Part shown: one piece after another, positions 1 to 64,000 of the stretch
Position numbering within the stretch: position 1 is the first letter of the stretch
Layout: every line of letters begins with the position of its first letter
Assembly: GCA_021810625.1 (NCBI GenBank)
Contig: JAJZIJ010000007.1
Coordinates: 1-64,000 of the forward strand
Length of the DNA stretch: 64,000 nucleotides
Direction: 5' to 3'
From: Acidobacteriota bacterium
GTDB lineage: Bacteria > Acidobacteriota > Terriglobia > Terriglobales > Acidobacteriaceae
Program-made: the position numbers and the translations under genes
The notes under the pieces: model-generated
Told to the model about the DNA's origin: nothing
Seen by the model: only the letters and a program-made list of their open reading frames with translations
Databases searched by the model: none

Positions 1-201
1 ACGCCAAGAACCAACGGCAAGGCCGAGCGCTTTATCCAGACCGCGCTGCGCGAATGGGCCTACGCAAAGCACTGGATCGACTCCGAACAACGCGACCAAT
101 GCCTCAAGCCCTGGACCGACTACTACAACCACCAGCGACCTCATGGTAGTCTCTCTTACAAGCCGCCCATCAGCCGCTCCGAAATCGGTACAACCTCTTG
201 A
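1..201 (+). mobile_element. IS481-type transposase, C-terminal end (5' part outside window)
   Basis: An open frame enters from the left edge and stops at 199-201, giving 66 residues. It begins TPRTNGKAERF, with the NGKAERF helix that carries the last acidic residue of the DDE triad. It ends with the YYNHQRPHGSL and YKPPISR motifs typical of the IS481 branch of rve-type integrases. The protein would cut and join the ends of its own insertion sequence. No terminal inverted repeat could be identified without the other end, so intactness upstream is unknown. The repeat-rich DNA that follows suggests an old insertion hot spot. Confidence 0.8.
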
Positions 202-210
202 TCATCTACA

Positions 211-257
211 GGCACCCGTGTTGTTTTGTTTGGAGATGAAGAACGTTTCCTCCGCGA
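211..257. repeat. 47-bp direct repeat, copy 1
   Basis: The copy begins ggcacccgtg and ends tttcctccgcga. It is repeated base for base at 532-578, 321 bp away. Both copies are followed shortly by gaatccagacggtg, although copy 1 has a palindromic element start inserted between. Confidence 0.9.
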
Positions 258-260
258 TGA

Positions 261-359
261 GTCATTCTGAGCGAAGCGAAGAATCCAGACGGTGCGTGCC
301 GCGTCGATGCAGCACGGATTCTCTGGATTCTTCACTCCCGATGGTCGTTCAGAATGACT
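261..359. repeat. Palindromic REP/MITE-like element (GTCATTCTGAG ends)
   Basis: The element starts GTCATTCTGAGCGAAGCG and ends with the complementary TTCAGAATGAC, with gaagaatc and gattcttc as inner arms. A second member lies at 19843-19960. It has no coding potential. Such elements are commonly dispersed in intergenic DNA; mobilisation by an outside transposase is an inference. Confidence 0.75.
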
Positions 360-407
360 CTGCGTTTTTGATGAGAGCATGATGGACGAGGCGAGGATTC
401 TCCTCCC

Positions 408-452
408 CGGGTGCCCCATCCTTCGCGGTTTCTGTTTCTGCGAAGGGTGGGA
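408..452. repeat. REP palindrome (CCATCCTTCGC type)
   Basis: An inverted repeat: cccatccttcgc, a short loop, then gcgaagggtggg. Half-elements of the same type occur at 38555-38580 and 39796-39822, where they bound the AT-rich cassette. Confidence 0.7.
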
Positions 453-504
453 TCGGTGAATGTACTCCCCAATCCAAACACGGTTTGTTGGTCGATGATC
501 TTTC

Positions 505-538
505 TCCCACCCTTGGCTACGCCAAGGACGGGGCACCC
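505..538. repeat. REP palindrome (CCTTGGCTACGCC type)
   Basis: The sequence cccacccttggctacgcc is followed by aaggacggggcacc. It shares the CCTTGGCG(T)AGCC core with the larger palindrome at 38439-38484. Confidence 0.55.
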
Positions 539-578
539 GTGTTGTTTTGTTTGGAGATGAAGAACGTTTCCTCCGCGA
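532..578. repeat. 47-bp direct repeat, copy 2
   Basis: Second copy of the 211-257 repeat, identical over 47 bases. The two copies enclose the palindromic elements at 261-359, 408-452 and 505-538, as expected from a block duplication or from stepwise insertion. Confidence 0.9.
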
Positions 579-668
579 AGAATCCAGACGGTGATGGCTT
601 TGTCGATGCGGCGCGCACCTTCTGGATCATCTACAGGTTCCCGGCGCATTTTTAGCGCCTGTAGATTT

Positions 669-1247
669 TTAACGCCTGGGGAGGCTCTCCGCAACAATGG
701 CGCCACTGGGCACGATGAGTTCGCTGCGATCATCCAGAAAAATGTTGGCGTGCAGCGTGCAATTGTCTTCGATGGCCAGATTGTAGCCATAAGTAAAGGT
801 GATATTGTGGCCGATTTGCACATGCCTGCCGATGTGCCGAAAAATGTGGCGACCCAGCATGGCGCGCACGCGCAGGCCCAGCCAATGGTTCAGGCCGACA
901 GGCGAGCGATCAAACATTTTCCAGAACCAGAGGAGCGGCTTGCGCAGCGCGTACTGCTCGGCGTTCACGTCGTCAAAGCACTCGGCCTCCAGCGTGACAT
1001 TGCGCGGATCGAGCGTCAGTTCCAGCACATTGAATGGAAGCTCCGTATCCAGCGTAAAGTTCAGCTTGCCACCGTGCGGGCGGCCCAGAAAAAGCTGATG
1101 CAATTCATCACGCACCAGCTCCGAGCGGCGGTCGATATTTTGATGCCGCGCAAATTCCGTGTCCAGATGCGCGATCCAGCGGAGGTAGGCTGTCTCGGCC
1201 TCCGGCAGCGGTTTGCAGATGCGAGGCAGCGTGGACGGGGTAGACAT
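669..1247 (-). pseudogene. Hexapeptide-type acyltransferase, probably truncated at its C-terminus
   Basis: 192 residues starting MSTPSTLPRICK, nine bases downstream of the trpD stop and preceded by a strong GAGGAGGTT ribosome-binding site, so it is the second gene of a trpD operon. The N-terminal half is helical. From about residue 125 it shows left-handed beta-helix character (HIGRHVQIGHNITFTYGYNL, then LHANIFLDDR) typical of sugar or lipid O-acyltransferases. The hexapeptide part stops after only about three coils and ends in an unrelated-looking tail, exactly where the repeat patchwork begins. I infer that the 3' end was replaced by repeat DNA. The substrate is unknown. Confidence 0.6.
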
Positions 1248-1256
1248 GGAACCTCC

Positions 1257-2342
1257 TCAGAGAGCTTCGGTTGCTGCACTGGTGGAGACGCTGGTGCCAA
1301 ACTCCACCAGTGCAGCCAGTGTACGCCGCGCCGCGCCAGAATCGATGGCGGCTGCGGCCTGCGCGATGCCCTCGCGCAGCGTGGAGGCCAATCCAGCGAC
1401 GATCAACGCTGCCGCCGCATTCAGAACGACAATGTTGCGATAAGGGCCAGCCTCGCCGGAAAAGACCTTTACCAGCAAGGCAGCATTCTGCTGCGCGTCT
1501 CCACCAGCCAGCGCGGTAAGCGGCGCGGGCGGCAGGTCGATCTCGTTTAGCGCAAGAGCGCGTTGATCCACGCGGCCATTTTTTACCTCGGCCAGCAGGC
1601 TCGGCCCAGAGAGCGAAAGCTCGTCGAGGCCGCCCTCGGCGACCTGCCCATGCGCCACAAGACCGTGCTCAATACCGAGCAGCAGCATGGCCTCTGCCAC
1701 CAGCGGCACCAGTTCCGGCGTGTAGACACCCACCACTTGCCGTCTGGCTCCGGCGGGATTGGTTAACGGGCCAAGGATGTTAAAGACGGTGCGAAAGCCC
1801 AGTGCGCGGCGCAGCGGCTGCACGCGACGCATGGCTGGATGCATTGCCGGAGCAAAAAGAAAGACAAATCCCGTCTGGCGCAGGCAGGCGACAGAGCGCT
1901 CTGGGGAAAGATTCACGGGCACGCCCAGCGCCTCCAGCACGTCCGCCGAGCCGCAGCGCGAGGTGACGCTGCGATTGCCATGCTTGGCAATTTTGGCTCC
2001 CGCAGCCGCCGCGACCAGCGCCGCTCCGGTGGAAATGTTGAAGGTGCCGCTGGCATCGCCGCCGGTGCCGCAGGTATCCACCAGCGCGGCGCGTTCGGCC
2101 TCCGTTAGCGGCAGCGGAACAGCGGCGGCGCGCATGGCATCCGCAAAGCCTGCCAGTTCCACAGCCGCGACGCCGCGAACGGCCAGCGCGGTCAGCCGCG
2201 CGGCAATCTGCGCGTCGGGAATTTGATTTTCCCGGTCGGCCAGAATTTCGCGCATCCACGCGGCTGCGGCCTCGCGGCTGAGCGGAGCGCTCTGCTCATT
2301 GACCTGCCGGAATGCTTCAAATTCGTCAGAAACGTTTTGCAT
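1257..2342 (-). CDS. trpD: Anthranilate phosphoribosyltransferase
   Basis: Transfers the phosphoribosyl group of PRPP to anthranilate, the second step of tryptophan synthesis, in the cytoplasm. 361 residues from the ATG at 2342, close to the family length. It shows the PRPP and magnesium-binding GTGGD loop (residues 92-96), KHGNRS (120-125), the RRALGFRT region and [10 protein letters not shown]. The frame stays open further upstream, but that extension would run into the sucC promoter and start region and is not family-like. No other trp gene is adjacent, so the pathway is split in this genome. It is followed by the acyltransferase with a 9-bp gap. Confidence 0.93.
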
Positions 2343-2366
2343 AAAAATTTTTATCGGAGCAAAAAT

Positions 2367-2395
2367 TTGCCCGACACCCGCTCGTTCGATAATAT
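2367..2395 (+). promoter_or_regulatory. Candidate sigma-70-type promoter for sucCD
   Basis: TTGCCC (2367-2372), a 17-bp spacer and TAATAT (2390-2395) sit about 85 bp before the sucC start, in the divergent gap with trpD. This is pattern matching only; the transcription start would be near 2402. Confidence 0.45.
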
Positions 2396-2478
2396 CGAGT
2401 GTTCGCCACATTTGCTTTTTCCTGCGCAGGGTATCGACACAACATGCGCGGCGCGAATGCCGGGGATTCACAAATCTT

Positions 2479-3654
2479 ATGAAAATTCACGAGTATCAGG
2501 CCAAAGACATTCTTGCGAAGTACGGTGTCGCCGTTCCACGCGGCGAAGTTGCCAACACCGTGGAAGAAGCGGTGGACGTGGCGAAGAGGCTCTTCGCTGC
2601 CGGAGCCAAGGGCGGTGTCGTCAAGGCGCAGATTCATGCCGGAGGGCGCGGCAAAGGCGGCGGCGTTAAAGTCGCCAAAACCATGCAAGAGGCCGAGGAG
2701 TACGCCAAAAAGATTCTCGGCATGCAGTTGATTACCCACCAGACTGGCCCGCAGGGGCAGAAGGTGCAGCGCCTGCTGATTGAAGAGACCGCTCCCATTG
2801 AGCGCGAACTGTATCTGGGCGTGGTGCTGGATCGCGCCTCGGCCAGGATGGTCTTTATGGCCTCGCAGGCTGGCGGCATGGAAATTGAAGAGGTCGCCGC
2901 GAAAGACCCGAAGGCGATTCACAAGGAATTTATTGATCCTGCGGTCGGCTTTCAGCCCTATCAGGCGCGCAAGCTGGCCTTCGCGCTGGGGCTAAAGCCT
3001 ACGCAGATCAGTTCGGCGGTGCAGTTGATGACTGGCCTCTACAAGGCCTGCGTGGAGACCGATGCCTCGCTGATGGAGATCAATCCCTTCATCACCACCA
3101 CGGATGATCGACTTTTTGCGCTCGATTGCAAGATCAACTTCGATGACAACGCCATGTTCCGCCACAAGGATTTGAAGGAACTCCGCGACGTGGCCGAAGA
3201 AGACCCGCTCGAAGTGGAGGCATCCAAGTACGCGCTGAACTACATCAAGCTGGATGGCAACATTGCCTGCATGGTGAACGGTGCGGGCCTCGCGATGGCG
3301 ACGATGGACATTATTCAATATGCAGGTGGGATGCCCGCGAATTTTCTGGACGTAGGCGGCGGTGCCAACCAACAGCAAATTGAGCACGCCTTTGAGATTC
3401 TGCTCTCAGATAAAAACGTGAAGGCGGTTTTCATCAACATCTTTGGCGGCATTCTGCGCGTGGATACACTGGCGCAGGGCGTGGTCGAAGCCGCGAAGAA
3501 GACCAATGTGAAGGTGCCCATCATTCTGCGCCTCGAAGGTACGAATGTGGAGCAGGGCCGCAAGATTCTGAAGGATTCCGGCCTGAATTTTCTGATCGGC
3601 GAAACGATGAAGGACGCGGCGGAAATTGCTGTTGCCGCAGCCAAAGGCAAATAA
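2479..3654 (+). CDS. sucC: Succinyl-CoA synthetase (ADP/GDP-forming), beta subunit
   Basis: With SucD, interconverts succinyl-CoA and succinate with substrate-level phosphorylation in the TCA cycle. 391 residues, against 388 in E. coli. [12 protein letters not shown] opens the ATP-grasp fold. The nucleotide-binding loop GGRGKGGG lies at residues 55-62, EINP near 200 and the ligase domain motif FLDVGGGA near 290. The start is the ATG at 2479, where family similarity begins; the longer open frame upstream is promoter DNA. sucD follows after 35 bp with its own ribosome-binding site, forming a sucCD operon. Confidence 0.97.
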
Positions 3655-3689
3655 ATCCGACGCAGTAAAACGGAGAGGATTCGATAAAG

Positions 3690-4565
3690 ATGAGCGTATT
3701 GGTGGATAAAAACACGCGCCTGATTGTGCAGGGCATCACCGGAAAAGAAGGCACCTTTCACGCCAAGGGTTGCGCCGAATATGGCACCAACGTTGTCGGC
3801 GGCGTGACACCGGGCAAGGGCGGCACCAAGCATGAAGGCTGGCCTGTTTTTGACACGGTGCAGCAAGCCGTCGAAAAGACGGGAGCCAACGCCACGGTCA
3901 TTTTTGTTCCGCCACCGTTTGCTGCCGATGCCATTCTCGAAGCGGAAGACGCGGGCTTGCCGCTGATCGTCTGCATTACCGAAGGCATTCCGTCGCTCGA
4001 CATGGTGCGGGTATGGAGCAAGCTGAAATTGTCCACCTCGCGGCTGATTGGCCCGAATTGTCCGGGTGTCATCTCGCCGGGAAAATGTAAGATCGGCATT
4101 ATGCCGGGCCGGATTCACAAAGAAGGTTCCGTGGGCATCATCTCGCGCTCTGGGACTTTGACGTATGAGGCGGTGCATCAGTTGACGCAGCGCGGCATCG
4201 GCCAATCGACGGCCATTGGCATTGGAGGCGATCCGATTATTGGAACCACACACGTCGATGCGCTCAAGCTGCTGAATGCTGATCCTGAAACGGAGGCCAT
4301 CATCCTGATTGGCGAGATTGGCGGCACGGCAGAAGAGGCCGCTGCGGAGTACGTCAGGCAGCATGTGAAAAAGTCGGTTGTCGGTTTCATCGCAGGGCAG
4401 ACCGCTCCTCCGGGCCGCAGAATGGGCCACGCGGGCGCAATCATCTCCGGTGGCCAGGGAACGGCTGCCGACAAGATGAAGGCGCTGACCGCTGCGGGAA
4501 TTCATGTTGTCCAGTCGCCTGCGCTCATCGGAGAAACGATGGCCAAGGCGATGGGCAAGGCATAA
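3690..4565 (+). CDS. sucD: Succinyl-CoA synthetase, alpha subunit
   Basis: CoA-binding subunit that carries the phosphohistidine intermediate. 291 residues, with the Rossmann-type CoA domain at the N-terminus ([12 protein letters not shown]), the conserved GPNCPG near 121-126, and the active-site histidine at 247 within [10 protein letters not shown], matching His246 of E. coli. GGAGAGG precedes the ATG. It lies directly downstream of sucC, and ndk follows after an AT-rich 75-bp gap. Confidence 0.97.
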
Positions 4566-4640
4566 ATCTTTTCAGTAGATTTTTATAAACCTTTTCGAAA
4601 GATTTTATTTTTTGATAGATAGAAATTAAGGAGATTCATT

Positions 4641-5054
4641 TTGCAACGTACCTTTAGCATCGTCAAGCCGGACGCAGTTCGCAAGGGACACACCGGCGGC
4701 ATTCTCGCCATGATGGAGACCGCAGGATTTCGCATTGCGGCCATCAAAAAGCTGAGCATCAGCAAGCAGCAGGCTGCGGGATTTTACGCCGTTCATGCTG
4801 CGCGTCCATTTTTCGATTCGCTCACCAGCTTCATGTCCTCCGGCCCGATTTATGTGATGGTGCTCGAAAAAGAAAATGCCATTGCCGATCTGCGCAAGCT
4901 GATGGGCGCAACCAATCCGGCCAATGCCGAAGCGGGCACCGTCCGCAAGCGGTTTGCGGACAGCATTGAAGAAAATGCCATTCACGGCTCGGATGCAGAA
5001 GAGACCGCAAAGTTCGAGATCGGCTATTTCTTCGCGGGCTACGAACTGGAGTAA
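4641..5054 (+). CDS. ndk: Nucleoside diphosphate kinase
   Basis: Transfers the gamma phosphate of ATP to other NDPs through a phosphohistidine. 137 residues. Translation starts at a TTG (4641) preceded by AAGGAG. No ATG lies between the ribosome-binding site and the conserved [11 protein letters not shown] motif, so the TTG start is secure. The catalytic histidine is H115 in NAIHGSD, and K9 sits in the ATP site. Its place after sucCD fits nucleotide exchange with the triphosphate made by succinyl-CoA synthetase. Confidence 0.96.
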
Positions 5055-5080
5055 ACGAAGCGTAATTCCATCGGGGAAAC

Positions 5081-6064
5081 ATGGAAACCACAACGTTGCA
5101 TGGCGTTCACGTCTCGCGCATCGGCTTGGGAACCTGGGCCATCGGCGGCACTTCGTGGGGCGTGGTGGAAGAGAAAGATGCGATTGCCACCTGCCGCAGT
5201 ATCTTCGATCATGGCATCAACCTGATCGACACGGCTCCGATCTATGGCGATGGCCGCGCGGAAGAGATCGTCGGCAAAGCGATGGCCGAGCATGGCCGCC
5301 GCGAGGATTTTTACATTGCCACCAAGTCGGGCCTGTGCCGTATCGACGGGCGCGTGCGGTTCGATGCTCGTCCGGCGAGCATTCTGCAGGAGATCGACCG
5401 GAGTCTGCGCCGTCTGGGCACGGAGTATGTCGATCTCTATCAGTTGCACTGGCCGGATCCACTGGTTCCGATGGAGGAGGTTGCGGATGTTTTTCTGCGG
5501 CTGTATGAGAGCGGAAAGATTCGCGCCATTGGGGTCAGCAATTGCTCCGCCACGCAGATGGAGCAATTCCGCAGCGTGGCGCCACTCCATGCCAACCAGC
5601 CGCCTATGAATCTTTTTGAGCGCCAAGTGGCGCAGGAAGCGCTGCCTTACTGTCGCGAACATGGCATTGGCGTGCTTGCCTGGAGCGCGCTGTGTCGCAG
5701 CCTGCTGACCGGAAAGATTCGCGCCGACCAAACCTTCCCTGCGGGCGATGTCCGCGCCGTCGATCCGAAGTTCCAGCCGCCGCGAATAACGCAGTATGTA
5801 CAGGCCGTGCAGTCGCTGGATGCCTACGCGCAGCAGCACTACGGCAAGCGCGTGCTGCACCTGGCGCTGCGTTGGCTGCTCGATCAGCCGGGAGTTTCAG
5901 CCGCGCTCTGGGGAGCAAAACGACCGGAGCAGCTCGCGCCCGCGAAGGAAATTTGCGGCTGGAGACTGACACCGGAAGATATGCGCGCCATTGACGCGAT
6001 TGTGGCGGATGCGGTGCGCGATCCTGTGGGGCCGGAGTATCTCCAGCCCGGCGCGCGCGCGTAG
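5081..6064 (+). CDS. Aldo/keto reductase
   Basis: NADPH-dependent oxidoreductase of the AKR superfamily, soluble TIM barrel, 327 residues. The catalytic tetrad is visible: D50 (NLIDTAP), Y55 (IYGDGRAE), K82 (ATKSGL) and H123 (QLHWPDP). The C-terminal part has the GVSN and WSALCRSLLTGK segments of the AKR11/YajO-like branch. It begins 26 bp after ndk with a GGGGAAAC ribosome-binding site and may be read from the same transcript. The substrate cannot be told from sequence. Confidence 0.9.
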   Translation: METTTLHGVHVSRIGLGTWAIGGTSWGVVEEKDAIATCRSIFDHGINLIDTAPIYGDGRAEEIVGKAMAEHGRREDFYIATKSGLCRIDGRVRFDARPASILQEIDRSLRRLGTEYVDLYQLHWPDPLVPMEEVADVFLRLYESGKIRAIGVSNCSATQMEQFRSVAPLHANQPPMNLFERQVAQEALPYCREHGIGVLAWSALCRSLLTGKIRADQTFPAGDVRAVDPKFQPPRITQYVQAVQSLDAYAQQHYGKRVLHLALRWLLDQPGVSAALWGAKRPEQLAPAKEICGWRLTPEDMRAIDAIVADAVRDPVGPEYLQPGARA

Positions 6065-6123
6065 AGGATCGACGGCGTTCCCTGCGTTTCCTTCGATAGT
6101 CCGAGATTATCTGGGTGCTTCGC

Positions 6124-6945
6124 CTACCTGAACCATGAAGTCGGTTTGTGGTAGCGCTTCTTGTTGATCTTGCCCAGACGAATCAGTGGGCCAACAGAAA
6201 ATCCAAAATTCTGCTGCATGGTGCCGCCGTAATGCGTCATCAATAATTCCGGCTGGATGCGGAAGGCGATGTGCGGCGTGTAGTTATAATCGAAAGTGCC
6301 GCCGAAGGCGCTGCTGAAGGTCCACTGCGTGGCGAACAGGCCAATGGTTTGCACATCCAGGCCAAACAGGTGGGCCGCGTCAAAGATGCCATACGCATTG
6401 CCGAAGATGGCATGAACGGTTGCAGAAGCCTTGTTGCGGCGAAAGGCGCGATACTCCGGGCCAGCCATAAAGTAATACTGCATGATGCGCGGGCCGGTGA
6501 TGTTGGCAATAGGTGGCGGCGCGCCGTTTGGAAAGACGCCGGAGGTGCCGACATACATGCGCGAATCGGCCATCATGCCCCAGTGCCAGTTACGCCAGTA
6601 GCTACCCTGAACCTCCCATCCGCCCATGTTGGAGCGCTGGAGCAGGGCCGGGCCAGCCAGAAAATTGGTGTACGTCAGGCCAAGATATAGCTCCCAGGGG
6701 CGGTCGTAGTACACATCCGGGCCGGTGGGCGGCGCGGGTGGAACGTAGTTGCCCGTACTGACAGTCCCGGTCTGCGGATTGTTGATGCCGGGATTGCTGC
6801 TGTCGGGAGTTCCCGCTGCATCGCCGCCGTTATCGCTGCTGGATTGGGCCAGGGCGGATACCGCAAAGGTCAAAATCATCGCACATGCAAACGCTTCGAG
6901 CATCCGGCGGGTCTTCACCCGGGGAAGCAGGCCAAACACATCCAT
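6124..6945 (-). CDS. Secreted outer-membrane beta-barrel protein, unknown role
   Basis: 273 residues from the ATG at 6945, which has GGAG six bases upstream; in-frame codons further upstream lack a ribosome-binding site. A signal peptide (MLEAFACAMILTFAVSALAQ) ends near residue 34. A low-complexity Ser/Asn/Gly/Pro linker follows (about 35-75), then alternating aromatic and hydrophobic strands typical of an 8-10 stranded outer-membrane barrel (for example WELYLGLTYTNF and IMQYYFMAGPEYRAF), ending in a Phe-Arg dipeptide. No enzymatic motif. Acidobacterial genomes carry many such OmpW/OmpA-like small barrels (general knowledge). Confidence 0.75.
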   Translation of the reverse strand: MDVFGLLPRVKTRRMLEAFACAMILTFAVSALAQSSSDNGGDAAGTPDSSNPGINNPQTGTVSTGNYVPPAPPTGPDVYYDRPWELYLGLTYTNFLAGPALLQRSNMGGWEVQGSYWRNWHWGMMADSRMYVGTSGVFPNGAPPPIANITGPRIMQYYFMAGPEYRAFRRNKASATVHAIFGNAYGIFDAAHLFGLDVQTIGLFATQWTFSSAFGGTFDYNYTPHIAFRIQPELLMTHYGGTMQQNFGFSVGPLIRLGKINKKRYHKPTSWFR

Positions 6946-7008
6946 TCTGATCTCCAATATGCAGTAAGAATCAGTGTATCGGAAGCACGCGGTTTCGTGT
7001 GCGATGGG

Positions 7009-7052
7009 TGAAGGAACCTCTGCACAAATCGGCATTTTGAAGGGGCGCGGAT
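7009..7052. repeat. Dispersed palindromic repeat, partial copy
   Basis: gaacctctgcacaaatcgg...ttgaaggggcgcgg matches one end of the repeat seen in full at 8690-8825 and at 42885-43007. It lies between the convergent-side ends of kdsB and the barrel protein. Confidence 0.6.
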
Positions 7053-7808
7053 TCAGCGACGCTGCCGCAACAGGGCCGCAACAGCAGACAAGTCCGCCTC
7101 CGTATCCACGCCGATGGTGTCGTAGGGAACTGGCTCCACGTACAGATCAATGCCGTTTTCCAGAAAGCGCAGTTGCTCCAGCCGCTCGGCGGCCTCCAGA
7201 CGGCTGGCCGGGAGCGTAGGGAAGCCGTCGAGCGCCGATTTGCGATACGCATAGAGTCCCAGATGCTTCCAGTACGCGACATCGCCGCTGGCATCGCGAT
7301 CCCAGGGGATGGTTGTGCGGGAAAAGTACAGCGCGTGGCCATCGCAAGCCACCACGACTTTTACAGCATTCGGGTTGGCGATATTGTCGGGAGTGCAGGG
7401 TGTCATCACGGTTGTTACCTTGACCTTGCCCGCCAGTCCCGGTCGCGTGAAGGGGCGTAGCAGCGCCTCAAAATGTTCGCGGCGCAGCAGCGGCTCGTCG
7501 CCTTGGATGTTGACGTAGATATCTGCCGGCTCCTGCTGGGCAATGGCGTGGACGCGGTCGGTTCCGCTGGGTAGATCGGGCGAGGTGAGGCGCACATCCC
7601 AGCCACGAGCGCGGCCAAAATCAGCCACTTCGTTGGAGTCGGTGGCTACAATCACAGCGTCAAAGACCCCTGCGCTGACGGCTGTTTCATAGACCCAGGC
7701 CAGCATCGGCCTGCCTGCGATCTCCCGCAGCACCTTACGCGGCAGCCGCGTGGAAGCCAGTCGAGCTGGAATCACCCCCAGAACGCGATGCGATGTTTTC
7801 GTCTCCAT
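7053..7808 (-). CDS. kdsB: 3-deoxy-manno-octulosonate cytidylyltransferase
   Basis: Activates KDO as CMP-KDO for attachment to lipid A. 251 residues, family length about 250. The nucleotide-binding motif IPARLASTRLPRK is at residues 13-25, with SGTDR at 81-85, NIQGDEP at 100-106 and a C-terminal GVDTEADL. With lpxD further on, it shows that the host makes a lipopolysaccharide-type outer membrane. The 3' end is followed by a partial dispersed repeat (7009-7052). Confidence 0.96.
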   Translation of the reverse strand: METKTSHRVLGVIPARLASTRLPRKVLREIAGRPMLAWVYETAVSAGVFDAVIVATDSNEVADFGRARGWDVRLTSPDLPSGTDRVHAIAQQEPADIYVNIQGDEPLLRREHFEALLRPFTRPGLAGKVKVTTVMTPCTPDNIANPNAVKVVVACDGHALYFSRTTIPWDRDASGDVAYWKHLGLYAYRKSALDGFPTLPASRLEAAERLEQLRFLENGIDLYVEPVPYDTIGVDTEADLSAVAALLRQRR

Positions 7809-7968
7809 ACCGCTCCAGTGTACAGGCGCGGGGAGAGGATTTTGCTTTGGCGCATTCGATCATCGAGGGGCGCGGTACCTTATACTGAATCGAAAGTTGG
7901 AATCAGGTTTACCCTGGGTTTCCATGCCAACCTGCACCCAACCTGCACACCGACACACCGAGGAGTTC

Positions 7969-8544
7969 ATGGCCGCACTGATTGAAGCGATCAACATCAA
8001 GCGCAAGACTTTGTTTGAATTTGAAAACACCCCATTCGTCTGTCTGGATTCAGACATTACCACCCCGACCGCGCGCGGTGGCCAGACTTTGGTGCATCTC
8101 AAGATGCGCAACCTGCTCAACAGCGCGGTCTTTGAGAAGACCTTCAAGGCGAATGACAGGTTCAAGGAGCCAGACCTCCAGTTAGTTCCGGTCTCCTATC
8201 TCTATAGCGATGGCCAGGGTTCGCACTTTCTGGATCAGGAAAGTTACGAGACCCTCACCCTGGATGAAGGGATGGTTGGCAATGCGCTGGACTACCTGAC
8301 TGAGGGCGCATTGCTCCAGTTGAACAAGTACAACGGCAATCCCATCGGGTTACAATTGCCCATGTTTGTGGAGTTGAAGGTTGTCTATGCGGAGCCTGGG
8401 GCGCGGGGCGATTCGTCGAGTGGCAACGGAACCAAACTCGCCAAACTGGAGACGGGGATGGAAATTCGCGTCCCTCCCTTCATCAAAGAAGGGGAAATAG
8501 TAAAAGTGGTGACAGAGACAGGGGAATTTTCGGGTCGGGCATAA
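7969..8544 (+). CDS. Elongation factor P paralogue of the EfpL/YeiP type
   Basis: Binds the ribosome between the P and E sites to relieve stalling at proline-rich motifs. 191 residues from the ATG at 7969, with AGGAG just upstream (7961-7965). It has the three-barrel EF-P architecture and a canonical C-terminal signature region (GNGTKLAKLETG). The tip loop that carries the modified lysine in EF-P is here TPTARGGQTL, with an arginine at residue 36, as in the SPTARGAATL loop of E. coli EfpL (YeiP). No EpmA, EpmB or EarP gene is nearby, as expected for an unmodified arginine tip. Confidence 0.82.
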   Translation: MAALIEAINIKRKTLFEFENTPFVCLDSDITTPTARGGQTLVHLKMRNLLNSAVFEKTFKANDRFKEPDLQLVPVSYLYSDGQGSHFLDQESYETLTLDEGMVGNALDYLTEGALLQLNKYNGNPIGLQLPMFVELKVVYAEPGARGDSSSGNGTKLAKLETGMEIRVPPFIKEGEIVKVVTETGEFSGRA

Positions 8545-8689
8545 GTGGGTTTCTTCTCGCGCAACTACAAAACCTGGTTCCCCAGAGCCTGCCCTGATCT
8601 TGTCGAAGAGTCTCGATTTCCTGAGACGTGGGAGGCACGCTCCCATATCCCATGAGCCGCAAAGAACGCGGCGCATGGGATATTATGTT

Positions 8690-8825
8690 AGAGAAGCTCT
8701 GAACAAGTCCTTGTTGCGAGGCCACATTCCCTCAGGGGCTGAAGCCCGCGTTGATTTGGCTGCGATTACGGCGCGGCTAAAGCCGCGCCCCTTCAAAACG
8801 CAGACTTATTCAGAGATTCCTTAGA
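8690..8825. repeat. Dispersed palindromic repeat, copy A (full length)
   Basis: It contains caggggctgaagcccgc, then a short variable stretch, then ggcgcggctaaagccgcgcc and ccttcaaaacgcaga, ending tcagagattcc. Related copies occur at 7009-7052 (partial), 18049-18142 and 42885-43007. The two nested palindromes (gggctgaagccc and gcggctaaagccgc) would fold as adjacent hairpins. Confidence 0.85.
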
Positions 8826-9007
8826 GATGTCTTGAGACCCAACACGGGTTCCACACTACACCTTTCTGCATCCATGCCTCTTCCTCCCGTCCAACTATCC
8901 CCGACCAGCAACATCTGGAATTTGGCTGCATCAGACCTTCCACCTTCTTATGCGAGTTATGCGGGCGAGTTACTGCACAAGTAATTGCTGTATGGGCATC
9001 AGGGAGC

Positions 9008-9053
9008 GATGCGTTCGCATCTTACTAGATGTAAGGTTGGCCGACATCGCGGC
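9008..9053 (+). promoter_or_regulatory. Three consecutive hairpins ahead of the small membrane ORF
   Basis: GATGCG-tt-CGCATC (9008-9021), cttac-tagat-gtaag (9021-9035) and tggcc-gacatcgc-ggcca (about 9037-9053) stand one after another and end 17 bases before the ATG at 9071. They could be a structured leader or attenuator. No known riboswitch family was recognised. Confidence 0.4.
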
Positions 9054-9070
9054 CAGAAGAGGGGTTTACC

Positions 9071-9169
9071 ATGACAACTCTCATTACCGTGCTCGGCGCG
9101 CCTGCGATTTTCACTGTGGCATTGTTTTTTGCCGTCTACGCCGCCCAGTCCATGCGGCGCGAGTGGTAA
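9071..9169 (+). CDS. Predicted 32-residue single-pass membrane peptide
   Basis: ATG at 9071, TAA at 9167-9169. A GAGGGG ribosome-binding site ends seven bases before the start. The peptide has a short N-terminus, one hydrophobic helix (about residues 4-24: LITVLGAPAIFTVALFFAVY) and a basic C-terminus MRREW. It therefore has a proper start signal, a membrane span and a positive-inside end despite its size. It is not recognised as KdpF, CydX or another named small subunit. It lies alone between efp and hom, behind a hairpin-rich leader. Confidence 0.55.
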   Translation: MTTLITVLGAPAIFTVALFFAVYAAQSMRREW

Positions 9170-9197
9170 CTACCGGACAAATTTCCAAGTAGGGGCG

Positions 9198-9236
9198 GGT
9201 GCCGCATTCAATCCTTCTTTTAGCTTGAGTGGGGCA
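9198..9236. repeat. Palindromic repeat (CATTCAA...TTGAGTGGGG), copy 1
   Basis: ggtgccgcattcaatcc followed by tagcttgagtggggc; the arms are complementary. A closer palindrome of the same type occurs at 17909-17945. Confidence 0.6.
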
Positions 9237-9243
9237 GCAGTCC

Positions 9244-10482
9244 TTAGGGTTCCAGAATCGGCAGATCAAGTGACGGCTCAGCGAGCCATGCCTTGCCAGC
9301 AAAGTGGGCCAGGGCGTGGCGCAACGCGGAGTTTGTACATGGTTCGACGGTGACGACGAACGGCAGATGCTCCTGCTGATAGCCGGGACGCTGGAAGATG
9401 GCATGAATGTTGATCTGATGCTCGGCCAACGCTCCGGCGATTTCTGCGATGATACCGGGGCAGTCATGAACGACGAGGCGAATAGAGTGTCGCAGCAGAA
9501 ACTCCCCGCCCACTTGCGTTGGCGTGCTGGGAAGGCCGATGGAACTGCCGCCGTGCGCCAGGGAAATTAGATCGGAAACAACGGCGACCGCCGTGGGATG
9601 CCCGCCAGCTCCATGCCCGGAGAAGACGACGTCGCCGCCATACTTGCCGCCAACCAGCACCATATTCTCCGTGCCGCGCGACCACGCCAGCGGCGAAGTT
9701 CTGGGAACAAGCATGGGGCCGACGGTGGCAAAGAGCTTGCCATCGCGCAGCTCGACGCGGGAGATTTGGCGGATCGTGCAGTTCAGTTCCCGCGCATATT
9801 CAAAGTCGATGGCCGCAATGCCCGTGATGCTGCGGCAGGCGATTTCCTCCGGGCGCAGATCAGCGCGCAGGGCAATGCGCGCAAGAATGACCAGCTTGGC
9901 GCGCGCGTCAAAACCGTCCACGTCCTCGCTGGGGTTGGCTTCGGCATAACCGCGGGCCTGTGCATCCTGGAGTGCCTCGGCTGCCTGCGCTCCATCCTCC
10001 ATGCGGCTCAAAATGTAATTACAGGTGCCGTTGAGAATTCCTTCAATCCGCGTAATCTGGTCGCCCACAAGGCCATGTCGCAGGCCGGGAATCACCGGAA
10101 CGCCTCCGGCAACGGCAGCGCCGTAGAGCAGATGCGCCTTGTGTTTGCGGGCAAGCTGCTCCAGTTCGATTCCATCTTGCGCGATCAATTTTTTGTTACC
10201 GGTGACGACGGACTTTCCCGCTTCCAAAGCGCGACGCACCCACAGGCCAGCGGGATCAAGGCCGCCGATCAGTTCCACGACCACATTGGCATCGGAGCGC
10301 AGAATCGCTTCAAAATCATTCGTCCACTGCACGGATGCGGGCACCCAATCGACGCGCTTGCGCTCCACGCCGCGATTGCAGACATGGGTCAGTTCCATGC
10401 CCGACGGCTGGAGATCACAGAGGATGCGCGCAACGGAACTGCCAACGGTTCCAAAACCAAGAAGTGCGATTTTGAGGGACAA
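9244..10482 (-). CDS. hom: Homoserine dehydrogenase with C-terminal ACT domain
   Basis: Reduces aspartate semialdehyde to homoserine, the branch to threonine and methionine. 412 residues when begun at the TTG at 10482, which has GGAG seven bases upstream and directly precedes the conserved [13 protein letters not shown]; an in-frame GTG at 10500 is less well placed. NAD(P)-binding GFGTVG is at 9-14, GNKKL at 95-99, the active-site LNGTCNYIL at 150-158 and an ACT regulatory domain at about 335-405 ([14 protein letters not shown]), so threonine feedback is likely. No thrB or thrC is adjacent. Confidence 0.95.
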
Positions 10483-10609
10483 GGGTTTGCTCCAGAACAC
10501 AAGGATGTATCTGTCTATCCTACCTAGAATAGTACCGTTTGGAGTCGTCTCGCTTGCGCCGACTGGCGCGGGCATTGCATTGGGCCAGCCGTCCGGCGAT
10601 ACTAGGGGC

Positions 10610-11227
10610 ATGGCGGAGATCACAAACGCGATGACGCAAGCGACGACGGCCCAGACAACCAAAGAGGCAAAAGATCAGTATCTTTTCGGAAATCTGGAGA
10701 GCAGCGCCCAGAATCGGCAAAAGGTACGCGAGGTCAGCTTTGGCTATGACCAGCCGGAGGGCATCATTCTCACCTCGCTTGATACGGCGGTCAACTGGAT
10801 TCGCAAAAGCTCCATCTGGCCGATGACCTTTGGGCTGGCCTGCTGCGCTATTGAGATGATGTCGATGGGAGCCTCGCGTTTTGATATTGCGCGCTTTGGC
10901 GCAGAGGTCTTTCGCCCCTCGCCGCGCCAGTCCGATCTGATGGTGATTGCCGGGCGCGTCTCGCTCAAAATGGCTCCGGTGATTCAGCGCCTGTATGAGC
11001 AGATGCCGGAACCGAAGTGGGTGATTTCGATGGGCGCTTGCGCCACCTCCGGCGGAGTTTTCAATAATTACGCGCTTAAGCAGGGCGTGAATCAGGTGAT
11101 TCCCGTGGATGTGTACGTTCCCGGCTGTCCGCCCCGCCCGGAGCAGTTGATCTATGCCATTACGCTGTTGCAGGAGAAGATTCTGCGCGAGCGGGGCAGC
11201 GTGAAGCGCGTTCTGAATCTGGCTTAA
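10610..11227 (+). CDS. nuoB: NADH-quinone oxidoreductase subunit B (complex I)
   Basis: Carries the terminal N2 iron-sulfur cluster of complex I at the membrane-arm junction. 205 residues. The four cluster cysteines are C78, C79 ([11 protein letters not shown]), C144 (GACATSGG) and C173 (VPGCPPRPE). The start may be the ATG at 10610 or the ATG at 10631, which has GGAG 12 bases upstream; both precede the conserved core. Unusually, no nuoA, nuoC or nuoD follows; the next gene is an OmpA-like protein 300 bp away. It may be a stand-alone copy belonging to a dispersed complex I. Confidence 0.94.
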
Positions 11228-11530
11228 ATTTCATCCTGAAGTCTGGGTTGGGATGTTTTGCGTTGAGCCGCGCATATTCGCCCACGCCGATGCCCCCGGA
11301 TGCCCTCAAAGACCATACTTGACAACAATGTGTGCAGATTGTGTATCTGGCGGATATTCCGTGGGGAAGCATCATGGTGTATAGTAATGGGGCATAGCAG
11401 TTGCCATCCCAGACCTTGAAGTTGTGCGGGGCGTCGGTCGTCGGCAGTCGCTTTGGTTTGCAGTTATTACAGATGGAATAAAACTTAGAGAGACCGTGGA
11501 TTGTTTCCAATTGCGGAGGAGATTTTACAG
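11228..11530. other. Intergenic region before the OmpA-like gene
   Basis: No gene-like frame. It contains a candidate promoter, TTGACA (11319-11324), 17-bp spacer, TGTATC, and further down TATAGT (11380-11385). This leaves a leader of roughly 150-180 nt before the strong ribosome-binding site of the next gene. Confidence 0.45.
11319..11347 (+). promoter_or_regulatory. Candidate promoter for the OmpA-like gene
   Basis: A perfect -35 hexamer TTGACA, a 17-bp spacer and a weak -10 TGTATC. An alternative -10 (TATAGT at 11380) lacks a good -35. Pattern match only. Confidence 0.35.
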
Positions 11531-13216
11531 ATGGAATGCAAGAAATTTCGGATGTATGGTCGGCTATTGACAACTGTTTGTGCCGTTGGACTCACAACCT
11601 CGTCGCTGATGGCTCAGTCGGCGCCAGCTTCCAAGCAGTCGGCGGCATCGACCGAGATAAACCCTATTTCCAGAGTGGATCTCTTCGCTGGGTACTCGTT
11701 TCTTGCCCCTCACGGCAGCATCAACGGAAACGCGTACAGTAAGGCCACTGCGGGCGCGATTGGCAGCGGCGCGTACTACTTCACAAAGTTTCTCGGTGGT
11801 GAGGTCGGCGGCGACTCCCATCCAGATGGAGCTGGCGACGGCTTTACCACACTGGATGTTGGCCCGATTCTGCGGTATCCACTGGCGCGCGCCACACCGT
11901 TTGTGCATGTTCTTGGTGGCGTATCGCGGGTTGGCGGCCCCAATTACAACACGCCAGCGGGTGTCCACATGGTGAACCCCTACAAGTGGGGGCCATCGTT
12001 GGCGGCTGGTGGTGGGTTGGATTATCTGCTGCCCTTTTTTGGCAATCACTTAAGCCTGCGCGTCTTCCAGGCGGATTACCAGTACATGCACGTTTCCTTC
12101 GGACAGCCCGTTGGCAATATCGAGGGTGGAACCGCCAGCATCAATGCCCTCCAGTTGAGCACGGGATTGGTTTACCACGCGGGTAGCATTGCCCCGCCGC
12201 CTCCAGTGACGAATAGCTGCACGGCCAATCCAACAGAGGTCTATGCGGGCGACTCCGTTGCTGTTACCTGTAGCGCGCTCAACCTGAATCCAAAGAAGGC
12301 CAAGCACACGATTTATAGCTGGAGCGCAACCGGAGTCAAGGTGGGCGGCGACAAGCCCACGACGAAGGTGAACACGACAGACCTGGCTCCGGGCACGTAC
12401 ACCGTGACTGGCCATGTAACGGAAGGCAAGAAGCCGGGACAGTCGGCGGATGGCACGGCCACCTTTACGGTGAAGCCGTTCCAGCCCCCCACCATTGCCT
12501 GCTCTGCGGATCCATCGGCGGTGCAGCCGGGAGGGTCGTCCACGATCACCTGCCAAGGTGTCAGTCCGCAGAATCGCCCGCTGACCTTCAGTTATAGCGC
12601 GTCGTCGGGCCAGATCAGCGGTTCCACCAACACGGCAACCCTGAACACCACAGGTGTGGCTCCGGGTGTAATTACCGTGACCGGCAACGTGACCGATGAC
12701 AAGGGCCAGAGCGTTTCAGCGACCGCCAATGTAACCGTCAACGCGCCACCTCCACCGCCAGCTCCAAAGACGGAGGCGCTCTGCGCGATCAACTTTGATC
12801 GCGACCAGCGTCGCCCGACGCGGGTGGACAACGAGGCCAAGGCTTGCCTGGACGATGTGGCTCTGAACCTGGAGCGCAACGCAGACGCCAAGGCCGTTCT
12901 GGTCGGCAGCAGCGCTCCCACAGAGAAGAAGGGCGCGCAGATGGCCGCGCAGCGCGCCGTCAACACCAAGGACTATCTGGTGAGGGAGAAGGGCATTGAT
13001 CCTTCCCGCATCGATGTTCGCACAGGCAGCGCTGGAACACGGGGTGTGCAGAACTACCTTGTCCCATCGGGGGCTAACTTTGACACCGATGAGCCGGGGA
13101 CAGTGGAAGTGGACACCAAACTGGTGAAGGCGCAGAAGCGCGTCTATGGCCATGCCACCACGGCGCACACAAAGAAACATCACACCCCGAAGAAGGCTAC
13201 GAGCAACCAGCAGTAG
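11531..13216 (+). CDS. Outer-membrane barrel / Ig-like / OmpA-C modular protein
   Basis: 561 residues from the ATG at 11531, with GGAGGAGA upstream. Order of parts: signal peptide (about 1-28, ending SLMAQ); 8-stranded OmpA-like barrel (about 45-200: VDLFAGYSFLAPHG... LQLSTGLVYH); two related Ig/PKD-like repeats (about 205-300 and 305-390, each with a Cys pair and a TVTGxVT strand); a proline linker; an OmpA-C-like peptidoglycan-associated domain (about 400-530, INFDRD... AVLVGSSAPTEK... RAVNTKDYLV); and a basic His/Lys-rich tail. It probably ties the outer membrane to the cell wall while exposing or bridging Ig domains. A rho-independent terminator follows. Confidence 0.82.
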   Translation: MECKKFRMYGRLLTTVCAVGLTTSSLMAQSAPASKQSAASTEINPISRVDLFAGYSFLAPHGSINGNAYSKATAGAIGSGAYYFTKFLGGEVGGDSHPDGAGDGFTTLDVGPILRYPLARATPFVHVLGGVSRVGGPNYNTPAGVHMVNPYKWGPSLAAGGGLDYLLPFFGNHLSLRVFQADYQYMHVSFGQPVGNIEGGTASINALQLSTGLVYHAGSIAPPPPVTNSCTANPTEVYAGDSVAVTCSALNLNPKKAKHTIYSWSATGVKVGGDKPTTKVNTTDLAPGTYTVTGHVTEGKKPGQSADGTATFTVKPFQPPTIACSADPSAVQPGGSSTITCQGVSPQNRPLTFSYSASSGQISGSTNTATLNTTGVAPGVITVTGNVTDDKGQSVSATANVTVNAPPPPPAPKTEALCAINFDRDQRRPTRVDNEAKACLDDVALNLERNADAKAVLVGSSAPTEKKGAQMAAQRAVNTKDYLVREKGIDPSRIDVRTGSAGTRGVQNYLVPSGANFDTDEPGTVEVDTKLVKAQKRVYGHATTAHTKKHHTPKKATSNQQ

Positions 13217-13244
13217 CCTTTTGCAAAGGGGTGTGCAGCCATGC

Positions 13245-13279
13245 GGCCAGCCGGATTTGCTCCGGCTGGCCGTTTTCTT
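13245..13279 (+). terminator. Rho-independent terminator of the OmpA-like gene
   Basis: A perfect 10-bp stem GGCCAGCCGG / CCGGCTGGCC with a 7-base loop, followed by GTTTTCTT. It lies 28 bp after the stop codon. Confidence 0.85.
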
Positions 13280-13419
13280 ACGAGAAATGTCGTCGGGCCT
13301 GCAAAGAATCACCGTTGTGGGGCTGGCGGCGCAACGGGGTCGCGGCTTATCCTCAATGCAGGACTTCTGGAATTTTACCTTTGCCTAGACAAAACGCATC
13401 CAATCGAAGAAACGTTTCT

Positions 13420-15438
13420 ATGGGGTTGTTCATTCGCCGCATCGTCCTTGTTGCCGCAGTTGCGCTGCCATCGCTTTTTTGCGCCGCGCAGATCTGGAGC
13501 AATGTGGGGCCGGATGGCGGAGATGCTCGCAGCTTTGCCAGCGACACTGCGCAGCCCGGCCATCTTTTTCTGGGAACCACCACCAGTTGGATTTACGAAT
13601 CTACGGATGATGGAGACCACTGGCATCTGCTGTCCAAGGTGGCGGACACTGATTCGCTGGTGGTCGATCACATCGTGGTGGATGAATCCCAGCCCTCGCA
13701 TTTGCTGGCCGGAGCCTGGGTGATGGATCGACCCGATGGCGGCATCTTTGTCAGCGAGGATGCGGGGCGACATTGGCGATCCGTGGAGGATATGCAAGGG
13801 CAATCGGTGCGGGCGCTGGCACAGGCTCCCTCCGACCCAAAGGTTTTTGTGGCCGGAACGCTGCGCGGCGTGTATGAAAGTCGCGATGGCGGCGAGCACT
13901 GGGTGCTCATCAGTCCGGCGGGCAGCACGGAGATTCATGAGGTCGAATCCATTGCCATTGACCCGGCGCATCCGGCGATTCTGTACGCGGGAACCTGGCA
14001 TTTGCCGTGGAAGACGGAGGATGGCGGCATTACCTGGCGCAATATCCATCGCGGCGTTATTGACGATTCTGATGTTTTCTCCATCATCCTCGACCCAAAG
14101 AGGCCGGAGACGGTTTACGCCAGCGCCTGTTCGGGAATTTACAAGAGCTTGAATGGAGGAACCATCTTTCGCAAGGTGCAGGGCATTCCCGCCACAGCGC
14201 GGAGGACGCGCGTGTTGATGCAAGACCCGACGAATCGCAACGTGGTGTATGCGGGGACTACGCAAGGCTTGTATAAGACCACGGACGCGGGCATTGCCTG
14301 GAAGCGGATGACGCCGGACGACATCATCATCAACGATATTCATATATCCAGGAAAAATCCGCAGCATGTGCTTCTGGCCACGGATCGCGGTGGCGTTCTG
14401 GTTAGTGACGATGGCATGAAAACCTTTCATACGTCGAATCGCGGATTTTCACAGATGCAGGTGGCGGCGCTGGCCGTTGACGCGCAACATTCCGGTTCGC
14501 TTTATGCGGGAACGCTGAATGGCAAGCGCTTTGGCGGAGTTTTTTTCTCGCTTGACAATGGCGCGACCTGGGTGCAACACAGCGATGGGCTGGATGGACG
14601 CGATGTGTATTCCCTGATGGATCTGGATACGGGAAATTTGTTGGCGGGCACCAGTCAGGGGGTCTTTCAATGGACGGGAACGGACTGGAAAAATGTGGGT
14701 CATCTGTGGAAGGAATCGACGTTGCAGGTTCGCGCCGTTCGTTCTGCGCGGCACGGGAAGCATCTCCCCGCAAAGATAAAGACAAAAACTGTGGCTGATC
14801 TGGACGAACTCATGGATGGAAGCGTGCGAGGGCTGGCTTTTGCCGGCAGCCAGTGGTATGCGGCCACATCGCAGGGTCTATATCGCAGTACGGATTACGA
14901 ATTTGCGTGGCGCGGTGGCGCGGTGCAAGGCACCACGGATTTCCTGAATGTGAGCGCCAAGGGCAGGATGGTTCTGGCCAATGCAGGCGCGCAGATGTAC
15001 CTTTCGTCTGATGCCGGAGAAACCTGGAAGGCGCTTGCGTTGCCGGAGGGTTGGAAGCGCGCGCGCTGGGTTGCTCTGGATGATTACGGCCAGGAGTGGG
15101 TGGGTGGTCGTCAGGGAGTGGCCCACAGCCGCGATCAGGGGAGTACATGGGAGGTGCTGCGGCTGCCCATCGTGGACATCAGCGGCCTGTCGTATGATCC
15201 TCGTCTGCGGCGCGTTCTGGTCACTTCCTATGCGTCAACGATGATCTTTGGCATCGACCCGACCACGATGCAGTGGAGATGGTGGAATCCCGGCTGGCGT
15301 GTGCATGGGGTGCAGGAGGTCAAGGGCGGTCTGATAGCCACGACGTTTCTACATGGAGTGGTGACGCAGCCTGCACAGCCAGAATCCGCGCGATCAGAAT
15401 CTCATGGAATGGGAAATTTGGCCGATTCCAGAGAATGA
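13420..15438 (+). CDS. Secreted Asp-box (BNR/sortilin-type) beta-propeller protein
   Basis: 672 residues from the ATG at 13420, which opens a signal peptide (LFIRRIVLVAAVALPSLFCAAQ). The rest is a chain of about ten Asp-box turns, S/T-x-D-x-G-x-x-W: STDDGDHW, SEDAGRHW, SRDGGEHW, TEDGGITW, SLNGGTIF, TTDAGIAW, SDDGMKTF, SLDNGATW, SSDAGETW and SRDQGSTW. This predicts one or two propellers as in sortilin/VPS10, xyloglucanase or sialidase folds. No catalytic residue set is recognisable, so binding or scaffolding is as likely as hydrolysis. The stop codon overlaps the next start (ATGA), so the GNAT downstream is translationally coupled. Confidence 0.85.
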   Translation: MGLFIRRIVLVAAVALPSLFCAAQIWSNVGPDGGDARSFASDTAQPGHLFLGTTTSWIYESTDDGDHWHLLSKVADTDSLVVDHIVVDESQPSHLLAGAWVMDRPDGGIFVSEDAGRHWRSVEDMQGQSVRALAQAPSDPKVFVAGTLRGVYESRDGGEHWVLISPAGSTEIHEVESIAIDPAHPAILYAGTWHLPWKTEDGGITWRNIHRGVIDDSDVFSIILDPKRPETVYASACSGIYKSLNGGTIFRKVQGIPATARRTRVLMQDPTNRNVVYAGTTQGLYKTTDAGIAWKRMTPDDIIINDIHISRKNPQHVLLATDRGGVLVSDDGMKTFHTSNRGFSQMQVAALAVDAQHSGSLYAGTLNGKRFGGVFFSLDNGATWVQHSDGLDGRDVYSLMDLDTGNLLAGTSQGVFQWTGTDWKNVGHLWKESTLQVRAVRSARHGKHLPAKIKTKTVADLDELMDGSVRGLAFAGSQWYAATSQGLYRSTDYEFAWRGGAVQGTTDFLNVSAKGRMVLANAGAQMYLSSDAGETWKALALPEGWKRARWVALDDYGQEWVGGRQGVAHSRDQGSTWEVLRLPIVDISGLSYDPRLRRVLVTSYASTMIFGIDPTTMQWRWWNPGWRVHGVQEVKGGLIATTFLHGVVTQPAQPESARSESHGMGNLADSRE

Positions 15439-15938
15439 GCAACATGGATAGCCTGGTGAGTTCGGGAGAATGCGCTGTGCGTTCGGCACACGTGGACGAT
15501 CTCGATCGGTTGTCCGTGATTGACGCGGCCTGTTTTCCCCAGGGCATTGCCTATCCACGCGAGTACCTGCGTCGTTTATTGTGCTCGCCGACCTCCGTTA
15601 CGCGAGTCGCCTCCATTGCCGCAGTCATTGTCGGCTTCGCCATCATTGAGGTGCGCGCGCGTGGCCTCAAAGTGGTGGGCGAGTTGGTGACGATTGATGT
15701 GCTGGCCGAGGTGCGACACCAGGGCGTGGGCCGATTGCTCCATGCGTCGGTGGAGCGGGCCGTGCGTCATCGCGGAGGACATAAAATTCGCTTGCAGGTC
15801 TCAGTGGAAAACACAGCAGCCATCCAGTTCTATGAACAACTGGGTTATCGCACGCGGGGGCGTATTCCGCGCTACTACCTGAACACAATTGATGCCTGGT
15901 GGATGGAGAAGTGCTGGAAGGAGCCGAAGAATCTGTAG
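15435..15938 (+). CDS. GNAT-family N-acetyltransferase (RimI-like)
   Basis: 167 residues. The start ATG at 15435 overlaps the upstream stop as ATGA; a second ATG lies at 15444. The acetyl-CoA-binding motif is VRHQGVGRLL (R/Q-x-x-G-x-G), and motif B is NTAAIQFYEQLGYRTRGRIPRYY, the ending typical of RimI-like protein N-terminal or amine acetyltransferases. Cytoplasmic. Coupling to a secreted propeller gene is odd and gives no clear functional hint. Confidence 0.88.
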   Translation: MSNMDSLVSSGECAVRSAHVDDLDRLSVIDAACFPQGIAYPREYLRRLLCSPTSVTRVASIAAVIVGFAIIEVRARGLKVVGELVTIDVLAEVRHQGVGRLLHASVERAVRHRGGHKIRLQVSVENTAAIQFYEQLGYRTRGRIPRYYLNTIDAWWMEKCWKEPKNL

Positions 15939-15943
15939 GCGTA

Positions 15944-16471
15944 TTATTTATCGTTGGCGGCCAGGGCGGTCGTTAGCGCCAGTCCCTTGTCGGCGGTAAA
16001 GTTTCCCTCGGTTTGCCAGAGCACGTTTCCAGAGCGATCCACCAGCAGAACCGCAATTTTCTTTTCATTGGGGATGTGCAGGGATTGGCGAAACGCTCCC
16101 TTGCTGACGTAGAGCGTCAGAATGCGGCCATCCAGGGCGGGATCGGTATTATTGCTGCGCAGAGCGGAGTTGAACCACCAGCGATAGAGAAGATTTTCTC
16201 GCGCGGTTGTTGGCAACTCGTAATAGCGCAGATCGGCGTGCTGCTGCTCCAATTGCCGCGCTGTGGGGAGCCAGGAATCCACCTGCTGCTGCTGTTCGCG
16301 CGCGAAGGAGATCATCACCAGATTGATCTTGCCGCCAAAGCCCGACGGCAACGCAAAGCGCGTTTTATTCAGGCTGGTGGCCGTAACGGCGGGGAAATGT
16401 CCCATATCCGTTGCCGCCGCATGGGTCGTAACCAAAGAAAAAACTCCGGTCAGAGCGCAAGCCACCAGCAT
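15944..16471 (-). CDS. Exported thioredoxin-fold protein resembling the ATP10 family
   Basis: 175 residues with an N-terminal signal peptide (LVACALTGVFSLVTTHAAA). The mature part has a thioredoxin-like layout: INLVMISFAREQQQQVDSWLP, then a helix, a DGRILTLYVSK strand, IAVLLVDRSGNVLWQTEG and a final helix. There is no CXXC. The NLVxISFxxxxQxxVDSWxP signature recalls the ATP10/FMP10 group, known from F-ATPase assembly in mitochondria (family recall, not verified). The ATG at 16471 lacks an obvious ribosome-binding site. It faces the GNAT gene tail to tail, 5 bp apart. Confidence 0.6.
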   Translation of the reverse strand: MLVACALTGVFSLVTTHAAATDMGHFPAVTATSLNKTRFALPSGFGGKINLVMISFAREQQQQVDSWLPTARQLEQQHADLRYYELPTTARENLLYRWWFNSALRSNNTDPALDGRILTLYVSKGAFRQSLHIPNEKKIAVLLVDRSGNVLWQTEGNFTADKGLALTTALAANDK

Positions 16472-16683
16472 CGCAATGGTACGGCGAAGGAATATCTCTC
16501 GCAGCCGCCACCGTATTTTCGGAATGGTAGAAAAATGTTGAATGGGAACCCTCAGCGCCTCTTTTCCAGCCTATCAGCAGCGGGCATAAGTGCGGCAAAA
16601 AATCGGAGTCATAACGTTGGCGCCAGGACGACGATCTTCGCGCCGCCTCCACGCGGATTTCTGTTGCAGTATCATAAACGGTG

Positions 16684-17856
16684 ATGAATACCGCGCCCCC
16701 AAGCCCCTCAAGAAATACATCTGGCCCGCGCCCGCGCCATCCATTCCAGACCGAGGATGCGAAGCTGGAGGCTATTGCCGCCAAAGTTCTGGCTGGAGAG
16801 CGGCTGAGCTTTGAGGACGGTGTCGCGCTTTATCGCTCGCCGGATATTCTGGCCGTGGGATGGCTAGCCAATTGGGTGCGCGAGAAGTTGCATGGCGACA
16901 TCGCGTATTTCAATGTGAACCGACATATCAATCCCACTAACGTCTGCGTGGCGGCCTGTCGGCTCTGCGCCTTTGGCCGCAAGAAAGACATGCCGGGCGC
17001 GTACACGATGGCATTGGAAGAGGCTTGGCAGAATGCGGCCTCTGGATACACAGAAGCGGTAACCGAATTCCATATTGTTGGCGGCCTGCATCCTGATTTG
17101 CCATTTGCTTACTTCCTCGATCTGGTTCGCGGATTAAAGGAGCGCTTTCCGCAGGTTCACGTCAAAGCCTTCACGATGGTGGAAGTCGCCTATCTGGCCA
17201 AGCGCGCCAAGCTGACCCTGCGCGAGACCTTGCAGCAGATGAAAGATGCGGGCGTGGATTCCATGCCGGGTGGCGGCGCGGAGATTTTTGCGGATCGCGT
17301 GCGGCACATTATTTGCGACCACAAAATTGACGGCGGCGAATGGCTGGAGACGGCCCGCATCGCGCATGAACTTGGTTTGCGCTCGAATGCAACCATGCTC
17401 TACGGCCATGTGGAGAATGATGAAGACCGTGTGGATCACATGCTGCGTTTGCGCGCACTGCAGGACGAGACCGGCGGATTTCAGACGTTTATTCCTCTGG
17501 CTTTTCATCCCGACAACACGGCGCTGGAGCATCTGCCGCGCACGACAGGAATGATTGATCTTCAGCAGATCGCGATTGGCCGCCTGATGCTGGACAACTT
17601 TGCCCACGTCAAAGCCTACTGGCAGATGGTGACGCCAAAGATCGCGCAGATTTCTCTGCGCTTTGGCGCGGATGATATCGACGGCACGGTGGTCGAAGAA
17701 AAAATTTATCACGATGCCGGAGCCAGCACGCCGCAGGGATTGCGGCGCGCCGATCTGATCCGTCTCATCACCGAGGCCGGGCGCATTCCCGTTGAGCGCG
17801 ACACGCTCTACCGCGCCGTCACGCGCACAGAAGACAGCTTTACGGTTGCCGTGTAG
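16684..17856 (+). CDS. mqnE: Aminofutalosine synthase (radical SAM)
   Basis: Radical SAM enzyme that joins 3-[(1-carboxyvinyl)oxy]benzoate and SAM to make aminofutalosine in the futalosine route to menaquinone. 390 residues; an in-frame GTG directly precedes the ATG. The iron-sulfur cysteines are C88, C92 and C95 (CVAACRLCAF), followed by FHIVGGLHPDLPF and the PGGGAEIFADRVR segment typical of MqnE. The partner mqnC, mqnA and mqnD genes are not in the window. Its presence implies that menaquinone is the respiratory quinone. Confidence 0.93.
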   Translation: MNTAPPSPSRNTSGPRPRHPFQTEDAKLEAIAAKVLAGERLSFEDGVALYRSPDILAVGWLANWVREKLHGDIAYFNVNRHINPTNVCVAACRLCAFGRKKDMPGAYTMALEEAWQNAASGYTEAVTEFHIVGGLHPDLPFAYFLDLVRGLKERFPQVHVKAFTMVEVAYLAKRAKLTLRETLQQMKDAGVDSMPGGGAEIFADRVRHIICDHKIDGGEWLETARIAHELGLRSNATMLYGHVENDEDRVDHMLRLRALQDETGGFQTFIPLAFHPDNTALEHLPRTTGMIDLQQIAIGRLMLDNFAHVKAYWQMVTPKIAQISLRFGADDIDGTVVEEKIYHDAGASTPQGLRRADLIRLITEAGRIPVERDTLYRAVTRTEDSFTVAV

Positions 17857-17908
17857 CGCGTTTCAAGGTTGTTGTATCCACAAAGAAATATCTGTCATTT
17901 CGAGCCTG

Positions 17909-17945
17909 GTGCCCCATTCAAGCCTGCATTTGGCTTGAGTGGGTG
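17909..17945. repeat. Palindromic repeat (CATTCAA...TTGAGTGGGG), copy 2
   Basis: ggtgccccattcaagcc, a short loop, then ggcttgagtgggtgg. It is a better palindrome than the related copy at 9198-9236. It is preceded by a tgtcatttcgag motif resembling the GTCATTCTGAG repeat ends. Confidence 0.65.
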
Positions 17946-18048
17946 GAGAATCTCGCGCTTTCTGGCAACCCATTCTGATTCAATCTGACCTTGCCCGCGA
18001 GTCGTGTGGTTTCCCGGTCTGGGAAACCGCTGCGCCAGTCCCTATTGC

Positions 18049-18142
18049 GAGACGGTATTCCCCCAGGGGCTGAAGCCCGCATTGATTTTGCTGCGTTTAC
18101 GGCGCGGCTGAAGCCGCGCCCCTTCAAAACGCAGACCATTCA
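18049..18142. repeat. Dispersed palindromic repeat, copy B
   Basis: ccaggggctgaagcccgc, then ggcgcggctgaagccgcgcc and ccttcaaaacgcaga. It is near-identical to the core of 8690-8825. It ends just beside the 3' end of the rhomboid gene. Confidence 0.85.
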
Positions 18143-18150
18143 GGATTCGC

Positions 18151-18987
18151 TCAGTGCATCCAGCGGCGGTCGTTGGGGTCTCGGTCTTTGTTGGGATCGG
18201 TATAACGGCCAGCAGCGCCGGGGTTTGTGTCGCGCTTGTGCTGGCGCATGTAGACCTCAAACTTGCGCGCGGCGCGTTTACGCTTCCAGCGGTAGTAGGC
18301 GTTGCGCGTGCCATAGATGCGCTCCGAAGCAGCGAAGGCGAAGCCGCGGCGCGGCGCTTGCTTTGCGTACAGGTAGCCGAAGAGCGCGCCGCCCAGATAC
18401 GCCAGATATGCAAACCCGCTTGGCCCCTGCATCAGGCTGGCAACGGCGATCAGAATGTAGATGAGCACCAGATATTTTGCGCGGATGGAAATAGGCAGAG
18501 GAAAAAGTAAAAATTGCTGATCGCCCATGCGGACGGCGAAGGCGGCCAGCAGTCCGAAGATTCCTCCCATCGGGCCAAAGGTGGTGGCCATCGGCGTCAG
18601 GTGGAAGATGCCGGTGTACGAGACGGCGATGGTGGCCAGCGCAGCTCCAATGACGGAGATGAAGTACAGTTCCGTGATCCAGCGCGTGCCGTAGGCGGCC
18701 TCCATGTACGCGCCGACAAACCAGAGCGAGAGCATGTTGAAGAGAATGCTCCAGATGCCGACGTGCAAAAAGCTGTAGGTCAGAATCTGCCAGAGCGCTC
18801 CACGTGTCACCATCGCCGGAGTGAGCGCGCCGAGACGGAGAATATCGCCAGCCACGCCGGGAGCAACCCAGCCCAGCAACAGCAATCCGAAATAAACCGC
18901 AAGATTTGCGTAGATCAGCTTGCGTACCATGCCGCCGAAGGGCGGAAAGGTCATCATCATCGAATTGGAAAAACCCGAACGAGGCAT
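18151..18987 (-). CDS. Rhomboid-fold membrane protein lacking catalytic residues (pseudo-rhomboid)
   Basis: 278 residues from the ATG at 18987, preceded by GGAGGAG. It has six or so membrane helices in rhomboid order: L1 region WQILTYSFLHVGIWSILFNM with the conserved Asn84, a helix-4 motif GPMGGIFG, and a helix-6 motif AYLGGALFGYLY. Active rhomboids have G-x-S-G and A-H-L-G-G here. In this protein the serine is Met140 and the histidine is Tyr197, so it should not cleave peptides. The cytoplasmic tail (about 215-278) is strongly basic and then Asp/Asn/Arg-rich. It may bind membrane proteins without proteolysis, like iRhoms or derlins (inference). Confidence 0.85.
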   Translation of the reverse strand: MPRSGFSNSMMMTFPPFGGMVRKLIYANLAVYFGLLLLGWVAPGVAGDILRLGALTPAMVTRGALWQILTYSFLHVGIWSILFNMLSLWFVGAYMEAAYGTRWITELYFISVIGAALATIAVSYTGIFHLTPMATTFGPMGGIFGLLAAFAVRMGDQQFLLFPLPISIRAKYLVLIYILIAVASLMQGPSGFAYLAYLGGALFGYLYAKQAPRRGFAFAASERIYGTRNAYYRWKRKRAARKFEVYMRQHKRDTNPGAAGRYTDPNKDRDPNDRRWMH

Positions 18988-19187
18988 ACTCCTCCAGCCT
19001 ACGGCACTCGCGCCGACTTGAAAACTGAATTGTGAAAATGTAGGCGGCGCGCGCCAGAGCGGGAAATCCACAGAGAATCTTTCCGGAGCGCTTGACGTGT
19101 GACGGTGCAGCCTCGGAAACTAGAAGGCAGAGAACGCCGCGTGAGCGATGGCGTTCATTTCGATATACTCGGAACCTTGGAGGAAAC

Positions 19188-19385
19188 ATGCCCGTTTGTC
19201 CAGAATGCGATACTCCCTTTAATTTTGCGGAGGATGAGGTTGACGAGGGCGAGGTCGTTCTGTGCGAGGAGTGCGGAACGGAGTACGAGATCGTCGCCAC
19301 GGATCCGCTCGAACTGAGCAAGGTGGAGGCGGCAGGCTACGACGATGAAGATGTCCAGCTTGGCGTTGAAGAGGAAGATGAGTAA
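19188..19385 (+). CDS. LysW-like small zinc-ribbon acidic protein
   Basis: 65 residues, ATG at 19188 with GGAGG seven bases upstream. CPEC (residues 4-7) and CEEC (about 27-30) form a zinc ribbon, followed by GTEYEIVATDPLEL and a very acidic tail ending EEEDE. The layout matches LysW/ArgW, the amino-group carrier proteins of lysine or arginine biosynthesis, where the substrate is attached to the C-terminal glutamate of an EDWGE motif. Here that motif is absent, although the last residue is still Glu. No lysX, lysZ, lysY or lysJ is nearby. A carrier role is possible but unproven. Confidence 0.65.
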   Translation: MPVCPECDTPFNFAEDEVDEGEVVLCEECGTEYEIVATDPLELSKVEAAGYDDEDVQLGVEEEDE

Positions 19386-19449
19386 GGCGGCTGCCGACGT
19401 ATTTTTCTGGGGCAGCGCGTTCTCCACTGTATTCCATACACTGAGAAGC

Positions 19450-19827
19450 ATGAGGGTGCGATACGCAATGCGACAGTTCATTCGATTCGTTGCCGCGGGA
19501 GCAATGATCGTGGCGGTGGCGGGCCTGTTTTTTTCCGCTCCGATTTTTGCCCAGTCTGCCAGCAAGATGGCCCAGGGAAAGGTGGAGGACAACAGCGGGC
19601 GTCCTTTGACCGACGCGATTGTCTATCTGAAGGACACCCGCACTCTGGACGTAAAGAGCTACATTACGCAGGCCGATGGCGGCTATCGTTTTGGTCAAAT
19701 CTCCAGCAACGACGATTACAAACTGTGGGCGGAGTTGAATGGAAAAAAGAGCGGCGTTAAAACGATCAGCTCTTTCGATGACAGGAAGAACCTTCTCATC
19801 AATCTGCATATCCATACAGAGAAATAA
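19450..19827 (+). CDS. Secreted carboxypeptidase-regulatory-like (transthyretin-fold) protein
   Basis: 125 residues from the ATG at 19450 (a second ATG at 19468 also fits, with GAGGG upstream). A signal peptide with FVAAGAMIVAVAGLFFSAPIFAQ is followed by one beta-sandwich: GKVEDNSGRPLTDAIVYLKDTRT, then GGYRFGQISSNDDYKLWAE and a C-terminal LLINLHI strand. This is the CarboxypepD_reg/TonB-dependent-receptor N-terminal module as a stand-alone protein, common in acidobacteria. Probably periplasmic. It lies 65 bp after the LysW-like gene. Confidence 0.78.
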   Translation: MRVRYAMRQFIRFVAAGAMIVAVAGLFFSAPIFAQSASKMAQGKVEDNSGRPLTDAIVYLKDTRTLDVKSYITQADGGYRFGQISSNDDYKLWAELNGKKSGVKTISSFDDRKNLLINLHIHTEK

Positions 19828-19842
19828 CTTAAAATGCGGCTT

Positions 19843-19960
19843 GCCATTCTGAGTTCTTTGACTCCGCTGAAGAATCAAAGCGGTGATGGCGGCACGACCC
19901 AGGCGACGATTCTCTGGATTCTTCTCTTCGGTCGCCGGGGCGACCTTCGCTCAGAATGAC
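19843..19960. repeat. Palindromic REP/MITE-like element, second copy
   Basis: Opens with gccattctgag...gaagaatc and closes with gattcttc...cgctcagaatgac, like the element at 261-359. Non-coding, placed between convergent genes. Confidence 0.75.
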
Positions 19961-19988
19961 ATTTTTCTGCAATTAAACTTGAACCAAT

Positions 19989-21188
19989 TTACGCAACAAT
20001 CAGCGGTGAGGCCAGCGCCTGTCCGGCGCTATAGCCTGAGGCCCAGGCCCACTGGAAATTAAACCCTCCCAGATGTCCGGTGACATCCACGACTTCGCCG
20101 ATAAAAAATAACCCACGCACACTTTTGCTTTCCAGCGTTTTTGCGGAGAGCGCATTGGTGTCCACGCCGCCTGCTGTGACCTCGGCTTTCTCGTAGCCCT
20201 CCGTGCCTGCGGGTGTGATGATCCAGCGATGTGACTGCTGCTCCATCTTTGCCAGCCCAGCATTCGTCCACGCGGCGGGTGGATACAGCGCAAGCCAGCG
20301 GTCGGCCATGCGCTGCGGCAGGATGGCGCGCAGCGCGTTTCTGGCAGTGGCGAGATCACGAGGCGCGCGTGGATCGAGCAGCGGTGTCGTCCAGATTCGA
20401 TCAGGAGCCAGGTCGAAGACGAGCGGCGCGGTCGGCTTCCAGTACGAAGAGATTTGCAGGATCGCCGGGCCGCTCAGTCCGCGATGCGTCAGCAGTAGTT
20501 TTTCGCGGAAGCGCTGCTTGCCGCACGTTGCAATCACCTCGGTCGAGAGACCGGCAAGATCGCAGTAGCGCTCGCGGTCTTCCGCATGAAAGATAATCGG
20601 CACCAGCGCGGGTCGGCAGGGCTGAATCGCCAATCCAAACTGCGTGGCAATGTCGTAGCCGAGCGAGGTCGCGCCCAGTTTGGGGATGGACAGGCCGCCA
20701 GTGGCGACGACCAGTGCCGGAGCGGAGAAGGTGGCGTTCTGCGTGGTTACATGAAAGCCAAGATTGTGTCCGACCTGCCGAATTTGCGCGTGGAGAAAAA
20801 TCTGCACGTTGGCAGCGTGAGCCTCCTGCTCCAGCAGCGTGACGATCTGCTGCGCGGAGTGGTCGCAGAAGAGCTGCCCCAGCGTTTTTTCGTGATAGGC
20901 AATCTTGTGTTTCTGTACCAGAGCGAGAAAATTCGCAGGTGTGTAGCGGGCCAGCGCGGATTTTGCAAAATGAGGATTGGCGGAAAGGAAATTCTCCGAC
21001 TTGCAGTGCAGGTTGGTGAAGTTGCAGCGGCCTCCGCCGGAGATGAGAATCTTTTTCCCAATGCGATCCGCGTGGTCGAGCACGGCGACGCGCTGGCCAT
21101 GCCTGCCCGCTTCAATGGCGCACATCATGCCTGCGGCACCCGCTCCAAGCACGAGAACGTCGAAGGTGTGGATGGGAAAATGTGTCAC
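19989..21188 (-). CDS. BaiN/HI0933-type FAD-dependent oxidoreductase
   Basis: Soluble flavoprotein, 399 residues. An N-terminal FAD-binding Rossmann motif VLGAGAAGMMCAIEAG is followed by the family signature RIGKKILISGGGRCNFTN (about residues 42-59). ATGGLSIPKLGATSLGY and the C-terminal GEVVDVTGHLGGFNFQWAWASG complete the HI0933/YhiN pattern. Members reduce various unsaturated substrates; the substrate here is unknown. The start is a GTG at 21188, just past the rpsA terminator, so it is probably transcribed by read-through or from its own weak promoter. Confidence 0.88.
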   Translation of the reverse strand: MTHFPIHTFDVLVLGAGAAGMMCAIEAGRHGQRVAVLDHADRIGKKILISGGGRCNFTNLHCKSENFLSANPHFAKSALARYTPANFLALVQKHKIAYHEKTLGQLFCDHSAQQIVTLLEQEAHAANVQIFLHAQIRQVGHNLGFHVTTQNATFSAPALVVATGGLSIPKLGATSLGYDIATQFGLAIQPCRPALVPIIFHAEDRERYCDLAGLSTEVIATCGKQRFREKLLLTHRGLSGPAILQISSYWKPTAPLVFDLAPDRIWTTPLLDPRAPRDLATARNALRAILPQRMADRWLALYPPAAWTNAGLAKMEQQSHRWIITPAGTEGYEKAEVTAGGVDTNALSAKTLESKSVRGLFFIGEVVDVTGHLGGFNFQWAWASGYSAGQALASPLIVA

Positions 21189-21207
21189 AGGAAAATCATC
21201 TCAGAAA

Positions 21208-21239
21208 CAAGAACGCCGTCCGTGTGGACGGCGTTCTTG
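21208..21239 (-). terminator. Rho-independent terminator of rpsA
   Basis: A perfect 14-bp stem with a 4-base loop (CAAGAACGCC.. / ..GGCGTTCTTG). On the minus strand it is followed by TTTCTGAG. It lies 22 bp beyond the rpsA stop and upstream of the flavoprotein start. Confidence 0.85.
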
Positions 21240-21260
21240 CGTGCCAGGGGGAATGCTGAC

Positions 21261-23201
21261 TTACTCGCGTTCGCTGCGCTTCCAGTTGATGAGGTCGCCC
21301 AGCGTGGTGGAGGAAGATGACGACGAAGAAGACGACGAGTTTGAAGAACCCGAACCGGACGACGAAGGAGCTTTGTAGGCTTCCACGTCGGCGCGGCTGG
21401 CTTCATCGCCAACGGCGCGCAGGCTCAGGCCAATCTTCTTTTCTTCAGGATTGTTCTTGATGATCTTGAAGTCGTGTTCCTGTCCAGCATCCAGCTTGAC
21501 CGGAACGCCGTGAACATCCGTCGCTTCCGAGACATGGCAGAGACCTTCGACACCCTCGGCCAACTCCACAAACGCGCCGAACTGAGCCACGCGTAGAACT
21601 TTGCCGTGGATCACGTCGCCGATGCGGTGCTGCTCGAAGAACGTTTCCCAGACATCGGGCTGCAACTGCTTCATGCCCAGAGAGAGACGGCGATGCTCCG
21701 GTTCAATGCCAAGCACCACAGCTTTGACCTTGTCGCCCTTCTTGACCACTTCCGAAGGGTGCTTGATGCGCTTGGTCCAGCTCATATTGCTGACGTGAAC
21801 CAGCCCGTCGATGCCGTCTTCAATTTCGATGAAGGCGCCAAATTCGGTCAGGTTGCGCACGCGGCCCTCAACCGTGGTTCCGGCAACGTACTTCTCGGCC
21901 AGATGCTCCCACGGATTTTCGAGCAGTTGCTTCATGCCGAGCGAGATGCGCCGATCCGAAGGATTGACGGCCAGGATTACGGTGTCGATCTCGTCGCCAG
22001 GCTTGACGATCTTGGAGGGATGCTTCATGCGCTTGGACCAGGTCATCTCCGAGACGTGAACCAGGCCTTCGATGCCCTGTTCCAGCTCGACAAACGCGCC
22101 GTAGTCGGTGACGCTGAGGATGCGGCCACGCACATGCGCGCCAATTGGATAGCGCTCGGCTACGTCGAGCCACGGGTCGGGCGTCAGTTGCTTGAAGCCC
22201 AGCGAGATGCGCTGTTTGTCTTTGTCGTACTTGAGGATTTTTACCTGAATCTCATCGCCAACGTTGACCAGATCCCGAGGATGCGTCAGGCGTCCCCAAG
22301 ACATGTCGGTGACGTGTAGCAGGCCGTCGATGCCGCCCAGATCGACGAAGGCGCCGTACTCGGTCAGGTTCTTCACCATTCCGGTCAGAACCGCGCCCTC
22401 TTCCAGATGCTCCAGTGTTTTGGAGCGCTTGGCATTCACTTCCTCTTCCAGAATTTCCTTGCGGCTGATGACCACGTTGCCGCGCTTTTTGTTCAGCTTG
22501 ATGACGCGGACTTCAAGGGTCTGGCCGATGTAGGTTTCCAGATTGCGAACCGGGCGAACCTCCACCTGGGAGCCGGGCAGAAATGCCTTGAGGCCGATAT
22601 CGACGGTCAAGCCACCCTTTACGCGGCTGACAACCACGCCGCTCACGGGTGTTTTATCGTTGGCAGCTTTTTCCAGCGTGTCCCAGATGCGGTGTCGCTG
22701 CGCTTTTTCATAGCTCAGCAGGTAGCCGCCCTCGTACTCGTCGCGCTCGACGACAACGTCGATCACCTGGCCGGGCTGCAACTTCGATTGGCCTGTGTGG
22801 TCGAGAACCTGCGCCAGTGGAATCAGGCCCTCGGATTTCAGGCCAACATCGACGACGACGTGCTTGTCGGTCAGCTTGATGACGGTGCCAGTGACGATAT
22901 TATCGTCTGCGGCCAGCGCTGCGGCTTCCGCAGCCTGCTCGCGGTCAAAGGATTCCAGCGCTGCGGCGAAATCTTCAAACGCGGCAGCATCGTCGGTGTG
23001 CATGCTGTCTTCGGCTTGGAGGGGATTTTCGACAGGGGCAGGGTCTTCAACAACGGTGTGGCTCGTCTGCTCGTTCATCGCAGAGTGAAAGGTGGATTCG
23101 GGGGCGTCGGCTTCTGCCGCGACCAGGTCAATGGCGTGGGTTTCCAGTTCGGTGTTCAGTGGGGTGCTCTCGGTGATATCGGGATGGAGGACGTCTACCA
23201 T
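21261..23201 (-). CDS. rpsA: 30S ribosomal protein S1 with long acidic N-terminal extension
   Basis: Unwinds and docks mRNA on the 30S subunit. 646 residues from the ATG at 23201. The first roughly 100 residues are acidic and unlike E. coli S1. Six S1 OB-fold repeats follow (starting near 103, 187, 275, 360, 447 and 534), the last four with the typical EYGAFVDL...GLLHVTDMSW pattern. The C-terminus has a polyserine stretch (about 615-630) and ends in TTLGDLINWKRSERE. No strong ribosome-binding site precedes the start, as in other rpsA genes that S1 autoregulates. A strong promoter lies about 330 bp upstream, leaving a long leader. Confidence 0.95.
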   Translation of the reverse strand: MVDVLHPDITESTPLNTELETHAIDLVAAEADAPESTFHSAMNEQTSHTVVEDPAPVENPLQAEDSMHTDDAAAFEDFAAALESFDREQAAEAAALAADDNIVTGTVIKLTDKHVVVDVGLKSEGLIPLAQVLDHTGQSKLQPGQVIDVVVERDEYEGGYLLSYEKAQRHRIWDTLEKAANDKTPVSGVVVSRVKGGLTVDIGLKAFLPGSQVEVRPVRNLETYIGQTLEVRVIKLNKKRGNVVISRKEILEEEVNAKRSKTLEHLEEGAVLTGMVKNLTEYGAFVDLGGIDGLLHVTDMSWGRLTHPRDLVNVGDEIQVKILKYDKDKQRISLGFKQLTPDPWLDVAERYPIGAHVRGRILSVTDYGAFVELEQGIEGLVHVSEMTWSKRMKHPSKIVKPGDEIDTVILAVNPSDRRISLGMKQLLENPWEHLAEKYVAGTTVEGRVRNLTEFGAFIEIEDGIDGLVHVSNMSWTKRIKHPSEVVKKGDKVKAVVLGIEPEHRRLSLGMKQLQPDVWETFFEQHRIGDVIHGKVLRVAQFGAFVELAEGVEGLCHVSEATDVHGVPVKLDAGQEHDFKIIKNNPEEKKIGLSLRAVGDEASRADVEAYKAPSSSGSGSSNSSSSSSSSSSTTLGDLINWKRSERE

Positions 23202-23677
23202 AGGACAGTCGGCTCTGGACTCAGTGCGAAACGGTGTCGCGTTTCGCGTGCAGTGTGGTTCCGCTGGGGCTGGTTCCAGAGCTGCGATCCGGTTCGGGTT
23301 TCTGGAAGGACGCTGTGGTTGGCAGTGTCTGGCAGAAGGTCGAGAACCGGAGATCGTGGATTCTCCTGTATCCGATCCCAACCTCTTCTTCTGCTGTGGT
23401 GCCAGCAGACTGCGAACAATGCCTTGCGGCGCAATGAGCCTACCTGAAGAAGCGTCGAGTTGAGATGTAGAGAAAACCCGTGATAGAGCTTGCCACGCAA
23501 GAGTCCAACGCGCAGCGCTCTCATAAGAACTATATCAATCCGTGGAAAACAGGTCAATCTTTTTCGGAGATTCGGGCGCAAACGTGAAACAAAGCAATTT
23601 TGACCTTGTGGCGCGATCCCCATAGAAATTTTGTTTTGTGTGGCGCATAAAGCGGCGCTCCTCGCTATACTCCGCGT
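23202..23677. other. Divergent gap between rpsA and the HIT gene; long rpsA leader
   Basis: No plausible gene. It contains the rpsA promoter (23529-23557) and a leader of about 320 nt with no recognised riboswitch. On the plus side, TATACT (23666-23671) sits seven bases before the HIT start, suggesting leaderless transcription of that gene. Confidence 0.5.
23529..23557 (-). promoter_or_regulatory. Sigma-70-type promoter for rpsA
   Basis: Read on the minus strand: TTGACC (23557-23552), a 17-bp spacer and TATAGT (23534-23529). Both hexamers are one base off consensus with ideal spacing. Confidence 0.65.
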
Positions 23678-24244
23678 ATGGATATTTTGTGGACACCGTG
23701 GCGCTATCGCTACGTCAGCACGGCAGACACGGCGCAGCGTCAGGGTGTGCCTGCGGCGCTGGCAGCTTGGCCGGGAGATACGCATTGCGTCTTCTGCAAT
23801 CTGCTGGAGGCTGCGCATTATGCGGTTGGCAAGGGTATGGCGCAGGTGGATGCGGATTGCGCGGCCAACATCATTTATCGCGCGCAGCATTGTTTCCTCT
23901 GCATGAATGCCTATCCATACAACTCCGGCCACGCCATGATTCTTCCTTACGCGCATACGGCGGAGTTCGGTACGCTGGACGCGGCGGTCGCCACAGAAAT
24001 GATGTTTTTGGCGCAAAAACTGGAGCGCGCGCTGCGGCGCATCTATCGTCCGGAGGGCATTAACATGGGCTTGAATCTCGGCAAGGCCGCTGGGGCCGGA
24101 GTAGCCGGACACCTGCATCTGCACATGCTGCCGCGCTGGACAGGCGACACAAATTTTATGACGGTGACGGGCGAGACGCGCGTGTTGCCGGAGAGTTTAG
24201 ACGAGGCGGGAGAACGCCTGCGGACTGTCCTGGCGCAGGATTAA
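23678..24244 (+). CDS. HIT-family hydrolase/phosphorylase (Ap4A phosphorylase-like)
   Basis: 188 residues. The histidine triad H145-L-H147-L-H149 (GHLHLHMLPRW) carries the nucleotidyl-transfer histidine. An N-terminal CVFC pair (C37, C40) suggests a zinc site. The opening MDILWTPWRYRY and the NAYPYNSGHAMILPY segment are those of the bacterial Ap4A phosphorylase/HIT branch (Rv2613c-like). Likely degrades dinucleoside polyphosphates in the cytosol. No Shine-Dalgarno sequence is visible. Confidence 0.88.
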   Translation: MDILWTPWRYRYVSTADTAQRQGVPAALAAWPGDTHCVFCNLLEAAHYAVGKGMAQVDADCAANIIYRAQHCFLCMNAYPYNSGHAMILPYAHTAEFGTLDAAVATEMMFLAQKLERALRRIYRPEGINMGLNLGKAAGAGVAGHLHLHMLPRWTGDTNFMTVTGETRVLPESLDEAGERLRTVLAQD

Positions 24245-24283
24245 AGCTTGTTGGTGAACTTGCCGGACTCAAGGGCACGGGTG
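24242..24283 (-). pseudogene. Short 3' remnant similar to the end of the NTF2-like gene at 25932
   Basis: On the minus strand this 42-bp stretch reads ...ESGKFTNKL-stop, close to the SNKFTTKL-stop that ends the gene at 25932. The DNA matches 21 of 22 bases (24241-24262 against 25932-25953). It overlaps the HIT stop codon on the other strand. It suggests a lost second NTF2-like gene or a small duplication around the glycosyltransferase. Confidence 0.4.
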
Positions 24284-25867
24284 CTATGGCGCTGCAATGC
24301 GCCAGACGGTCACATACTTCGGCGCAGCCCAGAGTATCTGCGATGCGGGCAGCGAAAGATATCCGGCAGGCTGAAAGGGAAGTCGGGAGTAGACCTCGAC
24401 GCCCGTAACCGTCCACTGCCCATTACCCAGCGACTGGCAGGTAAAGCGCGTACTCTCCAGAAAGATGGTGTCGCAATACGTTCGCTTGCCCCAATCGTCG
24501 AAGGGAATCGAGGGGCCGACAAATGCCTCGATGTGCTCGCGGCGAAGAAATTCCCCAAGTCCGTGCTGCGCCAGCTCCTTTTGGTAGCCCACGTCGCCCA
24601 TCAGCCCATCCGCAGGAACCACGGAGATGTCCGAGTAATACGCCATCGCTCCAGGCTGGTCGAAGGCCAGCAGGCGATGAATATGGTCGCGGCCTTCGAC
24701 GACCTGCTCCAGCGCCATTACGGGCAGCGGGCGCGTCTCCATCTTTGAGTGCTTCCATCCCATGCGATCCCACAGCAGCAGAGAAAGCAAAATAGCGCAG
24801 ACGATTCCCGCCACACGCAGAATCGCGCCCTGGCGCGCATCCCGCAGCAAACACTCCCCGGCGCGCGCGGAGGTCAGGGCCGCCAACAGCGCCCAACTGG
24901 CGTAGTACCACGTCCAGCGCGTCTCGCTGGTCATGTGCAGCACAATGTAGACCGCGTGCATCAACACCCCGGCAAAGAAGGGCAATTCCACCACGACCAG
25001 CCAGCGATCCCGCTGTTTGCGCCACAACACCAGCAATGAGATTGCCGAAATCGCCAGCGCCACCAGCGCCGTATGCGGCAGATTGTGCCCCAGCCGATGA
25101 TCTCCGGCGTTGCTCGACTTCAACAATCCGCTGATGGGCATAAAGGTGTGAAACCACACGATATTGCTGAGCAGATACCCGCCCCACACGCCAGCATAAA
25201 GCGGCACGAAAGCCAGATAGCGCCGTAGCAGGCGACGATCCTTCTGCCGCGCCGTCCACGCCAGCACCGCGATCCACAGACATGCAATGACAAAGATCGA
25301 ATCCAGACGACTCAATACCGCCAAAATCGCTGCGCCATGAAACGCAGCCTCGGATGTCCAGGTGGGCCGCTCCAGATAGCGCTCCAGCAGAAGAAGCATG
25401 GCCACCAGCACCGCTGCGCTCAACGATGATTCCGTCCCCAACTGCAAGCCAAACAAAAACGGAATCAGCAGCGTCCACGCAATCCAAGCCTGCGCTCCCA
25501 AACGGCAGAGCAGGCGCTGCGCTAGCAGCAGCACGGCAACATTCAGCAGCGCAATCAATGCGGCGATGGCGTGCAATCCGGCATCGCGACCGGGAAAGAT
25601 GCGGTACACCCCCGCGCAGAGCAGCATCCAGATTGGGTGATAGCCGTTGGTTGGCATCAGCCGATTGAAGGTGCTGCCATAGCCCAGCGCGACATTGCGC
25701 CCAACCTGCAGGTAGAAAAAACTATCGTCGGCAAAAAATGGATTGGGGAAGCGAATCAGCAGCGTGGCATAGGCCGCCGCCAGCAGTAGAAAAAAACTCC
25801 GCAGCCATAGCGGGGCGTGGCAGGAGCGTGGTTTCGCGTACATGGAGGCATCCATCGGGGAGGACAT
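24284..25867 (-). CDS. Polytopic membrane protein, probable GT-C-type glycosyltransferase
   Basis: 527 residues with about eleven hydrophobic helices. The first periplasmic loop has the acidic pair FFADDSFFYLQVGRN, then NGYHPIWMLLCAGVY, as in GT-C (ArnT/PMT-like) transferases that use polyprenyl-linked sugars. The C-terminal 130 residues are soluble, with an alternating alpha/beta pattern (MAYYSDISVVPADGLMGDVGY). Three in-frame ATGs lie at the start (25867, 25855, 25843); none has a clear ribosome-binding site. The acceptor is unknown. Confidence 0.7.
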   Translation of the reverse strand: MSSPMDASMYAKPRSCHAPLWLRSFFLLLAAAYATLLIRFPNPFFADDSFFYLQVGRNVALGYGSTFNRLMPTNGYHPIWMLLCAGVYRIFPGRDAGLHAIAALIALLNVAVLLLAQRLLCRLGAQAWIAWTLLIPFLFGLQLGTESSLSAAVLVAMLLLLERYLERPTWTSEAAFHGAAILAVLSRLDSIFVIACLWIAVLAWTARQKDRRLLRRYLAFVPLYAGVWGGYLLSNIVWFHTFMPISGLLKSSNAGDHRLGHNLPHTALVALAISAISLLVLWRKQRDRWLVVVELPFFAGVLMHAVYIVLHMTSETRWTWYYASWALLAALTSARAGECLLRDARQGAILRVAGIVCAILLSLLLWDRMGWKHSKMETRPLPVMALEQVVEGRDHIHRLLAFDQPGAMAYYSDISVVPADGLMGDVGYQKELAQHGLGEFLRREHIEAFVGPSIPFDDWGKRTYCDTIFLESTRFTCQSLGNGQWTVTGVEVYSRLPFQPAGYLSLPASQILWAAPKYVTVWRIAAP

Positions 25868-25931
25868 CCATAGAAAATTTCATGCAGGAGGGAGAGCCGA
25901 ATCCGACCGCGTGGTGTTCATGCTAACAGGG

Positions 25932-26471
25932 TTAAAGCTTGGTGGTGAACTTGTTGGAAAATCTATTGGGTCCCTTGCGCATTTTGCTGGCTTCAAAGCT
26001 GACGATTTTCCAATTGGCACCGTCGTAATGGTAGACGCGGGTGTAGCGATACCGTCCACTGACCAGATGTCCGTTGCGCGTACCCGTGACATCGGCTCTG
26101 GAGATGACCACAGCCGTGCTTCCGTAGATGCGGATTTTACGCTCGGAGGTGGTCATGGCTGTGAAATGGACGGCTCCGCTCTTAAATGCGTCCAGCGTTT
26201 CCGTCTTCGATTCCAGCGTGCCATTCGGGGAGATGCCGAGGTAGTCATCGGCCATCATGCTGGCCATCACGCTCACGTTGGCATCGAGTTGCGCGGCCAG
26301 CCATGTGCGCTCCAGGCGGGCAATGGCCTGCAACACAGACTTGGACTGGTGGTGGCGGGGAAGTACGGCATACGCTGGGGTGGCAGCGGCTGCCACTACG
26401 AACAGCAATACAACGCAGGTCATCCCGTCGGCGTAACGCTTCCAGCGAAAGTGTTTGGTATCGGCTCGCAT
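25932..26471 (-). CDS. Exported NTF2/SnoaL-like (DUF4440) protein
   Basis: 179 residues with a signal peptide (VVLLFVVAAAATPAYA, cut near residue 35). The mature part follows the NTF2-like cone fold of DUF4440: VLQAIARLERTWLAAQLDANVSVMASMMADDYLGISPNG, then SGAVHFTAMTTSERKIRIYGSTAVVISRADV and a final YHYDGANWKIVSFEASK. The YxxDG.WKIV ending is typical. A small-molecule binding or enzymatic role cannot be fixed. Its last codons recur at 24242-24262. Confidence 0.75.
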   Translation of the reverse strand: MRADTKHFRWKRYADGMTCVVLLFVVAAAATPAYAVLPRHHQSKSVLQAIARLERTWLAAQLDANVSVMASMMADDYLGISPNGTLESKTETLDAFKSGAVHFTAMTTSERKIRIYGSTAVVISRADVTGTRNGHLVSGRYRYTRVYHYDGANWKIVSFEASKMRKGPNRFSNKFTTKL

Positions 26472-26612
26472 GGTCGTAAGCGGATAGTAATCCGTGCCTG
26501 CGCCGGAGTCAAAAGAAAATTTACCCCTGAAACATCCATGATTTTTGGATGCAACAGAAAAAATAGACGACAGCCGCGCTGACCTCCATTTTCAGGGTCA
26601 ATTGCCCGAAAA

Positions 26613-26900
26613 TCAGGCGAGCGCGTTCCAATCCTCGGTGTTGCGTTCACGCATGCACTGGTAGAGTCCGCCGATGGCATAGTCGCGAAAGTGAGCGGAA
26701 GCGCGGTGTGCGTCCAGTGCTTCTGCGTCGCGATACTGTTCATAAATGAGGATCGTGTTGGGATCGTCGGCCAGTTCATGTGGAATATAGCTGACGCACC
26801 CCGGCTCTTTGCGCGAGGCCTCCGTCAGCCGACGCAGAGCTTCGGCCACCTGCTCCCGGTCTTCGGGGGCAAAGCGCATTCGCACAAGAAACGAAATCAT
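26613..26900 (-). CDS. Antibiotic biosynthesis monooxygenase (ABM)-domain protein
   Basis: 95 residues, one ferredoxin-like alpha/beta domain of the ABM/YgiN type: ISFLVRMRFAPEDREQVAEALRRL, then EPGCVSYIPHELADDPNTILIYEQYRDAEALDAHRASAHFRDY, the core family signature with conserved histidines. Members include quinol or heme-degrading monooxygenases and many uncharacterised proteins. GAGGAG lies nine bases before the ATG. Single-gene unit between the NTF2-like gene and purA. Confidence 0.85.
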   Translation of the reverse strand: MISFLVRMRFAPEDREQVAEALRRLTEASRKEPGCVSYIPHELADDPNTILIYEQYRDAEALDAHRASAHFRDYAIGGLYQCMRERNTEDWNALA

Positions 26901-26980
26901 AGGGCAGACTCCTCAGCAGATCGAAATCGAATCAAGAAAAATGGGTTAAATCTGTTCAGTGGAATTTCAAATAAATCTGT

Positions 26981-28303
26981 TCAAGACGTGGCCGATATGG
27001 CGGCAAGGGCCGTGGCAAACTCCGGCAGCAGGATGGTCTGATCGCGATCCGGGCCGGTGGAGATCATGCCGATGCGCGCTCCGGATTCCGACTCCAGATA
27101 CTTCAGGTATTCTTTGGCGGCTGCGGGCAGCTTGGCATATTCGGTGATGCCCTCGGTCGGCTGTTGCCAGCCTTGCAGGTTTTTGTAAATCGGCTCGATG
27201 GATTCCAGCCCGCGCACATCCGCAGGCACGGTGTCGGTCAGCTTGCCATCCACTTTGTAGCCCGTGCAGACAGGAATGGAGTCGAGTCCATCCAGCACGT
27301 CGAGCTTGGTGACCACCAGCCACTTCGTCCCGTTGATCTGATTGGAGTAGCGCAGCATGGGCAGATCAATCCATCCGCAGCGGCGTGGGCGGCCCGTTAC
27401 CGCGCCGTACTCCTGACCACGCGCGCGAAGCAAATCTCCTGTGGTGTCGTGAATCTCGGTTGGAAATGGCCCTTCGCCGACGCGGGTGACATACGCCTTG
27501 GTGACGCCAATGACCGTGCCGATGGCCGTGGGGCCAACGCCGGTGCCGATGGTCGCTCCGCCCGCCGTGGCGGAGGAGGAGGTGACGTAGGGATAGGTGC
27601 CGTGGTCGATATCGAGCAGCGTGCCCTGCGCGCCTTCAAACATAATGCTTTCGCCTGCGCGGAGCGCCTGGTTTAGCAGCAGGGCCGTGTCCGCAATGTA
27701 AGGGGCCAGCCGCTCGGCAACGCGGGCATACTCCTCGTACATTTTGTTCGCGTCCAGCGGGTCAGTGCCGAAGAGCGCGCGGGCGATGGTGTTCTTCTCA
27801 TGGCAGGCGTTCTGGATGTGCGTGCGCAGCAGAGCCGTGTTGAGCATGTCCACCACGCGCAGGCCGCTGCGTTTCATTTTGTCTTCATACGCCGGGCCGA
27901 TGCCGCGGCTGGTGGTGCCAATCTTCATGCGACCGGGGGCATTCTCTGCCGCCAGCTCGATCATGCGGTGGTAGGGCAGAATGACATGGGCGCGGTTGGA
28001 GACGAAGAGCTTGCCGGAGACATCCACCCCGACCTCGCGCAAGCGTTCGACCTCCTGCAAAAAAGCCATTGGATCCAGCACGACACCGTTGCCGATGACG
28101 GCGCGGCAATCCGGGCGGAGCACGCCGCAGGGAACCAGTTGCAATACGAATTTCTTTCCGCCAATGATGACGGTATGACCGGCATTATGACCGCCTGCAT
28201 AGCGGGCGACGATGGAGAACCGATCCGCCAGGACATCGACAATTTTCCCTTTTCCTTCATCGCCCCACTGGGCACCCAGAACCACTGCTGTTTTGGCTGG
28301 CAT
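26981..28303 (-). CDS. purA: Adenylosuccinate synthetase
   Basis: Joins IMP and aspartate with GTP, the first committed step to AMP. 440 residues from the ATG at 28303 with GAGAGAG upstream; the twelve in-frame codons before it lack family similarity. It shows GDEGKGK (14-20), GGHNAGHT with the catalytic histidine, the IMP-contact segment TTSRGIGPAYEDK and GVGPTAIG. Divergent from lpxD across a 302-bp gap. Confidence 0.97.
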   Translation of the reverse strand: MPAKTAVVLGAQWGDEGKGKIVDVLADRFSIVARYAGGHNAGHTVIIGGKKFVLQLVPCGVLRPDCRAVIGNGVVLDPMAFLQEVERLREVGVDVSGKLFVSNRAHVILPYHRMIELAAENAPGRMKIGTTSRGIGPAYEDKMKRSGLRVVDMLNTALLRTHIQNACHEKNTIARALFGTDPLDANKMYEEYARVAERLAPYIADTALLLNQALRAGESIMFEGAQGTLLDIDHGTYPYVTSSSATAGGATIGTGVGPTAIGTVIGVTKAYVTRVGEGPFPTEIHDTTGDLLRARGQEYGAVTGRPRRCGWIDLPMLRYSNQINGTKWLVVTKLDVLDGLDSIPVCTGYKVDGKLTDTVPADVRGLESIEPIYKNLQGWQQPTEGITEYAKLPAAAKEYLKYLESESGARIGMISTGPDRDQTILLPEFATALAAISATS

Positions 28304-28605
28304 ATCTCTCTCATCTTTCAATCCGGCGCACACCTTCACCTCCGCGCAAGGGCGGCCTGTCCGATGCGGCCAGCATGTGCCGGGGATCGTGGCGCTTCGA
28401 TTTGACTCGAAGCGCGCACAAGGCCGGACTTATTCTATCGTGTTTGGATGCGAAAACGCACACGCTGTTGTCGCAGATCGTTGGGATGTCTCCATAGGGC
28501 GTCCATTCGATCTGGATACTGGGAAGCTGATTGTGAAGAGCAATACAGATGCAAGGGAGATCGAAAGACTCCAAGGGCCGGGAGAGCTTCCGCTACAATC
28601 GCAGC
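28304..28605. other. Divergent gap purA/lpxD with a perfect inverted repeat
   Basis: No gene. It holds GCGCTTCGA-tttgac-TCGAAGCGC (28392-28415), a perfect 9-bp-armed inverted repeat without a T tract, so more likely an operator than a terminator. A second partial symmetry (ggccgg) lies nearby. Promoters could not be assigned with confidence. Confidence 0.45.
28392..28415. promoter_or_regulatory. Perfect inverted repeat, candidate operator
   Basis: Nine-base arms GCGCTTCGA and TCGAAGCGC around a 6-base centre, midway between the divergent purA and lpxD starts. The factor binding it, if any, is unknown. Confidence 0.35.
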
Positions 28606-29658
28606 ATGAAGCTGAGTGATCTGGCGCAACGCCTGGGCGCACATTTTGATGCAGGCGCGAACGGCGATCCAGAAACGGAAATCACCCGCGTGGCGGGCAT
28701 TGAAGACGCAGGGCCAGGAGAGATCACCTTCGTCGCCAATCCCAAATACGCTCCGCTGGCCCAAACCACGCGGGCCTCCGCCGTTCTGGTTACCGAGGAC
28801 TTTCCTGCCATCGCCGCCGCGACCCTGCGGCTCAAAAACCCCTACCTCGCTTTTGCGCGGGCAATTGAGCTGCTGCATCCCTCTCCGGGCTACGCGCCGG
28901 GAATTCATCCCACCGCAGTCATTCATCCCACGGCCAGGCTGGGCCGCGATTGTCATGTTGGCGCGTATGTCGTGATCGGCGAAAATGTAACGCTGGGCGA
29001 GCGCTGCGTGCTGCTGCCGCATGTGGTCGTCTACGCCAACGCGCAGATTGGAGATCGTCTGCTGGCGCACGCGCACGCCGTCGTCCGCGAGGACTGTCGG
29101 CTGGGCGATGATGTGATTTTGCAGAACGGCGCGGTCATCGGCTGCGATGGATTTGGCTTTGCCAAAGATGATGCCGGACGTTGGCACAAGATTCCGCAAT
29201 CCGGCCCGACGATTCTCGAAGATGCCGTCGAAGTGCAGTCGAATGCCTGCGTGGATCGCGCCAGTGTGGGCGAGACGCGCATCGGACGCGGCGTAAAAAT
29301 CGACAATCTGGCGCAGGTGGGGCATGGATCAAGCGTGGAAGAAAATACGCTGCTCTGCGCGCAGGTGGGGCTGGCGGGTTCGAGCCATCTGGGCCGCAAC
29401 GTGATCGCCGCCGGACAGGTCGGCGTGGCCGGACACTGCAACATCGGCGATGACGTAGTGCTGCTGGCGCAGTCGGGCGTGCATGGCGACATTCCCGCAG
29501 GCAGCATTTTGGGCGGCTCTCCGGGCTTCGACCATAAGCTGTGGCTGCGCTGCGTGATTGCATTTCAACGCCTGCCAGAACTGGTAAAGTTGCTGCCGCG
29601 CAAACCTGCCAGGAGTCCGAAAAAAGAGAATGGGACGAACAGCGAACGCGGAGACTGA
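28606..29658 (+). CDS. lpxD: UDP-3-O-(3-hydroxyacyl)glucosamine N-acyltransferase
   Basis: Third step of lipid A synthesis: transfers a hydroxyacyl chain from acyl carrier protein to the glucosamine nitrogen. 350 residues. The N-terminal uridine-binding domain is at 1-100. Hexapeptide repeats of a left-handed beta helix run at about 100-310 (HPTAVIHPTARLGRDCHVGA). The catalytic histidine is H240 (QVGHGSS), matching His239 in E. coli. The C-terminal helix is followed by a basic tail. The start ATG at 28606 is where LpxD similarity begins. lpxA, lpxB and fabZ are not adjacent. Confidence 0.94.
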   Translation: MKLSDLAQRLGAHFDAGANGDPETEITRVAGIEDAGPGEITFVANPKYAPLAQTTRASAVLVTEDFPAIAAATLRLKNPYLAFARAIELLHPSPGYAPGIHPTAVIHPTARLGRDCHVGAYVVIGENVTLGERCVLLPHVVVYANAQIGDRLLAHAHAVVREDCRLGDDVILQNGAVIGCDGFGFAKDDAGRWHKIPQSGPTILEDAVEVQSNACVDRASVGETRIGRGVKIDNLAQVGHGSSVEENTLLCAQVGLAGSSHLGRNVIAAGQVGVAGHCNIGDDVVLLAQSGVHGDIPAGSILGGSPGFDHKLWLRCVIAFQRLPELVKLLPRKPARSPKKENGTNSERGD

Positions 29659-29695
29659 AAGCCAGCGAGTTTAAACCTGGAAGCTGGAGCTAAAA

Positions 29696-30148
29696 CTAAA
29701 GAGTTGGTTCGTCGATGGGAAGCGCATGCAATAGCTTCTGCCGAATTTTCTGATAGTAATTCCAGAGGTTTTCGGTATCGCTGAGCGTGATCCGCCGATA
29801 GACCTTCATCAAGGGGAAAAGCTGCGCGCCGCAGATGCTCACCGCAGGCACGGTGACTGCGCTGTCGGGATACGGGGAAAGCTCCCAGCTACCCTTCCAG
29901 CACTGGCGAATGACCTCGCCAAAGTAACTGCCCCAGAGCTTGGTCTCATACTCGATCTTGTCCTTTGCGGCGGCGACAGATGGATCGGGAGCAGACAGAT
30001 CGGCGGCAACATTGGTCACAATGGTTTCCAGTGGCTCCAGCGTGGCCTCGGAGTAATCCAAGTGAAAGCCGAAGCGCTCACTGGCCAACTCAACGGCTTT
30101 TGCCGCGTTCCCCTGCATGATCTGCGCGATGGATTCATAGACAACCAT
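29696..30148 (-). CDS. Hypothetical soluble protein
   Basis: 150 residues, no signal peptide or membrane segment. ATG at 30148 with AAGGA six bases upstream, so expression is likely. Mostly helical at the N-terminus, followed by a YETKLWGSYFGEVIRQCWKGSWEL segment rich in aromatic residues and a helical C-terminus. This central pattern occurs in small uncharacterised bacterial proteins, but I cannot name the family. Stands alone between lpxD and the ECF sigma gene. Confidence 0.65.
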   Translation of the reverse strand: MVVYESIAQIMQGNAAKAVELASERFGFHLDYSEATLEPLETIVTNVAADLSAPDPSVAAAKDKIEYETKLWGSYFGEVIRQCWKGSWELSPYPDSAVTVPAVSICGAQLFPLMKVYRRITLSDTENLWNYYQKIRQKLLHALPIDEPTL

Positions 30149-30255
30149 GATGTCCTTAGGCTATCAGGAGCGCGGGCTGGATGTCCGCTGACGGGGATGA
30201 AAAATTTTTGCGGCTGGCATAAATCCATAAAGCATGGAATTTGATCGTCGATTTC

Positions 30256-31104
30256 CTATGCGGATAAACGAAGATACTCCTGAACCAGAAGTTTTCGGAC
30301 GGTAGCCGCAGTTTCCGGCGGGCAGTCCACCCGGTAGGAGCGGCAACGTTCCACAGCCCGCGAAAGATCCTCCAGAAAATGAACACAGGGCGCGCAGTTC
30401 TGGATATGTTCCTGGAATTTTTTGCAGGTCAGGTCATCCACCACGCCGTCCATATAGTCCGAAAGCCCTGCAAAGATGCGTCGGCAATCGACAGGCTTGC
30501 GTCGCTTTCCCGTAGACTTCCTTGTCCTCTTTATGTCCAGCGAAGCCAACTCGCGCCGCACGAATAAACGGGCACGATGCAGTCGCACGCGGATGGTTCC
30601 CTCCCGCAAACCCGTGATCCTGGCCACTTCCATGCTGCTCAACTCTTCCATGTCGTGCAGCACAAGAATCAATCTGTACTTGGCTGGAATCCGCAGCACC
30701 GCCGCTTGTAGGCGCTCGGTCTCCTGATGCGCAATGGAGATGGCTTCTGGAGTTTTACTTCCGGTGCCCGTCAGCGCTTCCAGTTCCATGCGATCTGGCA
30801 TCAACTCGTCGAGAGACATTGTGTGCGCTGGCGCAAACTTGCTCCGCCGCCGACTCATCCAGCAGCGATTTCGAGTGACCTTATACAGCCATACCGCCAG
30901 CGCTTGTGGATTTTCAATCTTACGCAGATAGGGCAGGGACTTGAAGAGAACTTCCTGCATGGTATCTTCAGCATCTTCACGATGGCCGCAGATTTTCATG
31001 CTGAAGGAAAAAACCGTGCCCTGCAAAAGTTGAATAGCCTGATCCACGGCTCCTGGTTCGGGCGAACGAAGTAACTCCACGGCTTGTACTATATCTGGTC
31101 GCAT
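30256..31104 (-). CDS. ECF sigma factor with fused C-terminal zinc-finger (ZAS-like) domain
   Basis: 282 residues from the ATG at 31104; an in-frame GTG at 31137 is an alternative. The sigma-2 domain is at about 30-90 (DAEDTMQEVLFKSLPYLRKI). Sigma-4 is at about 125-180 (IPAKYRLILVLHDMEELSSMEVARITGLREGTIRVRLHRAR). A basic linker leads to a C-terminal domain (about 205-282) with H-x3-C-x2-C (H233, C237, C240), the signature of zinc-binding anti-sigma domains. Sigma factor and putative redox or ligand-sensing inhibitor are therefore one polypeptide. No separate anti-sigma gene is adjacent. Confidence 0.85.
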   Translation of the reverse strand: MRPDIVQAVELLRSPEPGAVDQAIQLLQGTVFSFSMKICGHREDAEDTMQEVLFKSLPYLRKIENPQALAVWLYKVTRNRCWMSRRRSKFAPAHTMSLDELMPDRMELEALTGTGSKTPEAISIAHQETERLQAAVLRIPAKYRLILVLHDMEELSSMEVARITGLREGTIRVRLHRARLFVRRELASLDIKRTRKSTGKRRKPVDCRRIFAGLSDYMDGVVDDLTCKKFQEHIQNCAPCVHFLEDLSRAVERCRSYRVDCPPETAATVRKLLVQEYLRLSA

Positions 31105-31250
31105 ACAGCCGCGTCGCAAAAACCTACCATTCCTCACATCAACCTTGGAACCGATTCTACCAGATGTGGCGAAAAGGCCAACCTATAACTTAAAACTTCA
31201 CGGAGAAGACTCTAACGTGTAGGAAGCTGCCTCAGATATGCCAAAGGTGT

Positions 31251-33146
31251 TTACTTTGAAGAAATCTTCGCTGCGCGAAAATATGCATGGATGGAAGATG
31301 CCACCTTTGCAGAAACAACGGATTCCAGTGCTTCCATAGATGCGGACTGTACGGCGCGCAGACTACCGAAGTGTTCAAGAAGCCGGGTGCGGGTGCGCGC
31401 GCCCACGCCGGGAATATGCAACAACTCAGAATCACGATCCCGCATCTCGCGGCGCTTGCGATGGTAGGTGACGGCGAAGCGATGGGACTCGTCACGAATG
31501 TGCTGTATCAGATGCAATACGGGAGAACGCCGATCAAGCACGACAGGTTCCTCCTCTTGCCCATAGACATAGATGATCTCCTCGCGCTTGGCGATGGAAG
31601 CCAGTGGCTGGATGGTAAGTCCTAGTTCCTCCAGCGCTGAAGCTGCGGCGTGTAACTGACCCAATCCTCCATCAACTAGAATCAGGCTAGGCAGCGGCCG
31701 GTTCTCTTCCTTCAGACGCAGGTAGCGACGCAGTATAACTTCTCTCATGCTGGCAAAGTCATCCACGCCGGACACTGTTTTTACTTGAAATTTCCGATAG
31801 TCGGATTTCTGCATCACTCCTTTTTCCCAGACCACCATTGAGGCCACAGTCTCCGCGCCCTGCGTATGTGAAACATCAAAACATTCGATGCGCTCTGGTA
31901 ATTCGGGCAGGGTCAGCGCGTCCTGCAAGGCTTCCTGAATGGAGAGGATGCTGGGTTGCAACACGCGAAAACGCTGATCGTAAGATTGCCTGGCGTTTTG
32001 TCCGGCAAGATCGACAAGCGAACGCTTCTCGCCGCGTTGTGGCACGATCAACTCCACCTTGTGCCCGCTGCGCTCACTCAGGAATGTGGCGAGCGCATCG
32101 CGATCCGGGAAATCCACCGGAACATAAATGCCGCGCGGCACATACTGCTGGTCGATATACCGCTGCTTGAGCAATGCGGAGAAGAACGCGCCAGGATAAA
32201 AGTTGGGATGAACGCTATCGACGACTTTCGCAAGGGGTTCGACTTCCATTGCATCGTCTTCGGCAGCCAGCATCTCTGGAAGTTCCGGCAAGTCTTCCCA
32301 GAAAAATTCGTTGCGATCCACGATGCGTCCATTGCGCTGGTGAAAGAGGTTGACAGCTAACATACCGTTCTCATAGTGAAAGCCAAAGACATCGGCATCA
32401 TCGCCAGAGGCGGCTGCGATGCGCTGTTTCTCCTGTAACTGGCTGACCGTCGTTAACATATCGCGATAACGCGCAGCCAGCTCGAACTGCTCGGCAGAAG
32501 CAGCGACTGCCATCCGCGCCTGTAAGGATTTTTCCAGGTCTCCTGTATGGCCTTCAAGCAGAAGCTGCGCGTCCCGCACAGCTTCACCGTAAATTTGCGG
32601 CGTGGTAAGCGCTTCCACGCACGGGCCAAGGCAACGATGAATGTAGTACTGGAGACATGGCCGGGGATGATAGCGCGATAAGTCGATCTTGCAACTGGGC
32701 AATAAAAAAGTGCGGTGGATAATATCCACGATGCGATAGGCAAGACTACCGGGAAAGTACGGGCCGTAATATGCGCCGCCATCCTTGCGCACGCGCCGCG
32801 TAACAAAGACCTTGGGAAAGCGATCTCGCAGCGTCAGCTTCACGTAGGGATACGTCTTGTCATCGCGCAGCAGGATATTGAAGCGCGGCTTGCGCTGTTT
32901 GATCAGGTTGTTTTCCAGCGCCAGAGCTTCCTGCTCATTGCCGACCAGGATGTATTCCAGATCGACTGCCTCGCGCATCAGGGAGCCGGTCTTGGCATTG
33001 GCCTGGGCCGATTCCAGAAAGTATGACCGCACGCGCGCGCGCAAGTTCTTCGCCTTGCCCACGTAGAGAACCTCTCCCTCCGCATTGAGGTAGAGATACA
33101 CGCCCGGCTGCGTGGGGAGGGTTCTAATTTTCTCGATCAGATCCAT
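31251..33146 (-). CDS. uvrC: Excinuclease ABC subunit C
   Basis: Makes both incisions in nucleotide excision repair after UvrAB loading. 631 residues. The N-terminal GIY-YIG nuclease (PGVYLY, then EGEVLYVGKAKNLRARV) makes the 3' cut. A UVR motif follows near 200-235. The RNase H-like 5' nuclease is at about 370-540 (ECFDVSHTQGAETVASMVVWEKG, LILVDGGLGQL). A helix-hairpin-helix pair lies at the end (LLHIPGVGARTRTRLLEHFGSL). All key regions are present. Confidence 0.97.
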   Translation of the reverse strand: MDLIEKIRTLPTQPGVYLYLNAEGEVLYVGKAKNLRARVRSYFLESAQANAKTGSLMREAVDLEYILVGNEQEALALENNLIKQRKPRFNILLRDDKTYPYVKLTLRDRFPKVFVTRRVRKDGGAYYGPYFPGSLAYRIVDIIHRTFLLPSCKIDLSRYHPRPCLQYYIHRCLGPCVEALTTPQIYGEAVRDAQLLLEGHTGDLEKSLQARMAVAASAEQFELAARYRDMLTTVSQLQEKQRIAAASGDDADVFGFHYENGMLAVNLFHQRNGRIVDRNEFFWEDLPELPEMLAAEDDAMEVEPLAKVVDSVHPNFYPGAFFSALLKQRYIDQQYVPRGIYVPVDFPDRDALATFLSERSGHKVELIVPQRGEKRSLVDLAGQNARQSYDQRFRVLQPSILSIQEALQDALTLPELPERIECFDVSHTQGAETVASMVVWEKGVMQKSDYRKFQVKTVSGVDDFASMREVILRRYLRLKEENRPLPSLILVDGGLGQLHAAASALEELGLTIQPLASIAKREEIIYVYGQEEEPVVLDRRSPVLHLIQHIRDESHRFAVTYHRKRREMRDRDSELLHIPGVGARTRTRLLEHFGSLRAVQSASMEALESVVSAKVASSIHAYFRAAKISSK

Positions 33147-33207
33147 GACAACCCAATGCTGTTTCCAGCCCGGAGCTTATTGGAGAACCATTCCAGCGCG
33201 TTACAAT

Positions 33208-34296
33208 CTACTCGTTATGCTCATACGTGTTATAGCCATGATTGCGAATGAGATGATCGCGTTCCGCAGCAACAAGGTCAGCATGAACCATTTCACGAAC
33301 AAGTTCCTTAAAGCTGATGTGTGGCTTCCACCCCAGTCGTTCGCGAGCGTAGGTGGAATCTCCTAGAATCGTTTCCACTTCTGTTGGGCGAAAATAGCGC
33401 GGGTCAACCGCAACAATGATGTTGCCGAGCGCATCCTTGCCAACTTCATCTATGCCCGTGCCCGTCCATTGTATGTGGATTCCAAGTTCTTCCGCAGCAA
33501 CCGTAACAAATTCACGCACGCTGTGCTGTTCTCCTGTGGCGATAACGAAATCCTCGGCTTGCTTTTGTTGCAGCATCAGCCATTGCATTTCAACATAGTC
33601 GCGAGCATGTCCCCAGTCACGAAGAGCATTGATATTTCCAAGGTATAGCCGACTTTGGAGTCCAAGTTTGATGCGCGCCAGAGCGCGGGTAATTTTTCGT
33701 GTTACAAAAGTTTCTCCGCGCCGCGGAGATTCATGATTAAAGAGGATGCCATTACAGGCGTACATCCCATAGGCTTCGCGGTAGTTAACGGTTATCCAAT
33801 AGGCATACAGTTTTGCCGCCGCATAGGGAGAGCGTGGATAGAATGGTGTCTTTTCATTTTGAGGAGTTTCTTGCACCAGACCATAAAGCTCAGAAGTGGA
33901 AGCCTGATAGAAGCGCGTACTTTTTTCCATGCCAAGAATACGGATGGCTTCGAGTATGCGTAATGTTCCAACGCCATCTACATTCGCTGTATATTCTGGC
34001 TGCTCGAAGGAGACTGCGACATGGCTTTGCGCCGCAAGGTTGTATATCTCGTCAGGTTGAACCTTCTGCACGATGTGCATCAAACTACAAGAGTCCGTAA
34101 GGTCTCCGTAATGGAGTACGAGCTTTCGTCCTTTAGTGTGGGGATCCTCATAGAGATGATCAATGCGATCCGTGTTAAAAAGCGAAGCTCGTCTCTTGAT
34201 GCCATGAACATGGTATCCCTTGTCGAGAAGAAATTCGGCAAGATAGGAGCCATCCTGCCCCGTAATCCCAGTAATGAGCGCTGTTCTTTTTTTCAA
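33208..34296 (-). CDS. gmd: GDP-mannose 4,6-dehydratase
   Basis: Converts GDP-mannose to GDP-4-keto-6-deoxymannose, a precursor of fucose, rhamnose or perosamine in surface glycans. 362 residues from the TTG at 34296, which has GAGGAAAA eight bases upstream and gives the usual (M)[18 protein letters not shown] opening; the TTG at 34323 is the alternative. It has a TGxxGxxG NAD(P) motif, the catalytic YxxxK ([12 protein letters not shown]) and a Ser/Thr dyad in QASTSELYG. No fcl, rmd or per gene is adjacent, so the final sugar is unknown. Confidence 0.95.
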
Positions 34297-34566
34297 TTGC
34301 TTTTCCTCGAATGCCTGAGGCAAATTTGAGTAGTCTTAAGTCGCAAATCCCCATTGCACTTTCAACATTGTACAATCACCCTTTTTAAGGAGCGCTGTTT
34401 CCGTTTCTGAAGAAATATGGCCCTCGCGATAAGGATTTGTGCGGTGCTTTCATGGTGCCGCATAATAACTCAATCAGGCCGATTCAATCTTAAAAACAGA
34501 AAGTCTGCCACCTGCAATCCCATCGCGCTTGATGGTACAGAAAAAATCATGTAAAGGGCTTGGAAG

Positions 34567-35526
34567 TTACTTCGTCTCATGCACAGACATGGTGAGCGTC
34601 ATTGGCTGGCGGTCGCGTTGAATTTGCAGCAGCAGCAGGCTGTTGCGGTTTTCATGAACCACATGCTGCCACTTGCTGCGCGAGGTCATCGGCACATCAT
34701 CCACCTTCAGCACAATGTCCCCGGCGCGAATGCCCGCCCGCGAACCGGGGCTATTCAGATCAACGCTCTTTACCAACAATCCAGCCCCGCTTTGTACGCC
34801 AAAATACTGCGCCAGTTGCGGCCCAAGAATATCCACATCAATGCCGGTGTATAAGGTACCGATTCCAGGAATCCAACCCATCAAAATTCCGTTGGGGCCA
34901 AAGGTCTTGCCCAGATCCGACGATGCCTGACTCAAAAATCCTGATTGCGCATGGGCCGCTGGTTGCGGTTGCATCTGGGGCTGGGTCTGAGGAGCCATAG
35001 CGGCTGGCTGCGGTTGCGCCGTCATTGCTCCGCTGGATGGCTGCCGCGCGGGGTTGGGCACGGTGTAATGTTGCGACCATGCCCGCTTCTCCACATCTTT
35101 GCGATCCGCCAGTTGCACGTTTTTTTCAAGTGTCTGGCCCTTGCGCAGCAAGGTCAGCTTTATCCACTGTCCAGCGGTTTTTTTTCGCAGAAGACTGCGC
35201 GCCTGCGCGGCACTTTGCACGGAATGGCCATCCATCCGCAGCACAACATCCTGCACCTTCAGGCCCACTTGTCCGGCGGGCGCGTCATGATCCACCGCAG
35301 CAATGGCCACGCCCTGCTTGCCCTGTAAATGGAAGGCCAGTCGCTGGGAACCTGTCAGGTCTTCAAAATCCACGCCAAGGTATCCCGCGCTTGCGTGGTG
35401 AAAATGGGAGGACGCAGCCGCGCCGGGCGCAGACCCCAGCGCGTTGGAGCGGAGCGAGGTAAACACCGGCAAAATAAGCGTTATACTGGCCCAAAAAAGC
35501 GTACGGCAAAATTGTTTCCGTTTCAT
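34567..35526 (-). CDS. Exported protein with two PDZ domains
   Basis: 319 residues. A signal peptide (LFWASITLILPVFTSLRSNAL) precedes a first PDZ (about 48-140: YLGVDFEDLTGSQRLAFHLQGKQGVAIAAVDHDAPAGQVGLKVQDVVLRMDG). A Pro/Gln/Ala/Met low-complexity linker follows (about 160-205), then a second PDZ (about 225-315: LAQYFGVQSGAGLLVKSVDLNSPGSRAGIRAGDIVLKVDD). There is no trypsin-like protease domain, so this is not DegP/HtrA but a PDZ-only periplasmic adaptor. It may share a transcript with the anti-sigma/ECF genes upstream (85 bp gap). Confidence 0.85.
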   Translation of the reverse strand: MKRKQFCRTLFWASITLILPVFTSLRSNALGSAPGAAASSHFHHASAGYLGVDFEDLTGSQRLAFHLQGKQGVAIAAVDHDAPAGQVGLKVQDVVLRMDGHSVQSAAQARSLLRKKTAGQWIKLTLLRKGQTLEKNVQLADRKDVEKRAWSQHYTVPNPARQPSSGAMTAQPQPAAMAPQTQPQMQPQPAAHAQSGFLSQASSDLGKTFGPNGILMGWIPGIGTLYTGIDVDILGPQLAQYFGVQSGAGLLVKSVDLNSPGSRAGIRAGDIVLKVDDVPMTSRSKWQHVVHENRNSLLLLQIQRDRQPMTLTMSVHETK

Positions 35527-35611
35527 CTTTAGGATTGCGCCTTCCGCAAAGCCACCCGGAACACATCTGAACTCTGTTGAGTTGAATCCATTTTCTCATC
35601 CCGCCGCAGCG

Positions 35612-36652
35612 CTACTGTGTCGCTGGCAGCGTTCGCAACACCTGCGCGGACGCGGTGCGGATCATTGGATTTCGATCCTGCTGCGCCAACGTTTGCAGCA
35701 CCACACGCACGCTGCTATCGGCCTGCACGGGCCGCAGCATCCGCATGGCGGCGCTGCGCACCTGCGGGCTGGGATCGTGCATCAACGATTCTAAAACGGC
35801 ATCGCGCACATGTGTGTCCTCGGCCACGTATGGCTCCAGGCCATCGAGCGCTTTAGCGCGGACGCTGGCATCGCGATCATAGCGCAGAGCCACCATCAAC
35901 GCCGTGCGTACCGGGCCATCATTGCAAAAACGCCCCGCGCGGCACTGCTCCGCAAGCAGATTGACAGAGTCATCCTGCACGCCGATGTCAATGGCGTTGT
36001 GGGTTGCCACCAGGAGTAATCGTTGCACCTCCGGGTCGTCCATTGGGCCTTCCATCGTCTCTGGAACGATCTGGTTGTAATGCACCTCCACCGTGTTCGT
36101 GTCGGGATGCTGCACGATTCTGCTGATGTTGAAGACCTGTGGCGCAGCCGGGGACGCAACCAAATCTGTAGTCGAGGATGCGACCAGGGATGGCGTATGC
36201 GCCGTCATCATGGGAATAGATCGCAGCGGAGTGGATTGCGGTACGCTGGCGACGGTAGTGGCTTGCAACGGGGCGGCTTGCTTCTTCCACACATGTCCAG
36301 CCAATCCCCCCAGGAGAAATCCAAGAACGGCCAAGCCGGCAGCGATACCGGGCGCAGCGCGCAGTTGCACCATAAATCCATAGATGGAGGTCTGTACGCG
36401 CATCCAAAGATTGGGTGAGGGTAATTGATCCAGCAGATCTTCCAGCCGAATCCGGCAGTGAGCCAACAGGTTGGCGGAAGGCTCCTCCAGCGGGGCCAGA
36501 GACATGGCATGATGCAACGACTGATAGACCTGCAATTCATTCCGGCAGCTTTCGCAGGAACTTAGATGCAACTCCATCTCACGGTTGGACTCGTCGCCCA
36601 GCTCCCCATACACGTAGAAAATAATCTGCTGTTGTGCCCTTTCACATTTCAT
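35612..36652 (-). CDS. Anti-sigma factor with zinc finger, one TM helix and HEAT-repeat tail
   Basis: 346 residues, GAGGAGAAGG upstream of the ATG. Cytoplasmic zf-HC2/ZAS domain (residues 1-45; H-x3-C-x2-C in LHLSSCESC). A membrane helix lies near 100-118 (GIAAGLAVLGFLLGGLAGHVW). A low-complexity periplasmic stretch follows, then about 140 residues of helical HEAT-like repeats (ASVRAKALDGLEPYV, PQVRSAAMRMLRPV, PMIRTASAQVLRTL). It lies directly downstream of an ECF sigma gene, its presumed partner. HEAT repeats as the outer sensor are unusual. Confidence 0.85.
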   Translation of the reverse strand: MKCERAQQQIIFYVYGELGDESNREMELHLSSCESCRNELQVYQSLHHAMSLAPLEEPSANLLAHCRIRLEDLLDQLPSPNLWMRVQTSIYGFMVQLRAAPGIAAGLAVLGFLLGGLAGHVWKKQAAPLQATTVASVPQSTPLRSIPMMTAHTPSLVASSTTDLVASPAAPQVFNISRIVQHPDTNTVEVHYNQIVPETMEGPMDDPEVQRLLLVATHNAIDIGVQDDSVNLLAEQCRAGRFCNDGPVRTALMVALRYDRDASVRAKALDGLEPYVAEDTHVRDAVLESLMHDPSPQVRSAAMRMLRPVQADSSVRVVLQTLAQQDRNPMIRTASAQVLRTLPATQ

Positions 36653-36826
36653 GGCCTTCTCCTCAAAAAAACCCGGCTTGTTGCCAAGCCCTACTGTGCC
36701 ATCACTTTTGGCATCTTTTGTTTGAATATCTGAAATTTCTGCCTACGTATTGCAAAACTTCTGCCTACTGTATTGCAAAATTTCTGCTCATTTTCTTTAT
36801 TGCAAAACTTCCCCTCTAATTTTTCT
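36653..36826 (-). repeat. AT-rich spacer with a threefold direct repeat
   Basis: Between the ECF stop and the anti-sigma start, TATTGCAAAA recurs at 36748, 36771 and 36798 (plus-strand coordinates), each followed by (C/T)TTC(T/C), with 23- and 27-bp spacing. gcctac motifs accompany the first two copies. The block is markedly AT-richer than its neighbours. It could control translation or internal transcription of the anti-sigma gene. Confidence 0.55.
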
Positions 36827-37507
36827 TTACCTAAAATCGGAAAGCTGCGCGCGCAGCTTCCGGGTTGCGCGGAACAGTGTATTTTTCGCTGTTTCTTCCG
36901 TTGTATTCAACATCTCGCCAATCGTCCGCAACCGCAGACCGTGGTAGTGCTTCAACTCAAAAACCATTCGCTCTCGCGGGGTCAGCTTGTCCAGCGCGCT
37001 GTGGATTCTGGCACCCAGCCGCAACCGCTCCAGTTCTTGATCCGGGTTGGACATGGCCCGCCCATCAGAGATGTTGTCGAGCAGGTTGTGCTCTTCGCCT
37101 TGAGCATCAATGACCACCGCAGGATCCTCCCGGCGCGTCTTTTTGCGCCGCAATAAATCCAGACAAAGATTGGTGACGATGCGATAAATCCAGGTGTAGA
37201 AGGAACACTCAAAGCGAAAGCTGCCCAGGTGCCGATAGACCTTTAGAAACGCCTCCTGGTGAATGTCCTGCGCGTCCTGCTCGGAGCCGGTCATATGCAG
37301 CGCCAGACGCAGCACGGCATGATCGTATCGTCGCACCAATGCTTCAAAGGCTGCGCGCGACCCTTTTTGCGCCTCGCTGATTAGCTCCGCGTCCTGTATC
37401 CGTGCTGGAACGTTCGTAGACACCCGTGCTTTGGATTGTATTCCGGTTCGGAACGGACTGCGGCGTGGCAATGCAAGCGCTTGCAAACGCAATACATCAG
37501 CCGGCAT
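36827..37507 (-). CDS. ECF RNA polymerase sigma factor (RpoE/SigW-like)
   Basis: 226 residues from the ATG at 37507, with AGGAG upstream; the longer open frame lacks similarity. A roughly 40-residue N-terminal extension precedes sigma-2 (about 50-115: AFEALVRRYDHAVLRLALHMTGSEQDAQDIHQEAFLKVYRHL) and sigma-4 (about 165-220: LDKLTPRERMVFELKHYHGLRLRTIGEMLNTTEETAKNTLFRATRKLR). Paired with the HEAT-tailed anti-sigma gene 174 bp downstream. Divergent from RNase HI. Confidence 0.93.
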   Translation of the reverse strand: MPADVLRLQALALPRRSPFRTGIQSKARVSTNVPARIQDAELISEAQKGSRAAFEALVRRYDHAVLRLALHMTGSEQDAQDIHQEAFLKVYRHLGSFRFECSFYTWIYRIVTNLCLDLLRRKKTRREDPAVVIDAQGEEHNLLDNISDGRAMSNPDQELERLRLGARIHSALDKLTPRERMVFELKHYHGLRLRTIGEMLNTTEETAKNTLFRATRKLRAQLSDFR

Positions 37508-37687
37508 GGTAATCTCCTGTCCCTGTCGCGCACCCATGCAGAGAAACCCTCCACTGAAGTGACGGGGGAGAGGCCAGAACGTAAGCTGAAATAGTGACCT
37601 CCGCGTGGAATGGCAGCCTGTACAGCTCGGCGCGGTGAAGAATACGGTGGAGGAAGGGATGCGACCACTTGTAGACTGGGAAGCAAG

Positions 37688-38416
37688 ATGATGCCCCCCC
37701 CACGCAAACCTTCTGCTGAATCGCAACCCCTCCCATTCGCGGCGCGTAAGGAACCTGATGCGCGCCGCGCATCGGACACCAGTCTCTGGATTACGGCCTA
37801 TACCGATGGCGGATCGCGCGGCAACCCCGGCCCTGCCGGATACGGCGTGCTGTTGCAGGCAGCCGATGGCGCTCTGGTGGCCGAGTTAAGCGAGTTCCTC
37901 GGCATCCAGACCAACAACGTGGCGGAATACTCCGCGCTGCTCGGCGCGCTGGAGTACGCGCTCGCCCACGGTCACAGCCACCTGCGCGTCATCTCCGACT
38001 CGGAGCTGATGGTGAAGCAGATTCGCGGCCAGTACAGCGTGAAGAGTCCCGACCTGCGCCCGCTCTACGAGGAAGCCCGCCGCCGCATTGCGCGGCTGGA
38101 GGAATTTGAAATCCAGCACGTCCTGCGCGGCAAAAATAAAAAGGCTGACCAACTGGCGAATGACGCAATGGATCGTGGCATGGACAAAGGAATGCGGCGC
38201 GCTGCGCTCCTCGGTAGTCCCACCAACGCCAAAGACCGCGCAGCATCCCCGACCACGCCGCATGCTGCTCCAACAGCATCTCCCGCGTGTGACCCTGGGC
38301 ACAAGCCGATTCGCGGGATCGTCCGCCACGGAGCCATCCAGCTTCCCGAAGGCGCGCTGCCGGAGGGCACCGTCGTCATAGTAATGGCCGAGGACGCCCT
38401 GCGCGGACGCAGGTAA
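37688..38416 (+). CDS. RNase HI with C-terminal antitoxin-like (DUF104/AF2212-type) extension
   Basis: 242 residues from ATG-ATG at 37688. Residues 33-165 are an RNase H fold with catalytic D40 (YTDGGSRGNPG), E80 (NNVAEYSALLGALE), D104 (VISDSELMVKQIRG) and D154 (KKADQLAND), so it should cut RNA in RNA-DNA hybrids. A linker rich in Ala, Thr and Pro leads to a C-terminal 35 residues (GIVRHGAIQLPEGALPEGTVVIV) that match the short beta pattern of DUF104/AF2212 antitoxin-like modules. Whether that tail binds a partner is unknown. Confidence 0.88.
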   Translation: MMPPPRKPSAESQPLPFAARKEPDARRASDTSLWITAYTDGGSRGNPGPAGYGVLLQAADGALVAELSEFLGIQTNNVAEYSALLGALEYALAHGHSHLRVISDSELMVKQIRGQYSVKSPDLRPLYEEARRRIARLEEFEIQHVLRGKNKKADQLANDAMDRGMDKGMRRAALLGSPTNAKDRAASPTTPHAAPTASPACDPGHKPIRGIVRHGAIQLPEGALPEGTVVIVMAEDALRGRR

Positions 38417-38438
38417 TCGGGCAGCATATTGCCGGGCA

Positions 38439-38484
38439 CCCCATTCTTGGCGTAGCCATCATTATGGCTGCGCCAAGGGTGGGA
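38439..38484. repeat. Long REP palindrome
   Basis: cccattcttggcgtagccat, a four-base centre, then atggctgcgccaagggtggg; about 20-bp arms with few mismatches. Related to the palindrome at 505-538. It lies just after RNase HI and before the AT-rich cassette. Confidence 0.8.
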
Positions 38485-38554
38485 TGAAGAAGCTTTTTCC
38501 CGTTGGGAATGCTCCTATTGAGAGCGCCGTAAACCATCTCCCGGAACTTGACAC

Positions 38555-38580
38555 AAAAACCGCGAAGGATGGGGCCCCCG
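38555..38580. repeat. Left direct repeat bounding the AT-rich cassette
   Basis: aaaaaccgcgaaggatgggg followed by cccccg. It matches 39797-39822 in 23 of 26 positions and is half of the CCATCCTTCGC palindrome type seen at 408-452. Confidence 0.75.
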
Positions 38581-38682
38581 GCGAAAGGCAATGGAAAAGA
38601 AGGCTCGCTGCGCACATCAAAACGTATAATTCAATCCGTGGCATCATTTCACCCTTCTTCAGATGCTGATTGGAGCGAGACT

Positions 38683-39186
38683 ATGCGCAAGACTGTCCTA
38701 GTTATTATATGCCTGTTTTTTTGTGTATTCAGCATGTCAGCAAGACATAGAAAAGACATACCACCTGCGCCACTACCCGCAATCATTGTGAACGCCAAAA
38801 AAATATTCCTTACAAACGGCGGAGGCAGTGATCTTGCATACGATACTTTCTATTCGGAAATGAGAAAGTGGGGAAAGTACCAGATCGTTGGCTCACCAGA
38901 TGAAGCCGACCTGATTGTTGAACTGTCTTATAGTGTCGAGCACGACGGAACTCACGTTTGGAGCGCAACCAATACCTACACTAAAACTACTCAGGTTTTC
39001 AGCGCTCAGGTCGTTGACCAAAAACTTATACTTACAATATATGATGCAAAGTCAAAGGTCGTGCTATGGTCAACGATTGACCATCTTAAACTTGCACGCA
39101 GAGAGAAAAATCGGGAAAAAGAGACTATCAACTCAGCAGAAAGACTTGTTGATAAATTGAAAACCAGAGTTAATCTGCCGAGCTAA
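38683..39186 (+). CDS. Exported hypothetical protein of the AT-rich cassette
   Basis: 167 residues from the ATG at 38683. A signal peptide (RKTVLVIICLFFCVFSMSA) is followed by a single alpha/beta domain: IIVNAKKIFLTNGGGSDLAYDTFYSEMRKWGKYQIVGSPDEADLIVELSY, then VDQKLILTIYDAKSKVVLWSTIDH and a charged C-terminal helix. The strand pattern recalls periplasmic DUF4136-like proteins that present a nucleophile-free sheet; I cannot assign a role. Base composition is clearly more AT-rich than neighbouring genes. One base separates its stop from the next ATG. Confidence 0.78.
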   Translation: MRKTVLVIICLFFCVFSMSARHRKDIPPAPLPAIIVNAKKIFLTNGGGSDLAYDTFYSEMRKWGKYQIVGSPDEADLIVELSYSVEHDGTHVWSATNTYTKTTQVFSAQVVDQKLILTIYDAKSKVVLWSTIDHLKLARREKNREKETINSAERLVDKLKTRVNLPS

Positions 39187-39187
39187 C

Positions 39188-39814
39188 ATGAAAACCCAAA
39201 CCACTGTACGGTGCAGATGTGGCAACAAAATCCTCGCTGAGGCAAATGGGTCTGAGTCTTTCCCAGACATTGTATGTCCAGCCTGCAATATGCTTATACG
39301 CATAACGGCTCCACTTTATTTTAGCGAAGTAGGGGTAAGGGTGAAGTTGCGTAGCAAGGCTGAACTTGAAAGCGGTGATTTCACCCTCAGTATTATCCTG
39401 AGTGCAATGGCAGTTGAATGCGAACTTGCTTTCTTATTTTTTTGGTGGAAGCGTATGGATAGGTATCGATCCGATCCAACAAGTGGCATTTCAGCTACAC
39501 AAGCCGAAAATGATTTGTGGGAGAACGAATATCGCAGTAACTATATCGGCATAGTTAAAAAGTTGAATGGTATCTCGAAGCTGTTGACCGGTTCTGATTT
39601 AGATTCATTCACGGGCAATGGGATGACAAAACACTTTGAAGAGTGTTTGTTTTGGAAACGCAACCAGATTGTTCACTTCGGCAAAATGGATTTCGGAAAA
39701 GAGGATGCAGAAAAATGCTATTCGATAGCATCAACATTGTTCAATATCATGTATAAGATGCAGAAGAAATGTGACTCAGGGCAAGTGTCATATCGCAAAA
39801 ATCGCGAAGGATAG
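39188..39814 (+). CDS. Zinc-ribbon plus HEPN-like protein
   Basis: 208 residues. The N-terminal ribbon uses C9-x-C11 and C30-x2-C33. From about residue 65 the protein is all-helical, ending in WKRNQIVHFGKMDF, with R158-N159-x3-H163. That is the R-N-x3-H motif that marks HEPN RNases and related helical domains found in toxin and defence systems. It is cotranslated with the preceding secreted protein. The gene is AT-rich, and its last codons lie inside the right-hand direct repeat. Function is unproven; tRNA or mRNA cleavage is a hypothesis. Confidence 0.65.
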   Translation: MKTQTTVRCRCGNKILAEANGSESFPDIVCPACNMLIRITAPLYFSEVGVRVKLRSKAELESGDFTLSIILSAMAVECELAFLFFWWKRMDRYRSDPTSGISATQAENDLWENEYRSNYIGIVKKLNGISKLLTGSDLDSFTGNGMTKHFEECLFWKRNQIVHFGKMDFGKEDAEKCYSIASTLFNIMYKMQKKCDSGQVSYRKNREG

Positions 39815-39822
39815 GGCACCCG
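39797..39822. repeat. Right direct repeat bounding the AT-rich cassette
   Basis: aaaaatcgcgaaggataggg followed by cacccg; three mismatches to 38555-38580. It overlaps the stop codon of the HEPN-like gene, so the end of that protein was created by the repeat. Confidence 0.75.
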
Positions 39823-39836
39823 AATTCTGCGGTTCG

Positions 39837-40466
39837 TTATGCAGCAGTGGCGACAGTGACGCGGTTTTTGCGGGCGGATTCCATTACCATCCACACCAAG
39901 CGGGCCAGCAGTAAAATCGCCAGCACGACCGTGACCTTCCAGGGTGTGCGCACGCCGGTTTTTACAATCCACCAGTAATGAATGACACCCGCGATGGCCG
40001 CAACGTAAACGGCGCGATGCAACCACAGCCAGCGCTTACCGCCCAGTTTGCGAATGGCCCACAGCGTCGAGGTGGCGGCCAAGGCCAGCAGAATCAACCA
40101 CGCAAAAAATCCCACGGTAATAAAGGGGCGCTTGACGACATCATGGGCCATCGTGTGGGCATTGAAGTTGGAAAAGAGCCATATCCATGTGGTGATGTGC
40201 AGGCAGGCATAGAAAAAGGCGAAGAGTCCCAACATGCGCCGGAAGCGAATGAGCCAGGCCAGACGGCGATGGAAGCGGCGAATCGGTGTAATCGCCAGCG
40301 AGATCAACAGAAAGTAGAGCGCCCAGAAACCAGTCTGGTGCGTGATGGTGGCGACCGGGTCTGGGCCAAGACTGTCGGTGAATCCCTGATCCACCAGCAC
40401 GCCCAGCGGAACCAGACAGAGCGGGAAGACGATCCATTTGAGAGCAACGACAAAGCGATTGGGCAT
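39837..40466 (-). CDS. msrQ: Heme-binding membrane subunit of the MsrPQ methionine sulfoxide reductase
   Basis: 209 residues with six membrane helices of the ferric-reductase-like type. Conserved histidines on helices (YACLHITTWIW, WLWLHRAVYVAAIAGVIHYWWIVK) bind heme b. It passes electrons from the quinone pool or flavin to MsrP in the periplasm. It starts 33 bp after msrP on the same strand, the usual msrPQ operon. Family length is about 200. Confidence 0.93.
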   Translation of the reverse strand: MPNRFVVALKWIVFPLCLVPLGVLVDQGFTDSLGPDPVATITHQTGFWALYFLLISLAITPIRRFHRRLAWLIRFRRMLGLFAFFYACLHITTWIWLFSNFNAHTMAHDVVKRPFITVGFFAWLILLALAATSTLWAIRKLGGKRWLWLHRAVYVAAIAGVIHYWWIVKTGVRTPWKVTVVLAILLLARLVWMVMESARKNRVTVATAA

Positions 40467-40499
40467 ATAGAAAAATGGGTCAGGGCTTTTACATTCCTG

Positions 40500-41474
40500 C
40501 TAGAAATTTGTCCGCAGATCCATTCCTTTGTAGAGCGAGGCCACCTGATCGCCGTAACCATTGAACATCAACGTAGGCTGGCTGGCCTTCCAGAAGGGCG
40601 CGCCGATGACGCGCTCCGTTTTTTGGCTCCAGCGTGGATGATCGACATTGGGGTTCACGTTGGAGTAGAAGCCGTACTCCTTGGGCGCGGACTCGTTCCA
40701 TGTGGTGCGCGGCTGATTTTCGACAAAGCGAATCTTCACGATGGACTTGGCGGACTTAAAACCGTACTTCCACGGCAGCACCACGCGCACCGGAGCGCCG
40801 TCCTGATTGGGCAGCGTCTGACCATACAGCCCAAAGGTGAGCAGCGTCAGCGGGTGCATGGCCTCATCCATGCGCAGTCCCTCGGAGTAGGGCCAGTGGA
40901 GCGAGGATTCCCGAATCCACGGCTCTTCTCCTATATCTTCGAGCGAGAGAAACTGCACATACTTCGCGGTGCTGAGCGGCTTGCATGCCTTGATAAATTC
41001 GGAGAGGGAGTACCCATCCCAGGGAATCACCATGCTCCATGCCTCGACGCAGCGATGGCGGTAGATTCGTTCTTCGATGGGATGCAGCTTCATCAGCGCG
41101 TCAATGTCGAAGGTCTTCTCCTCTTTAACATTGCCTTCGATGGCGATCGTCCAAGGCCGCGTTTTTAGACGCCAGGCATTCTTGGCCGGATCGCTCTTGT
41201 CGGTGCCGAATTCGTAGAAGTTGTTGTAGGTGGTGATGTCCTTGAAGGAGGTCGGCGTGATGCCTGCCGTTGAGAGCGGGCTGGGAACGGTTGTCAGTTT
41301 GGCGCTGGCGCTGGTGTCAGCGTTGACGCTCTGATGTGGAGACACCAGCCGCGCCGCGCCAAGCGCGGAGGCACCCACCGCGGCTGCTCCCGCCATAAAC
41401 TGACGGCGATTCATATAGTCGGATTTGGATGTAATCTCCGACGAGGGAATGTCACTTGGTTTGCGAATCAGCAT
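40500..41474 (-). CDS. msrP: Periplasmic methionine sulfoxide reductase catalytic subunit (molybdopterin)
   Basis: 324 residues. A Tat signal with R23-R24 ([19 protein letters not shown]) exports the folded molybdenum enzyme. The cofactor-ligating cysteine is C142 ([11 protein letters not shown]). Family blocks [21 protein letters not shown] and [15 protein letters not shown] are present. It repairs oxidised methionines of periplasmic proteins. GGGAGAT precedes the ATG. The promoter-proximal DNA and the first 40 codons are duplicated 1323 bp upstream, in front of the acyltransferase gene. Confidence 0.95.
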
Positions 41475-41512
41475 GGCGCGATCTCCCTTGCCTAATTATT
41501 TAACGCCGCGCA
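41354..41512. repeat. 159-bp direct duplication, msrP copy
   Basis: Covers the first 40 codons of msrP, its ribosome-binding site and about 38 bp upstream. It aligns to 42677-42835 without gaps, with seven mismatches. The four mismatches inside codons are all synonymous. Confidence 0.95.
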
Positions 41513-41570
41513 GGCGGTGTGTCTTCGCGGTGTAGGATGCTGCAACTTCCCATTTGGTTACAAGCGAAAC

Positions 41571-42797
41571 TCAGGATTCTGTCATCTGGGCCGTCCGAAA
41601 GGGTAGAGGCTTATTCCAATTGTGAAAGAAGCGCATCAGGGGTCGCTCGACGAAAAGGTAGCAGAGTACGCCGACCAGGGTGCAAAACATTGCTCCCAGG
41701 AACACGTCGGTGTCGGCTCCAAACCGTCCAAAGATGCGCCAATAATGTTCTACCACGCTACGCGCCGGAATAGTGCAAAGATAGATGGAATACGACGCAT
41801 CGCCGAGAAAAACCAGCAGGCGCGCAGGCAGGGAACGCAGCGCTGGATTCCAGAAGATTGCGCCGCCGACCAGCAGCGCTGAGGGAACTCCCCAGACCGT
41901 GACGCGCAGCCAGCAATCCTGCCCAGCAAGAATGTACTTGGCTTCGCTGGCCTGACCGTAGCCGATAAAAATCGTGGCAGCGAGCAGGAGAGCGCCAATG
42001 GCAGCAATCCATCGACCTGCTTTGGTCATAGAATCGGCGCGCCGAGCAAAGAGCATTCCCACCATGCAGCCGAAGACAAACTCCAGAATCATGGGGTTCA
42101 TCCAGAGAATCAGCAGCGGGCGATGGATGCCGACCAGCGCCCCCACGGCGACCATGACGCATAGAAAGACTGCCGTGTTGCGGATGACCAAGCGCGGTGT
42201 CCAGGCTAGAAAAGCAGTCAGCACAAGGTAGAAGTACAGCTCGAAGACTAGACTCCAGCCCAGCCAGAGCAAGGGCTGGGCGATGAAAGGATGAAACGAG
42301 GGAAGCAGCAGAATCGTGGGCAGCCAGGGGACGCTATGCCAGTGGATTTTATAGCGGCCTAGCTCGCCTTCCAGAATGACGGCGAGGGTTAGAATCCAGT
42401 AGAGCGGAAAGATGCGCGTGATGCGGCGGCGGAGGAAGTGGCGGGCTGTGTGCCTCGGTTGCGAGCGCCTCTGCGTTGCGGCGCGCGCGGCGACTAGCGA
42501 GACGATGAATCCGCTGATGACAAAGAAAATATCCATGCCGGAGGCACCGAAGTTTCCCCAATAAAAAAAATGGCTTTGCCGGGGAGTGGCAAAGTATTCC
42601 GCCGCGTCAATAGAGTGCGCCCAGACGACCAGCAGCGCGGCCACGGCGCGTAGAGCCTGCACGGAGAGTAGCCGCTCCGCGCCAAGCGCGGAGGCACCCA
42701 CCGCGGCTGCTCCCGCCATAAACTGACGGCGATTCATATAGTCGGATTTGGAGGTAATCTCCGACGAAGGAATGTCACTCGGCTTGCGAATCAGCAT
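41571..42797 (-). CDS. Acyltransferase-3 membrane protein with a duplicated MsrP Tat leader (gene chimera)
   Basis: 408 residues. Residues 1-40 are identical to the start of MsrP, including NRRQFMAG. At residue 41 the sequence passes in frame into a normal acyltransferase-3 (OafA/NodX-type) protein: RLLSVQALRAVAALLVVWAH with the active-site histidine, then FFVISGFIVS and about ten membrane helices, ending FVERPLMRFFHNW. Such enzymes O-acylate surface polysaccharides. The ribosome-binding site and start are those of the duplicated msrP segment, so its expression signals were probably captured too. It lies upstream of and parallel to msrP, 96 bp away. Confidence 0.9.
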   Translation of the reverse strand: MLIRKPSDIPSSEITSKSDYMNRRQFMAGAAAVGASALGAERLLSVQALRAVAALLVVWAHSIDAAEYFATPRQSHFFYWGNFGASGMDIFFVISGFIVSLVAARAATQRRSQPRHTARHFLRRRITRIFPLYWILTLAVILEGELGRYKIHWHSVPWLPTILLLPSFHPFIAQPLLWLGWSLVFELYFYLVLTAFLAWTPRLVIRNTAVFLCVMVAVGALVGIHRPLLILWMNPMILEFVFGCMVGMLFARRADSMTKAGRWIAAIGALLLAATIFIGYGQASEAKYILAGQDCWLRVTVWGVPSALLVGGAIFWNPALRSLPARLLVFLGDASYSIYLCTIPARSVVEHYWRIFGRFGADTDVFLGAMFCTLVGVLCYLFVERPLMRFFHNWNKPLPFRTAQMTES

Positions 42798-42835
42798 GGC
42801 GCGATCTCCCTCGCCTAACTATTTAACGCCGTGCA
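42677..42835. repeat. 159-bp direct duplication, acyltransferase copy
   Basis: Partner of 41354-41512 at a constant offset of 1323 bp, about 96 percent identical by hand count. It ends at the same point upstream and, on the coding side, exactly at the join to the acyltransferase sequence. Confidence 0.95.
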
Positions 42836-42884
42836 ATTGTTTTTGTCTTCTTTTTTCAGCCATGCGGCCACCCTGCGTTTGGGG

Positions 42885-43007
42885 AAGCTCTGCACAAGTC
42901 GGAACTTTGAAGGGGCGGGACTTCAGTCCCGCCGTAAATACTTGAAATGGGGGGCGGGCTTTAGCCCCTGAGGGACAGCCGTGGAACTTGATCAGAGATT
43001 CCTTAGA
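42885..43007. repeat. Dispersed palindromic repeat, copy C
   Basis: gaagctctgcacaagtcgg, ttgaaggggcgggacttcag, tcccgcc, then gggcgggctttagcccctga and agagattcc. Same family as 8690-8825 but with the inner part inverted. It fills the gap between the chimera's promoter segment and the regulator gene. Confidence 0.8.
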
Positions 43008-43043
43008 CGGCAATTCATCGTCCAGCCAGTGATCTTTCAAGAG

Positions 43044-43772
43044 CTACTTCTGTCCAGATGGAGTCGGCGCAGATCGGCGATGCGGTTCCGTTTGCGCGCG
43101 GAGCGCCTTCACCTTCAGGATGACAATGCGATGGCCACGCACGTCGATGATCCCCTGCTGCACCAGTTTTTGCAGGCTGCGCGTAACCACCTCCCGCACC
43201 GATCCAAGCCGTGATGCCAACTGCGTATGCGACAGCGGCAGAGAAAACGAGATGCCATCCTGTAGTTTCGCGGACTTTCGTTTTGCTTCTTCCAGCAGCA
43301 GCATGGCCAATCGCTGGCTGACATCCTTCAACGCAAGCTGCTCGGCCAATGAGGCTACCACGCGCAGCTTTTTTGCCATCAACGCCAATGCGGCGAGCGC
43401 CGCCTCTGGATGGCGCAACAAAAATCTGCGTACATCTTCCTTCGCGAGAAACAGCACCTCGGAGTCTTCTTCCGCCATCGTGGAGGAGGGATAGGCACCG
43501 CCATCGAAGACGGCAACCTCCGCCAGCGTTCCTCCGGCGTGTTCCACATGGATGGTCTGCTCGCGCCCGTCGATATTTTCGCGAAAAGCGCGCACAGAAC
43601 CGGAAAGCACCACATAGAGGCCGTCTGCTGGTTCGTTGGCCGTAAAGAGAATCTGCCCCTGTCGAATTTTTCTCTCTACGGCATGTTGCGCCAAGTCCAT
43701 CAGTGCCATTTCTGGGAGGTTTTGAAAGAGCGCCGACTTTGCCAGAACCTCGATGCTTCGCTTGATGGACAT
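43044..43772 (-). CDS. Crp/Fnr-family regulator (probable NO/anaerobic type)
   Basis: 242 residues from the ATG at 43772, which has GGAAG eight bases upstream; earlier in-frame ATGs (43790, 43820) lack one. A cyclic-nucleotide-binding-type beta roll (about 18-120: KIRQGQILFTANEPADGLYVVLSGSVRAF) is followed by a dimer helix and a winged HTH (about 180-225: LSHTQLASRLGSVREVVTRSLQKLV). The FNR iron-sulfur cysteine cluster is missing, as in DNR/NnrR-type NO sensors. It is divergent from ric and nnrS with a Crp/Fnr-type palindrome in between, so it probably controls them. Confidence 0.88.
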   Translation of the reverse strand: MSIKRSIEVLAKSALFQNLPEMALMDLAQHAVERKIRQGQILFTANEPADGLYVVLSGSVRAFRENIDGREQTIHVEHAGGTLAEVAVFDGGAYPSSTMAEEDSEVLFLAKEDVRRFLLRHPEAALAALALMAKKLRVVASLAEQLALKDVSQRLAMLLLEEAKRKSAKLQDGISFSLPLSHTQLASRLGSVREVVTRSLQKLVQQGIIDVRGHRIVILKVKALRAQTEPHRRSAPTPSGQK

Positions 43773-43873
43773 ACTGCCATCTTCCGGCATGTTTTTGCAG
43801 ATCGCAACTTGAATCGACATCGCATGGCGATAGTATGAAATCTCCAGGCGTGAAATCCGCACCTGGAGCAAGG

Positions 43874-43889
43874 AGTGATTTAAGTCACT
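43874..43889. promoter_or_regulatory. Crp/Fnr-type operator
   Basis: AGTGA-TTTAAG-TCACT: a perfect 5-bp inverted repeat with 6-bp centre, matching the TGTGA-N6-TCACA layout of the Crp/Fnr superfamily except for the outer base. It lies 75 bp before ric and about 100 bp before the regulator gene start. Confidence 0.65.
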
Positions 43890-43963
43890 GAGTCTTCCCG
43901 GTTGCCCCGCTACGGTGGAACTCAGAGCCTTGAAACGTCACCCGGCTCTAGTCAGGAAGTAGA

Positions 43964-44704
43964 ATGATGGTCATTACCTCTGAAACGAAAATTTGCGATA
44001 TCGCCGTGGAATATCCAACCGCCATTCCGGTGCTGGAGCGCCTCGGCATCGACTACTGTTGTGGCGGCAAGCACACGCTGGCCGAGGCATGCGCGCGTAA
44101 AAGTCTACATCTCGCTCCTGTACTGGCGGAGTTGGAGCTTCAGCAGCAGGACACGAGCCTTCCCGAAGCCCAATGGCAGCAGGCTCCCTTGAAAAAATTG
44201 GCTGCGTATGTCGTGCAGCAGCATCACGCATTTACACGCGACCAGATCAAGCTGATTGGTGACCTGTTGTCCAAAGTGGAAGTCCGCCACGGAGCCGATC
44301 ATGCGGAGGTCTTTGAGATCAGCAAAGTCTTCGCCGCCATCAGTTCCGAACTGACCCACCATTTTTTCTGCGAAGAAACCATCCTGTTCCCTTATATTGG
44401 AACGTTGGATGCAGACCAGCCGCCAGCCTCGCCGCCTGTCTTTGGCAACGTGGAACAGCCCATCACGCGCATGATGACGGATCACGACCAGGCTGGCGAG
44501 GAGCTTCGCGAACTGCGTGAACTATCCAACAACTACACGCCGCCGCCTGCGGCCTGCCCAACATGGCGCGCGCTCTATCGCGCATTGGAAGACCTGGAGC
44601 GGGATTTGCATCAGCACATTCATCTGGAGAACAACATCCTTTTTCCGCGCGCGTTGGCGCGGGCCGGAAAGCAGTCTGGAAAATCCATTATGGAGTGTGC
44701 ATGA
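43964..44704 (+). CDS. ric: Iron-sulfur cluster repair di-iron protein RIC
   Basis: 246 residues, GGAAG upstream of ATG-ATG. The N-terminal ScdA/DUF542 domain carries Y-C32-C33-G-G (RLGIDYCCGGKHTL). The rest is a hemerythrin-like four-helix bundle with the expected histidines and glutamates (QQHHAFTRDQ, SELTHHFFCEETILFPYI, DHDQAGEE, HIHLENNILFPRA). YtfE/ScdA proteins repair iron-sulfur clusters damaged by nitric oxide or oxidants. The stop overlaps the nnrS start (ATGA), so the two are translationally coupled. Confidence 0.93.
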   Translation: MMVITSETKICDIAVEYPTAIPVLERLGIDYCCGGKHTLAEACARKSLHLAPVLAELELQQQDTSLPEAQWQQAPLKKLAAYVVQQHHAFTRDQIKLIGDLLSKVEVRHGADHAEVFEISKVFAAISSELTHHFFCEETILFPYIGTLDADQPPASPPVFGNVEQPITRMMTDHDQAGEELRELRELSNNYTPPPAACPTWRALYRALEDLERDLHQHIHLENNILFPRALARAGKQSGKSIMECA

Positions 44705-46011
44705 CCCTGCCCGTCCAGCAAGGGAATTCTGACACAACGCGCATCGTAATGGAGCAGCACAGCCAGCGGTTGGTGACGGCCTTCATCGTCAGCGGAATGC
44801 TCTTTATGCTGCTGCCGGGAACCTTTCTTGGCGTTTGGAATTTGATTGGCATCTCGCAACAACGCACGCTCAGCAGCCTGTCTCCCGCGTGGTTGCAGGC
44901 GCATGGGCAGGCGCAGATTTTTGGCTGGATTGGCTCGTTTATTCTTGGTATTGGATTTTATTCGCTCACAAAAATGCAGAGTACGCTGCGCTTTCCCGTC
45001 CGCGCTGGATGGACTTCGTGGGCGCTATGGACGCTTGGAATCGCGCTGCGCTGGATCGGCGGCGTGACTGGCTGGCAGTGGAAGATTCTGTTGCCACTCT
45101 CCGGCCTGCTGGAACTGGTTGCGTTCCTTTTCTTCTTTCACTCCGTGCGGCGGCATCGCCCGGAGCAGCCGGCGCAACGCGCGGAAATATGGATGGTCGT
45201 CGTCATGGCGGCAACCATCGCTTTTCTGGTGGCGTTGATCGCCAATTTTGCCGCTCTCGCGCATCTGGCTCTCCACGGCGCTTCGCCCGCGCTGCCGCAT
45301 GTGCTGGATCAGCAGCTTGTTGTCCTGTTCGTTTGGGGAATTCTGGTTCCCACCATCTGGGGATTCAATGCGCGCTGGCTGCCCGTCTTCGCCGGATTTC
45401 GGAAGCCGAATGGGAATCGCCTACTGCTGGCGTATGGATGTAGTCTGGCAGGCATCGCTGCCGTCTTTGCCCAATGGCTGCCCATCGCCGCCGTCGCGTT
45501 TTTGTTCGCAAGCCTGCTGGCTGTGGATGCGCTGCATGTATGGGAGCCTGCCGTGCAGCCAGCCAAACTCCTGCATGTTCATGCGAGCTTTCCGATCTTC
45601 ATTCGCATCACGTATATCTGGCTGGTTGTGTCGTGTGTTCTAACCGGAGCGGCGGTTCTTTACGACCGCGCAGGCGGCATCTGGGGCGCAAGCCGCCACG
45701 CGCTTACGGTGGGCTTTGTTGCCGGGATGGTCTTCGTGATTGGCCAGCGCATCCTGCCCGCCTTTTGCGGGATGCGCGTGTTGTGGAGCACACGGCTGAT
45801 GTTGTGGTCGCTGCTGCTGTTGCACGTTGGCTGCGCGCTGCGCGTGACGCTGGAACCGCTGGCCTATGAAGGCTATTGGAACTTTGCCTGGAAGCTGCTG
45901 CCATGCTCCGCATTCATGGAGCTGACTGCGGTTGTTCTGTTTGCGCTCAACATTGCGGGTACGCTGCTCCAGCCGCCCGCGCATTTGAGAAACGCTACAC
46001 AAGTGCGTTGA
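44701..46011 (+). CDS. nnrS: NnrS-family heme/copper membrane protein
   Basis: 436 residues, twelve predicted membrane helices. The AHGQAQIFGWIGSFILGIGFYSL motif in the first third, WLPVFAGF, and HALTVGFVAGMVFVIGQRILPAF with conserved histidines are NnrS hallmarks. NnrS protects against nitric-oxide stress, especially formation of metal-nitrosyl complexes. The ATG at 44701 overlaps the ric stop. Together with the divergent Crp/Fnr regulator this forms a compact NO-response module; no nor or nir gene is present. Confidence 0.88.
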   Translation: MTLPVQQGNSDTTRIVMEQHSQRLVTAFIVSGMLFMLLPGTFLGVWNLIGISQQRTLSSLSPAWLQAHGQAQIFGWIGSFILGIGFYSLTKMQSTLRFPVRAGWTSWALWTLGIALRWIGGVTGWQWKILLPLSGLLELVAFLFFFHSVRRHRPEQPAQRAEIWMVVVMAATIAFLVALIANFAALAHLALHGASPALPHVLDQQLVVLFVWGILVPTIWGFNARWLPVFAGFRKPNGNRLLLAYGCSLAGIAAVFAQWLPIAAVAFLFASLLAVDALHVWEPAVQPAKLLHVHASFPIFIRITYIWLVVSCVLTGAAVLYDRAGGIWGASRHALTVGFVAGMVFVIGQRILPAFCGMRVLWSTRLMLWSLLLLHVGCALRVTLEPLAYEGYWNFAWKLLPCSAFMELTAVVLFALNIAGTLLQPPAHLRNATQVR

Positions 46012-46079
46012 AGCGCAACTCCGTGTCTGCCATCCCAGTGTTTGACACTACGCTCTTACAACTCCCAGAATGTTGTCTG

Positions 46080-48353
46080 ATGAAGAATGTAAACCGTAGG
46101 CAATTTCTGGAAGGCACGCTGCTGACGGGCGGAGCCTTGACATCCACGCTGCTGCTGCCAGAAGCGCTGGCCCAGCAGTCAATGACGCATCCGACTGCTG
46201 CATCGGCTGCCACCCCTGCTCCGGGATTACCCGGAGAGCCAACACCGATTGATTTTCGCTACTCGCCGGTTCTGCGCCAGACCGCCTTCTGTTTTCCCGA
46301 CGATCCGCGCAAAAGCCTGATCGACGAAACGGGAACGCTTCTCTACGGCTATGACAGGGAAGGAAAAATCTTCTACTTCCCACTGAAGATAGGCTTTGAC
46401 TTGGGAGGAATGCAGCCAGCCAAGGTGGTGAATCAGACGCTGGAGTCTCCTTCGACTCCCATCCTGCGCACGGTACTGGAGCGTGCCGATGCCATTCTGA
46501 CGCTCACAACCTTTGCGACCAACAACGCGGATGAGGGGCGGGTGGATAACGTACTGCTGGAGATTCATCCTCGCAATTTGGATTCAGTCAATGTTTCCCC
46601 CTTAGTGCAGATTCACTCCACACAGAAGTATGCGTTGAAGATAGCCGACGCAGTTCTAACCGTCAGCCACGCGGAAACACAGGAGATTTTGTTTGTAGGG
46701 AAGGTCTTCGGCAATCCCAGCGAGCGCACGCATCTGAAGCGTTTCTCTGACACGCATCAGCAGCTTGCAGTACATCCCGGCGTGGCCTCGCTGTCCAGCC
46801 CGTATCGCGCCTTCTTTCGCTTTCCGCAGGCTGGGCAGACGGGAGCGCAACTCCAGCCGGGGCTGGCGGATCCTGACCAGCAGATCCATGCTGCGCGCGC
46901 GTTCTGGTCGTCCTGGTCTCCGTTTCACTCGCCCGTCTCCTGGCAGGTGCCCGGCAGGGAGGGAGAATTTGTCACAGCCTGCGCGCGAAACATTCTACAG
47001 GCACGCGAAGTGAAGAGCGGCAAGTTGACCTTTCAGGTTGGGCCAACCATCTATCGCGGCCTCTGGGTGGTCGATGGCAACTTCATTCTGGAGGCAGCCC
47101 GCTATCTGGGCTATGACAAGGAGGCGATCGAGGGTCTGCGCGCGACCTGGAGTCACCAGGAGCCAAGCGGCCAGATTGTGGCAGCAAGCGGCAGCGAGCA
47201 TTACAAGGACACCGCCATCGCCATGTTCACGCTGGTGCGCCAATGCGAACTCAGTCAGGATTGGAGCCTGCTTCACGAGTTTGAACCCAATGTCGTGGCC
47301 GCCATTCAGTTTATTCGGGATTTGCGCGTCCGGGCACGCGCACAGGGGAGTGCGCTGGGACGCTACGGCTTGCTGCCAACGGGATTTGCGGATGGAGGAT
47401 TCAATGGCTCGCGGGATGAATTGACAAACACGCTTTGGGTGATGGCGGGCCTGAAAGCGATTGGCGCGGCTGGCGAACAGCAAAAAATGCCGGAGGTCGC
47501 GCGCGCCACGGCGCTCTACCAAGACCTGCGTACAGACTTCAACCGTGCCGCGCAGCAGGAGATGCGATCGTACCACGGCCAATTCGAGTATTTGCCCATG
47601 CTGCTGAAGGAAGACCCGGAGTGGCAGCTCCCGAATCCCTGGGATCGTCCTCGTCCACAGTGCGCGCAATGGGCCTTGTCGCACACGATTTTTCCGGGAC
47701 GGGTCTTCGATCCCCGGCATCCAATCGTGCAGGGGCATGTAGCTCTGATGCAGGCCGTGCGACGGGAAGGCATTCCGGCAGACACAGGCTGGAACCATCA
47801 CGAGGCAGTCTGGACGTACAACGCGCCGTTTGTGGCAGAGGTATATCTATGGCTCGGAATGCGGCAGGCGGCACGCGATACGTTCATCGGATTCTTGAAT
47901 CACGCCAGTCCGCAGTATTGCTGGCGCGAGGAGCAGCCACTCCAGAATGCCCTGCTTGGCTCCTACGTGGGGGACATGCCGCATAACTGGGCAAGTGCGG
48001 AGTGCATACGCTACATGCGTCACATCTTTGCGCTGGAGGATGGAGCCGATCTTCGACTCCTTGCCGGAATTACGGAAGGCGAGCTTGCTCCCGGCAATCC
48101 ATATCTTCTACAAGGAACGCCTACGCGCTTCGGGCGCTTGAATCTTGCGCTGGAGCCTCTCGACCACAAACAGGGATGGCGGCTTACGTTTCATCGCGCA
48201 GCGGGGCCTGCTCCAGATTCCATCTCAGTGCCCACTACACTGGGCGAACGGTTTCATCTGGCGACAGCCGAAGGTGTGCAGCCTAAACAGAGTGGTACGG
48301 TGGCGACTCTCGATCCTGCCGCGCGCCAGTGGTCGGTGATCTGGAAGACGTAA
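46080..48353 (+). CDS. Tat-exported six-hairpin glycosidase-like protein
   Basis: 757 residues from the ATG at 46080. A Tat signal (NRRQFLEGTLLTGGALTSTLLLPEALA) is followed by a beta-sandwich N-terminal domain (about 45-270) and an (alpha/alpha)6 barrel (about 300-680). Acidic residues occur in GLWVVDGNFILEAARYLGYD and TGFADGGFNGSRDELTNTLW, and NHHEAVWTYNAPFVAEVYLWLG lies further on. A short C-terminal beta domain ends the protein. The layout resembles GH families with six-hairpin folds (rhamnosidase- or trehalase-like); the exact family and substrate are not clear. Follows nnrS by 68 bp but is probably unrelated in function. Confidence 0.75.
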   Translation: MKNVNRRQFLEGTLLTGGALTSTLLLPEALAQQSMTHPTAASAATPAPGLPGEPTPIDFRYSPVLRQTAFCFPDDPRKSLIDETGTLLYGYDREGKIFYFPLKIGFDLGGMQPAKVVNQTLESPSTPILRTVLERADAILTLTTFATNNADEGRVDNVLLEIHPRNLDSVNVSPLVQIHSTQKYALKIADAVLTVSHAETQEILFVGKVFGNPSERTHLKRFSDTHQQLAVHPGVASLSSPYRAFFRFPQAGQTGAQLQPGLADPDQQIHAARAFWSSWSPFHSPVSWQVPGREGEFVTACARNILQAREVKSGKLTFQVGPTIYRGLWVVDGNFILEAARYLGYDKEAIEGLRATWSHQEPSGQIVAASGSEHYKDTAIAMFTLVRQCELSQDWSLLHEFEPNVVAAIQFIRDLRVRARAQGSALGRYGLLPTGFADGGFNGSRDELTNTLWVMAGLKAIGAAGEQQKMPEVARATALYQDLRTDFNRAAQQEMRSYHGQFEYLPMLLKEDPEWQLPNPWDRPRPQCAQWALSHTIFPGRVFDPRHPIVQGHVALMQAVRREGIPADTGWNHHEAVWTYNAPFVAEVYLWLGMRQAARDTFIGFLNHASPQYCWREEQPLQNALLGSYVGDMPHNWASAECIRYMRHIFALEDGADLRLLAGITEGELAPGNPYLLQGTPTRFGRLNLALEPLDHKQGWRLTFHRAAGPAPDSISVPTTLGERFHLATAEGVQPKQSGTVATLDPAARQWSVIWKT

Positions 48354-48391
48354 GGTGCCGGGCGTATGTGGAACACCCGCGTGACTCTACC

Positions 48392-48673
48392 CTACGCGCA
48401 CTCCAGCCGCTTGAGCTGGATGCGGTCTGTGCGAACCTGAGCCAGATCATAATGCGCCTGCTGCGTCAGCCAACTTGCTGCGCTGCCGCCGAAGACCTGC
48501 GCCAGCCGCACGGCCATCTCCGGCGAAATGCCGCGCTTTCCATTCACAAGCTCCGACAGCGTTGTGCGCGTGACACCCAACGCAGCGGCAGCGCGAGTGA
48601 TCGTCAAGCCGAATGGCTCAATACATTGGCGCAGCACAAAGCCGCCGGGGTGGGGTGGTTTCTTCATCGGCAT
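48392..48673 (-). CDS. higA: HigA-type antitoxin (orphan)
   Basis: 93 residues, the usual length, start at ATG 48673. Opening [62 protein letters not shown] is the standard HigA/XRE layout, with the helix-turn-helix at about 24-45. It ends with [17 protein letters not shown]. In HigBA systems the toxin gene higB precedes higA; here the upstream DNA (48674-48859) has no higB, only a 40-bp copy of part of higA. It may be a remnant of a damaged toxin-antitoxin locus or a stand-alone repressor. Confidence 0.85.
48451..48490. repeat. 40-bp repeat inside higA
   Basis: Segment coding for [13 protein letters not shown]; 39 of 40 bases recur at 48737-48776. Confidence 0.9.
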
Positions 48674-48736
48674 GGTGCAACCGCCTTGATCGTACGAAAT
48701 CGTAATGCGTAACGTAACGGATGTCAACTGTAATGC

Positions 48737-48776
48737 AATGCGCCTGCTGTGTCAGCCAACTTGCTGCGCTGCCGCC
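48737..48776 (-). pseudogene. Fragment of a second higA copy
   Basis: Same orientation as higA, one mismatch in 40 bases to 48451-48490. Flanking sequence does not match higA, so this is a fragment left by duplication and deletion. It occupies the place where higB would be expected. Confidence 0.65.
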
Positions 48777-48859
48777 CGGCGCGGAAACGAAATCATGGGA
48801 CAATCAAATAGATTGGCGGGATGCAGATCGAAGAAATAGATTGAAGAATTGGAAACCGA

Positions 48860-50257
48860 GTGGAATTGCAGGGTAAAAAAGTTTTAGTCGTCGGAGTCGG
48901 CAAGTCCGGATTGGCGGCAGCGCTGTTTCTACGCAGGCGTGGAGCGCAGGTAACGGTCTCCGATGCGCGCAGCGCGGAGTTTCTGACGCAGGAGATTCCC
49001 GCGCTGCTGGACGCAGGAATTATGGTCGAGGCGGGCGGTCATGGAATGCTGACCTTGCAGCGGCAGGACATGATTGTCGTCAGCCCTGGCGTACCGCTCC
49101 ATACGCCGGAGTGGACGCAGGCGCGCAGCCTGGGCCTGCCCATTCTTGGCGAGTTGGAACTGGCCACGCGCTTTCTCCAAGGCGCGATACTGGCCATCAG
49201 CGGATCGAACGGCAAGACCACAACCACGGCCTTATGCGCGGAGATTCTGCGCGCCAGCGGCACTCCGGTACTGGTGGGCGGCAATATCGGCGTGCCCGCC
49301 ATCGCTCTGGTGGAGCAGAGCCAGCCTGCGGGATGGAATGTTCTGGAGGTCTCCAGCTTCCAGTTGGAAACCACGCAGCAATTTCGCCCGCGCATTGCCG
49401 TGCTGCTGAACATTACGCCCGACCATCTGGATCGCCACGGCTCGATGGAGAACTACATCGCCGCCAAAGAGCGCATCTTCGCCAACCAGACGGCGGAAGA
49501 CTTGTTGGTGCTCCACGCCGACGACGAGCATACGCAACACGTCGCCGCCCGCGCCAAAAGCCAGGTCTACTGGTTCAGCGCCAAGCGTCCGGTGCGGCAG
49601 GGAACCTTTATTTATCAGGATGCGGTGGTCTTTCGCGCCACGGAGCAAACAGCGGTGCAGCCAATTCTTCCGGTCAGCGAAATTCCACTGAAGGGCGCGC
49701 ATAATGTGGAGAACGTACTGGCGGCGGTCTGCGCGGCGCGTCTTGCGGGCGTTCCGGCGGAGACGATCCGCGCCGCCGTCGCCGGGTTTCGCGCCGTCGA
49801 GCATCGGCTGGAATTTGTGGCTCAGGTGCGCGGCGTGGACTACTACAATGACTCCAAGGCAACCAACGTGGATGCTGCCGCCAAGGCCATTCTGTCCTTT
49901 GCCGGAGGCATTCACCTGATTCTCGGCGGCAAGGACAAAAACTCCGACTACACGCTGCTGCGGCCTCTATTGCAGGAGCGCGTGCGCGCCGTGTACACCC
50001 TTGGCGCAGCCGCAGAAAAGATCGCGCAGCAGATTGCGGGAGCGACAATGGTGCAGGCGTGCGAAACCTTGGAACAGGCCGTGGCAGCGGCGGCGACACA
50101 GGCCAGGGCCGGGGAGATTGTTCTGTTGGCGCCTGCCTGTTCCAGCTTCGATCAGTTTGAAAATTACGAGCATCGCGGGCGCGTCTTCAAACAATGCGTG
50201 CAGGCGTTGCAAGGGAAGTCCACAGGGATGGCGACATGGCAAAGCGCGTCGGCGTAG
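48860..50257 (+). CDS. murD: UDP-N-acetylmuramoyl-L-alanine--D-glutamate ligase
   Basis: Adds D-Glu to UDP-MurNAc-L-Ala in peptidoglycan precursor synthesis. 465 residues from a GTG (48860) with GGAAACC upstream. The N-terminal UDP-binding Rossmann motif is VVGVGKSGLAA. The ATP loop GSNGKTTT is at 115-122. NITPDHLDRHGSMENY and the C-terminal YYNDSKATN are Mur-ligase signatures. First gene of this part of the dcw cluster; ftsW overlaps its end by 22 bp. Confidence 0.96.
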   Translation: MELQGKKVLVVGVGKSGLAAALFLRRRGAQVTVSDARSAEFLTQEIPALLDAGIMVEAGGHGMLTLQRQDMIVVSPGVPLHTPEWTQARSLGLPILGELELATRFLQGAILAISGSNGKTTTTALCAEILRASGTPVLVGGNIGVPAIALVEQSQPAGWNVLEVSSFQLETTQQFRPRIAVLLNITPDHLDRHGSMENYIAAKERIFANQTAEDLLVLHADDEHTQHVAARAKSQVYWFSAKRPVRQGTFIYQDAVVFRATEQTAVQPILPVSEIPLKGAHNVENVLAAVCAARLAGVPAETIRAAVAGFRAVEHRLEFVAQVRGVDYYNDSKATNVDAAAKAILSFAGGIHLILGGKDKNSDYTLLRPLLQERVRAVYTLGAAAEKIAQQIAGATMVQACETLEQAVAAAATQARAGEIVLLAPACSSFDQFENYEHRGRVFKQCVQALQGKSTGMATWQSASA

Positions 50258-51327
50258 ATAAGTGGCTCTTTGGCGTGACACTGCTTCTGGTGCTCTTTGG
50301 GCTGCTCATGGTCTTTAGCGCCTCGGCGGTTATGGCCAAGGAGCGCTATGGCTCGCCCTACACCTTTGTTGCGCGGCAAGCGGCCTGGGCCATACTCGGA
50401 TTGATTGCGTTGCTCGTATTGATGCGTGTGGATTATCGCAAGTGGAATCGCCCCACCGTAGTCTTTCCTGCCGTCGGCCTCACCACGCTGTTGCTGCTGG
50501 CCGCCTTTTTCATGCGCGATTCGCACCACACCCATCGCTGGATTCGTTTTTCCGTTCTCAGCTTTCAGCCCTCGGAGCTTGCCAAGCCTGTGCTGGTGCT
50601 GTTTCTTGCCTGGTTTTTGCAGGATCGCATCGGACGTTTGGAGGATTGGCGGCGCGACGTGCTGCCCGCCGCGCTGCCCAGCCTGCTCTTCATCGCGCTT
50701 ATTCTGAAAGAACCAGACTTGGGGACAGCTTTGGTCTGCGCCGCCGTTACAGCGCTGATGCTGTACATGGCTGGCGCAAAGATACGCTACTTCTTCTTTG
50801 CGTTTCTTGCCGCCTCGCCCGTGCTTTACTACATGCTGTTTCATGTCGCGTGGCGTCGCGCGCGCATGATCGCCTTCCTCAATCCGCAGGCCGATCCCAA
50901 ACGCACCGGCTTTCACATTCTGCAATCGCTGATCGCCGTCGGCACCGGCGGCATTCGTGGCCTGGGCCTGATGGAAGGCCGCCAGAAGCTCTTCTACCTG
51001 CCGGAGCCGCATACGGATTTCATCTTTGCCAACATTGCCGAGGAACTGGGCCTGATCGGCGCGCTGTTTGTAGTGGGAATGTTCGTCGTGCTGGGCTATC
51101 GCGGCCTGCGCGCAGCCATTCTTTCCACCGATCCGTTTGCGCGCTTTCTGGCCGTGGGCATCACGACCACGGTGTTGATTCAGGCGTTTTTCAATATCAG
51201 CGTGGTGCTGGCGCTGGTGCCCACCAAGGGAATTGCGCTGCCGTTTATCTCCGCAGGCGGCACTTCGTTGTTTTTCATGCTGGCCAGTATCGGCGTGCTG
51301 TTGAACATTACGCGGGAGATTGACTGA
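50236..51327 (+). CDS. ftsW: Septal peptidoglycan polymerase FtsW (SEDS family)
   Basis: 363 residues, ten membrane helices. The ATG at 50236 lies inside the 3' end of murD with AGGGATGG upstream. SEDS hallmarks: FSASAVMA in helix 1, RWIRFSVLSFQPSELAKPVLVLF, KEPDLGTA with the catalytic-loop Asp, and PFISAGGTSL near the end. Polymerises lipid II glycan strands at the septum with a class B PBP. The stop overlaps the murG start (TGATG). Confidence 0.95.
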   Translation: MAKRVGVDKWLFGVTLLLVLFGLLMVFSASAVMAKERYGSPYTFVARQAAWAILGLIALLVLMRVDYRKWNRPTVVFPAVGLTTLLLLAAFFMRDSHHTHRWIRFSVLSFQPSELAKPVLVLFLAWFLQDRIGRLEDWRRDVLPAALPSLLFIALILKEPDLGTALVCAAVTALMLYMAGAKIRYFFFAFLAASPVLYYMLFHVAWRRARMIAFLNPQADPKRTGFHILQSLIAVGTGGIRGLGLMEGRQKLFYLPEPHTDFIFANIAEELGLIGALFVVGMFVVLGYRGLRAAILSTDPFARFLAVGITTTVLIQAFFNISVVLALVPTKGIALPFISAGGTSLFFMLASIGVLLNITREID

Positions 51328-52430
51328 TGGCCGCCGAGGGTTTGCAGCCTGAAGATCGCCTGCGCGTACTCATCGCCGGAGGCGGCACCGGAGGCCATGT
51401 CATTCCCGCGTTGGCTATCGCGCGCGAACTGGTCGCGCAATACAACGCCGAGGTGCGCTTTCTCGGCACTGCGCGTGGCCTGGAGACGCGGCTGGTTCCC
51501 GCCGCAGGCTTTCCGCTGGAGTTGGTGCGCGTGGGCCAGCTCAACCATGTTCCGCTACGCACGCGCCTGCGTACTTTGGCCGATCTGCCGCTGGGACTGC
51601 TTGCCTGTATGCGCCTGCTGCGCTACTTTCGCCCCCATGTGGTTTTGGGCGTGGGCGGATATGCCTCCGGGCCAGCGATGCTGGCCGCCATTCTGACCGG
51701 AACGCCGCGCATGGCCTTTGAGCCAAATGCTGTTCCCGGCATGGTGAATCGCTGGGTGGGGCTGTGGGTGCAGGCCGCTGCGGTCAACTTTGCGCCCACG
51801 ACGCGCTATTTTCGCAACGCGACGGTGACAGGCATCCCCGTTCGCGCAGAGTTTTTTTCGCTGGCTCCTCTGGCGGAAACCGCAGCGCCGCACCTGCTGA
51901 TCTTTGGCGGCAGCCAGGGCGCGCGCATCTTCAATCAGATCGTGCCGCAGGTTGCGCCACAACTGCTGGCTGCGATTCCAAGGCTGACGCTGTTGCATCA
52001 GTGCGGAGCGCGACATCTGGAATCGACGCAAGCCGCATATATGCAAAGCGGCGCGGATCAAAATCGCTGGCAGGTAAGCGAATTTCTCGACGACATGCCG
52101 CAACGCTTTGCCGCAGCAAGCCTCGTACTCTGCCGCAGCGGTGCCAGCACCGTTGCGGAGCTGGCCGCCGCCGCCAAACCATCATTGTTGATTCCGTTTC
52201 CGCAGGCTGCGGATGACCATCAGCGCCACAATGCTGAGGTGCTGGTGCAGGCCGGAGCCGCAGCCCTGCTGCCCCAATCGGACATGACTGCGGAGCGATT
52301 GCTGGAGATGCTGACAACGCTGCTGGAGAATCCTGAAGGACTGGCCGCAATGGGCCACAGCGCGCGCGCGCTGGCCCATCCCGATGCTGCCTCGCAGATT
52401 GCCCAGATACTGAGGGAATTGGTGCTGTAA
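51327..52430 (+). CDS. murG: Undecaprenyl-PP-MurNAc-pentapeptide GlcNAc transferase
   Basis: Adds GlcNAc to lipid I to make lipid II at the inner face of the membrane. 367 residues. The N-terminal GGGTGGHVIPALAIA binds the diphosphate of the lipid. HVVLGVGGYASGPAMLAA, FGGSQGARIFN and the UDP-site CRSGASTVAELAAAAKPSLLIPFPQAADDHQ are all present. Overlaps ftsW by one base, so tightly coupled. A terminator-like hairpin follows. Confidence 0.96.
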   Translation: MAAEGLQPEDRLRVLIAGGGTGGHVIPALAIARELVAQYNAEVRFLGTARGLETRLVPAAGFPLELVRVGQLNHVPLRTRLRTLADLPLGLLACMRLLRYFRPHVVLGVGGYASGPAMLAAILTGTPRMAFEPNAVPGMVNRWVGLWVQAAAVNFAPTTRYFRNATVTGIPVRAEFFSLAPLAETAAPHLLIFGGSQGARIFNQIVPQVAPQLLAAIPRLTLLHQCGARHLESTQAAYMQSGADQNRWQVSEFLDDMPQRFAAASLVLCRSGASTVAELAAAAKPSLLIPFPQAADDHQRHNAEVLVQAGAAALLPQSDMTAERLLEMLTTLLENPEGLAAMGHSARALAHPDAASQIAQILRELVL

Positions 52431-52433
52431 AAG

Positions 52434-52461
52434 CTACAGCCTGCTGATTAGCAGGCTGTAG
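52434..52461. terminator. Bidirectional terminator-like hairpin between murG and the glycine-rich gene
   Basis: CTACAGCCTGCT-gatt-AGCAGGCTGTAG, a perfect 12-bp stem starting 4 bp after the murG stop. No T tract on either side, so termination efficiency is uncertain. It sits between convergent genes. Confidence 0.65.
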
Positions 52462-52488
52462 GAACTCCGGGAAAGAATTGCGTTTAGC

Positions 52489-53562
52489 TTAGCGGTGTCC
52501 GCCTCCACCAAAGCCGCCACCGCCGCCATGAAAGCCTCCGCCTCCAAAGCCTCCGCCGCTACGGAAACCTCCGCCACTGAAGCCGCCACGAGAGCCGCCA
52601 GCAAATCCACCGCCAGCAAATCCAGAGGAGGCGCGCTGCCCGCCGAATCCACCCCCGCCATTGCCGCGTGCGCCGTAGCCGCCTCCGTTGTAGCCGCGTG
52701 GAGCGGCGTTGCCGCCGAGTCCGCCGCGCTGTCCATATCCACCACGCTGCCCGAATCCACCGCCGTTTCCAGAGAATCCGTTGCCACGCATCTGGTTATA
52801 GCTGCGCATGGACAATTGGTTGTTGGCAAAACCGCCGGGTATACGGTTGAAGGCCATCGTTGTTTGGCCACCACGGTTGGCTTGGATGCCCCGACCCCCC
52901 TGGAAGCCATTGGCTCCGCGATTGCCCATTGCTCCACGATTGGCCGTAATCAGCGGACGAGACCCGCCTCTCATACCGTTGCCAAAAGAATTGCTACGAC
53001 TCTGCATCGCGCCGCGATTTTGCATCGTGCCCTGCACTCCATTGCGCCCAATGCTGTTGTATCCACTGTTGGCGCGGTAGCCCCCTGGCCCACGAGCGCC
53101 GTTGTAGACGTTATGCACGTTGTTGGTGTTGATATTGTTGACGGTTCTGTTGTTGAAGTAAGCGCCGTGGTTCCAGTAGCCGCCGATGAACCCATCGCCG
53201 TAATATCCACCGCCGTAGTTTATGCCGCCGTAGAACCCCACGGATCTGCCCCAGTACCCTGGGTACCAGTTATAAAATCCACCGCCAAAGCCCCAATATC
53301 CCGGCGTCCAAAGAGCGCCTATGTATGGAGGCATTACCCACGCTCCCGGCATCCAAACGTAACCGCCGTCGTCGTAGTTGTAATATCCGGGAGTCCAGAT
53401 GTAGCCATCGCCGGGGCAGGGAGGCTGATAGTACGCATTGATCGGAAACACCGGAGGCGCGATACCCACGGAAAGGAAGACACCGGCATGTGCGGAGACC
53501 GGCACAAAGAAGATGGTCACGGCCAGGATCAAAGCTAGCTTCAGGGAACGAAGGGTACGCAT
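52489..53562 (-). CDS. Secreted glycine-rich protein with W-x-PGYW repeats
   Basis: 357 residues. Signal peptide (LKLALILAVTIFFVPVSAHA), then a Tyr/Trp-rich block (about 35-115) with repeated GYIWTPGYY, GYVWMPGAW, ALWTPGYW and NWYPGYWG units, as in YXWGXW-repeat proteins. An Asn-rich stretch follows (NRTVNNINTNNVHNVYN), then about 180 residues of Gly/Arg/Asn low complexity ending GGGGHR. Probably an outer-surface or matrix protein. It is inserted on the opposite strand between murG and murC, breaking the usual dcw order. A structured element precedes it. Confidence 0.8.
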   Translation of the reverse strand: MRTLRSLKLALILAVTIFFVPVSAHAGVFLSVGIAPPVFPINAYYQPPCPGDGYIWTPGYYNYDDGGYVWMPGAWVMPPYIGALWTPGYWGFGGGFYNWYPGYWGRSVGFYGGINYGGGYYGDGFIGGYWNHGAYFNNRTVNNINTNNVHNVYNGARGPGGYRANSGYNSIGRNGVQGTMQNRGAMQSRSNSFGNGMRGGSRPLITANRGAMGNRGANGFQGGRGIQANRGGQTTMAFNRIPGGFANNQLSMRSYNQMRGNGFSGNGGGFGQRGGYGQRGGLGGNAAPRGYNGGGYGARGNGGGGFGGQRASSGFAGGGFAGGSRGGFSGGGFRSGGGFGGGGFHGGGGGFGGGGHR

Positions 53563-53629
53563 ATCGTACCTCCCACCATCTCACTCCGTCGTATCCACGA
53601 CCTTTTGTGGCTTTCGGGGTGAGATCCCG

Positions 53630-53679
53630 GAGAGTTCTGGAGGGGGCAACCTTGCAGGCTTTCCTGCTTCCCGACTCTC
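53630..53679 (-). promoter_or_regulatory. Nested stem-loop element, candidate structured leader
   Basis: Outer stem GAGAGT (53630-53635) with ACTCTC (53674-53679), a middle GGG/CCC pairing, and an inner hairpin GCAGG-cttt-CCTGC (53654-53667). Another hairpin (cgggg/cccg) lies at 53615-53629. On the minus strand a TATACC (53688-53683) ends just upstream, so a transcript would begin close to the outer stem. It does not match a riboswitch consensus I know. Confidence 0.4.
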
Positions 53680-53834
53680 ACAGGTATAGACGCTCATTTT
53701 ACAAAATAGTTACGGCAGGCGGCCACAAAAGGAAGATCGGGGACGGTGGTTTCTGCGAGGTTTTCCACGGGCGGCGGTATCTCTGGCCTCGCGTCGGCTG
53801 ATAGAGTAAGGGCTGGCAGACTCCAGGAAACCTC

Positions 53835-55232
53835 ATGTTTGTTCGTTCTCAACACATTCACTTTATAGGCATTGGCGGCATCGGCATGAGTGGGATTGCC
53901 GAAATTCTGCTCAATATGGGATTTCCTGTCTCTGGCTCCGACCTGCGGCGGTCGGGCATTACAGATCGCTTAACTGCTTTGGGCGCAATCGTTCACGAAG
54001 GCCACGCAGCGGCCCATATCGTCGGGGCCGACGTGGTTGTCACCACCTCCGCGCTGAGTCAGCACAATCCAGAAGTGATCGCAGCGCGGCAGCAGCATAT
54101 TCCCATCATTCAGCGGGCAGAGATGCTGGCGGAGTTGATGCGCCTGAAATACGGCGTGGCCGTGGCTGGAATGCATGGCAAGACCACCACCACGTCGATG
54201 ATTGCCTCCGTGCTGGCGGCGGGAAATCTTGACCCAACGGTTGTCGTCGGCGGGCGCGTGGACGCAATGGGGTCGAATGCGCGGCTGGGAAGCTCCGAGT
54301 ATCTGGTGGCCGAGGCGGATGAGAGTGATCGCTCCTTTTTGAAGCTCTCGCCCATTCTAGCCGTAGTTACCAATCTGGATCGCGAACACATGGATTGCTA
54401 TCGCGACATGCAGGATATTGAGAGCGCCTTTGTGGAGTTCATGGACAAGGTGCCGTTTTATGGAGCCTCCACTGTCTGCCTGGACGATCCCATGCTGGCT
54501 GCCATTCTGCCGCGTGTTCGTCGCCGCATTCACACTTACGGCATGGCAGCGGAAGCCGAGTTTCGCCTGCAACCTCTTCCACGCGCAGAGAATCTTCGCA
54601 GTAAAAATGCTCCTTCGGGACTGGCGCACTTCCACGTCATCCATGCCGGAGCGACGCTCGGCCCCTTCACGTTGCATGTTCCCGGCGCGCACAACTTGAG
54701 GAACGCCACCGCTGCCGTCGCCATTGGATTGCAGTTGGGCGTTGAAGTGGAAAAAATTGCCGCCGGCCTGAATGCCTTTCGCGGTGTGGATCGTCGCTTC
54801 CAGCCCAGAGGGGAAGCGAGCGGCATCACCGTGGTCGATGACTATGGCCACCACCCCACGGAGATTCGCGCCACGCTGGCGGCAGCCCGCGAGTGCGGCT
54901 TCCGTCGCATTCATGTTCTCTTTCAGCCGCATCGTTACAGCCGAACACGCGATCTTCTCGATGCCTTCCGCGATTGCTTCGATGCCGCCGATCAGGTCTG
55001 GATTCTCGACATTTATGCCGCCAGCGAAGAGCCGCTTCCCGGCGTACATGCTCCGGCATTGGTGGCCGCCATCGGTCGCAACCATGTGCGCTATGCGGCA
55101 TCGCTGCAAGAGGCGGTGCAGCAGGCCGTGGAGACATCTGCGGCGGGCGATCTGATTCTGACCCTGGGCGCGGGAAACATTCAGCAGGCGGTTCCAATGG
55201 TGTTTGGGGCGCTGGAACAGCACGCGATTTAA
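53835..55232 (+). CDS. murC: UDP-N-acetylmuramate--L-alanine ligase
   Basis: Adds L-Ala to UDP-MurNAc, the first amino acid of the stem peptide. 465 residues. IGIGGIGMSGIAEIL binds the UDP substrate. The ATP loop GMHGKTTTT is at 112-120. Also EADESDRSFLKL, the C-terminal DDYGHHPTEI and FQPHRYSRT. AGGAAA precedes the ATG. Starts a second co-directional block (murC-ftsQ-ftsA-ftsZ). murB and ddl, frequent neighbours, are absent. Confidence 0.96.
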   Translation: MFVRSQHIHFIGIGGIGMSGIAEILLNMGFPVSGSDLRRSGITDRLTALGAIVHEGHAAAHIVGADVVVTTSALSQHNPEVIAARQQHIPIIQRAEMLAELMRLKYGVAVAGMHGKTTTTSMIASVLAAGNLDPTVVVGGRVDAMGSNARLGSSEYLVAEADESDRSFLKLSPILAVVTNLDREHMDCYRDMQDIESAFVEFMDKVPFYGASTVCLDDPMLAAILPRVRRRIHTYGMAAEAEFRLQPLPRAENLRSKNAPSGLAHFHVIHAGATLGPFTLHVPGAHNLRNATAAVAIGLQLGVEVEKIAAGLNAFRGVDRRFQPRGEASGITVVDDYGHHPTEIRATLAAARECGFRRIHVLFQPHRYSRTRDLLDAFRDCFDAADQVWILDIYAASEEPLPGVHAPALVAAIGRNHVRYAASLQEAVQQAVETSAAGDLILTLGAGNIQQAVPMVFGALEQHAI

Positions 55233-55340
55233 GTCATCCATACCCAACAAAAAAAAAGAATACTTTCCAGAAAATATGGTGAAAACCCGTGAAAACCGGG
55301 TAAGATTCGGAGTAGCGACCTTCCGGGGCGGGGTGCGAGC

Positions 55341-56405
55341 GTGCGTAAAAATAATGGATTGGACGAGGGGCAAACAGAGGCGCAGTTTGGAGATGAACTG
55401 CCGATGCCGCCGTATCGTTCGCGAAATCCGAAATCCTTCCCCGCTGTGTCCTCCGAGGATGGGAGCGATGGCGCAGAGGAAGAAGAATCCAGATTCCTGC
55501 GGCGTCCGGGCCGGATTCCCCCACGCCGACGATTGGCGCAGCGCGGCAAATGGCATCGTTGGCTGCGCATAACCGCCGGTGTGTTCGTGCTGGCGGGAGT
55601 GGTCGCTCTGGGCTGGGAAGCGCGAAGTTTTCTGCGCCACGATGCGCGTTTTTTTCTGAACAATGTGGCGGATATTGAATTACAGGGCAACCAAATTGTG
55701 ACGCGATCCGAGATAGAGCGCGTCTTTGCCCAGGACATTGGACACAGCGTTTTCACCGTGCCGCTGGCGGCCCGTCGCGCAGCAATCGAAGAGATTCCCT
55801 GGGTGCGGAGCGCGACGGTGATGCGGCTCTGGCCGAATCGCCTGCGCGTGGCCATTGTGGAGCGCGTGCCCGTGGCCTATCTGCGCGACGGCAATTCCAT
55901 TCGTTTGGTCGATGCCGATGGAGTGCTGCTGGCGATGCCGCCGGGAGGCTTGCCGCATGGCTCCTACCCCGTGGTGACAGGGGTGGCAGGCAGCGCTTCG
56001 GCTGCGGCGCGAGCGGCAAAGATGCAGATGTATTTGCAATTCATGGCTGCGCTGGATGCCGGGGGCGGGCAAATCTCGCAGTCTGTCAGCGAGGTGAATG
56101 TCCGCGACCCGGAGGACATTCGCGCCATCTTTGCCGACGGAGATAGTGACATTTTGGTTCACTTTGGCAGCAGCGATTTCCTGGCGCGCTACCAGGCCTT
56201 TGCTGCCCATCGCGCCGAGTGGCTGCGGCAGTACCCGCGTCTGGCATCGGTGGACATGCGCTATGGCCGACAGGTGGTACTGGACATGGCGCCGGGAAGT
56301 GGATCGGAGCAGCACGCACCGGCAACACCGGGCGCAACGACGACAGTAGACACGGCGAACTCTACGGCGCAACACGCGCAGGCCGCCGGGAAGGGTGGAC
56401 GCTGA
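55341..56405 (+). CDS. ftsQ: Cell division protein FtsQ
   Basis: 354 residues from a GTG (55341). A cytoplasmic, charged N-terminal tail (1-70) is longer than in E. coli. One membrane helix is at about 75-93 (ITAGVFVLAGVVALGW). POTRA domain about 97-165 (VADIELQGNQIVTRSEIERVF...), then the beta domain (PWVRSATVMRLWPNRLRVAIVERVPVAYL) and an Ala/Thr-rich C-terminus. Scaffolds the FtsQBL complex in the divisome. Ends in TGATG overlapping ftsA. The 108-bp gap after murC has a poly-A run. Confidence 0.9.
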   Translation: MRKNNGLDEGQTEAQFGDELPMPPYRSRNPKSFPAVSSEDGSDGAEEEESRFLRRPGRIPPRRRLAQRGKWHRWLRITAGVFVLAGVVALGWEARSFLRHDARFFLNNVADIELQGNQIVTRSEIERVFAQDIGHSVFTVPLAARRAAIEEIPWVRSATVMRLWPNRLRVAIVERVPVAYLRDGNSIRLVDADGVLLAMPPGGLPHGSYPVVTGVAGSASAAARAAKMQMYLQFMAALDAGGGQISQSVSEVNVRDPEDIRAIFADGDSDILVHFGSSDFLARYQAFAAHRAEWLRQYPRLASVDMRYGRQVVLDMAPGSGSEQHAPATPGATTTVDTANSTAQHAQAAGKGGR

Positions 56406-57622
56406 TGGCGCAACGACAGGAATCCATGCTGGCGGTTCTTGACGCTGGAAACTCGAAAATCCGGGTGCTCGTGGCCGATTTACAGGATGGCGCGGTGCGC
56501 TATCGGGCGCACGCCGCTGTGGATGCGCATGGCATGAAGCGCGGCGTGATTGCTGATCTGCAACCAGCGACGAAAGCATTGGATGCAGCTTTCAAGCAGG
56601 CCGAAGCCGCCTCCGACTGCACGATTGTCCGCGCCTCCGTGGGGATTGGCGGCTCGCATGTGCGCGGATTTTCCAGTCGGGGCGGCATCCGTTTGGGTGG
56701 CCGCGCGAGAGAGATTACACAAGAAGATGTGCGGGCAGCGGTGGAGCGGGCGCGTTCCGTGCAACTTCCCGCGGATCGCGCGATTCTGCACCTGCTACCA
56801 CAGGAGTATCTGATCGACGAACAAGGTGGCATCCACAATCCGGTGGGCATGGTGGGCAGCACGCTGGAGGTGAATTTGCAGATGGTAACTTGCCTGGGAA
56901 GCGCCATGCAAAGCGTCGTCACCTGCATGAATCATGCCGGAATTGAGGCAACAGACACGATCTTTGAAGCGGTTGCGGCGGCTGAAGCGGTGCTCTCTGC
57001 CGACGAGCGCGAGCTGGGTGTTTGCGTTCTCGACATCGGCGCGGCATCGACGGAGTTGGCTGTTTTTTTTGAAGGCGCTGTCGTACACACTGCGGCGTTG
57101 CCCATCGGCGGGGATCACTTTACCAACGACCTGGCCGTGGTGCTGCGTGTTTCTCTGGCGGAGGCCGAGTACCTGAAGCGACAGTTTGGACATTCCGTGG
57201 TGACAGCGGTTTCGCAGACCCAGGAGATCGACGTGCAGGGAATGGAGGAGGGCGCGGCACGGCGCGTGCCGCTGCGTCTTCTGAGCGAAATTCTGGAACC
57301 ACGGGCGCGAGAACTCTTCCAGATGATTCGCGACAATCTGCGTCAAGGTGGAGTGCTGGAGGCTCTGGGCACTGGCGCGGTTCTCACTGGCGGCGGAGCC
57401 AAGTTGGCGGGCTTGCTGGATCATGCGGAGAGTTTGCTGCGTGTGCCTGCGCGGGTTGGCTCGCCGGTACCGCTTTCGCGGATGCCGCACTCCCTGGTTG
57501 ATCCAGAATTTGCCACCGCCGTGGGCCTGTTGCTCTATAGTCATCGCGTGCGCCAGCAGCGGGTCGGGCCGGATGCGGGCCTGCGCTCCAAACTGCGCGC
57601 CATTGTGGGCGGAAGCGTATGA
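56405..57622 (+). CDS. ftsA: Cell division protein FtsA
   Basis: Actin-fold ATPase that tethers FtsZ to the membrane. 405 residues. Phosphate-1 motif VLDAGNSKIRVL, the SHI/1C domain at about 85-165, phosphate-2 VLDIGAASTELAVF and adenosine motif LTGGGAKLAGL. The C-terminal GLRSKLRAIVGG is a plausible short amphipathic membrane helix. The ATG at 56405 overlaps the ftsQ stop by one base. ftsZ follows after 64 bp with its own GAGGAG site. Confidence 0.95.
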   Translation: MAQRQESMLAVLDAGNSKIRVLVADLQDGAVRYRAHAAVDAHGMKRGVIADLQPATKALDAAFKQAEAASDCTIVRASVGIGGSHVRGFSSRGGIRLGGRAREITQEDVRAAVERARSVQLPADRAILHLLPQEYLIDEQGGIHNPVGMVGSTLEVNLQMVTCLGSAMQSVVTCMNHAGIEATDTIFEAVAAAEAVLSADERELGVCVLDIGAASTELAVFFEGAVVHTAALPIGGDHFTNDLAVVLRVSLAEAEYLKRQFGHSVVTAVSQTQEIDVQGMEEGAARRVPLRLLSEILEPRARELFQMIRDNLRQGGVLEALGTGAVLTGGGAKLAGLLDHAESLLRVPARVGSPVPLSRMPHSLVDPEFATAVGLLLYSHRVRQQRVGPDAGLRSKLRAIVGGSV

Positions 57623-57686
57623 AGCGAGTGGTATCAAGAGCGATAAAAAGTTGGAATGCAGCAGCATCCATAACGAGGAGTGAAGC

Positions 57687-59072
57687 ATGACGAATCATGA
57701 CAATGTCGGCGGTAGTGGTGAGGATAGTCTGCGCATCCAGTACAACGAGGAGATGATGCGCGGCGCAAAGATCAAGGTGATTGGTGTGGGTGGCGGCGGC
57801 GGCAACGCCGTCAATCGCATGATTGAAGCGCATGTGGAGGGGGTTGATTTCATTGCAGCCAACACGGATGTACAGGCGCTGCGCGCGTCCAAAGCTCCGG
57901 TTAAGTTGCAATTGGGTGTCAAGCGCACCAGCGGGCTGGGCGCGGGAGCGAATCCCGATATTGGCCGTCAGGCGGCGCTGGAAGATTCGGAGAAAATTCT
58001 GGAGGCGCTCGAAGGCGCGGACATGGTTTTTGTCACGGCGGGTCTGGGCGGCGGCACGGGCACTGGCGCAGCTCCGGTGATTGCTTCGCTGGCCAGCGAG
58101 ATGGGTGCCCTAACCGTAGCGGTCGTCACGCGGCCCTTTGGATTTGAGGGCAAGCGGCGCAAGCAGCAGGCCGAGCGTGGCTTGGAAGAGCTGCTCGAAA
58201 GCGTGGACACGATGATCGTGATCCCCAACGAGCGGCTGCTGAACGTGGCCAAGGACGCAGGCTTTTTTGAGTCTTTCCGCATCGCGGATGATGTTTTGCG
58301 CCAGGGCGTGCAGGGCATCTCGGACATCATTACGATTCCGGGCATCATCAACCGCGACTTTGCCGACGTGAAGACCACAATGGCGGGCATGGGCTATGCC
58401 GTGATGGGCACGGCGATACGCAGCGGCTCCAACCGCGCAATGGAAGCGGCGCACGCGGCGATGGCCTCGCCGCTGCTCGAAGAGGGCGCGATTGACGGGG
58501 CGCGTGGCATCCTCATCAACATCAGCGGCTCCAGTACGCTGAAGCTGAGCGAGGTGAACGAGGCCTCAACCATTATCCAGAACGCCGCGCATGAAGATGC
58601 CAACATCATCTTTGGAGCGGTACTCGACGAATCTCTGGGCGAAGACATCAAGATTACCGTGATTGCCACGGGCTTCCGCCATGACACGCCGCAACGCAGA
58701 GAGCGAATGCTGCGGCCAGAGGGGATTGAGGCGCGATCAGGAGCAGAGAAGCTCGCCCCGCCCAAGGCGCGATTCGCCAGCGAGGAGATCGAAGATGGAT
58801 TGGGGGTGGAGATGGATGTGCGTGCCGTCCCTGCCGCGCCGTCGTCGGCGATGGAAGACATGCTGGAGGATAGTCAGGAAGCCAGCGTGGCCGATAACGA
58901 GGAAATCGCCCCTGTCTACGCGCCAGAACGGGTGCCGGAAAGATTACCCGGTCGGACGCAGGAGCATAGGGCCGAATCGCGTGAACCCGCCCTGCATGTT
59001 CCGGTGGAAGAAAATGCCTACGCGGATGCCCAACTCGACATTCCGGCGTATTTGCGGCAAACCATGCCATAG
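57687..59072 (+). CDS. ftsZ: Cell division protein FtsZ
   Basis: Tubulin-like GTPase that forms the Z ring. 461 residues. GTP-binding GGGTGTG at 121-127, N-terminal [17 protein letters not shown], and T7 loop with catalytic aspartates (IINRDFADV). An unusually long variable linker follows (about 330-445, acidic with Arg-Glu repeats), then the canonical C-terminal peptide LDIPAYLR that binds FtsA. The 14-residue N-terminal extension is normal for the phylum. Strong GAGGAG ribosome-binding site. Confidence 0.97.
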
Positions 59073-59220
59073 GCATATTCCCATAGGCGTATTCAGTGGA
59101 ATCAAAAATATGCGATCCCAGCTTGCATCCAACGGATCATGGCCGATACTCTAGGTGGAGGCGTTGGTTCGTGTGCGCCCGCCAGAGATCGGGCGATGAA
59201 TCCGCGAGGCGCGCTTCGCG

Positions 59221-60537
59221 ATGTGTGGCTGTATTTCAATGAGGCGTACCTTTTTTAATCCGAGCCAACGCTGGACGGCGTTCTTCCGAGCGTCGCTGCT
59301 CTTTCTTGTGCCCGCTGTCCTGGGCATCGGAGCGGCATCGCTTCGCGCCGCAGCGGTTGCCGACGCATCCAACACGACAACACCGGCGACCGCGCCAGCA
59401 TCGTCTGCGGCAAAGGCCCACGCGCAGACCTCATCGCTACATGAAAATGCGCGTGTGCATCATCACATCGTGACCCGCCGACATCACCATTCGGTCACGC
59501 GGGTACACTATCGCCGCGTCTATTCGCGTCGGCATCATCGCTATTATGAGCGCTTCACGGCCAGTTCCTTTGCCAACAATCAGACCGCCGGAGACATCAC
59601 GGCGGGTGAAGACCCCATCGTGCGTCAGTCGGCCATTGATGCTCTGGGCGATATGAATGGCACGGTTGTCGTCATCAACCCGAATAACGGGCGCATTCTG
59701 GCGATGGTGAACCAGAAGCTGGCGTTGTCGAGCGGTGCCGAACCCTGCTCCACCATCAAGCTCTCCGTCGGCCTTGCCGCGCTTGAGGAGGGCATCATCA
59801 CCAAAGATACGCCCGTCGCTCTGGGCAAGTATTATCACGTCACGCTGACGGAGGCGCTGGCTCACTCCAACAATTTGTACTTTGAGACGGTCGGACGCCG
59901 CCTTGGATTTGAACGTGTTCGCCACTACGCCAATCTCTTCGGCCTGGGCGAGCTGGCGGGCTATAACATTCCCGGTGAGCAACTCGGCACCTATCCCAGC
60001 CATGTACTCCCGGAAAAAATGGGCGGAGTAGGCCGCATGTGTTCCTTTGGCGAGAGCATCTCCATGACGCCACTGCAACTGGGCGCATTGGTCTCGGCCA
60101 TTGCCAACGGCGGCACGCTCTACTATCTGCAACATCCGCAAACGCCGGAAGATGTCACCCGCTTCACGCCGCGCATCAAGCGCACACTGGATATTGGCCC
60201 GCTGATTCCGCAGATGACCGACGGCATGGCCGGAGCCGTGCGCTATGGCACGGCGCGCGCGCTGCGCGCCAACTTTACAGAATTTCCCGTGTTGGGCAAG
60301 ACGGGCACCTGCTCCAACCACGGCACTCGTTTTGGTTGGTTCGCCTCTTACGCGGATACCCCATCCGGACGCATGGTCGCAGTCTTTTTTCTGGAAGGTG
60401 GACGCCCCACCTTTGGCCCCAAGGCTGCGGAACTCGCAGGCATCTTCTATCGAAATCTGGAAGATCACAGTTACTTCGCCACCTTGTCCGAGACACAAAA
60501 CAACGCGCCTCCGACGATAACGACCGCCGCGCATTAA
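59221..60537 (+). CDS. Class B-like penicillin-binding transpeptidase with His/Arg-rich region
   Basis: 438 residues (ATG 59221; ATG 59239 is also possible). One N-terminal membrane or signal helix (about 22-46). An Ala/Thr/Ser linker, then a striking His/Arg-rich stretch at about 80-110 (HHHIVTRRHHH, RRHHRYY). From 125 on a transpeptidase domain with S177-T-I-K180, S216-N-N218 and GKTGTC. The usual N-terminal dimerisation domain of PBP2/FtsI is missing, so it is a short D,D-transpeptidase. Located 148 bp after ftsZ, so a role in division or wall repair is plausible. Confidence 0.85.
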   Translation: MCGCISMRRTFFNPSQRWTAFFRASLLFLVPAVLGIGAASLRAAAVADASNTTTPATAPASSAAKAHAQTSSLHENARVHHHIVTRRHHHSVTRVHYRRVYSRRHHRYYERFTASSFANNQTAGDITAGEDPIVRQSAIDALGDMNGTVVVINPNNGRILAMVNQKLALSSGAEPCSTIKLSVGLAALEEGIITKDTPVALGKYYHVTLTEALAHSNNLYFETVGRRLGFERVRHYANLFGLGELAGYNIPGEQLGTYPSHVLPEKMGGVGRMCSFGESISMTPLQLGALVSAIANGGTLYYLQHPQTPEDVTRFTPRIKRTLDIGPLIPQMTDGMAGAVRYGTARALRANFTEFPVLGKTGTCSNHGTRFGWFASYADTPSGRMVAVFFLEGGRPTFGPKAAELAGIFYRNLEDHSYFATLSETQNNAPPTITTAAH

Positions 60538-60572
60538 CCGTCTTTCAAGATCGAAAGATGCTTACAGAAATA

Positions 60573-60788
60573 TCAATTTCCCCCATCCAAGCCACAGGAA
60601 GCATCTTTCATTCCAAACTTGCGAAAAATCAGCATCGCGGGACACCAGTTTGTAAGCGAGGACTGGAAAAGATTCACGCCGACAAACGCGGTGAAGAAGT
60701 ACCAATAAGGGGAGTACAGGTGCCCCAATGCAAGGGATATCAGAATCAGCGCGCCTGCCAGAAAACGTACTCCTTGTTCGACGGTCAT
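60573..60788 (-). CDS. DUF2892 (YgaP-like) small inner-membrane protein
   Basis: 71 residues from the ATG at 60788, with GGAGGAAC upstream. Two membrane helices separated by a tight turn: [18 protein letters not shown] and [32 protein letters not shown], with the NWCP motif of DUF2892 proteins, which often accompany rhodanese domains or efflux pumps. The start overlaps the RND stop (ATGA), so the two are cotranslated. Confidence 0.9.
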
Positions 60789-63700
60789 ATAAGTTCCTCC
60801 GTGCTGCAATGCGCAGCGGTTGAAAGCGACAGCGTGTTCGAGTCATGTTTTCGTCTTTCCACGATGTAATACAACAATGGAACAGCCACGCAGGAAAGCA
60901 AGGTTGAAGCAATTCCTCCGGCCATCAGCGAAAGCGCCAGCCCTTGAAAAATTGGGTCGGTCAAAATGACGCTCGCGCCAATAACAACCGCCGCAGCCGT
61001 CAGTAAGATTGGACGCAGACGCACGGCTCCGGCATCGACCACGGCCTGCTCCAGCGTCATGCCTTCGTCGCGACGTTGCCCGATAAAATCCACAAGGATA
61101 ATCGAGTTGCGAACAATAATTCCTGCCCCCGCGATGAAACCAATCATCGACGTTGCCGTAAAGAATGCTCCCATCAACGCATGGGCTGGCAGGATTCCGA
61201 TGAGTGTGAGTGGAATGGGAGCCATAATGATGAACGGTGCCAGAAAAGAACGAAACCATCCCACGACCAGAACATAAATCAGCAACAACGCGCCTGCGAA
61301 AGCAAGTCCTAAGTCGCGAAAGACCTCAATGGTAATTTGCCACTCACCATCCCACTTCATCGAATATCGCGCGGTAGAGTCCGGCTGAACAGAGTTATAG
61401 CGACCTAGAATATATCCTTGCGGCAGGCGTAGCTTGTCGAGCGCCCGATTCATTTTCAGAATCGCATACACCGGACTTTCTTCTCCACCTGCAAGGTCTC
61501 CAGTTACATAGACCACGCGCCGCATGTTTTTGCGATAGATGCTGGGTTGTAATGTTGTCTCGTGCAGAGTCGTCACTTCTCCCAGCGACACTTGACCGCC
61601 ACTGGCCGTTGGCAGTTTCAACCCCTGCAACTGCTCAATGCTCGAGCGATCCGCGCGATCCAGACGAACATTGATCGGAACCGCCTCTTTGGCCGTGGCG
61701 GAGTGCAACAATCCCGCATTGGCTCCATGCAGGGCAATCTCCAGTGTGCGCGTTACCTCCTCTGCCGAAACTCCCACCTGGGCGGCTTTGGCAAGATCGA
61801 CGCGCATGTCGTATTTCGGTTGCGGGTCTTCCACGTACCAGTTAACATCCACCACTCCGGGTGTCTGTCGAAAGATTTGCTTGATCTGTTTTGCTACATC
61901 AATCTGGCCGTTCAGGTCTGGCCCATAGACTTCCGCCACCAGCGTTTGTAGCACTGGCGGCCCAGGCGGAACTTCACTTACTTCAATGCGAGCGCCAAAC
62001 GGAGCGGCAATTTTATCCAGTTCTGGCCGCAATCTGCGCGCAATCTCGTGACTCTGCGCGCCTCGTTCATTTTTCGGAAGCAGGTTAACTTGAATGTCTG
62101 CCTGGTTCGGTTGGTTACGAAGGAAATAGTGTCGCACCAGTCCATTGAAGTTGTATGGGCCGGATGTTCCGGCATATATCTGATAGTTCACGATCTCCGG
62201 CTGTTTTGCGAGATACGCGCCCATCGCCTGCGCCAAGCGCGTGGTCTGCTCCAGTGTGCTTCCATCCTTCATGTCGATGATGATCTGGAACTCGCTCTTA
62301 TTGTCGAAGGGCAACATTTTCACCTTGACCAGCTTGAGCGGTACCAGAAGGATCGACAGCAATAAGAGAACCACCACGCTCCCTAAAAATAAATATCGGG
62401 AAGAGGCTTTCGCGATCAACGGGCGCATCACGCGGTGGTAGGTGCGCGTCATCCAGCTATTGGATTCATCATGAGGCTTCGCAGCGTCGTGCGCGTAGTG
62501 TCCCAGCAATCGCAGAGAGGCCCACGGAGAAATAATGAAGGCCACAAGCAACGACAACAGCATGGCCGCAGAAGCGCCAACGGGGATGGGACGCATGTAC
62601 GGCCCCATCAATCCCCGTACAAAAGCCATCGGCAAGATGGACGCGACCACCGTAAAGGTTGCCAGAATGGTTGGATTTCCAACTTCTCCCACAGCTTCTA
62701 CGGCGACTTCCGCAAGATTTCTACCTTTGCACTCCGGCAATCGGAAATGACGAACAATGTTTTCGACGACGACGATAGCATCATCCACCAGAATGCCAAT
62801 GCTGAAGATGAGCGCAAACAGAGTCACGCGGTTTAGCGTGTAACCATAAAAATAAAAAATGGCAAGCGTGAATGCCAGCGTAACGGGAATCGCCAGAAGA
62901 ACGACACCAGACTCTCTCCAACCCAGCGCAAATGCAACGAGCACGGTGACAGAAAAAATAGCCAGCAGTAAGTGTTCGAGTAACTCATCCGACTTTTCTT
63001 TTGCCGTATCTCCATAGTTGCGCGTTGTGGTGATGTTTAAGTCCTGCGGTAGAACATCCCCACGCAATTTCTGGATGCGATCCAGAACGTGGTTGGCAAC
63101 CATCGTTGCATTGGTGCCTTTAATCTTGGCGACGGTAATCGTCACGGCAGGATAATCAACACCTTGCTGCAATCCTGGCTGCTGCTTCGTTCCGGCTGCA
63201 TTGGCGTAGAGTACATAGTTGCTCGGTTCGGCAGGGCCATCCTCAATCTTTTTCGCTACATCTCGAAGATAGACAGGGTGCCCGTTTTTAAGGCTCACAA
63301 CAACTTGCTGCAATCCATTGGCATCGGTAAGAAAGCGGCCCGCGTCAACGAGAAACTCGCGATTGCCCTGCGAAAAAGATCCAACCTGCGCTCTGACGTT
63401 GGCAGCCTGCAAACTGCCAACAACCTGCCCCGCCGTCACGCCATAAGCTGCCAGACGCGCATCATCCAGCACCACGCGCGCGGTGCGCGGCTCGCCGCCA
63501 ATGATCGTTACCTCAGAAACATTGTCGGTCTGCTTGATATTGTCTTTGAGTTCCGCAGCGATCTGGCGCAGTCGATACGCATCGTAGTTCGGCCCCCACA
63601 ATGTAAGCGCAAGAATGGAAACATCGTCAATCGAGCGCGCTTTGACAATCGGAGGCGAGACTCCGGGGGGCATCGTGGCAAGGTTGGAATAGAGCTTGTC

Positions 63701-64000
63701 GTAGGTCTTTACAATGGCATCTTCCTGGTTGGAGCCAACCTGAAAACGCACGATGATAAGGCTGGAACCTGGACGCGAGATGGAGTAGACATATTCCACG
63801 CTGGGAATCTGACGTAGCAATTTTTCCAGCGGAACGCTGACGCGCTGCTCCACCTCCTGCGGAGAAGCTCCGGGCATCGACACCATCACATCCAACATAG
63901 GTACGATGATCTGGGGTTCTTCTTCGCGTGGCGTTTTCAGAACAGCAAACGCGCCCACAAGAAACGCAAACAGGATCAGCAGCGGCGTCAATTTGGAATT
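60785..64000 (-). CDS. RND-family efflux permease (5' end outside window)
   Basis: At least 1069 residues; the frame is still open at the right edge, and the first residues of helix 1 are probably missing. AcrB-like layout: periplasmic porter domains at about 30-320 and 560-860, helices 2-6 with [20 protein letters not shown] (proton-relay Asp pair in helix 4), and helices 8-12 near the end with [19 protein letters not shown]. Extrudes drugs, solvents or metals by proton antiport as a trimer. The C-terminus ends with translational coupling to the DUF2892 gene. The membrane-fusion partner is expected beyond the edge. Confidence 0.93.

Follow-up and report, generated by a model that had tools for sequence, protein, structure and literature searches.

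An acyltransferase-3 gene fronted by a copied msrP leader in an Acidobacteriaceae genome: probable capture of a neighbour's translation start

In the Cit+ lineage of E. coli, the rnk-citG tandem duplication produced a copied rnk promoter that drives citT behind a truncated fusion (PMC5918244). Polytopic membrane proteins that carry a twin-arginine motif and depend on both Sec and Tat have also been described, among them the actinobacterial Rieske protein; in those known so far, the helix that depends on Tat comes last, has low hydrophobicity and lies ahead of a folded cofactor domain (PMC5449189). For the acyltransferase-3 (AT3) proteins, the R-X10-H and RXXR motifs have been defined, and the essential arginine of R-X10-H has been placed on the cytoplasmic side of the first transmembrane helix, TMH1 (PMC9833829). 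The locus considered here lies in a window of 64,000 nt (the whole stretch of DNA that was analysed) from an Acidobacteriaceae genome, and it is like rnk-citG in that a local duplication has joined the 5' part of one gene to its neighbour, with the creation of a fusion frame and of what would be new expression signals for the neighbouring gene. It differs in that the fusion protein is itself the product, and in that the main promoter of the donor gene, msrP, was probably not copied. MsrPQ is the source of the leader, and in the window msrP and msrQ are complete, adjacent and ordinary members of their families, themselves unchanged. The recipient shares ten hydrophobic segments, R-X10-H and RXXR with standalone PF01757 proteins (such as the AT3 domain of OafA/OafB), from which it is set apart by a 40-residue twin-arginine leader that is absent from the orthologues examined; it has no SGNH domain. 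Likewise, its twin-arginine motif recalls that of the dual Sec-Tat proteins, but in the actinobacterial Rieske protein that motif stands ahead of the final helix and a folded cofactor domain, whereas in the chimera it stands ahead of the first helix, with no folded domain after it. The features on which the comparison depends are as follows.

41571 to 42797, minus strand: chimeric gene encoding 408 aa, with AT3 in frame behind an MsrP leader (open reading frame; PF01757; ten hydrophobic segments; motifs)
42615 to 42650, minus strand: AT3 R-X10-H motif, R50 to H61, at the start of TMH1 (motif definition from PMC9833829)
40500 to 41474, minus strand: msrP, catalytic subunit of the periplasmic methionine sulfoxide reductase, bearing its own Tat leader (NF003767, E 9.7e-138)
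39837 to 40466, minus strand: msrQ, heme-binding membrane subunit (NF003831, E 6e-48)
41347 to 41512, minus strand: repeat copy M, the native msrP 5' end (repeat search)
42670 to 42835, minus strand: repeat copy A, part of the msrP 5' untranslated region with the ribosome-binding site and the first 40+ codons, fronting the acyltransferase gene (95% identity to 41347-41512)

Our preferred reading, to which we assign a probability of about 0.74, is that the chimeric gene arose by partial duplication and represents a captured translation start, with the leader carried as a passive cytoplasmic tail. The repeat search returned a two-copy direct repeat of 166 nt (41347-41512 and 42670-42835, 95% identical, spacing 1323 bp), and no third copy of the block turned up when the genome as a whole (2.45 Mb in 74 contigs) was searched at the DNA level; going by sequence, a match of this length and identity is far beyond chance. 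Read on the minus strand, each copy comprises the last ~38 nt before the ATG, the ribosome-binding site and 40 codons for an identical peptide. The copies differ at three positions upstream of the ATG (-15, -22 and -35) and in codons 5, 6, 10 and 15 (AAA/AAG, CCA/CCG, CCC/CCT and ACA/ACC), all four of these changes being synonymous. An earlier note on this DNA had described such a duplicated msrP 5' block joined in frame to an acyltransferase-3 gene, with seven differences, three of them upstream and four synonymous, and an identical 40-residue peptide; alignment of the copies and the genome search confirm both the block and the count, an eighth difference lying just beyond the leader at nt +122 (GCG/GAG, A41/E41), and a true in-frame chimera with a copied ribosome-binding site and leader is supported. 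With the msrP of the sister species G001 as a guide, copy A can be followed further upstream to GAAGAC at -53 (~42850), for a total of ~181 nt, and similarity drops off abruptly beyond that point.

The protein behind the leader appears to be an otherwise ordinary ten-helix AT3 enzyme, with a putative role in acyl transfer to a surface glycan. It matches PF01757 with an E value of 3.8e-33 over residues 45-378 (profile positions 3-322 of 326), at a score of 115.4 bits against a curated cut-off of 31; R-X10-H lies in TMH1, RXXR is present at TMH3 as RITR (residues 125-128), and ten hydropathy peaks are seen, as judged by simple hydropathy only. The 5' part of the gene is msrP and the 3' part AT3, with a full msrP adjacent and an AT3 with its own start in relatives. 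A search of solved structures gave no match, and an Rfam search nothing credible. The possibility that AT3 is a pseudogene was considered and rejected: the gene is full length, and its synonymous/non-synonymous counts against G001 (4/9 in the 60 codons available there) do not stand clearly apart from the counts in intact relatives (8/4, 7/6 and 6/10 in the last 66 codons).

Comparison with the closest family relatives that have a complete locus indicates how the parents were arranged before the fusion. In eight of these (G144, G209, G247, G179, G086, G235, G161 and G016), from three other genera, AT3 immediately precedes msrP, both genes being on one strand, and each locus has a single msrP leader. 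The ancestral order, as shown in relatives, would be AT3-msrP-msrQ on one strand, and this adjacency implies that the start of AT3 was exchanged, rather than that AT3 is a new arrival; a recent mobile-element insertion of AT3 was rejected on the same ground. The AT3 N-tails of the relatives are short, unrelated to the leader and variable in both length and sequence (e.g. MSTLTTVRPASKTGADAARLYSVQ and MSSTPALSPEPSAAGGKLRILQ), and none has a twin-arginine leader. The search for the acyltransferase with and without the leader in related genomes, which the earlier note had proposed, places the leader, among the complete loci compared, in the window AT3 only. In the AT3 tree the window sequence groups with G144 (98/97), and the order of the other groups is open. 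The only other genome of the genus is G001; its contig ends inside AT3, so that the chimera is known from one genome, and a scan of genome contigs for relatives returned the sister contig only. Two contigs of G001, C121 (ending at 24698) and C134 (ending at 19559), stop inside AT3, at the equivalent of about 41753 in the window, and inside the fnr-type gene, at about 43214, and the gene order of the sister species may match that of the window, with the part flanked by the two contig ends missing.

The DNA upstream of AT3 is not constant. In the window it consists of a dispersed repeat and a gene for an Fnr-type regulator, in G144 of an EF-G-like gene (both genes named from sequence), and elsewhere of other genes.

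42878 to 43012, no strand assigned: dispersed palindromic repeat adjoining the chimera on its upstream side (44 matches in a search of its own genome; fold z-score -3.85)

This palindromic element, with a GGCGGGACTGAAGTCCCGCC core, has about 40 matches in the sister genome as well, and it folds better than shuffled sequences. At the other end of the copied block, the leader-AT3 junction reads LGAERLLSVQALRA (LGAERLL), at a place where MsrP relatives read GA(E/D)RL and AT3 relatives LGSRLLSVQALRA or similar (LGSRLL in the N-tails of G195, G258 and G137). The join falls in a stretch with similar codons in both genes (LG..RL), which fits illegitimate recombination at short similarity. The sequence of events would thus have included a rearrangement of the DNA upstream of AT3 in this lineage, bringing the gene next to the dispersed repeat and the Fnr-type regulator gene, and the replacement of the AT3 start by a ~181-nt copy of the msrP 5' end, joined at the LG..RL look-alike frames. 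This could have come about by a one-step copy or by a tandem duplication of the AT3 body and leader followed by a deletion, either of which would give the observed result. RNA-templated copying, brought to mind by a block start near the predicted msrP transcription start, was set aside, no reverse transcriptase (PF00078) having been found in the genome.

As to its age, the two leader copies differ by four synonymous and no non-synonymous changes, a synonymous difference of 0.135 per site; the corresponding value for msrP, compared between this genome and G001, is 0.166. The closeness of the two values implies that the duplication is about as old as the split of the two species and the chimera therefore fairly young. 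At codons 32 and 36 both window copies share a base that is rare in outgroups, which leans towards a later date of duplication or towards conversion between the copies.

What the copied block brought to the acyltransferase gene is a separate question, on which the following promoter candidates bear.

41534 to 41562, minus strand: ECF-type promoter candidate of msrP, TGTAACC-N17-TCCT, outside the copied block (TGTAAC frequency; conservation in G001)
41498 to 41525, minus strand: weaker promoter candidate before msrP, AAGACA-N16-TTAAAT, inside the copied block (post hoc motif)
42821 to 42849, minus strand: copy of the weaker candidate before the chimera, AAGACA-N17-TTAAAT (post hoc motif)

It is conceivable, though in our view unlikely, that the block carried a working msrP promoter (AAGACA-N17-TTAAAT) and that AT3 is co-expressed with msrP under oxidative stress. 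Six g78 relatives, G001 and the two window copies share a pattern of the form NNGACA-N(16-19)-TNNAAT at -49 to -60 of msrP, which makes 9 of 37 sequences against 0.16 in shuffles, and the start of the block coincides with the -35-like hexamer of this pattern. However, this inner motif was picked post hoc, the relatives that bear the NNGACA pattern are mostly of one genus, and a sigma-70 scan gives no site. A stronger TGTAAC...TCTAA signal sets the msrP promoter at -88 to -60, beyond the block, which begins only at ~-53. Upstream of 33 family msrP genes the two commonest hexamers are TGTAAC and TCTAAT, with 13 occurrences each, whereas 1.2 would be expected for TGTAAC (shuffle mean) and the highest count for any hexamer in 100 shuffles was nine; in most places that have both, they are separated by 17-18 nt. 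The outer region is also the steadier one, with 1 mismatch in 43 positions between this genome and G001, as opposed to an indel and substitutions in the inner part that lies within the block. In Brucella, the msrPQ homologues are under an ECF16 sigma factor whose deduced -35 element is likewise TGTAAC (PMC8315932). The main ECF-type msrP promoter was probably not copied with the block, and of the earlier suggestion that the MsrP promoter had been duplicated, what stands is the copying of the ribosome-binding site and leader, with a weaker candidate inside the block but the strongest candidate outside it. Transcription of AT3 would then come from readthrough, from the weaker promoter-like sequence in the block, or from the newly joined upstream DNA.

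Across the family, roughly one in three of 33 genomes has a conserved TGTAAC-N17/18-(G)TC(T/C)TA element ahead of msrP, which resembles the Brucella msrPQ ECF-type promoter. Control of the ECF-like promoter by a Caulobacter-type SigF/NrsF system was considered and rejected, as NrsF (PF06532) was not found in this genome. A few kb from msrPQ, at 34567-37726 of the window, genes for a PDZ-domain protein, an anti-sigma-like protein and an ECF sigma factor stand in a row (named from sequence); the row is also near msrPQ in G001 and is a possible regulator.

The signal retained most plainly in the block is the one for translation.

42804 to 42812, minus strand: ribosome-binding site GAGGGAGAT before the chimera ATG (read from sequence; retained from msrP)

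In-frame ATG codons occur at positions 21 and 27 and a GTG at 46, and translation might in principle begin at one of these, within or after the leader, which would then be partly or wholly untranslated. We think this quite improbable, as no purine-rich site lies ahead of codons 21, 27 and 46, whereas codon 1 retains GAGGGAGAT, and a start at codon 46 would not give the ~9-26 pre-domain residues kept by orthologues. Translation most likely proceeds from the leader ATG at codon 1, the only one of these positions with a ribosome-binding site, and the copied block would in this way supply AT3 with both a ribosome-binding site and a start codon; their retention is shown, their use presumed. It had also been argued that, since all coding differences between the copies are synonymous, both peptides are translated and kept. 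The four of four are indeed synonymous, but with G001 as a third sequence the changes divide equally, two on the AT3 branch and two on the msrP branch, and the chance that two random changes would both be synonymous without selection is 0.07-0.09. The corresponding figure for all four, 0.005-0.008, says little about the AT3 leader, because half of the changes lie in msrP, which is constrained anyway. The pattern is therefore a weak sign of constraint on the AT3 leader.

An assembly artefact or strain mixture, in which AT3 would have been linked within a contig to an msrP leader from a different strain, seems very unlikely. Although the genome is in 74 contigs and was judged from assembled sequence alone, and the second genome (G001) has a gap at exactly this place, the two genes meet in frame where their codons match, copies A and M differ at sites spread through the block and not clustered, the DNA beyond the upstream end does not resemble that of relatives, and there is no chimeric overlap beyond a few bases to account for the join.

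A captured start leaves the question of what becomes of the leader itself.

42678 to 42797, minus strand: MsrP-type twin-arginine leader, residues 1-40 of the chimera (identical to MsrP residues 1-40)

The leader has a full twin-arginine motif and hydrophobic stretch, the same as in MsrP, where TIGR01409 matches above and PF10518 below their curated cut-offs. The copy ends before the post-leader region of MsrP, and the chimera has neither a cleavage region nor a folded exported domain; instead, the leader runs straight into TMH1 of AT3. Its hydrophobicity peak is 1.21, against 1.4-2.4 for the AT3 transmembrane segments. That it is a working Tat signal, directing either the first helix or the entire enzyme to the Tat translocase, is scarcely credible even with a motif identical to that of MsrP and the existence of polytopic proteins that combine the Sec and Tat routes (PMC5449189), since N-in/C-out insertion of the leader would misplace the essential R50, which lies only ten residues past the leader and is required on the cytoplasmic side, the Tat-dependent helix of known Sec-Tat proteins is the last and not, as here, the first with no folded cofactor domain after it, and AT3 orthologues do without such a leader. 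Tat-dependent insertion of the first helix, as the earlier note had envisaged, is thus not borne out. The most likely fate of the leader, given the AT3 topology and the variable tails of orthologues, is that of a passive cytoplasmic N-terminal tail: its 40 residues would stay in the cytoplasm and AT3 would be inserted by the SRP/Sec route. We regard the gene as a genuine chimera, unusual for a Tat leader on a polytopic enzyme, and its benefit to the cell as most probably a translation start only. As such it offers a clear natural case in which a bacterial gene has given up its own start for the ribosome-binding site and initial codons of a neighbour, with adjacent parents and a known ancestral order. 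It suggests that the AT3 N-tail is freely exchangeable, even for an export signal, and it provides a direct test of how the cell handles a twin-arginine leader when a polytopic protein carries it ahead of its first helix.

The conserved AT3-Msr neighbourhood, which ties surface acylation to methionine repair in a way not yet explained, is a more promising lead than the chimera. In three genomes of one genus (G195, G258 and G137; loci L050, L051 and L052), an AT3 orthologue lies directly downstream of msrA and msrP is elsewhere; msrA, named here from sequence by its GAGCFW motif, encodes a methionine sulfoxide reductase different from MsrP. AT3 thus adjoins msrP in four genera and msrA in three genomes of one genus. 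Coincidence or a single relocation could account for the two Msr neighbourhoods, yet they hint at a functional relation. The stronger proposal, that AT3 is a lasting functional partner of Msr in these Acidobacteriaceae and that capture of the leader kept it co-expressed with msrP after the upstream rearrangement, strikes us as doubtful; if true, acyl transfer at the cell surface would belong to the way these bacteria respond to oxidised methionine. On the other side of the chimera, at 43044-46011 of the window, the Fnr-type regulator gene is divergent from ric/ytfE-like (iron-sulfur repair) and nnrS-like genes (named from sequence), a block with a DNA match in four g78-type genomes and a partial one in G144.
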